From: Cyclobacteriaceae bacterium
GTDB taxonomy: Bacteria; Bacteroidota; Bacteroidia; Cytophagales; Cyclobacteriaceae
Length of the DNA: 35,919 bases
Direction of reading: 5' to 3'
Assembly (NCBI GenBank): GCA_018224645.1
Contig: JAGTVG010000155.1
Span: 1-35,919 of the forward strand
The notes under the pieces were generated by a model. It did not search any database and was not told the DNA's origin. It worked only from the letters and a program-made list of their open reading frames with translations. Made by a program: the position numbers and the translations under genes. Within the stretch, counting starts at the first letter, position 1; every line of letters starts with the position of its first letter. Of this stretch, positions 1 to 35,919 are shown piece by piece.

Positions 1-556
1 ACGATTTTAACCAGGCCCGCTGTTCATTTCCCAGAAATCCAGGGGTTTTGTTCACATACATGAGAGAATCCAGCAATATAAATCTCAGGTCAGTCCGTTC
101 GATGACCATAACATGCTTATTTTGGACAGATTGTTTCCCATCCGCCTCCTTCCCGAAAATATTATAAAAATTTTCGCGGTCATCGTGGTTTCCAAGCGTC
201 ATTACGACAGGAAGTCCCGCGAGGTCCGATAATATTTCCTGAATGGCTAAATAATCACCAAGTTGTCCATCGAGACGGGCGATGTCTCCATTGATCAGCA
301 TCAGTCCGGGAGCTTTATCCTTCACCTGGCCGACCACCTTCTGTAGATTCTCATAGGGAAAAAATCCCCTGTATTGTTCGCTTTTATAAGCTTTTATATG
401 CGTGTCAGCCAGCAGGGCCATGTGAACATCCGCATTTGTTTGCTCAGCGTTGGCAAACCTGTAAAAAATTCCCATAGAGGATATGGCTCCGGCATACTTC
501 AGACCTTCTTTTATGAATTTTTTCCTGCTGATGGATTTTTCGAAAATATAAGGCAT
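1..556 (-). CDS. Metallophosphoesterase family protein, N-terminal part, cut by the window edge
   Basis: Reverse-strand translation from ATG at 556: MPYIFEKSISRKKFIKEGLKYAGAISS...ALLADTHIKAYK...LMLINGDIARLDGQLGDY...VVMTLGNHDDRENF. The DTH, GD and GNHD motifs are typical of calcineurin-like phosphoesterases. Open to base 1, so absent from the ORF track. Confidence 0.85.
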   Translation of the reverse strand, partial: MPYIFEKSISRKKFIKEGLKYAGAISSMGIFYRFANAEQTNADVHMALLADTHIKAYKSEQYRGFFPYENLQKVVGQVKDKAPGLMLINGDIARLDGQLGDYLAIQEILSDLAGLPVVMTLGNHDDRENFYNIFGKEADGKQSVQNKHVMVIERTDLRFILLDSLMYVNKTPGFLGNEQRAWLKS

Positions 557-689
557 TTTATTGGCTATTCATGATCTGATAAAAATACAAATACATTTTC
601 ACAAATTCATGCTGCTGATAAGTCTATGGTTTAAAGTTGATCATACATATGATAAGATGAAGCCGTCCTTAGGGCTTAAAAACATCGGA

Positions 690-809
690 CTAAAATATCA
701 TCACAAATGCGACACCTTTTCCCGGAACTGATTTCACTTCCAGGGTACCCTTATGCAACCGCATGATCTGCCGCGATAATGGTAATCCGATCCCTGAACC
801 TGCATCAAT
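690..809 (-). pseudogene. C-terminal remnant of a sensor histidine kinase (HATPase G2 box)
   Basis: Reverse-strand reading: IDAGSGIGLPLSRQIMRLHKGTLEVKSVPGKGVAFVMIF*. This matches the GxGIGLxLxRxIMxxHxGxxxVxSxxGxGxxF end of a kinase ATPase domain, with nothing of the kinase upstream. Confidence 0.7.
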
Positions 810-917
810 TAGATAAACAGCATATTTATTAACCACAAATAATAAAGCATCAGACGCTTTCTTTTACTGCTTATCATAGTAAATAAAGGATATTTAAGCC
901 TGAGGTTGTGAAATTAT

Positions 918-945
918 TTGACTTTCCCAGATATTTCGTAAATTG
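918..945 (+). promoter_or_regulatory. Putative promoter of the cyclase gene
   Basis: TTGACTTTCCCAGATATTTCGTAAATTG, near-identical (23/28) to the element at 4872-4899 upstream of another CDS; resembles the Bacteroidota -33/-7 arrangement. Confidence 0.4.
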
Positions 946-997
946 TATTAAGATAGGTTCTTGGGTGGCTGATTTTTAATTATAACACCAAATAGTC

Positions 998-2935
998 ATG
1001 CCAGACAGGCAATTAAGTGCAATTATGTTTACTGACATTATGGGCTATACATCTTTGATGAATGAAGATGAGCAAAAAGCACTCCAAATAATTGATAAAA
1101 ATGACAAGCTCCATGAATTATCATTAAAAACATATCATGGGCGTTTGATAAAAAAAATGGGTGATGGAACCCTTTGTTGCTTTTCAAGCGCTATCGAGGC
1201 AGTTCAATGCGCCATTTCAATTCAAAATGAAGTGGAAAAATACCCGCAACTCAATCTTCGGATAGGCATTCATCTCGGTGATGTGGTTATCCAGGAAAAT
1301 GATATATATGGTGATGGAGTTAATATTGCCGCTCGCATTGAAAGTTTAACAGGCTGCGGAGAGATTTATATTTCTGGTCAGGTATATGATTCCGTTAGAA
1401 ATCATAAAGAATTTCGATGTACATCGATTGGAGAAAGAAACCTGAAAAATGTCGGTAACCCAGTAATGATCTATAAAGTAATAACCAGTGAAAAATCTCA
1501 GAAAGAAACCTCAAATATTCATGAAATCACCTGGGATAAATCTATTGTAGTTCTTCCTTTTGATGATCTAAGTCCAGGTAAAGATAATGAATACTTCAGC
1601 GATGGACTGATTGAAGAAATTATAACCATGCTTTCTCAAATTCATAGTTTAAGGGTTATCAGCAGAACTTCCGCATTGATGTATAAAGGGAAGGTCAAAT
1701 CCGTAACAGCTATAGGTAAGGAACTCAATGTACAACATGTACTGGAAGGGAGTGTCAGAAAAGCAGGAAATCACCTTAAAATTACAGCTCAATTAATTGA
1801 TGCTGTAAACGACAATCATCTATGGGCCAAGAGTTACAGCGGTACCCTTGATGATATTTTTCAGATTCAGGAAAGTGTGTCCAGATCAATAGTTGACTCA
1901 CTTGAAATAAAACTTCTAAAAAATGAAAATCAAGTTCTTTCCAATCCTGTAATTCAAGATGCAAGAGCGTATGAATATTACTTAAAAGCCAGAAGTGAAA
2001 TTCTGAAGTTTACAGAAGTAGGATGTGAATATGCGATCAATTACCTTAATGCAGCGAAGGATATCATGGGAGATAATATCATGTTGATTGAAGGACTTGG
2101 TTTAGCATATTTCAATTATGCGAATGTTACACTTAAAGATAACAAACGATACTTGATGGAATGTCGGAAATGCGCAGAGCAAGCAATTCTGCTAAAACCA
2201 GACGCGTATCAGGGATATTTTCTTACTGGAATGGTAGAAGTTCTGGAAGGAGGTGGATGTGCTACCGCTTATCCATATCTTAAAAAAGCATTTAAGATAG
2301 CTCCTCAAGACCCCGAATTACTACTCTGGTATCCATTAGTCTTGGCTTTTATTGGCAAAACAGAAGAAGCTTTACCTTTGATGGATAAATTACTTGCCCT
2401 GGATCCATTGGTTTCAACAAACTATCTAATGTTAGCAAAAGCCCAGATGTTTACCGGAAAAATTGAAGCATCTTTGTCTTCTTTTCAACGGTGTGGTGAG
2501 CTTAATCCGCTTGATCCATTTCGATTTCTTTATGCCTATGCATTAGCATATAATGATCAACATAAAGAAGTAGATATGGTTGAGCTTGATCTTGCCAGGC
2601 ATTCCCCCACCGACGATTTCAGTACAATCTTTGTCAAAATGCTACAATTCGCATTAAAAAATAATGAACGAGGAATTAAGAACCTCCTTAGCTCCTCAAT
2701 TATTGCTAAATGTAAACAAGATTGTGAATTTTCCTGGTTAGTGGCCGATTGTTATGCATTGGTAGACAATAAAAACGAAGCGCTAAACTGGCTGGAGCAA
2801 TCAGTCGATAGAGGTTTTCTAAACTACCAGTTCTTTTATAATTTTGATCCCTTTATGGAAAATCTAAAAAAAGAAAAAAGATTCGAAGAGATCATGGATA
2901 AGGCCAAAAGAATTCTGGATGAAATCGATTTATAA
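998..2935 (+). CDS. Class III adenylate/guanylate cyclase with TolB/FlgO-like domain and TPR repeats
   Basis: FTDIMGYTSLM, KKMGDGTLCCF, RIGIHLGDVV and DGVNIAARIESL cyclase motifs; SIVVLPFDDLSPGKDNEYFSDGLIEEI...ALMYKGK...VLEGSVRKAGNHLKITAQLIDA...LWAKSY TolB-like block; TPR-like C-terminus. Confidence 0.93.
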   Translation: MPDRQLSAIMFTDIMGYTSLMNEDEQKALQIIDKNDKLHELSLKTYHGRLIKKMGDGTLCCFSSAIEAVQCAISIQNEVEKYPQLNLRIGIHLGDVVIQENDIYGDGVNIAARIESLTGCGEIYISGQVYDSVRNHKEFRCTSIGERNLKNVGNPVMIYKVITSEKSQKETSNIHEITWDKSIVVLPFDDLSPGKDNEYFSDGLIEEIITMLSQIHSLRVISRTSALMYKGKVKSVTAIGKELNVQHVLEGSVRKAGNHLKITAQLIDAVNDNHLWAKSYSGTLDDIFQIQESVSRSIVDSLEIKLLKNENQVLSNPVIQDARAYEYYLKARSEILKFTEVGCEYAINYLNAAKDIMGDNIMLIEGLGLAYFNYANVTLKDNKRYLMECRKCAEQAILLKPDAYQGYFLTGMVEVLEGGGCATAYPYLKKAFKIAPQDPELLLWYPLVLAFIGKTEEALPLMDKLLALDPLVSTNYLMLAKAQMFTGKIEASLSSFQRCGELNPLDPFRFLYAYALAYNDQHKEVDMVELDLARHSPTDDFSTIFVKMLQFALKNNERGIKNLLSSSIIAKCKQDCEFSWLVADCYALVDNKNEALNWLEQSVDRGFLNYQFFYNFDPFMENLKKEKRFEEIMDKAKRILDEIDL

Positions 2936-2999
2936 ATCGAATCAATAAATTAAAATTTCCTTCTGGAAATGTGTTTATGCTGATTAATATTCTCTAGCA

Positions 3000-3208
3000 T
3001 TATATACATACCAGAAATATCTTCCAACCATCTTTCTGTTTTTTTAAGTAACTTGATCTGACGTATTGCATTTCAATTCCTCTTTCTCTTCTATTTGTTT
3101 CAATATCAAATTGAAATCCATATAGAAAATATAGGCCAAGTCACCCTTTATATCAATCTCCAATTTTCCTGGTGAAAGTTTAAATTCAAATACATAAAAA
3201 TTTCTACT
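3000..3208 (-). pseudogene. Remnant of a SnoaL-like/DUF4440-type protein with an internal frameshift
   Basis: Two overlapping reverse frames read through as FEFKLSPGKLEIDIKGDLAYIFY...GFQFDIETNRRERGIEMQYVRSSYLKKQKDGWKIFLVCI*. The GDLAY...YLKKQKDGWKI pattern is typical of SnoaL/DUF4440 C-termini. Confidence 0.5.
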
Positions 3209-3273
3209 TTAATAAATGAAGAGCCCTTACAAGCTACTTCTAAGACTTGAAAATCTACAATAAAAGTATCATA

Positions 3274-4155
3274 TTATACACTAATAGGCTTCCAAGACCA
3301 TCCATGCTCTTTTTTTTCAATATATCCCAAGCTAGGAAATGGATGAAAATGCTGGGCAAGTACCAGTGCCTTTTTATCAGCTACCAAATCATATATGCGA
3401 TATTTACTGATATCTGCATCTTCAGGCATTATATCAATTGATATATGCAGTTCAGGTTGTTCAAGAAATAATGGAAATATTACTGTATCACTGGTGAAAT
3501 ACAATTCTTCACCCTCAGACTCAAATGATACCACCATATGGCCTGGTGTATGTCCAGGGGCAAAATGCGTAAATATTCCAGGAAGAATCTCCTTTTCTTC
3601 TGTTATGAATTCAACTTTGTCTTTTACAGGGCCGAGTTGCCCTCGTGCCACCTTCATGAACATTTCAGTGGGTACAATCTGTGATAAATATTTATCCACT
3701 TCCTGTATGGCTTCATCGGAAAACCAGAAATCCCACTCTTTTTTCCAGATATAATATCTAGCATTCGGATAATTAGGATTTCCATCTTCATCCAGGGTGC
3801 CACCAATATGATCCGGATGGGCATGTGTAATAATCACAAAATCTATATCTTCAGGCTGTACACCGGCTAACTTCAGATTATCAATCATTTTTCCGGTGTC
3901 CGGACCCAGTTTTCCTGCACCCATATCTACCAAAACTTTATTGACACCGGTATTTACAAATGGAAATGTGTAAGGAGATTTAATAAAATCACCTGCAATA
4001 TTATGATTAAACATGATTTCCCTTACTTCCTCCTTTGATTTTCCTAGAAATAAATGGTTTGGATCGTAATCGAAGGTGCCATCACTTAAAGAAAGACATT
4101 CAAATTGTCCAATATTAAATCGATAAAATTTATCTTTTTGATATTGAGTTTTCAT
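3274..4155 (-). CDS. MBL-fold metallo-hydrolase
   Basis: ITHAHPDHIGG (HxHxDH), GHTPGH and FTSDTV motifs; 293 aa. Confidence 0.92.
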   Translation of the reverse strand: MKTQYQKDKFYRFNIGQFECLSLSDGTFDYDPNHLFLGKSKEEVREIMFNHNIAGDFIKSPYTFPFVNTGVNKVLVDMGAGKLGPDTGKMIDNLKLAGVQPEDIDFVIITHAHPDHIGGTLDEDGNPNYPNARYYIWKKEWDFWFSDEAIQEVDKYLSQIVPTEMFMKVARGQLGPVKDKVEFITEEKEILPGIFTHFAPGHTPGHMVVSFESEGEELYFTSDTVIFPLFLEQPELHISIDIMPEDADISKYRIYDLVADKKALVLAQHFHPFPSLGYIEKKEHGWSWKPISV

Positions 4156-4871
4156 AAGGGTTAAGGGACTTGAATTTTAGTTGATTTAATGGATATACGA
4201 GTTATGTCATATTTAATTAAACATCAGCATTTTATTAATGGTTCATGATTTTCCCCTGATGATGTAATATAATAATTTTTTGACTTTTTTTATGGCGATT
4301 AAGACCACTGCTGCGTCCGTCCCTAGGTATCTTCATTTTCTTTTATGTGCTCCTCTGCTTCTTTTAGTTTTGCTCCCTGTCTATCATTGAGCTATATAAC
4401 TATGGCCGCATGAGATTTCTGGTTCCTTTACGGGTAAATAGGGTGATCCCCATTAAAAACAGTATTGATAACCTTCAATTTTATGTCTTGATGATTGTTA
4501 GTGATTTGTTACTCACCCTTTTAATGAATTTCATACGACCGACTTCTAACCAGCTGATTTTATACAATATTACAGTCTAAAACTGTGTCCAGCCCCCGGA
4601 CACCCAGTGTTCCATTACGAAACAAATGAACATCCCGGTTTAGAACCATATCATCCTGGTGGTAATAAAAAATCATATCATGAAATGATCATTTATGGGA
4701 TAAATTCTTCCGGAAGATAATCCCTGCCCCGGGACCCGGATCAGCCTTTGAGACAGGTCAAATATCATTCAATTTCCTGACAATATTTTAAAGATGATTT
4801 TCTGGATCTGCTGAGGAATCTTATCAAAGATCTTCCTGGAAAGAAACATCATATTCAGGCTTCAGATATTG

Positions 4872-4899
4872 TTGACTTTCCACAATTTTTTGTAAATTG
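4872..4899 (+). promoter_or_regulatory. Putative promoter upstream of the CotH-like gene
   Basis: TTGACTTTCCACAATTTTTTGTAAATTG, shares 23/28 positions with 918-945. Confidence 0.35.
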
Positions 4900-4933
4900 A
4901 AGATAAGATTTTCCGGTAAGGACCCACTCCACC

Positions 4934-6046
4934 ATGGAAGTCAGGGAATCAAATAAAATATTATCCTCGGTCTTCATCTCATTTTTATTTGAAGATATAA
5001 AAAAAATACCTCTTTGCTGGTTGTGTTTTTTCATATTAATCAATGCCAATGGCCAGACATCCAATCTTTTTGAGTCCAACGAAATCCTGGAGCTGACTTT
5101 ACGATGCGACTTAAAGTCATTACTGAAGGACCGTGGAGATGACCCCCGATATCACGAGGCCACTTTACATTATCAAGCCGATCAAACCGCTTTCTATATC
5201 CCGGTTAATATCAAGGTACGTGGGCACTTCCGTAAGCTTCAATCAAACTGTAAATATCCGCCACTCTTTCTTAATTTCGCAAAATCATCTACGCCGGAAG
5301 CTTCCCTATTTAAAGGACAGGACAAGATAAAATTGGTAACACCATGCCGGGGAGATCAATATGTCATCCATGAATATTTGGTCTACAAATTGTATAATCT
5401 CATCACGCCAAGGAGTTTTAGGGCCAGGTTGATAAAGGTGATTTATCATGATGACGTAAAAAACAGAAGTTCAGATCTCCATTATGGAATTTTGCTTGAA
5501 GAAGAAAAACAGATGGCAAAACGGAATAGATCGTCGGTTGCTGAAATAGAAAGGTTAAGTCCAAAGGACACAAAAAAGGAAGATTTTTTGAAAATGGCCG
5601 TTTTCCAATACATGATCGGAAACACAGACTGGTCAGTACAATATTTACAAAATATAAAACTGATTTTGGATGATTCCTCAAAATTACCGATCACGGTTCC
5701 TTATGATTTTGATCATGCCGGAATTGTGAGGGCACCTTATGCCAATCCAGCTCCGGAACTTAAATTGAGCTCTACATTGGAAAGGAGGTACAGGGGTTTT
5801 TGTATGTCAGAAATGGATCAATTCAATACGGTCTTTGCAACTTTCAATCAACTGAAAGATGATTTTTATGCGATCTATGAAGACAATCCATTATTAAGCA
5901 TTAGTTACATTAATCAAACAATCAGGTATCTCGATCAGTTCTATGAAACGATTAATGACTCAAGCAAGATAGAGAAAGAATTCACCTATCCCTGTGATGA
6001 ATCAGGGACCGGTAATATAGTGATCAAAGGTTTGAGAAAAGATTAA
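4934..6046 (+). CDS. Secreted protein, probably CotH-like (spore-coat-kinase-like)
   Basis: Hydrophobic N-terminal segment then VRGHFRKLQ; YVIHEYLVYKLYNLITPRSFRARLIKVIYHDD...YGILLEEE; QYMIGNTDWSVQYLQNIKLI...VPYDFDHAG, in the order of CotH motifs. The start codon may lie further downstream. Confidence 0.55.
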   Translation: MEVRESNKILSSVFISFLFEDIKKIPLCWLCFFILINANGQTSNLFESNEILELTLRCDLKSLLKDRGDDPRYHEATLHYQADQTAFYIPVNIKVRGHFRKLQSNCKYPPLFLNFAKSSTPEASLFKGQDKIKLVTPCRGDQYVIHEYLVYKLYNLITPRSFRARLIKVIYHDDVKNRSSDLHYGILLEEEKQMAKRNRSSVAEIERLSPKDTKKEDFLKMAVFQYMIGNTDWSVQYLQNIKLILDDSSKLPITVPYDFDHAGIVRAPYANPAPELKLSSTLERRYRGFCMSEMDQFNTVFATFNQLKDDFYAIYEDNPLLSISYINQTIRYLDQFYETINDSSKIEKEFTYPCDESGTGNIVIKGLRKD

Positions 6047-7020
6047 TCAGCATAAATTCCCAATGCCTTTTAGTGAGTTTAATTCAGACAAATAATGCCT
6101 GTTATGCTAATAGGTTTTAAGAAAACCCAGTTCAAATGTTAAGGCAGGATCATATTTTTATATCAAAAATATGCTGGATAAGGTCTCGAAAAATTCTTTA
6201 CGGCTAAATAGAGCTAAGATGCTAATAAAATAATCAAAATTTTCAAAGTTCATTGTGAGTCATTGGTTACCCCGCTAATTCAAAAATAAATAATATAATG
6301 TTTCTAACCAGCTTATTTATAAATAATTATCTATGAATACGTGATCCGAATTCCGAACCTTCACATGTTTCACCCTGAAATATAAGTGCATTTAAGTAGT
6401 GGTAGGTTTTTCTCTCTCTCAGGGTCTCACCTAGGCAGACCATGAGGAATCCCGGAGATGTAACCCCCGATCAATATCAGGGCAATTATCCTTTAAATTA
6501 AAAGACCCCGGTAATAAGGTAAATTTTTCATTAACACAATGATCGGGATTCCCCGCCGAAGCCACTGGCGGGCAAGTATCCTGAATGACATCGGTGTCTC
6601 TAGTATGAGATGCTATGGGATTTATATTCATGATCCAAAACAGTCCTCCCTCTTGTCCTTCAGGAGGAATCCAGATAGTTGATTTGTAAGGTCTGATTTA
6701 TAAATTATAATGTACGCGGAATTAAATTGTTACCTTCTGAATGCAAGATACTTAAGACAGAAAAATGAACATGCCTCAAACATTCCCTAATGAACAATCG
6801 ATCTGGTTCGTGTGATAGACAGTAGGAATTCGCGGGTGACTGAACTATTTAATACGTTTCCCGATGATTACAATCATCCACCATCAGCGTTACCCAATAA
6901 GGGGATTCTGATGAACATGATCTGCGATAAATAATGAAGACCTTTTTTTTTAAAACAACGAGAATTTGAAAATCCAGGCTTTTATTTCTAAATTATATTC
7001 ACCTTTTAACCAGGGTCGCT

Positions 7021-7221
7021 ATGTCTACCAGGCGATTGGCTGCCATCATCTTCTCCGACATCGTCGGCTACACCTCCCTGATGGGGAAGGACGAAAAAAA
7101 AGCGTTTGATATCCTCAGGAAAAACCGCCGGATCCATTGGCGGCTGATCAGGAAATGCCGGGGACGAGAGGACGATTCGCGATTCGCGTTTCACGATTTT
7201 CGACATGACCATCCACCATAA
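7021..7221 (+). pseudogene. Truncated second class III cyclase (N-terminal fragment)
   Basis: MSTRRLAAIIFSDIVGYTSLMGKDEKKAFDILRKNRRIHWRLIRK aligns with MPDRQLSAIMFTDIMGYTSLMNEDEQKALQIIDKNDKLHELSLK of the 998 gene; homology stops before the MGDG motif. Confidence 0.8.
7173..7200. repeat. Degenerate 7-bp tandem repeat (4 units)
   Basis: cgattcg|cgattcg|cgtttca|cgatttt. Confidence 0.7.
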
Positions 7222-7540
7222 GATTCAGAAATTCCGGTAGGCTCATTAAGCTAAAACTGGAATCCTAAGCTGTCCTTCTGAAAAAATGTGAAATGGAAGT
7301 AACCCATGAATCTGGTTCAAAATACAATCAGACAATCCTCCCACGTCATTCAGGATGTTTGTTTCGCTCCTGCCACAACAGGTATCAATTCGGCTTCGGC
7401 TTTATTATAAATTCCGACCTCTACCTCAGCGATGGACAACGGGAGAAAAAATCAAAATACGTACATCCGCCTTCCCAGATTAACAGGCGAAAACCAAGAT
7501 CAAAACGCATTGTCCGAGTTTCACGGTTAAATCAGAAAAA

Positions 7541-7573
7541 GTAAAAGATTGCCTCGACAAGGCAATCTTTTAC
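7541..7573 (-). terminator. Rho-independent terminator for the lipoprotein genes on the minus strand
   Basis: Perfect 14-bp stem gtaaaagattgcct / aggcaatcttttac with a 5-nt loop; on the minus strand it is followed by TTTTTC. Confidence 0.85.
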
Positions 7574-7617
7574 TGTGAGTCAATATTCGAAGCTTCAGAT
7601 AACCTGATTTAATGGTT

Positions 7618-8430
7618 TCATAGACCCATATCTGCTAACGTAAAGCCGCTACTGTTTTGGGTACCATTCATAAAACTTTCCATTGCATTTTGTAATCCGT
7701 CAATTGCATTAGCCGGAGTAATACCTAATATAAAATTCAATGCTTCTGAACCGTTTTTACCATCAATAATGCCGTCGGCGAAATCTTTTCCGAAATCTTC
7801 CATCAGATCCAGCAAATCTTCCGGTTCATATCCGTTATTGTGTAAAAGTTGTGATAGTCCTGCCTGCACTGCTCCATATTTTATTTGAGCCATCTCCATG
7901 TTTTGAGATGTGATAGAAGGTAAATTTGCCGGAATGGTTGTATTAATATCTATCCCGGATAAGCCAAATAGATCAGCAACCTCCTTACTTGCATTTTCAA
8001 TAGCGATCGACAAGCCGGATGCCGCATTTTCATTAATATATTCTGCTGCGATGGTGGTCAAAGCAGTAATTCCAAAGTTTTCGTCTCCTTCAACTTCGAT
8101 AATGGTCCTCAATTCATCCATCTCTAATGATACCTGTTGGCCTGATGCCTCATCCTGATAGCTACCTTCATGAATAACCACTTCCACAAATCCCATGTAA
8201 TCCACTTCCACCTTAAAATTCCCATGCTGATCAGTCACGGTAGTTGCCACTACATCTCCCCGTTCACCTGCTTCATTGATTGGGTAAACGATAACAGTTG
8301 CTTCTACTACCGGACCCTTGATTGCAGAACCGGACAAAGTAAACGAATCAAGCTGGTCCGCTTCATCTGTACATTGCCAGAATAAAAATGGAGATACCAA
8401 TAAAAGAAAATTTATTTTTAGCTTTCTCAT
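7618..8430 (-). CDS. Lipoprotein with carboxypeptidase-regulatory-like N-terminal domain, function unknown
   Basis: Lipobox LFWQC; SGSAIKGPVVEATVIVYPINEAGERGDVVATTVTDQHGNFKVEV; 270 aa. Confidence 0.75.
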   Translation of the reverse strand: MRKLKINFLLLVSPFLFWQCTDEADQLDSFTLSGSAIKGPVVEATVIVYPINEAGERGDVVATTVTDQHGNFKVEVDYMGFVEVVIHEGSYQDEASGQQVSLEMDELRTIIEVEGDENFGITALTTIAAEYINENAASGLSIAIENASKEVADLFGLSGIDINTTIPANLPSITSQNMEMAQIKYGAVQAGLSQLLHNNGYEPEDLLDLMEDFGKDFADGIIDGKNGSEALNFILGITPANAIDGLQNAMESFMNGTQNSSGFTLADMGL

Positions 8431-8477
8431 GATTTTAATTTTTTTTATTAGCTTTTTATTAAATTTCGGGGGTATGA

Positions 8478-10175
8478 TTAATAAAACAAGACATTTGAAG
8501 TCTTGATATTTGGATCATTTACACTTGCTCCGCCAAGAATCATTACACGCGATACGCCATTTGCATCAACATAGCTGATTCCTGCCTGGTTATAGAGATT
8601 AAAACCTCCTTGAGATAACAATGTGTTTGAGCCGGTAGCTCCGGCAAATGTCCCTACGGTGCCATCTGCTAAAATCTGTGCATAGGTATTTTCGCTTGAG
8701 CCCTGGCCTGCAGCAGCGTACAAACCCGAAGACACAAATAAATTACCTCCTGCAGCCAGTGTAGTATGCTTACTTCGGGATTTTTGCAGCTCGTTTTCAT
8801 TTACTGTCCAACCAGCATCCGTGATGTTTCCGGTACGAAGATCCAGTCTGGCGAAAATTACTTGTGACAAATTAGTTGATGATGTGCCGGCATCCGGAGT
8901 TGAATTGCCACTTTCTCCACCTACAGCATATAAATAAGCTCCGAATGTAATAAAACCGTGATATGTCATTTCGGAAGGCATAGCAGAAAGTTCCTGCCAG
9001 TCTCCAAGTGCTCCTGTGGTATCAATTACGGATTTGTAAGTTTTATTCACTGGTACATCACCGGTTGTAGTTCCACCAGCAACATAAATAGTGTTTCTAA
9101 AAATCACAGCACCATGTGAATGTAATGGCTCAGGTAAGGACGTTGTACCGGACCAACTGCCGAGTGAACCGTCATTATTGAATGGCGCAACCGACACTGT
9201 ATTTACAACATTGCTGTCTCCATCCACTCCACCAATAATGTATAAATGTCCTGAGCCTGAAACTTTAGAATTGTAGGGCGTTGCCGCTACTGTACTGTGA
9301 AAGGCCAGAGGCGTTGGCAGTGACGTAGCCGATTTCCATTCAGCAATGGTTCCATCTGCATTGATTTCGCCATATATGGCCTGATCCAACGCTTCAGGAG
9401 TATCATTTTTTCCACCGGTTACATATACAAATTGATGACTTACATCGCTTGCATCGTCAATGGTAACAAACTGGGCATAGTGCCCACTTACAGCAACTGG
9501 AAGTGCCGTTGTAGATGTCCAGTTAATTGTGGAAGGACTAAAAGTTGCCGCTTCAGTTACATTAAATATCATTTCATTACTGACGCCTAATTCTGTTTCT
9601 ATATATAATGGTCCATCATCGGCACCCGATGGAACTGTTGTAATAATAAATTGATCTGTCCAGTAATCAGGATTTGCTACCGAAGCTTCAATTGTACTTC
9701 CGGCACCATCAGAGAAATATATTTTGCTTGTGCCCTGGACGCTTCCAAATGCTTTACCTTCAAGAATTACGGTGCTGCCTACATTACCTGATGGCTTTGT
9801 TGCGCTGTTTACGAATTCAAGTTCGGGAGGTATCGCTGTGAAAGCATTTTCAAAAGTTGCTTCTTTCCCGGCCGGGTTCCTTACGCTCACGGAAAGCAAT
9901 GTGTTGGCCTCCACACCGGAAGGAACCTGTGCAAAAATTGAAGTGGCTGAAGTAACATCAACTACAATTGAATTGACTCCACCAACGATAACTACCGCAC
10001 CTTGTTCAAAATTAGTGCCGACTATGGCCAGCTCTGTTGAGATGGCTCCTTCAGAGGGACTTACACCTGAAATATCGGGTTGTAATCCTGTCGGCGTAGG
10101 ATCGTCGTCCTTATTACAACCGAAACTCAGTAACCATATTAAAAATACAGCAAAAATTAATTTTAAAGGTTTCAT
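8478..10175 (-). CDS. Lipoprotein with IPT/TIG domains and Kelch-like repeats
   Basis: Lipobox LLSFGC; ISGVSPSEGAISTELAIVGTNF TIG pattern; repeated VYVTGGKND, LYIIGGVDG, IYVAGGT, LYAVGGESG, MILGGAS Kelch-type strands. Confidence 0.85.
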   Translation of the reverse strand: MKPLKLIFAVFLIWLLSFGCNKDDDPTPTGLQPDISGVSPSEGAISTELAIVGTNFEQGAVVIVGGVNSIVVDVTSATSIFAQVPSGVEANTLLSVSVRNPAGKEATFENAFTAIPPELEFVNSATKPSGNVGSTVILEGKAFGSVQGTSKIYFSDGAGSTIEASVANPDYWTDQFIITTVPSGADDGPLYIETELGVSNEMIFNVTEAATFSPSTINWTSTTALPVAVSGHYAQFVTIDDASDVSHQFVYVTGGKNDTPEALDQAIYGEINADGTIAEWKSATSLPTPLAFHSTVAATPYNSKVSGSGHLYIIGGVDGDSNVVNTVSVAPFNNDGSLGSWSGTTSLPEPLHSHGAVIFRNTIYVAGGTTTGDVPVNKTYKSVIDTTGALGDWQELSAMPSEMTYHGFITFGAYLYAVGGESGNSTPDAGTSSTNLSQVIFARLDLRTGNITDAGWTVNENELQKSRSKHTTLAAGGNLFVSSGLYAAAGQGSSENTYAQILADGTVGTFAGATGSNTLLSQGGFNLYNQAGISYVDANGVSRVMILGGASVNDPNIKTSNVLFY

Positions 10176-10578
10176 GTTTTTAATCTTCTAAGGAATATAA
10201 ATGTCAACTTTTTCCTTTTTATTATTCAAACGAATGGATAGTAACTACTGATGTATTTCAGATATTGGGGTTATGTAAGACAATTAAAGGTAATTCATTA
10301 ATTACCATATGATTAACAATGCTTACATCGTAAGTAATCCGTTGATTTTTAATTATATCAAAATATTATCAATCATGTCAGGACCGATTCCCGTTTCAGG
10401 GATCTTTGCAGGATAATGAAACTTCCCTGTGCAGGGTAGTCCCGGCAAATCATGAATTACCTGCCCTGGAGCACAGGCTCGAAAGGACAAAGCACAACCG
10501 GTCGATTCTATCAATCACCCTACATACGGTCACTCAGGGTATTCCATGTAATCCATCCCTGCCCTTGCCGGAGGAATA

Positions 10579-10697
10579 ACCCACCCCTACCCCTCCACGA
10601 GAGGGGATTTTGTACTCCCGGTTTTAATTGAATACCGATTTTCCCCTCTTTTGAGAAGCCTGTCCCGGGACTGACCCGGGAGGGTCAGGGGTGTGTA
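10579..10697. repeat. Imperfect inverted-repeat element, REP/MITE-like
   Basis: Left arm cacccctacccctccacgagaggggattttgtactcccggttttaatt; right arm (reverse complement) cacccctgaccctcccgggtcagtcccgggacaggcttctcaaaagaggggaaaatcggtattcaatt. Nested hairpins cccctc-cacga-gagggg and cccggg-actga-cccggg. Confidence 0.6.
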
Positions 10698-10713
10698 AAA
10701 ATTGAAAAACAAT

Positions 10714-11727
10714 TCATATTTCCGGGATGATCGCCTTTTTGTCGATCGATTTCCAGAGTTCCATGGACTTCTCCCATAACCTGATCCCCTCCTCCACTTC
10801 ATACACTTTCGGATCCATCTTCCTGGGATTGAACATATGCAGGTATTCGTTGCTTCTGCCTACAAAATCATCGGAAACGGCCAGGTAAACCACCGGCTCA
10901 GCCGCTTTTGCCGGTGATCTGAAAATAATGGAAAAGATCCCTTTGAGGATATTCCGCAACAGCCAGGGCGCTTCCTTCACAATATTGGTGTTGACGGGTC
11001 CCGGGCAAATCACATGGATACCAACATCCACCTCACCTGCATTCAGTCGTCTGGACAATTCGGTAAAAAATGTATTGGCCACCAGCTTAAAGTAACTATA
11101 GTATTCCATGCCCTTCGATACGCCGTAGGGAATGAATTTCCCGAATTCATCATAATCGACATAGGAGGATCCCTGGTGTGAATCAGAGCTGATGAAGAGG
11201 ATCCTGGCTTCATGTTCCTTCCTGTTGCCTGAAATCTTGTTGGGGATAACCCCGGCTTTCAATAACAGGGAGGATACTATCACGTTGGAAAGGTAATTGA
11301 CCATGAACATTTCTTCCTGCCCCGATGAAGTTTCCCTTGCCTTTGGGAGAGCAACGCCGGCATTCAGGATGGTGATATCGAGCTGTACCCGATCTTTTTT
11401 CAAGCCTTCACAAAATGAATGGATGCTTTCAAGTTCGCTCAGATCCAGATAACGCATTTCCACATTCCCGGATCCAGAGACCTTTTTAACCTTTTCACCC
11501 GCTTCCGGTATCTGTCTGCGGCAGGCCATGATCACATGTCCCCCTCTTCTGGCCAGTTCCACCGCAATTGCAAACCCAAGTCCGGAATTGGCTCCTGTGA
11601 CCAGGCAGGTCCGGCCATCGATCATGTCATTACCTGTCAGCCTGTTCTGTAGTTTCTGTTTTCTGAACAGGTCGAAAAATCCGTTCAAGGCGGCCACAAC
11701 AGGATTGTCAAACCTTCCTTCAGCCAT
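10714..11727 (-). CDS. SDR family NAD(P)-dependent oxidoreductase
   Basis: CLVTGANSGLGFAIA nucleotide-binding motif, NAG, ISSDSHQ and YSYFK (YxxxK) motifs; 337 aa. Confidence 0.92.
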   Translation of the reverse strand: MAEGRFDNPVVAALNGFFDLFRKQKLQNRLTGNDMIDGRTCLVTGANSGLGFAIAVELARRGGHVIMACRRQIPEAGEKVKKVSGSGNVEMRYLDLSELESIHSFCEGLKKDRVQLDITILNAGVALPKARETSSGQEEMFMVNYLSNVIVSSLLLKAGVIPNKISGNRKEHEARILFISSDSHQGSSYVDYDEFGKFIPYGVSKGMEYYSYFKLVANTFFTELSRRLNAGEVDVGIHVICPGPVNTNIVKEAPWLLRNILKGIFSIIFRSPAKAAEPVVYLAVSDDFVGRSNEYLHMFNPRKMDPKVYEVEEGIRLWEKSMELWKSIDKKAIIPEI

Positions 11728-11932
11728 ATGATCTCAATGATGGTTTGTTTTATGAAAATGAAAAATTCAAAAATACATCAACTCCTCACATATCCCAATG
11801 GAAAGGGATTAATCCTGTTTTGCCCTAAGATAGATCAACATCTGAAACGTATTCCTTTTGATTAGGCTTACAAATTATTCCAATGGGCAATTTATCCTTT
11901 TAATCAAAGTGAAGGTTTTTTAAGATCCAGTC

Positions 11933-12862
11933 CTACCAGCTTTTCATGCCAAGCAGTTTTTCTCCCAGTTCAGTCAGACTGGCCCTGGGATACCGGGTTA
12001 GTTCCCAATTTCTCGGATCACCCGGAAAAGCATATCCTTCCGGAGGGATGCGTTCCTTCCAGGATCTTATCCGCCAATCCCTCAGGTCCGCATTTTCTTC
12101 TTCGGCAGGGGTCATGGCAATATACTGGGCTATCCGGGGCCGGTCGGACTTGTTTGGACGGATTCCATGAGCAAGCATCGAATTCCATATGATAAGATCC
12201 CCTGCCATGGTTTCGACCTGTTCAATTTCAAATCCGGTGACATCCGGTTTGAAAGGATCCCTGTCTGCTGGCTGTGTTTTCACCCATGCATCATAATTCC
12301 TGAATAATTCGGGAACACACTGAAAGCCACCCGTTTCCCGGGTGGTATCGCTCAGGGATAACACGCCCTGGACATTATTCCTGCGATCGGGATCTGAAGT
12401 ATCTATATCCCAATGAATAAATCCTTTGAATTTCTTCTCTCCCAATGGGAAATTGAGATTACACCTGTCAATGGAAACCCATAATTTTTCAGTTCCCCAG
12501 ATATCCGCAAAAATTTTATGGATTTTCTGATATTGGCGGTTATCCCATAGATGCTGGTGATGGTACATTTCCACCATCCCTGAATTCACAAGCTCCTTCA
12601 TTTCGATTTCCCGGTGTGGGGGCCGGTACCATGTTGATGGATCATCCGGGTCTTTTTCCTCAAATTCCCAGATTGTCCGGACAAGATTCCTGATGTTCTC
12701 TTCAGGTACTACATTCCGGATCACAACATATCCTTTTTTATTCCAGTTTTTCCAGTCATCCTCCGAGAATACCCTGAAAGGTTCATTATTCAAACGCTGA
12801 TTAAAGGAAATCTGCCGGTAATATCCGATACTGGCATTTCCAGGTTGTTTTTCATATCTCAT
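11933..12862 (-). CDS. Phytanoyl-CoA dioxygenase (PhyH) family protein
   Basis: GYVVIRNVVPEE N-terminus, IHWDID (HxD) and AGDLIIWNSMLAHGIRPNKSDRPRIAQYI (distal His and Arg). Confidence 0.88.
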   Translation of the reverse strand: MRYEKQPGNASIGYYRQISFNQRLNNEPFRVFSEDDWKNWNKKGYVVIRNVVPEENIRNLVRTIWEFEEKDPDDPSTWYRPPHREIEMKELVNSGMVEMYHHQHLWDNRQYQKIHKIFADIWGTEKLWVSIDRCNLNFPLGEKKFKGFIHWDIDTSDPDRRNNVQGVLSLSDTTRETGGFQCVPELFRNYDAWVKTQPADRDPFKPDVTGFEIEQVETMAGDLIIWNSMLAHGIRPNKSDRPRIAQYIAMTPAEEENADLRDWRIRSWKERIPPEGYAFPGDPRNWELTRYPRASLTELGEKLLGMKSW

Positions 12863-13129
12863 GGATAAAGGTTTTATTGTTCACCAAATACTGCATTTTC
12901 GAAATGAAACTTATAGAATTTATGTCCCTTCTGTCAGATATAATTCCCCCCAGTTTCTTCCGGATAATCTCACAATATAATCATAATGATCTTATTTGAA
13001 AAATCCTGTGTTCGGCTGTAATTGATGATCCGGAACCTGATTCCCCCGATCGTAAATTATTTTCGACAATTACATCAAGGTATTGAAGCTCCGATTCTGA
13101 AATTTCTTGTTTTTGTATACTAAATTTGT

Positions 13130-13363
13130 GTGGAAAACAGGAATACAGACATGGGGATCAGGATCAGGAATTTTATTTTAAATGAACTTTTTTTTATTTT
13201 ACTTTCACCAACCCTGGTCATGCTATGCATTGTTGTATATGGAATCCTTTTTGATTTCTGGTATAAGAATCTCATAGATATTTTATTGGTGAGTTTTGTG
13301 ATTTACCTGGTTTTGTTATTTATCCGTCTGGTTTTCCGAACCTCGAAAAAAATCAGGAATTGA
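13130..13363 (+). CDS. Small membrane protein, unknown function
   Basis: 77 aa with two hydrophobic segments (FFILLSPTLVMLCIVVYGIL; ILLVSFVIYLVLLFIRLVF); alternative start at 13151. Confidence 0.5.
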   Translation: MENRNTDMGIRIRNFILNELFFILLSPTLVMLCIVVYGILFDFWYKNLIDILLVSFVIYLVLLFIRLVFRTSKKIRN

Positions 13364-13509
13364 TTCAAATACGATTTATCTGAAATAACATTTTTTTTGC
13401 ATATAATTGTAAATAATACACTTTTAACGTATAATAAAAAGTAATCCATGGTCATTTCGGGTACTTTTGGGCCTGATATTTGCAGACATTTTTTAAAATT
13501 TAATGATCT

Positions 13510-14112
13510 ATGAAAAAAACCTTTTTGATTTACGTATTCTTTATTTATCTTATTTCTCCGGCCGCTGCCCAGGTTGAATATAAGGTTGGTGAGGGAAGCA
13601 CCATGTCCATTACAGGTACATCCACCATTCACGACTGGACCAGCAAGGTAAATGAGGTCAATGGCACCTATCTTTTCAAAGAGAATATCAATCAGAAAAA
13701 AATAGCCAGAAGCGGCAGTATAGTGGAATCTGTTAAAATGGAAATTCCAGTATTAAGCATCGAAAGCCCGCGGGGAGCCACCATGGACAATAAAACCTAT
13801 AATGCCCTTAAATCAGAAGAACATCCCAACATAATTTTCGAGATAACACAGGACGAGATAAAGAATATTACAGATTCCAGATCAGATAAATTCCAGCTTG
13901 ATGTAACCGGGAATCTGACCATTGCGGGGTTCACCAGGGAGATCAGTTTAACACTGGACGGACAGAAAGTGGATGAAAAAACACTAAAATTCAAAGGCAG
14001 TTTTCCTGTCGACATGGTCACGTATAAAGTGGAACCGCCGACCGCAATGTTCGGCCAGATCAAAACCGGAAAAGATGTTTCCATTGATTTTGAATTGACT
14101 TTGGTGAGGTAA
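13510..14112 (+). CDS. YceI family periplasmic protein
   Basis: Signal peptide; MSITGTSTIHDWTSKV...GTYLFKEN...MDNKTYNALKSEEHPNIIFEI...VTGNLTIAGFTREISLTLDGQ. Confidence 0.93.
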   Translation: MKKTFLIYVFFIYLISPAAAQVEYKVGEGSTMSITGTSTIHDWTSKVNEVNGTYLFKENINQKKIARSGSIVESVKMEIPVLSIESPRGATMDNKTYNALKSEEHPNIIFEITQDEIKNITDSRSDKFQLDVTGNLTIAGFTREISLTLDGQKVDEKTLKFKGSFPVDMVTYKVEPPTAMFGQIKTGKDVSIDFELTLVR

Positions 14113-14123
14113 AAGTTTTAAAT

Positions 14124-15152
14124 TTGAATATAGAAATGATCTACAGCATATCATCAATGTTGAAATTCTCCCCACTGATGCTGGGGATAATTTTAATCGT
14201 TACCCTATCTCATGCTCAGGATGTCGAAGTTGTGGCCTATGTTGAAGAAATACCTGGTTCGCAGGTAGCCATCGAAATGGTTCCCGTTCAGGGCGGTTCA
14301 TTCGTGATAGGAAGCCCGGACACCGAAGCTGACCGTGATGTAGATGAAGGCCCGCAACGTGAGGTGGAGGTAGACGGATTCTGGATGGGAAAATTCGAAA
14401 TCACCTGGGATCAGTATGAACTTTTCATGCAGAAGGAAAATATAGTGCGTGATTCAATCCTTTCTGAAGTTGCGCTTGAACGTGAAACGGAAGCGGATGC
14501 CATTTCAAGGCCTAGCCCCCCCTATGAGGATCCCTCGTTTGGTATGGGCAAGTACGGCTATCCGGCCGGAAGTATGACACAGTTTGCAGCTTTGATGTAC
14601 TGCAAATGGTTATCCACCATGACAGGAAAATTTTATCGTTTACCGACTGAGGCCGAATGGGAATATGCCTGCAGGGCGGGAACAACCACAGCTTATTATT
14701 CGGGAGACAATGTGGCGGAACTCGATGAATACGGGTGGCATTATGGCAATGCCTTGTATACCTATCATAAAGTAGGTGAGAAAAAGCCCAATCAATTCGG
14801 CATCTATGATATGATGGGAAATGTTGCAGAATGGACACTGGATCATTATTACCCGGATTATTATGAAAAGCTGAAGGAGGAAGATTTAAAAAATCCATGG
14901 TCCAAACCTGCCGCACTCTATCCCAGAACGGTTAGGGGAGGTTCATATGATGACGATCCTGACATGTTGCGTTGTGCTTCCCGGATCCCCTCAAATCCTG
15001 AAAAATGGAAACAAAGGGATCCTCAAATCCCTAAAAGCTTCTGGTGGAATACGGATTCCCCCTTTGTGGGTTTCCGGGTTGTCAGACCCTTCGAGGAACT
15101 GACCAAGGAGGAACAAGATACTTTCTGGGCGATCAATCTGGACGAAGATTAA
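14124..15152 (+). CDS. Formylglycine-generating enzyme (SUMF1)-like protein
   Basis: MVPVQGGSFVIGSPDTEADRDVDEGPQREVEVDGFWMGKFEITWDQYELFM; YRLPTEAEWEYACRAGTTTAYYSGD; GIYDMMGNVAEWTLD; RVVRGGSYDDD-type segment; VGFRVVR. Confidence 0.93.
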   Translation: MNIEMIYSISSMLKFSPLMLGIILIVTLSHAQDVEVVAYVEEIPGSQVAIEMVPVQGGSFVIGSPDTEADRDVDEGPQREVEVDGFWMGKFEITWDQYELFMQKENIVRDSILSEVALERETEADAISRPSPPYEDPSFGMGKYGYPAGSMTQFAALMYCKWLSTMTGKFYRLPTEAEWEYACRAGTTTAYYSGDNVAELDEYGWHYGNALYTYHKVGEKKPNQFGIYDMMGNVAEWTLDHYYPDYYEKLKEEDLKNPWSKPAALYPRTVRGGSYDDDPDMLRCASRIPSNPEKWKQRDPQIPKSFWWNTDSPFVGFRVVRPFEELTKEEQDTFWAINLDED

Positions 15153-15180
15153 ATGTGTTTTTTTACCTAAATATAAGATT

Positions 15181-16491
15181 ATGGACAAAAAATTTTCATT
15201 AACCCGCAGAAATTTTGTCAAGGGATCGGCAACTGTGGCAGGTGGTGTCATGGTTGGCGGACTATCCCTTGATTCGAGTGCACATCCTGCCGGATCAGAC
15301 ACAATCAAAGTTGCTCTCGTTGGCTGTGGAGGAAGAGGGACAGGGGCTGCAGTTCAGGCGCTAAGCGTAAAACAAAACGTACAGCTTGTCGCCATGGCCG
15401 ACGCTTTCAAGGATCGCCTGGATACAAGTTACAGTAACATCCTGGAACAAATTACCGATAAAGAACGGGTAAAGGTGAAGGATAAAAATAAATTTGTTGG
15501 ATTTGATGGCTATAAGGCCGCCATCGATATGGCCGATGTTGTTATTTTAACCACCCCTCCTGGTTTCCGTCCTATCCATTTGGAATATGCTGTTAAAAAT
15601 GACAAGCATGTCTTCACTGAAAAACCCATGGCTACCGATGCACCTGGAATCCGTAAAGTGCTTGAAATGGTGGAACTTTCCAAACAGAAAAAATTAAACG
15701 TCATTGTCGGCCTGCAGAGACATTATCAGACCTACTACCGTGAAATGATCAAAAGAATCCATGATGGTGAAATTGGAGATATTACCTCCGCTCAGGCTTA
15801 CTGGAATGGTGGTGGCGTATGGGTGAATCCGAGGGAAACCGGTCAGACAGAAATGGAATATCAGATGCGGAACTGGTATTATTTTAACTGGTTATGCGGA
15901 GATCATATCGTTGAACAGCATATCCATAACCTTGATGTAATCAACTGGGTAAAACAGGCTTATCCCGTAAAAGCTCAGGGAATGGGCGGACGCCAGGTAA
16001 GAACCGGCAAGGAATATGGCGAAATTTTCGATCATCATTTTGTGGAATTTGAATATGCAGACGGAACGATCATGAACAGCCAGTGCCGTCATATTCAGAA
16101 TACATGGAACAAGGTAGCAGAATCTGTTGCTGGTACCAAGGGCCGCGCCGATAGTTCCGGCACTTTGTATGATCTGAAAGGAAATATAATCTGGAAACAC
16201 AGGGACAGGGAAGACCCTAATCCCTATCAGCAGGAACATGATGAATTATTCGCTGCCATTGAAGCCGGTGAAGTGATCAACGATCTGGAAAATGGAACGA
16301 AAAGTACAATGACAGCCATTATGGGTCGTATGGCGACTTATTCAGGACAGATGATTACCTGGGATGAGGCCATCAATTCCGATAATAAGCTGGTTCCGGA
16401 TACTTTTGGCTGGGATGTATTACCACCGGTACTGCCGGATGAAAAAGGATTTTATCCTATCCCGATGCCGGGCATTACCAAAGTTCTTTAA
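15181..16491 (+). CDS. Tat-signal Gfo/Idh/MocA family oxidoreductase
   Basis: LTRRNFVKGSATVAGG Tat motif; IKVALVGCGGRGTGA Rossmann; VFTEKPMA motif; 436 aa. Confidence 0.93.
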   Translation: MDKKFSLTRRNFVKGSATVAGGVMVGGLSLDSSAHPAGSDTIKVALVGCGGRGTGAAVQALSVKQNVQLVAMADAFKDRLDTSYSNILEQITDKERVKVKDKNKFVGFDGYKAAIDMADVVILTTPPGFRPIHLEYAVKNDKHVFTEKPMATDAPGIRKVLEMVELSKQKKLNVIVGLQRHYQTYYREMIKRIHDGEIGDITSAQAYWNGGGVWVNPRETGQTEMEYQMRNWYYFNWLCGDHIVEQHIHNLDVINWVKQAYPVKAQGMGGRQVRTGKEYGEIFDHHFVEFEYADGTIMNSQCRHIQNTWNKVAESVAGTKGRADSSGTLYDLKGNIIWKHRDREDPNPYQQEHDELFAAIEAGEVINDLENGTKSTMTAIMGRMATYSGQMITWDEAINSDNKLVPDTFGWDVLPPVLPDEKGFYPIPMPGITKVL

Positions 16492-16516
16492 TTTAAAAAA
16501 TACGAGAAAGAATACA

Positions 16517-16545
16517 AAAGAGGGAGCCGTGGCTCCCTCTTTTTA
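16517..16545 (+). terminator. Rho-independent terminator after the Gfo/Idh/MocA gene
   Basis: aaaagagggagcc-gt-ggctccctctttttat hairpin followed by a T-tract. Confidence 0.85.
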
Positions 16546-16596
16546 TGAATTACAATAAAAGAGTGATATTGGTAGATTGCCTTCCCGGATCCTGGT

Positions 16597-17631
16597 TTAT
16601 CGTCCGCTGTAACGGTAGATTTTTTTATCACCATTCTCGATTTCAACAATAATGGCATCCACCCCATCCAGTTTATCAAGACTTTTAAATCCTTTATCCG
16701 GCCCGCTGATGCTTAGAAATGATGACAGTACATCCGCTGTCGTGCAGTCAGGTGCAGTAACTGTTACCGTTCTGGGTATTGTGATGCCATAACCGGTCCT
16801 GGGGTTGATGATGTGGGAGTATCGTATTCCATTGATTTCAGTAAACCTGAACAAATCACCGGATGTGGCAATGGCTGAGTTTTCCACGTAAGCAATGCTA
16901 TCAGTGCTATACTGTGTTTCAATCACGATCTTCCAGCCCCGGGATCCGGGTGGATTTTCGCCTGTCCTGATATCCCCTCCTCCGTCAACAAGGACTGCAT
17001 CAAATCCATTACTCCTGAACAATTCGAATATTCTGTCTACGGTATACCCCTTGGCTATCCCACCAAGATCGAGTTGTATCCCAGGTTTAGTAAGTTTGAC
17101 TGCCTGTTTATTCTTATTCAGCTTTATATATTTAAATCCAACAACGGAGGCTGCATTATTCAACATTAAGGTATCAGGAATTTTTTCCTTCCTCCCCGCC
17201 CTTCTCCACAATTGGGAATAAGCCCCAACTGTAATGTCAAATAATCCATCAGTACGCCTTGACCAGCACAGACTTTCCCGGATTATTTCATATAATTCAT
17301 CTGAAACTGGTATCCATTTTCCATTTCCCGAAAGTCTCGATAGTCTCATCAATTCGCTTTCGGGATTATAATCACTCATAATGAGGTTAAGGCTGTCCAC
17401 CATCGCAAAGGAAGCCATGGCTATTCTTGAAGCCTTACCAGTGTCCGATCCGTACCCTACAATGGTAAATAAGGACCCCATGCCTGAATGCGAGAATTGA
17501 AAACGTACAGCTTCTGGAGGATCCTGGGCATTAACATGATAAAATAGCAGAGTAATCAATGGGATCAACCGAAAATCCTTGCACTTTTTTAATAATTTGT
17601 GCATATTTTTATCATATTTACACATTCGCAT
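16597..17631 (-). CDS. apbE: FAD:protein FMN transferase (ApbE family)
   Basis: MGSLFTIVGY, GLFDITVGAYSQLWR, QLDLGGIAKGYTVDR, VDGGGDIR, SAIATSGD, SHIINPRTGYGI, APDCTTADVLSS motifs. Confidence 0.93.
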   Translation of the reverse strand: MRMCKYDKNMHKLLKKCKDFRLIPLITLLFYHVNAQDPPEAVRFQFSHSGMGSLFTIVGYGSDTGKASRIAMASFAMVDSLNLIMSDYNPESELMRLSRLSGNGKWIPVSDELYEIIRESLCWSRRTDGLFDITVGAYSQLWRRAGRKEKIPDTLMLNNAASVVGFKYIKLNKNKQAVKLTKPGIQLDLGGIAKGYTVDRIFELFRSNGFDAVLVDGGGDIRTGENPPGSRGWKIVIETQYSTDSIAYVENSAIATSGDLFRFTEINGIRYSHIINPRTGYGITIPRTVTVTAPDCTTADVLSSFLSISGPDKGFKSLDKLDGVDAIIVEIENGDKKIYRYSGR

Positions 17632-17729
17632 TTCAAATTACGTAACAATATCTGTACCATGTCATCAAATGAATATTTTTTAAACTTGACAGGCAAATCT
17701 AATTCATGACACATATAAATATTAGCTCG

Positions 17730-18668
17730 ATGGAACGAAGAAATTTTATAAAAAAATCAATGGCAGCAGCTGGAACCGCCATTGTTTCAACCGCCATAGG
17801 CGCACCCGCTGTTAACGCCATGGCACCAGGGAAAAAGTTCTGGAAAATAGAAAAATATAATTTTAATTTACCATACGCCCCACATTTCGGAATGTTTGAG
17901 AATATGGCAGGAAAAGACCTCATTGATCAGTTAAAGTACATGGCTGATGTCGGGTTCACGGCACTGGAGGATAATGGCATGATGGGCAGGGATGTCGCTA
18001 CACAGGAGAAGATTGCCAGTGAGATGGTTCGTCTGGGCATGAAAATGGGCGTTTTTGTGGTAGATGGAGGTGATAACTGGAAAGTATCCTTAGCGACCGG
18101 CCAAACTGAATTTAAGGACACCTTCATAAAAACATGCAGGAAAGCTGTTGATGTAGCAAAAAGATGCAATGCCACATGGATGACAGTTGTCCCGGGATAT
18201 TTTGACAGGACCAGGGACCTGAATCACCAGACTTCCAGTGTAATCGATGCACTTCGGGCTGGCGCTGAGATCTTTGAACCTCATAATCTGGTCATGGTAC
18301 TTGAACCACTCAGCGATAACCCGGATCTTTTCCTTAGATTTTCCCCGCAGACCTATCTGATATGTAAGGCTGTTAACAGCCCTTCCTGTAAGATCCTTTA
18401 TGATATATATCATATGCAGCGTAATGAGGGCGATCTGATCAAACATATGGAGCAATCCTGGGATGAAATTGCCTACATACAGATCGGTGACAACCCGGGA
18501 AGAAAGGAACCCACAACAGGTGAGATCAATTATAAGAATGTATTTAAATACATCGATGAAAAGGGTTATGAGGGAATACTTGGCATGGAGCATGGCCTTT
18601 CGAAACCAGGAAAGGACGGAGAACAGGCCCTTGTCGATGCCTATAAACAAGTGGATCAGTTCAAATAA
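17730..18668 (+). CDS. Tat-signal TIM-barrel sugar isomerase/epimerase (hydroxypyruvate-isomerase-like)
   Basis: MERRNFIKKSMAAAGTA Tat-like start at 17730 (ORF track starts 17706); MVLEPLS...CKILYDIYHMQRNEGDLIKHME...YIQIGDNPGRKEPTTGEINYKNVFKYIDEKGYEGILGMEHG. Confidence 0.92.
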   Translation: MERRNFIKKSMAAAGTAIVSTAIGAPAVNAMAPGKKFWKIEKYNFNLPYAPHFGMFENMAGKDLIDQLKYMADVGFTALEDNGMMGRDVATQEKIASEMVRLGMKMGVFVVDGGDNWKVSLATGQTEFKDTFIKTCRKAVDVAKRCNATWMTVVPGYFDRTRDLNHQTSSVIDALRAGAEIFEPHNLVMVLEPLSDNPDLFLRFSPQTYLICKAVNSPSCKILYDIYHMQRNEGDLIKHMEQSWDEIAYIQIGDNPGRKEPTTGEINYKNVFKYIDEKGYEGILGMEHGLSKPGKDGEQALVDAYKQVDQFK

Positions 18669-18934
18669 AACCCATGAGCGGGCGTTTAAATTCCAGGTAA
18701 AGCCCCTGAGGTAATATTCATCATTTTTTCACCTTCCAAAAAATCAGGGAGTTGATGCAACTATTTTTTCCTCATAACAGTCTAATAATAAACGGGAACA
18801 TCAAATCCTGTTATTTATTCCGGGTAAAATGCCCCCCATTTTGGGGTATTTTGAATATTAGTTATTTATTTACTCCTTTATATGTTATAATTTTATTTTC
18901 ATTGATCAGTTATCCTCTTCCTGACCATACACAT

Positions 18935-21469
18935 ATGTGGATCAAAAGATTTAACATCTGCCTTATTTTATTATCCTTTTGTATTCCTCCTGTTGCATTT
19001 GGTCTATCAACAAAGCTTCCCCTGGATGAGGATGAACTTAAATATAAAATTGATTCAGTTATCCATGAGGATTCCCTTCAACGGCTTGTGCAGGTAAAGT
19101 CAGATATACAGAAGGCCACCGCATTTTTAAATTACCTGGAATTCGACTCAGCCATATGCTATGCTGAAAAAATAACGCGGTTCGATGTGAATCTTATTCC
19201 AGCTGAAATCATTGCTGAGGCTTACTACATTATTGGAAAATCGAATCGAGTTCTTGGCAATAATGATCTTGCACTTAAAAATTACTGGACCACCATCCAG
19301 AAACTCAGATATGTAGATGGTTTTGGTTGCCGTTCAGAGGTAAATCAGGAATTAGGGCATATGTATTATCAACTGGGCCTTCCCATCAAAGCCATCGATA
19401 AATTTGAAGATGCCTATAGAATAGAAAAGGAGCGTAAGGATGTATATAAGCAGATAGAATTACTCAAAATTATTGCTGACCTGTATGAAGATATGGGAAA
19501 TCTGCACGGATCGATACAGTTTCAGAATAAATTGCTGCAACTTTATAATTCCCGTGATGAACGGCAGGCCATCCAGCTAATGAAGGAAATGTCTGATCAT
19601 TACGTAAGACTTGACTCTTTTCAGGCTGCCGTTAATCTCCAGGTACAGATCCTTGTTTATGAAAAAAAACAGGGAAATCTTGAAGGACAATTTCAGTCCC
19701 TGCTGGAACAACTAAGAATATTCTATCTGATTCCTGATTTCGATCAGTTTTATAACAGAGGGATCCTACAATTCAATGTATTATACAACCGCCAGAATAA
19801 AAGATCGATGACCCGGCGAATTCTGGAAATCAAGGCAAAGGAATTAATGTATTATGGGCATTTCTACCGATACTCGGGAAATTTGAATCCCCCGGAGGAT
19901 TATAATAATGCCATACATTATTATGATTCAGCCATTCATATCTTTGATAAGGTCGGTTTAATTAATCAGGCCGCTTTTGCGAAACTTGACCTCGCCGACA
20001 TTTATTTCAAACTCGAAAACTACCGTAATTGTATTGAATATTGTGAATCAGCCGTTGACCAATTATCGGATATCAGTGAATACAGGACACTTTTAAAAGC
20101 GTATGACCTGCTGGCTCGTTCTTATGAAGAATTGGACCGTTACAAGCCGGCTTATCATGCAAAGGAACAATACATTGCTTATCAGGATTCAATCCGGCAA
20201 CAGGAGTTTTCAGAAATCAGTGATGAAATAAACAATAATACAGAAGATCCGGAAAAATTGGTTTTCAATAATTTTGAACAGTTCCTTCAGCAGGAATTGG
20301 ATACGTTGAATGAATCATTGTTGCGCCTGGATATTGAAAATTACAGGAGAAAAAATGAGCTGTTGATCACAGAGGCGAATCTTAAAAATGCAATCATCGA
20401 CAACCAGGTTTTAAAACAGTATCAGGATAGCCAGGCACTGGAATTATACAGACAGCAATTGGCCTCCGAAATGCATACCAATGAAATCAGCATGCTTCAA
20501 TCCGAAATGAGAAAACGGGAACTCGAACTTAAAAACAAACAACAGGAACAGGCTTTAAAAGAACAACAGATAGAGGTCCTTGAAAAAGAAAAAGAATTGA
20601 ACGCAGCGGAACTTCAGAAATCAGAAGCACAGCGGATCGTTCTGATACTCAGTATTTCCATTTCACTGATCATCCTGGTATTTGTTATTTCCGGCTATTA
20701 CAACATCAAACAATCGAAGGAAAAAATAGCTTCCAAAAATAAGCTCATTGAGATTAATAATCTTAAACTGAAAGAACTAAACGAAGAAAAAAACAGGCTG
20801 ATCAGGATTGTGGCACACGACTTGAAAAATCCTCTGACCAGCGCTCTTTCACTTGCCGAAATGCTGAAATCAAAACTGCCGTTGATAACTCCTGAGGAAA
20901 AACATGCACTTTCGTTGATCAGGAGATCCTTGAGGAGAATGCATGAGATGATCAGTAAAATATTGGATATCAAAGCCATCGATGCAGAAAAATTGAATAT
21001 CGATTTTGAGGCAGTGAATGTTCAGCAGGTTATGAATTATCTGATCGAGATGTTCAGACATAAGGCGGAGAGAAAAAATATCCAGCTTATTACAGAAATC
21101 GAGGAAGTCTATGCGATGGTAGACCGTAATTATTTAATTCAGACTATGGAAAACCTATTATCCAATGCCCTGAAATTTTCTGAAAAAGGAAAATCCATCC
21201 ATATCCAAACCCTGGACTATGCGGATAAATGCAGGATCATGATCAGGGATGAAGGCCCAGGAATCAGAAACAGTGAACTGACCGATCTCTTCAAAGAAAA
21301 TAGATCCCTGTCAGCTCAGCCCACGGATGGCGAGTCAAGCAATGGACTGGGCTTATCCATTGTGAAAAAATTTGTAGACACCATGGGTGGAAAAGTATGG
21401 TGTGAAAGCAAAATCGGGGCTGGTTCAACCTTTATCGTTGAGTTCGAAAAAGCAATGGTCACAGTCTGA
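18935..21469 (+). CDS. TPR-containing sensor histidine kinase
   Basis: Likely signal peptide from ATG 18935 (MWIKRFNICLILLSFC); TPR region, coiled coil, TM segment IVLILSISISLIILVFVISGYY, H-box VAHDLKNPLTSAL, N-box NLLSNALKFS, DEGPGI, GLGLSIVKKF. ORF track start is 18752. Confidence 0.93.
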   Translation: MWIKRFNICLILLSFCIPPVAFGLSTKLPLDEDELKYKIDSVIHEDSLQRLVQVKSDIQKATAFLNYLEFDSAICYAEKITRFDVNLIPAEIIAEAYYIIGKSNRVLGNNDLALKNYWTTIQKLRYVDGFGCRSEVNQELGHMYYQLGLPIKAIDKFEDAYRIEKERKDVYKQIELLKIIADLYEDMGNLHGSIQFQNKLLQLYNSRDERQAIQLMKEMSDHYVRLDSFQAAVNLQVQILVYEKKQGNLEGQFQSLLEQLRIFYLIPDFDQFYNRGILQFNVLYNRQNKRSMTRRILEIKAKELMYYGHFYRYSGNLNPPEDYNNAIHYYDSAIHIFDKVGLINQAAFAKLDLADIYFKLENYRNCIEYCESAVDQLSDISEYRTLLKAYDLLARSYEELDRYKPAYHAKEQYIAYQDSIRQQEFSEISDEINNNTEDPEKLVFNNFEQFLQQELDTLNESLLRLDIENYRRKNELLITEANLKNAIIDNQVLKQYQDSQALELYRQQLASEMHTNEISMLQSEMRKRELELKNKQQEQALKEQQIEVLEKEKELNAAELQKSEAQRIVLILSISISLIILVFVISGYYNIKQSKEKIASKNKLIEINNLKLKELNEEKNRLIRIVAHDLKNPLTSALSLAEMLKSKLPLITPEEKHALSLIRRSLRRMHEMISKILDIKAIDAEKLNIDFEAVNVQQVMNYLIEMFRHKAERKNIQLITEIEEVYAMVDRNYLIQTMENLLSNALKFSEKGKSIHIQTLDYADKCRIMIRDEGPGIRNSELTDLFKENRSLSAQPTDGESSNGLGLSIVKKFVDTMGGKVWCESKIGAGSTFIVEFEKAMVTV

Positions 21470-21472
21470 TGA

Positions 21473-21751
21473 TCAATGACTGGTTTTGAGTTCTGAATAA
21501 GCCATCTTCAGATTCTGTATAAATATCCTTCCGATAAGTGCCAAACCCAATAAAACAAAGGTGGTAAACGTTATGATCATATAATAATATTCTGGGATTT
21601 TCCAAAGAAAGGTTGGCGATAGGATCAATCCGAATAACCCGACCAGTAAGCCGGAAAAGGAAATGATAAATAAAATTGCCAGTAAGCCCTTTGAAATAAA
21701 GAATTCTGATTCAATTTTTTCGAATTGTTTCTGTCTTTGTAGATCTTCCAT
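21473..21751 (-). CDS. Small membrane protein, unknown function
   Basis: 92 aa with two hydrophobic stretches (LLAILFIISFSGLLVGLFGLIL; YYMIITFTTFVLLGLALIGRIF), ends 3 nt from the kinase stop. Confidence 0.5.
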   Translation of the reverse strand: MEDLQRQKQFEKIESEFFISKGLLAILFIISFSGLLVGLFGLILSPTFLWKIPEYYYMIITFTTFVLLGLALIGRIFIQNLKMAYSELKTSH

Positions 21752-21985
21752 TTTTTAAATTTTATTATGAACTTGTACCCAATTTATATGCCAACTTCAA
21801 AATCCCCCGAAATCCGGGAATTTCAGATGACAGGGAATTTTTTAATGTTCATTTTCGTGCACTATTGTTCGATGCCGTCCATGTTTAGGATTTTTTACCA
21901 ATTTCCTTATTTTTGTATACGCAAAAACGGGTTTTTGCAGGGGCGGAAAAAATTATAAAAAACTATTGTTGCAGAAATTATCTTT

Positions 21986-22597
21986 ATGAAGACTATTGCA
22001 ATTGGGAGGAATTATGTTGAACATATTGCGGAACTGAACAATGAACGTCCGGAAGAACCCGTTATTTTTACGAAACCTGATACAGCGATTGTCAGAAACA
22101 ACCAGCCATTCTATATACCTGATTTTTCCGTGGACATACATTATGAAGTTGAACTCGTGCTGAGAATCGCTAAAACGGGAAAAAACATAAATGAAAGATT
22201 TGCTCCCAGATATTATGATGCCATTGGCCTGGGTATTGATTTTACAGCCAGGGATATGCAAAAAAAAGCAAAGGAAAAAGGATTACCCTGGGCCTTGGCA
22301 AAAGGATTCGATGGTTCCGCCCCAATTTCGGATTTTTTCCCCATGGAACATTTCCATGACATTAAAAACATAAGTTTTTCACTGACCATAAACGGTGAAT
22401 TGAGACAGAAAGGCAATTCCGGCATGATGTTATTTTCCTTCGACCATATTATTGCCTATGTTTCGAAATATATTACCTTGAAAGAAGGTGACCTGATTTT
22501 TACAGGGACTCCAAAGGGAGTTGGGTCAATTAAAATTGGAGATTTACTTGCAGGATTTATTGAGGATGAAAAAGTATTGGAATTTGAGATCAGATAG
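21986..22597 (+). CDS. Fumarylacetoacetate hydrolase family protein
   Basis: IGRNYVEHIAEL, PVIFTKPDTAIV, IHYEVELVLRI, GIDFTARDMQ, FTGTPKGVGSIKIGD motifs. Confidence 0.93.
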   Translation: MKTIAIGRNYVEHIAELNNERPEEPVIFTKPDTAIVRNNQPFYIPDFSVDIHYEVELVLRIAKTGKNINERFAPRYYDAIGLGIDFTARDMQKKAKEKGLPWALAKGFDGSAPISDFFPMEHFHDIKNISFSLTINGELRQKGNSGMMLFSFDHIIAYVSKYITLKEGDLIFTGTPKGVGSIKIGDLLAGFIEDEKVLEFEIR

Positions 22598-24497
22598 AAT
22601 TTTTTGGACTTTTGTCACATCATTTATTATTGTTCAAACCGCATTTTCACAAAATGGCAATCAAAATGTGCCCTATTTTTTCCCGATCAGACCTGGAGAG
22701 GTCAATTACCTTTCCGGTACAATGGGTGAAATAAGGTCCACGCATTTTCATGCAGGCATTGACATCAAAACCAGTGGGATTTCCGGACTGCCCGTATATG
22801 CCTGTAAGGAAGGTTTTGTGAGCAGGATACGTGTTTCTTCCGGCGGTTATGGCCATGCACTATATATTCTGCATCCTGGAGGTGAAACATCTGTCTATGG
22901 CCATTTGCTTCAATACAGGGAGGATATCGCCGACTATGTACGGAAAGAACAGTATAGGCAAGAATCATTTGAGGTTGATCTTTTCCCTGATAAGGAAATG
23001 TTCAAAATAAAAAGGGGTGAATTAATTGCCTTATCCGGTAATACAGGATCTTCCATGGGTCCTCACCTGCATTTTGAAATCCGCGATGAAAAACAATATC
23101 CCGTAAACCCATTGAAATATGGTTTTTCAGAAATAAAGGATGATGTGGCTCCCATTGTGCAGGCTTTCGCTCTGAAAACCTTTGACGTTAATTCAAGGAT
23201 CGACCATCAGTTTGGACGATTCGAATATCCGGTTGAACGGAAAGGATCGGGTTATTTTTATGGTAAACCAATCCCGGTATATGGCAATATAGGACTGCAG
23301 ATCTATGCGTACGACATGTTCAAAAATGCCTACAACAGGAATGGCATCCCAGAGATTGAGCTTTTTCTGGATGATACTCTCCGTTTGAAAATTTCTATCG
23401 ATACTTTTTCCTTTAATGAAACACGGCATGTGATCAATTTCTATGATTATCAGGTTAAAAATGAACAGCGACGGATATTTCAGAAATTATATGTAGATGA
23501 TGGGAACACTCTTCCGTTTTACAAATCAATGGTCAACCGGGGTATTCTTTCAATCCGTGATAACAATCTTCATTCTATTAAAATACGGATGTCGGATCTG
23601 GCCGGGAATTCGTCAGAATTGATCATTCCTGTAAAGGGAGAAAAACCCACTGCTGCGATCCCGGAAATTAATGGGTTTCTATCTGATGAATTGGAAACAA
23701 GGCTATTCGAAAATTTCCTGATCATTAAATCAGGATATGCGGATAGCCCACCCAACCATGCACTGATTTTTTCAAACCGGATGAGGTATGAACTTATTCC
23801 CTCTTATTTTACCGATAAGCAGGTTGTGTATTTATGGGACATCAGAATCGGCATGCCGGACTCAATATCAGTATTCGATGAAACGAGAACTTTTGATTTT
23901 AAGATCATGCTGCCTTCCAATACAGACTTTAATTTTTATAATAAAGTTTTCGATATAAGGTCGTATAAAAAATCATTATATGACACGATTTATCTGGAAG
24001 CCAGATATAGGGCATTTAAAGATCTGCACATGGAAATATTTACCATCGGAAATCCGAATATCCCCCTGGCCGGTTCTATTCAGATCCTTTTTAAACCTAA
24101 ATTTGATTATTCGGGTTCGGATAAATATGCCTTATTCAGCTCAAATGATCTTAAAAACTACTCCTTCGTGAGCAAACAGTGGAATAAAGACAGAATAAGC
24201 ATTTTAACAAGAAACCTTGGTCATTTTGTTGTTTTAAAAGATACATTGCCGCCACAGATCAGGCCGGTACAGGTAAACAGGAAAAAAGTTAGTTTCACGA
24301 TCAGGGATGAATTATCTGGAATCAAAAAGTATGAAGCAAGGATAAACGGCAGTTGGTTGTTAATGCATTACGATCCAAAACAGAATCTCATCTGGTCAGA
24401 GATGCTGGAACCAAACATTCCCATTGAAGGTGAGTTATTGCTACAGGTTGAAGACAATGTAGGAAATATAACTCAGTATAAAACGTTAATCAATTAA
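22566..24497 (+). CDS. M23 family metallopeptidase
   Basis: Likely start at 22566 (MKKYWNLRSDRIFWTFVTSFIIVQTAFSQ signal peptide; ORF track start 22521). HFHAGIDIKT and GPHLHFEIR LytM metal motifs. Confidence 0.92.
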   Translation: MKKYWNLRSDRIFWTFVTSFIIVQTAFSQNGNQNVPYFFPIRPGEVNYLSGTMGEIRSTHFHAGIDIKTSGISGLPVYACKEGFVSRIRVSSGGYGHALYILHPGGETSVYGHLLQYREDIADYVRKEQYRQESFEVDLFPDKEMFKIKRGELIALSGNTGSSMGPHLHFEIRDEKQYPVNPLKYGFSEIKDDVAPIVQAFALKTFDVNSRIDHQFGRFEYPVERKGSGYFYGKPIPVYGNIGLQIYAYDMFKNAYNRNGIPEIELFLDDTLRLKISIDTFSFNETRHVINFYDYQVKNEQRRIFQKLYVDDGNTLPFYKSMVNRGILSIRDNNLHSIKIRMSDLAGNSSELIIPVKGEKPTAAIPEINGFLSDELETRLFENFLIIKSGYADSPPNHALIFSNRMRYELIPSYFTDKQVVYLWDIRIGMPDSISVFDETRTFDFKIMLPSNTDFNFYNKVFDIRSYKKSLYDTIYLEARYRAFKDLHMEIFTIGNPNIPLAGSIQILFKPKFDYSGSDKYALFSSNDLKNYSFVSKQWNKDRISILTRNLGHFVVLKDTLPPQIRPVQVNRKKVSFTIRDELSGIKKYEARINGSWLLMHYDPKQNLIWSEMLEPNIPIEGELLLQVEDNVGNITQYKTLIN

Positions 24498-24500
24498 CAT

Positions 24501-24950
24501 ATGAGACCAAAAATAGGTGATCCCGCACCCCTGTTCACAGGTAAGGATCAGGATGGAAAGCAAATAAATCTATCAGATGTTAAGGGGAAAAAGATAGTCC
24601 TTTATTTTTATCCAAAGGATGATACTCCGGGCTGTACCGCTGAAGCCTGTAATTTAAGAGACAATTATGAACGCTTTATTTCCCAGGGATATGAGATCCT
24701 GGGTATAAGTTCTGATAATGAAAAATCTCACAGGAAGTTTATCGATAAATATAATCTCCCATTTCCTCTGCTTGCCGACACTGATAAATCGATCCATGAA
24801 AAATATGGAACCTGGGTGGAAAAATCAATGTATGGCAAAAAGTATATGGGTACAGCCCGAACAACATTCGTGATCGATAAAGACGGTATTATTAAAGATA
24901 TCATAGATAAAGTCGATACCAAGGAACATACAGTACAGATCCTGGGATAG
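24501..24950 (+). CDS. bcp: Thioredoxin-dependent thiol peroxidase (Bcp/PrxQ)
   Basis: VLYFYPKDDTPGCTAEACNLRDNY, ARTTFVIDKDG motifs; 149 aa. Confidence 0.95.
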   Translation: MRPKIGDPAPLFTGKDQDGKQINLSDVKGKKIVLYFYPKDDTPGCTAEACNLRDNYERFISQGYEILGISSDNEKSHRKFIDKYNLPFPLLADTDKSIHEKYGTWVEKSMYGKKYMGTARTTFVIDKDGIIKDIIDKVDTKEHTVQILG

Positions 24951-24958
24951 CAGCAAAT

Positions 24959-25145
24959 CAGACGATCCATTCCGATCCTGCAATAGGGTCAGAGATTTCA
25001 TCAAGCGTATCGGCTTTTGAACCTGAAATTATCAATGGCTTATTTTCTCCGGTGTAAGTGGAACCGAAGAAAGTCTAAATCTTTTAGGGCAGCATCTTCA
25101 TAGGGAATTGATTTTACCTGGCTGATGTCGGCAGGATTTTTTAGA
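24959..25145 (-). pseudogene. C-terminal remnant of an unidentified protein with an internal frameshift
   Basis: Two reverse frames join near 25082: KNPADISQVKSIPYEDAALKDLD + FFGSTYTGENKPLIISGSKADTLDEISDPIAGSEWIV*. Composition looks coding; no start of its own. Confidence 0.45.
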
Positions 25146-25151
25146 TGCAGT

Positions 25152-26537
25152 ATGAATCGCGGGTATTTTATCGTATTTGTCTTATTATTTCTTACGGGTA
25201 TAATTCCGGTCCATGGACAGGTATATACCCAGAAGCCTCCTGATAAGACACGGATCCTGTTTTTACTGGATGGTTCCGGAAGTATGCTTGCTCCATGGGG
25301 TCCTACCCTCAGGATTAATGCGGCTAAAAGATTTCTTGCGGACATTGTGGATTCGCTGAGTATAAATCTGAATCTTGAACTGGCGCTCAGGGTATACGGA
25401 CATCAGTTTCATCGTAAATTACAGCGATGTGATGACAGTAAGCTCGAAGTGGGATTTGGCAGGGACAATCATAAATCCATCATTCAGAAACTGAACCAGA
25501 TCGATCCAAAAGGAACAACTCCGATAGCCTATTCATTGGAACAGGCAGCCGGGGATTTTCCGGCAAAAGATAATGTGAGGAATATCATCATCCTCATAAC
25601 GGACGGTTTGGAATCATGTGAGGGAGATCCCTGTGAAATTTCGCTGGAACTGCAGAAAAGAGGCATTTTTCTAAAACCTTTTATCATCGGAATGGGTATG
25701 GACAAAAATGCGGTTGACCAGTTCAACTGTGTCGGTCAATATTATGATGCAACCAACCTTCAGGAATTCAGGCTGGCCCTTGAATCGGCGGTCGATCAGT
25801 CCCTGGACAAAACGACTGTCAGCATTGAATTGACTGACCATAATGAAAGGCCCTCAATGACAGATATCAATGTGACATTCATCAATAATTTTACCAATAG
25901 GCCAGTTTATGAATTTGTCCATTACCGTGATCCTTTAGGCAGGCCCGATTCTGTAGAAATTGATGGAGTCCTGAGTTATGATATCAGGGTAAATACTGTG
26001 CCGCCCGTCTATTATAAAAATCCGGTTATCATTCCGGGAAAACATAATGTAATTTATATTCAATGTCCCCAGGGAAGATTACAGGTAACCCAGAAAAATC
26101 ATTCGGATTATACCCGGGGAGTTAAGGTGCTGATCCGCGAAAAGAACAAATCTGAAATCCTTCATACACTGGATCTTAATGAAACGCATCAATATCTTTC
26201 GGGATTGTACGACCTGGAAGTCACAACCTTGCCAGGTCTGATTATGGAAGACATTCTGATCGAACCTGACCGGCTAAGGAGGATCGATCTGCCGGCACCT
26301 GGAATCCTGAATGTTACCCGTAATTTTCCGGGTATTGGAAGTATATACCAGGTATTTCCGGATGGCAGTGAAAGGTGGATCTATAACTTATCCGGCGAAA
26401 ACCTGTTTACCTCCCATGCCATTCAACCCGGGAAATATAAAATTGTTTTCAGGATAAATAACGCCCTCGGCAGTAAATTTACAAAAGTTGAACCTTTTGA
26501 AATAACTTCCGGGAGAACGGCCAATCTAAAATTATAA
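25152..26537 (+). CDS. von Willebrand factor type A domain protein, secreted
   Basis: Signal peptide MNRGYFIVFVLLFLTGIIPVHGQ from 25152; MIDAS FLLDGSGSM, GTTPIAYSL, ITDGLESC. Confidence 0.9.
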   Translation: MNRGYFIVFVLLFLTGIIPVHGQVYTQKPPDKTRILFLLDGSGSMLAPWGPTLRINAAKRFLADIVDSLSINLNLELALRVYGHQFHRKLQRCDDSKLEVGFGRDNHKSIIQKLNQIDPKGTTPIAYSLEQAAGDFPAKDNVRNIIILITDGLESCEGDPCEISLELQKRGIFLKPFIIGMGMDKNAVDQFNCVGQYYDATNLQEFRLALESAVDQSLDKTTVSIELTDHNERPSMTDINVTFINNFTNRPVYEFVHYRDPLGRPDSVEIDGVLSYDIRVNTVPPVYYKNPVIIPGKHNVIYIQCPQGRLQVTQKNHSDYTRGVKVLIREKNKSEILHTLDLNETHQYLSGLYDLEVTTLPGLIMEDILIEPDRLRRIDLPAPGILNVTRNFPGIGSIYQVFPDGSERWIYNLSGENLFTSHAIQPGKYKIVFRINNALGSKFTKVEPFEITSGRTANLKL

Positions 26538-26539
26538 TC

Positions 26540-27748
26540 ATGTCCCAAAATCCTGATAAGGAAAATCTGCGTAATTCATTTTTCAGGTATTTGGCCCAGA
26601 CCTCCCCATTTCCGTTGAGCCTTGAGATACAAAAAGCCAGGGGGATTTATCTGTATGATGCTGCCGGGAAGAAATATATGGACCTGATTTCCGGTATCGC
26701 CGTTTCAAATATTGGTCACCGGCATCCTAAGGTGATCAAAGCCATTAAAAAACAATTGGATAAATACCTGCATGTGATGGCCTATGGAGAATTCATCCAG
26801 GAACCTCAAGCAAGATTGGCTGAAAAGTTATCCATGCTCCTGCCCTATCCGTTGGATAATGTTTATTTTGTAAATTCGGGGACTGAAGCAAACGAAGGTG
26901 CCATCAAACTTGCCCGGAGAGTCACAGGCAGAAGAGAATTAATTTCCTTTCAAAACAGTTATCATGGCAGCACATTAGGGTCATTAAGCATCAGCGGGAA
27001 TGAGACCAAAAAATACAGGTACAGGCCGTTGATGCCGGGAGTTACATTCCTGCAATTCAATGATCCTGGAGATCTGGATAAAATAACCGATGAGGCTGCT
27101 GCTGTAATCATCGAACCAATTCAGGGAGATGCAGGGGTAAGGATCCCTTCCAGGAATTTTATGCATCAGTTAAGACAGAAGTGCGATCAAACAGGGACCA
27201 TGCTGATTTTCGATGAGGTACAAACCGGTTTTGGAAGGACAGGAAAATTATTCGCTTTTGAACATTTCGGTGTGATCCCTGATATACTCACCATGGCGAA
27301 GGCCATGGGAGGAGGGATGCCGATTGGCGCATTTGTAGCTTCCCGGGAAAAAATGCTGGAATTTTCACATGATCCGATCCTTGGACACATTACAACATTC
27401 GGAGGGCATCCGGTTCATTGCGCCGCCGGGCTGGCAAACCTGGAAGTGTTGATCGATGACCACATTATCGATCAGGTGGAAGAAAAAGGTGTATTATTTG
27501 AAAACCTTTTAAAACATCCTGCGATCAGAGATTTCCGCAGGGCTGGCCTGATGATGGCCGTGGAATTTGAATCTGAAGAGATTGTCCGTAAAATCGTGGA
27601 AAAATGCCTGGAATACAGGGTAATCACCTTCTGGTTTCTTTCTTCCGTCAATAGTTTCCGTCTTGCCCCTCCATTAACCATTTCAAGGAAGGAAATAAAA
27701 AAAGCCTGCCGGTTGATCCGGAAAGCCATCAAAGATGTTTGTTCATAA
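26540..27748 (+). CDS. Class III (acetylornithine/4-aminobutyrate type) PLP-dependent aminotransferase
   Basis: VNSGTEANEGAIKLAR, SYHGSTLGSLS, IIEPIQGDAGV, LIFDEVQTGFGRTGKLFAFE, MAKAMGGGMPIGAF motifs. Confidence 0.92.
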   Translation: MSQNPDKENLRNSFFRYLAQTSPFPLSLEIQKARGIYLYDAAGKKYMDLISGIAVSNIGHRHPKVIKAIKKQLDKYLHVMAYGEFIQEPQARLAEKLSMLLPYPLDNVYFVNSGTEANEGAIKLARRVTGRRELISFQNSYHGSTLGSLSISGNETKKYRYRPLMPGVTFLQFNDPGDLDKITDEAAAVIIEPIQGDAGVRIPSRNFMHQLRQKCDQTGTMLIFDEVQTGFGRTGKLFAFEHFGVIPDILTMAKAMGGGMPIGAFVASREKMLEFSHDPILGHITTFGGHPVHCAAGLANLEVLIDDHIIDQVEEKGVLFENLLKHPAIRDFRRAGLMMAVEFESEEIVRKIVEKCLEYRVITFWFLSSVNSFRLAPPLTISRKEIKKACRLIRKAIKDVCS

Positions 27749-28335
27749 TCATCTTTGTTCCCTACCTGGATGCTCTATTCGGGATTAACCTTGAGTTGCC
27801 CTTTCAGCCGGATACATAGATAGATCATTCGGATCATGATGAAATTTATTCCGAACTGAACTTTCAATAATCGATGGATGGTTTGTGTATTTTCTTTTCA
27901 ATGATTGTAGCATTTTATCCACATAGTTTTATTATGAATAACAATTATGACAAATTCATCTTTGTTGTTTCCCGGATAGTTCTCTCACTCTAACCTCAAT
28001 TAGAACAAATAAAGGCCCTTTATTCAGAATCTGAATCCCTGGATTGAACATGGAGCAGTAAAATACTTTTTGGCATAATTTTTAACAGGTCTTCATATGA
28101 ATTCAGATGTTAAAATAAAAATAATGATGTATGATTATATGCTTACAAAAATTAAGAGGAAAGGAAAAGATTGACCAACCGGATGGTGAAGAAGAAATCT
28201 TTGCGACAGCACAAATACCAGGTGTTTATGACCGGTAAGAAGCAAAATTCAGAAGCAACGGTTAATATTTTCCGGGAAAACCAAGCACTACCCATTAAGT
28301 AAAATAAAACCAATCAAATAACAAACATATAACTC

Positions 28336-29547
28336 ATGGAATTTTCAAATGAGCTTTTATCGGTTTACCTGCCCGCTTGGTTAATAATACTTCTGGGAAT
28401 CATAGTGGCTTTCGCAATCACCTATATTTTAATCCCTCCAATTGTTGAATTGGCAAGAACCAGAGGATTGTATGATATACCAAATGGAAGAACGTCTCAC
28501 CTGAAGGCAACCCCTTATCTGGGTGGAGTAGCGGTATTCACCGGATTTGTCATTTCCACCGTTGTAATGGCCGGATTTGGATTTTCAAAGGATCTGGTCT
28601 ATATCGTGGCCGGGCTCATCATAATCCTGTTCGTTGGATTGAAAGACGATATGATGGCCATCAAACCAGTCAATAAACTGATCGGTCAGATAGCTGCATC
28701 CGGAATTATTGTCATCCTGGGAGAAATACGCATTGATAGTTTCCATGGTGTTTTTGGCTTGTATGATATACCTTACATTCCGGGTGTTTTATTCACCATT
28801 TTTGTCCTGATCGTCATCATTAACGGATTTAACCTGATCGATGGAATTGATGGATTATCTTCCGGAGTAAGTATCCTGATATCACTGACGCTGGGGATTT
28901 GGTTCCTTGGTGCGGGTATGGTACAGTATGCAGTGATGAGTTTTGCATTGGCCGCCTCATTGACCGCGTTTTTTTACTTCAATGTGTTCAGCCGGAAAAA
29001 TAAAATTTTCCTTGGTGATGCAGGATCCCTTATTACGGGGTTAGCCATCGGAATACTAACCATATGTTTCCTGAAAGGGCAGACAGAAGCTATCGGCCTG
29101 TGGGAGATCCATGCTGCACCTGCTATGGCTTTCGGACTATTGATCATTCCTCTGTTCGATACACTCAGGGTATTTATCCTTAGAATTTCCCAGGGAAGAT
29201 CACCACTTTCCGCCGACCGCCAGCATATACATCACCATCTCAATGATCTGGGATATTCACATCTCCATACAACATTGATCATAGTTTTTTCAAATTTCTT
29301 ATTTATTATTCTTTCGATCAGTCTCCAGCACCTGAGAAACCTGTATCTGATTGCAATACAACTCTCATTGGCTGGAATTCTGGCATATCTTACAACCTGG
29401 TCTTTAAGAAGAAAAAGGGAGAAGGCATTCATTGCCCGCATGCCACTTGCAAGGGAAGTCGAGATGAAGAGCGGTACTTCTTTCAATACAGACAGGGAAG
29501 AAAAATTACCGGAAAAAAGAAAGGAGTTGTACTTAAAAAAGATATAA
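28336..29547 (+). CDS. MraY/WecA-family undecaprenyl-phosphate sugar-1-phosphate transferase
   Basis: Multipass protein; TSHLKATPYLGGVAVF, GLKDDMMAIKPVNKLIGQI, NGFNLIDGIDGLSSG, FLGDAGSLITG, DRQHIHHHL motifs. Confidence 0.93.
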   Translation: MEFSNELLSVYLPAWLIILLGIIVAFAITYILIPPIVELARTRGLYDIPNGRTSHLKATPYLGGVAVFTGFVISTVVMAGFGFSKDLVYIVAGLIIILFVGLKDDMMAIKPVNKLIGQIAASGIIVILGEIRIDSFHGVFGLYDIPYIPGVLFTIFVLIVIINGFNLIDGIDGLSSGVSILISLTLGIWFLGAGMVQYAVMSFALAASLTAFFYFNVFSRKNKIFLGDAGSLITGLAIGILTICFLKGQTEAIGLWEIHAAPAMAFGLLIIPLFDTLRVFILRISQGRSPLSADRQHIHHHLNDLGYSHLHTTLIIVFSNFLFIILSISLQHLRNLYLIAIQLSLAGILAYLTTWSLRRKREKAFIARMPLAREVEMKSGTSFNTDREEKLPEKRKELYLKKI

Positions 29548-29758
29548 CTTCAAGAATCTCTCTCCGGCAATCATTTTCAGATATATGATACAAGCTGGTT
29601 TTTTCCTGATTGACAAATTTTTAAACGAAGCATGCCTGAAATCAAACTCCAAATCGTACCAACTGCACGATCTATGATTTGGAAGATTGAAACATCGTTT
29701 TAAATGACCATAATTTCTATCGATAATTTATATCTTTGCCTCCATTAACCAAAATACC

Positions 29759-31042
29759 ATGTCCGATTTTATAAAGGAACTTACCTGGCGGGGAATGATC
29801 CATGACATTATGCCCGGTACGGAAGATTTATTGAAAAAGGGAGTGATCAGCGGATACATTGGTTTTGATCCTACAGCTGATTCATTACATATCGGAAGCC
29901 TTGTTCCCATCATGATGCTGGTTCATTTTCAGCGGGCAGGGCATAAGCCCATTGCACTTGTGGGAGGTGCAACAGGAATGGTAGGTGATCCTTCCGGCCG
30001 CTCAACTGAACGGCAACTTCTTTCTGAGGAAGAGATCAGGAATAATCTTGAAGGGATACGCAGACAGCTCGAAAAATTCCTGGATTTTAAAAGTGTGGAA
30101 AATGCGGCGGAAATAGTGAATAATTATGACTGGTTTAAGGATTTTTATCTGCTCGATTTTATCCGTGACATTGGAAAACACGTCACTGTTAACTACATGA
30201 TGGCTAAGGAATCGGTAAAAAAAAGGTTGGAGATCGGAATGTCATTTACAGAGTTCACCTATCAGCTTATCCAGGGTTATGATTTTTACTGGCTGCACAG
30301 GAATAAAAACGTAAAACTCCAGATGGGCGGTTCCGACCAGTGGGGCAATATCGTAACGGGTACCGAACTCATCCGGCGTAAGGATGGAGGAGATGCCTTT
30401 GCGCTGACCACCCCACTGATAAAAAAAGCCGATGGAACAAAATTCGGAAAAACAGAAGAGGGAAATGTATGGCTTGATCCAGAGAAAACCTCCCCCTATA
30501 AATTCTATCAGTACTGGATGAACAGTTCCGATGAGGATGCTGCCGGCTATATCCGGATCTTTACCCTGATTGACCGTGAAACCATCGAGGAAATAGAAAA
30601 ACAACATGCAATGGCGCCGCATAAACGGCCTTTGCAAAAAGCATTGGCCGAAGATATCACTGTCAGGGTTCATTCGAGGGAAGACTATAACATGGCCCTC
30701 AGGGCAAGTATTATCCTTTTTGGGAGATCGACCACAGAAGAATTGAAGTCGATCGACGAACGAACCCTGTTGGCGGTCTTTGAAGGAGTGCCTCAATGCA
30801 GGATCAGCCGTGATAAATACAATGCCGTCGAAAATGTTACAGAATTGCTTTCCACCTCAACAGATGGAATTATTTTTCAGTCAAAGGGTGAGGCGCGCAG
30901 AATGATCCAGGGCGGAGGCGTAAACATTAACAAATCAAGAATCTCGGAGCCTACCGATAAAGTATCTTATTCATTGCTGAATGATAAGTACATGCTCATC
31001 CAGAAAGGTAAAAAAAATTACTATCTGCTGATAATCGAATAA
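29759..31042 (+). CDS. tyrS: Tyrosine--tRNA ligase
   Basis: [69 protein letters not shown] motifs; S4-like C-terminus. Confidence 0.97.
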
Positions 31043-31129
31043 AGCAGGTTACTTTTTACCCGCATACCTGATAAAATCCTGTAGGTTACGCGGTAAATTA
31101 TTCGGTTAATGGGTGTAAAAGAATAAGAA

Positions 31130-31642
31130 ATGAAAAAAATACCGGCTTGTATTTTTCAGTTGTATGTCATTGGCTTTTTTTTGATGATGTCATGCGGAAA
31201 GGACGATATTTTCAATGAAAAAAATTCCTTCAATCTCGACACCCTGTATGCAAATCCAAATACCGGAATCACAGATAATTTCCAGCTCATCTGGGAAGTC
31301 TCCATAGAAGGATTCCCTCAATTCCTGATCGATGTTTATCTTTCCGGAGATGATATCCTTGACCAGGGTGATCTCAGAATTGCAGAAACAGCGGATACTG
31401 AGATCAATACCGACCCGGATCAGCGTTATATCAATGGTATCAATTTCAGGATGATTCCTGATCCAGGTAATGGCATTCAGTTTGAATTCAGCCATGACCA
31501 GATCACCTGGCAGGATGGCTCTGCTACGGATGAAGTTCTTGATGGCAAATTAAAATATCTCATCGCCAGATTTTATCATCCTCTGGGGTTATTGATTGAA
31601 ACAGGCCGTACCCGGATGGCGGTTGAGATTGAATTTGAATGA
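31130..31642 (+). CDS. Putative lipoprotein, unknown function
   Basis: Signal with lipobox-like LMMSCGKDD; 170 aa. Confidence 0.65.
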   Translation: MKKIPACIFQLYVIGFFLMMSCGKDDIFNEKNSFNLDTLYANPNTGITDNFQLIWEVSIEGFPQFLIDVYLSGDDILDQGDLRIAETADTEINTDPDQRYINGINFRMIPDPGNGIQFEFSHDQITWQDGSATDEVLDGKLKYLIARFYHPLGLLIETGRTRMAVEIEFE

Positions 31643-31757
31643 TATGCGGGTTAAGCCGAGGAAAAATGAAAATAACAGGCAGTCAGGAAAATACTAATGC
31701 CGGGTCATTCGGGACTTTTTAACCCGAAAAATTCACGGATAATCCGGGTTAAACAGC

Positions 31758-32519
31758 CTATTGGTTAAGGATTTTTTCGATCATCCGGGCTTCATCCTTG
31801 ACATAATGATAACCCATGTCAAAAATTTCCGTGATCTTTGAAAATTCCAGGGCACCGAACCTGCGCAGTTCGTAGGGTTCGAGAAAAATATCGCAGTTAT
31901 CAATTCGTTGAGCAACATTGCGGCTGATGGTCAGAATAAAGGTCCTTTCCAGCAGATTTTTCATATTTTCAGGTGCGAAATTTTCATCCACAGGATTACA
32001 GTGCACCCCGATGATCTTATCACAGTGGCCGATGAGGGGTTCCACCGGCAGGTTATTTACCACACCGCCGTCAATATAATATTCATCCCCGATTTTTACC
32101 GGCGAAAACAGGACAGGGATGGCGGATGAGGCAATGACGGGCCGGATCAGTTCACCCGATGAAAAAAAAGCCGGCCGGCCGTTTCTCAGATTTGTTGTGC
32201 AGACATATAATGGAAGTTTTAACGATTCAAATGTGTCGGCAGGCAGTAATGATTTAAACAATGAATATGTGTTTTCGAGGGTTAGAAGTCCTTTCCAATT
32301 AAAGGAGGGCCTGAGAATTCTGAAAAGTCTGGTTTTCGATATGATCTTGAATATTTCCGGTGGGGAATATCCATAGGCATATAAGGCGCCAATGATCGAT
32401 CCTGCGCTGGTGCCCGCGATAATTCCGGGTTTTACATCCATTTCTTCCAGGGCTTTCAATATACCCAGGTGAGCTACGCCCCTGGCCCCTCCGCCTGATA
32501 AAGCTATTCCGATTCTCAT
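31758..32519 (-). CDS. Patatin-like phospholipase family protein
   Basis: ALSGGGARGVAHLGIL, AGTSAGSIIGALYA (GxSxG), YIDGGVVNNLPV (DGG). Confidence 0.94.
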   Translation of the reverse strand: MRIGIALSGGGARGVAHLGILKALEEMDVKPGIIAGTSAGSIIGALYAYGYSPPEIFKIISKTRLFRILRPSFNWKGLLTLENTYSLFKSLLPADTFESLKLPLYVCTTNLRNGRPAFFSSGELIRPVIASSAIPVLFSPVKIGDEYYIDGGVVNNLPVEPLIGHCDKIIGVHCNPVDENFAPENMKNLLERTFILTISRNVAQRIDNCDIFLEPYELRRFGALEFSKITEIFDMGYHYVKDEARMIEKILNQ

Positions 32520-32520
32520 A

Positions 32521-33369
32521 TCATTCTATTTCCTGAAGTTGGAATGTCTGGTCGATCCTGACTCCTTTATCAGTCATTTTCAGGGTGGCACATTCTGTTT
32601 CCGGATCATGTTCAAAAAATATAATATATTTTTTCTCCACTGCTTCATGAAGAAACATTTCTTTTTCCATCAGGGTAATCAATGGCCGGGTATCATAACT
32701 CATTAAATAGGGCAGCGGCACATGTCCTGCAGATGGAAGAAGATCCGCAGCAAAAATGATCCGCCGGCCTTTGTAATGGATCATTGGAAGCATCTGTTTA
32801 TCGGTATGGCCATCGGCATACATGATATCAAACGAAGGAAAGGGTGAAGGTTTTTTTATATCCACAAAATGCAGGTGGCCGCTTTCCCCGATGGGTTGGA
32901 TGTTTTCGGGCAGAAAACTGGCTTTTTCCCGTGGATTCGGCTGGGTAGCCCATTTCCAGTGATCACGGTTCGACCAGTACCTGGCATGCCGGAATGTAAG
33001 TTCGAAGTGGCCTTTTTGCCGTTCGCTGTACTTTACCCCACCCCCGCAATGATCGAAATGGAGGTGTGTCTGAAACACATCGGTGATATCATCAGGATGT
33101 AATCCGGCAGATTTAAGCGAGCCTTCGAGTGAATAATTTCCGTGAAGATAGTAGTATCCAAAGAATTTATCATCCTGTTTATTTCCTATCCCGTTATCGA
33201 CGAGGATAATCTGATCCCCGTCTACGATTAGCAGACACCGCATTGCCCAGGTGCACAAGTTATTTTCATCGGCTGGATTGATCCGGTTCCAGATGGATTT
33301 CGGGACCACGCCGAACATGGCTCCTCCGTCCAGTTTGAACATTCCTGTGTGTATGACCTTTAACTCCAT
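32521..33369 (-). CDS. MBL-fold metallo-hydrolase
   Basis: FQTHLHFDHCGG, YADGHTDKQMLP, IIFAADLLPS; 282 aa. Confidence 0.92.
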   Translation of the reverse strand: MELKVIHTGMFKLDGGAMFGVVPKSIWNRINPADENNLCTWAMRCLLIVDGDQIILVDNGIGNKQDDKFFGYYYLHGNYSLEGSLKSAGLHPDDITDVFQTHLHFDHCGGGVKYSERQKGHFELTFRHARYWSNRDHWKWATQPNPREKASFLPENIQPIGESGHLHFVDIKKPSPFPSFDIMYADGHTDKQMLPMIHYKGRRIIFAADLLPSAGHVPLPYLMSYDTRPLITLMEKEMFLHEAVEKKYIIFFEHDPETECATLKMTDKGVRIDQTFQLQEIE

Positions 33370-33421
33370 TGGCTGATAAAAATCCCTGTATCCATTATAG
33401 ATTCAAGGATCAGGGTCTGAA

Positions 33422-34369
33422 CTACTCTACATAAACCCCCATTTTGGAAAACTTGTCAATCCTTTTCATGATCCTGTCTCTGGGAGAAAGTTTTTCAAGC
33501 GTCTTCAGATTTTTTAGTATTGTTTCCTTCAGGATCACGGCGGCTTTTTTCATATCCGTATGAGCACCGCCAAGCGGTTCTTCAATAATGCCGTCGATCA
33601 GTCCGAATTTTTTCATGTCATTGGCGGTAAGTTTAAGCGCTTCCGCCGCCTGTTCCTTGAAATCCCAGCTCCTCCAGAGGATGGTTGAGCAGTTTTCCGG
33701 ACTGATCACCGAATACCAGGTGTTTTCCATCATCAGCACCTGGTCGCCGATGGCGATTCCCAGGGCGCCTCCGGATGCTCCCTCGCCGATAATGATACAG
33801 ATGACCGGAACCTGGAGAACGGACATCTCCTTCAGGTTGCGCGCAATGGCCTCCGCCTGTCCCCTTGCTTCTGCTTCAATTCCGGGATAGGCGCCAGGAG
33901 TATCGATCAGGGTGACGACAGGGATATTGAATTTTTCTGCCATTTTCATCAGACGCAGGGCTTTTCTGTAGCCATCGGGGTTTGCCATGCCGAAATTGCG
34001 CATCTGCCGCTGTTTTGTATTCCTTCCCTTCTGCTGGCCAATGAACATGATGGTTTTTCCTTCCATGGTGCCCATGCCTCCTACCATGGCTTTATCGTCC
34101 TTCACGGCCCGGTCACCATGCAGTTCGATAAAGTCATCGGTGATCTCGTAGATATAATCAATGGTATAAGGCCTGTCAGGATGTCTAGCCAGCTGGACAC
34201 GCTGCCAGCTCGTAAGGTTCTGGAATATTTCTTTTTTCAGACTCTCCAGTTTGACTTCAAGGCTGGCGATAGCCTTATCCACGTTTACCCCGCTGTTCTG
34301 GGCGAGGTTTTTCATCTCGTCAATTTTAGTTTCCAGATCGGCAATCGGCTTTTCAAATTCTAGATGCAT
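33422..34369 (-). CDS. accA: Acetyl-CoA carboxylase carboxyltransferase subunit alpha
   Basis: Probable start at 34369 ([20 protein letters not shown]); [73 protein letters not shown]. Confidence 0.96.
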
Positions 34370-34520
34370 AGGTTTTAATATATTCTCCGGAACAAACTTA
34401 TAAGATTTAAGAATAATATGCGCAACATTTAAGATATAAAAAAACGGGTAAATTGCCAATATGATTATCCCGGACCAGCCTTCCCTGTAGGGAGGAGCTA
34501 AAAAAAATTTAATCTTAACC

Positions 34521-34551
34521 TTGGATTAAAGACCAATGCCACCTACTTTTG
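34521..34551 (+). promoter_or_regulatory. Putative primary-sigma promoter of tRNA-Asp
   Basis: TTG - 20 nt - TACTTTTG matches the Bacteroidota -33/-7 consensus (TAnnTTTG). Confidence 0.55.
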
Positions 34552-34622
34552 CAAACCAATGAACGAACGATTGATTGATGTAAATCATTCCATTAAAAAT
34601 TAATCGTTCAATCGATGAAGTT

Positions 34623-34697
34623 GGTCTGGTAGTTCAGCTTGGTTAGAATGCCTGCCTGTCACGCAGGAGGTCGCGAGTTCGAGTCTCGTCCAGACCG
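34623..34697 (+). tRNA. tRNA-Asp (anticodon GTC)
   Basis: GGTCTGG...CCAGACC acceptor stem, TAGTTCAGCTTGGTTAGAA D-arm, CCTGCCTGTCACGCAGG anticodon arm, GCGAGTTCGAGTCTCGT T-arm. Confidence 0.97.
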
Positions 34698-34703
34698 CTG
34701 AAA

Positions 34704-34737
34704 AAGCCCCTAGATATTTTCTGAGGGTTTTTTTTGT
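34704..34737 (+). terminator. Putative terminator after tRNA-Asp
   Basis: aagcccctagatattttctgagggttttttttg: short G/C stem followed by T8. Confidence 0.5.
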
Positions 34738-35156
34738 TTTATAGTGTGTGTGTTAGTGTGAAAACCCATGTTATTATGATTATTTTTGACATTCACCTAT
34801 ATGAGCAACCCAATAATGAACGGGATCGATTGAAACAGAATTTATACAAGCTGGCTTTTAAGTTTGAAGATCCACCTGAAAGGATAACAAAGGTTAGTAA
34901 TCATTTACGACTCCCTTTTTAAAAAATATCATATTCTGCTTTGGTTATTTCTTGTAGATCCTGCATTATTGATTCAGATGCCATTGAAGATCCATTAGAA
35001 TTGAATTCCACCCTGTAATTGGATTAAAAATGGATACAGATTATTTCCGATGGCTGATTTTCCATAAGACTAAGCGCATTTTTGATCCCAGTAAATATAT
35101 TTTCCAAACATTTTACTGATTTTGCGGTCATTTTTTAATTAATTATTATAAAAGAT

Positions 35157-35889
35157 ATGTCTGATCAACTAGCCTGCTTTACTTTTTTGCTGTATATCGG
35201 TAAAACAAAAAGTGGGGGTTTAGCCAAATGTTTAAATCCCGGGAAATCCTCGACCGATGCCCTGACCTGAAATTCTATAAATTAGTTTGTCTTGGAGGTG
35301 GTAATGGATATAGCCTTAAAACGAGTTTTGATTCCTACAGCATATTCACTGTCTGGGATCATCCACAACATGCCGATCATTTTTTCAATTCATCCTTTTT
35401 CGGGGAATTTGTCAACAGGAGTCATGAACAATATACAATTGTCATGAAACCCATCATCTCAAGGGAATCATGGTCAGGTTTCAATGAATGGAAATTGTCC
35501 GGAATGGATGCTGATAATTCATTAATCTGTGTACTGACGAGAGCAACCGTAAAAGTTAAGTTTTTCATCCATTTTTCAAGATGTTCCGGAAGGTAATTAG
35601 AGATCATCATCATTTTCCTGGTCTTTTATTTTCAAAAGGATGTTCTGAAATGCCATTCAGAGAACAGGCTACATTTTCCATATGGGAAAATGTCGACGAG
35701 ATGAAAAAATTTGCCTATCAAAGCTTTCATGCGATGGCCATTAAGGTCCCCCGGAAACGAATAGGATTCAAGGGGGACATGTATACCCGTTTTAAACCAG
35801 TCGCAACCATTGGCTCCTGGAAAGGTAAAAATCCACTATTTAATAAAGTGAATCATCTGGAGGATTATCATTTATCTTTGTTGAGGTAA
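35157..35889 (+). pseudogene. Spheroidene monooxygenase (CrtA)-like gene interrupted by two frameshifts
   Basis: Three consecutive frames: MSDQLACFTFLLYIGKTKSGGLAK (35157..) + MFKSREILDRCPDLKFYKLVCLGGGNGYSLKTSFDSYSIFTVWDHPQHADHFFNS...LTRATVKVKFFIHF (35228..) + MFRKVIRDHHHFPGLLFSKGCSEMPFREQATFSIWENVDEMKKFAYQS...RFKPVATIGSWKGKNPL* (35581..35889). Together they read as one ~245-aa protein. Confidence 0.6.
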
Positions 35890-35919
35890 AGGCCTTCCGA
35901 ACGTTTTAATTCCTATCAG

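Follow-up and report, generated by a model that had tools for sequence, protein, structure and literature searches.

Positions 35157-35889 of the window (the whole stretch of DNA analysed, 35,919 nucleotides, which is the entire contig G000:C155; the draft genome it belongs to measures 4.69 Mb, is split into 561 contigs and is 88% complete) hold a single CrtA-like gene that is now spread over three reading frames, as its translation and the ORF listing indicate. Sequence comparison makes it probable that this is a young pseudogene, broken twice by one-base deletions. Read in this way it is most likely an ordinary case of gene loss, in an uncultured Cyclobacteriaceae bacterium. The parts of the gene and its nearest upstream neighbour are as follows.

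34623 to 34698, + strand: intact tRNA-Asp(gtc), the upstream neighbour, outside the gene (ARAGORN; Rfam RF00005, 66 bits)
35157 to 35201, + strand: 5' part of the CrtA-like gene, read in a frame of its own; the first 15 codons, start codon included (MSDQLACFTFLLYIG)
35202 to 35212, + strand: lesion 1, one base short of the congener, in AAAACAAAAAG
35204 to 35562, + strand: middle part, in the second frame (NKKWGFSQMF...TRATVKVK)
35560 to 35568, + strand: lesion 2, one base short of the congener, in TTTTTCAT
35563 to 35889, + strand: 3' part, in the third frame, ending at the stop codon TAA 35887-35889

The earlier note on this DNA had listed overlapping ORFs at 35228-35596 and 35581-35889 and an unlisted 5' frame starting at ATG 35157 (MSDQLACFTFLLYIGK...), and all of these are there. 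The congener used throughout is G001, a Cyclobacteriaceae MAG (isolate Ww429, GenBank JAHEGY01) and the sole same-genus relative in the set searched. Its copy of the gene lies in one frame, open for 189 codons up to the end of its contig (ORF L020:4880-5446). Residues 1-10 of the 5' part are the same as in this ORF, and by tblastn residues 2-29 of the ORF match 35154-35237 at 61% identity (E 5e-6). The middle part matches residues 19-142 at 67% identity. The 3' part matches residues 140-191 at 69% identity, and matches the homologue in another relative, G229, at 48%. Identity to one ORF of the congener is therefore 61-69% across all three frames.

The middle ORF (from 35228) also matches NF045923, the NCBIfam model for spheroidene monooxygenase CrtA, over profile positions 24-140 (E 1.6e-20, 73 bits), and the last ORF matches it over positions 156-226 (E 9.3e-16, 58 bits). 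A second profile search gave positions 9-141 and 154-226 (E 2.5e-23 and 7.9e-15). The pieces fall in order along the same 226-position model and match the congener ORF in all three frames, so we take them to be one gene and not a chance arrangement. A member of the family should have one uninterrupted frame of about 220-260 codons; the frame is unbroken in relatives and split in the window, which makes the window gene a broken relative rather than a working member of the family. A ribosome starting at 35157 would lose the family frame within lesion 1, where the codon after the first 15 falls, and would stop after 37 codons at TGA 35268-35270, so no CrtA-like enzyme would be made.

The exact position of the two lesions comes from a MAFFT nucleotide alignment with the congener, which contains exactly two one-base gaps over 567 comparable bases. 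Lesion 1 is flanked by a G codon (35199-35201) and a W codon (35213-35215); between them the window has 11 bases and the congener 12. Its outer bounds are about 35196-35212. MAFFT itself opens the gap a little further upstream, near 35195, where the nucleotides agree about as well, and since that placement would add a TAA at 35201-35203, 35202-35212 is the simpler site. Lesion 2 lies between the KVK codons and CCA, where the 8 bases at 35561-35568 stand against 9 in the congener; the alignment puts the gap at 35563. Two single-base losses of the same sign had been proposed before and are seen here, but each of the two sites named for them misses by roughly 10-20 bases. The AAA run at 35224-35228 lies within CAAATGTTTAA, which is the same in the congener without a gap, and the middle frame is already open and matching from 35204 (NKKWGFSQMF against NRKWGFGQMF in the congener). 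The T5 run at 35572-35576 fares no better: ATCCATT (35567-35573) aligns gap-free, and HPFFKM already matches YPFFSM in the third frame. Lesion 1 thus falls in an A4-C-A5 tract and lesion 2 in or beside a T5 run. Homopolymer lesions spotted by eye need to be placed by alignment.

The earlier note had suggested comparing the locus in sister genomes. The middle piece, searched in its own genome and 58 relatives, matches in 16 genomes, its own included, with no internal stop within the matched stretches of those 16. The gene is kept in one frame in the congener and in 14 other relatives. The family model, the congener and the 14 further homologues support the reading of one gene broken twice by -1 lesions. 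An order-wide search found a match in 159 of 391 genomes; among the matches listed for these carriers, only the window genome has internal stops. No second crtA copy, intact or otherwise, was found in the window genome.

What is less safe is the name. NF045923 is an equivalog with a curated cut-off of 300 bits. Both main pieces fit this model of the CrtA of purple bacteria in order, but their 73 and 58 bits fall far below the cut-off, and the most that window pieces reach on it is 84 bits. The partial congener protein reaches 136 bits and two intact homologues of the same family 223 and 220. Since neither the pieces nor the three relatives tested attain the cut-off, 'spheroidene monooxygenase' is not a safe name on these profile scores, and 'CrtA-related' (CrtA / CrtA-OH superfamily) is the safe one. 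The likeness to CrtA noticed earlier is thus right in kind. A Pfam search of the window ORFs gave only sub-threshold matches, the best to DUF3291; no solved structure matching the family profile was found; and a single-sequence structure prediction of the congener protein was unusable (pLDDT 34).

The window gene and its congener copy stand far apart from the other homologues (30-37% identity, on a branch of length 2.1), and the closer relative of the window gene is that of G229, at 43% identity. Between window and congener the gene has a pN/pS of 0.23, the median over 61 gene pairs being 0.29, which argues that selection acted on it through most of the divergence, until recently. It contains no nonsense codons apart from those produced by the shifts. 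Family-invariant residues are nevertheless not all kept in the window copy: 11 of 31 invariant columns are changed, and Cys and Glu replace two glycines that do not vary among the 14 homologues and the congener. At the 23 invariant columns shared with the congener, 5 are changed in the window against 3 in the congener, and there is no invariant column in the shared part at which the congener alone departs. The window branch is longer than that of the congener (0.31 against 0.11), whereas the control genes give no window excess (CrtB 0.30 against 0.42, CrtI 0.25 against 0.27). By site counts the asymmetry is weak: 26 against 16 sites gives p 0.16, and a comparison with CrtB/CrtI as the control gives p 0.09. 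Taken together, pN/pS, the glycine losses and the branch lengths fit a recent inactivation with slight decay.

The invariant C-terminal motif WY.EELFARF reads GFKGDMYTRF in the window (35764-35793). This may be decay, or it may be a trait of the branch, since G229 is 52% identical to the window in the region of the motif. It is conceivable, if rather improbable, that the window gene belongs with the congener copy, and perhaps with the G229 gene, to a divergent branch of CrtA whose motifs have changed and which may have another substrate or activity, in a lineage that is losing the gene and keeping the rest of the carotenoid pathway. Within such a branch WY.EELFARF is absent at least from the window copy.

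A more serious alternative to the pseudogene is that the organism's gene is intact, encoding a CrtA-related oxygenase, and that the low-coverage end of the contig holds a local error, of assembly or of consensus, or else a chimera of strain variants. We consider this possible and on balance doubtful. The gene stops 30 b from the contig end. Coverage may be low there, and this position leaves room for an artefact. The congener contig, at 4x coverage, also breaks inside the gene, so the locus may assemble badly. The substitutions look selected, and the lack of nonsense codons beyond those the shifts cause is what an artefact would give. Against these points stands a frameshift survey in which 527 kb of the window genome were compared with the ORFs from 1.07 Mb of congener sequence. 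Over 69 congener ORFs and 74.5 kb aligned, the only frameshifts are the two in the CrtA-like gene; the other compared genes have none in about 73.9 kb, about 12.8 kb of it less than 800 b from contig ends. The reverse search, window genome against congener, found no frameshifts either. With a Jeffreys prior, the chance of two errors in 0.73 kb is 4e-5 at a uniform rate and 1e-3 for contig ends alone, figures that overstate the case since the locus was chosen for its odd look. An error of frame alone would not cause the glycine changes, so on this explanation the loss of the two invariant glycines stays unexplained. We infer that the lesions lie in the organism's DNA, beyond assembly. Poor base quality across the whole genome was considered as well and is ruled out, there being no other frameshift in the 73.9 kb.

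Two further explanations would keep a product. Programmed (-1) frameshifting or transcriptional slippage could merge the three frames into one protein. In its favour, the two lesions sit in short A or T tracts and would be bridged by the same shift. Yet the shift would have to happen twice in succession, the runs are only 4-5 bases long, and neither site, on inspection, offers a clean X XXY YYZ heptamer in the incoming frame (A AAA AGT, G TTT TTC). The congener and the 14 other homologues are single-frame, so the shift site is not conserved in relatives, and we regard this explanation as very improbable. We give no more credence to the idea that the middle or the C-terminal ORF is translated alone as a shorter functional protein. 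Each of the two has an ATG, but in the family protein both of these fall at internal codons, and most of the open frames in relatives measure 220-290 aa. The earlier note had left three options standing. The young pseudogene is favoured, assembly error is possible and disfavoured by the genome-wide check, and regulation by frameshifting is contradicted by the single-frame homologues.

The young pseudogene resembles known bacterial frameshift pseudogenes, which likewise carry small deletions in short homopolymer-rich tracts, have a sister lineage with the frame open, and remain recognisable elsewhere. It differs from them in having only two lesions and little more decay, which is why we call it young, and in lying at a contig end. 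The scenario we propose is that a gene of the CrtA / CrtA-OH family, acting in C-2 oxygenation of the acyclic end group of a carotenoid, would have been inherited by both members of the genus and then kept under selection for most of their divergence. Inactivation would have come recently, in the window lineage or strain, through two one-base deletions in A-rich and T-rich tracts.

The rest of the pathway suggests an organism that makes carotenoids but may no longer carry out one end-group step. The genes crtB and crtI are adjacent on another contig of the window genome (C166) without internal stops, and a second CrtI-family desaturase, CrtD-like, is on a third (C160). In the relative G009 about 2 kb separate the CrtA homologue from a CrtI-family gene, which supports a carotenoid role. 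CrtA-OH is a carotenoid 2-hydroxylase, reported to be homologous to CrtA, from Flavobacterium P99-3 and Nonlabens spongiae; it acts on the acyclic (psi) end group after CruF and CrtD, and in N. spongiae it converts 1'-hydroxytorulene to deoxymyxol (PMC11855829). PMC5822342 cites Rhodobacter CrtA and the flavobacterial enzyme as carotenoid 2-ketolases and 2-hydroxylases. The bearers of CrtA-OH belong to the same phylum as the window genome, which also has CrtB, CrtI and a second CrtI-type desaturase. Compared by the description of CrtA-OH, the window gene differs in lying outside a carotenoid gene cluster and in its two frame lesions. We infer both the substrate of the ancestral enzyme and the effect of its loss on the pigment. 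With phytoene synthase, phytoene desaturase and the CrtD-like desaturase retained, carotenoids should still be made, and the 2-oxygenated end group would probably be missing. If the loss is real, it adds another case in which a single tailoring step of a bacterial pigment pathway has gone in one species of a genus while the core genes are kept, and knowing of it helps annotation and the prediction of the organism's carotenoid.

The surroundings of the gene deserve a few words as well. Between tRNA-Asp(gtc) and crtA there are about 400 b (34735-35150) with only short open stretches in all frames. A search there for other decayed genes gave no acceptable family match, one sub-threshold match and weak genome matches; the stretch is either plain intergenic DNA or too decayed to name. 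The tRNA gene adjoins an accA-like gene on the minus strand (33422-34459), and this block is kept in the congener (G001:C12), where the tRNA region is 90% identical. What follows the tRNA in the congener is another ORF (L041:3517-3858), which is still open where the contig stops. Its crtA is on a separate contig with other neighbours, and that contig breaks inside the gene at about codon 189 (L020:5446), so that both contigs end in or near the same gene.
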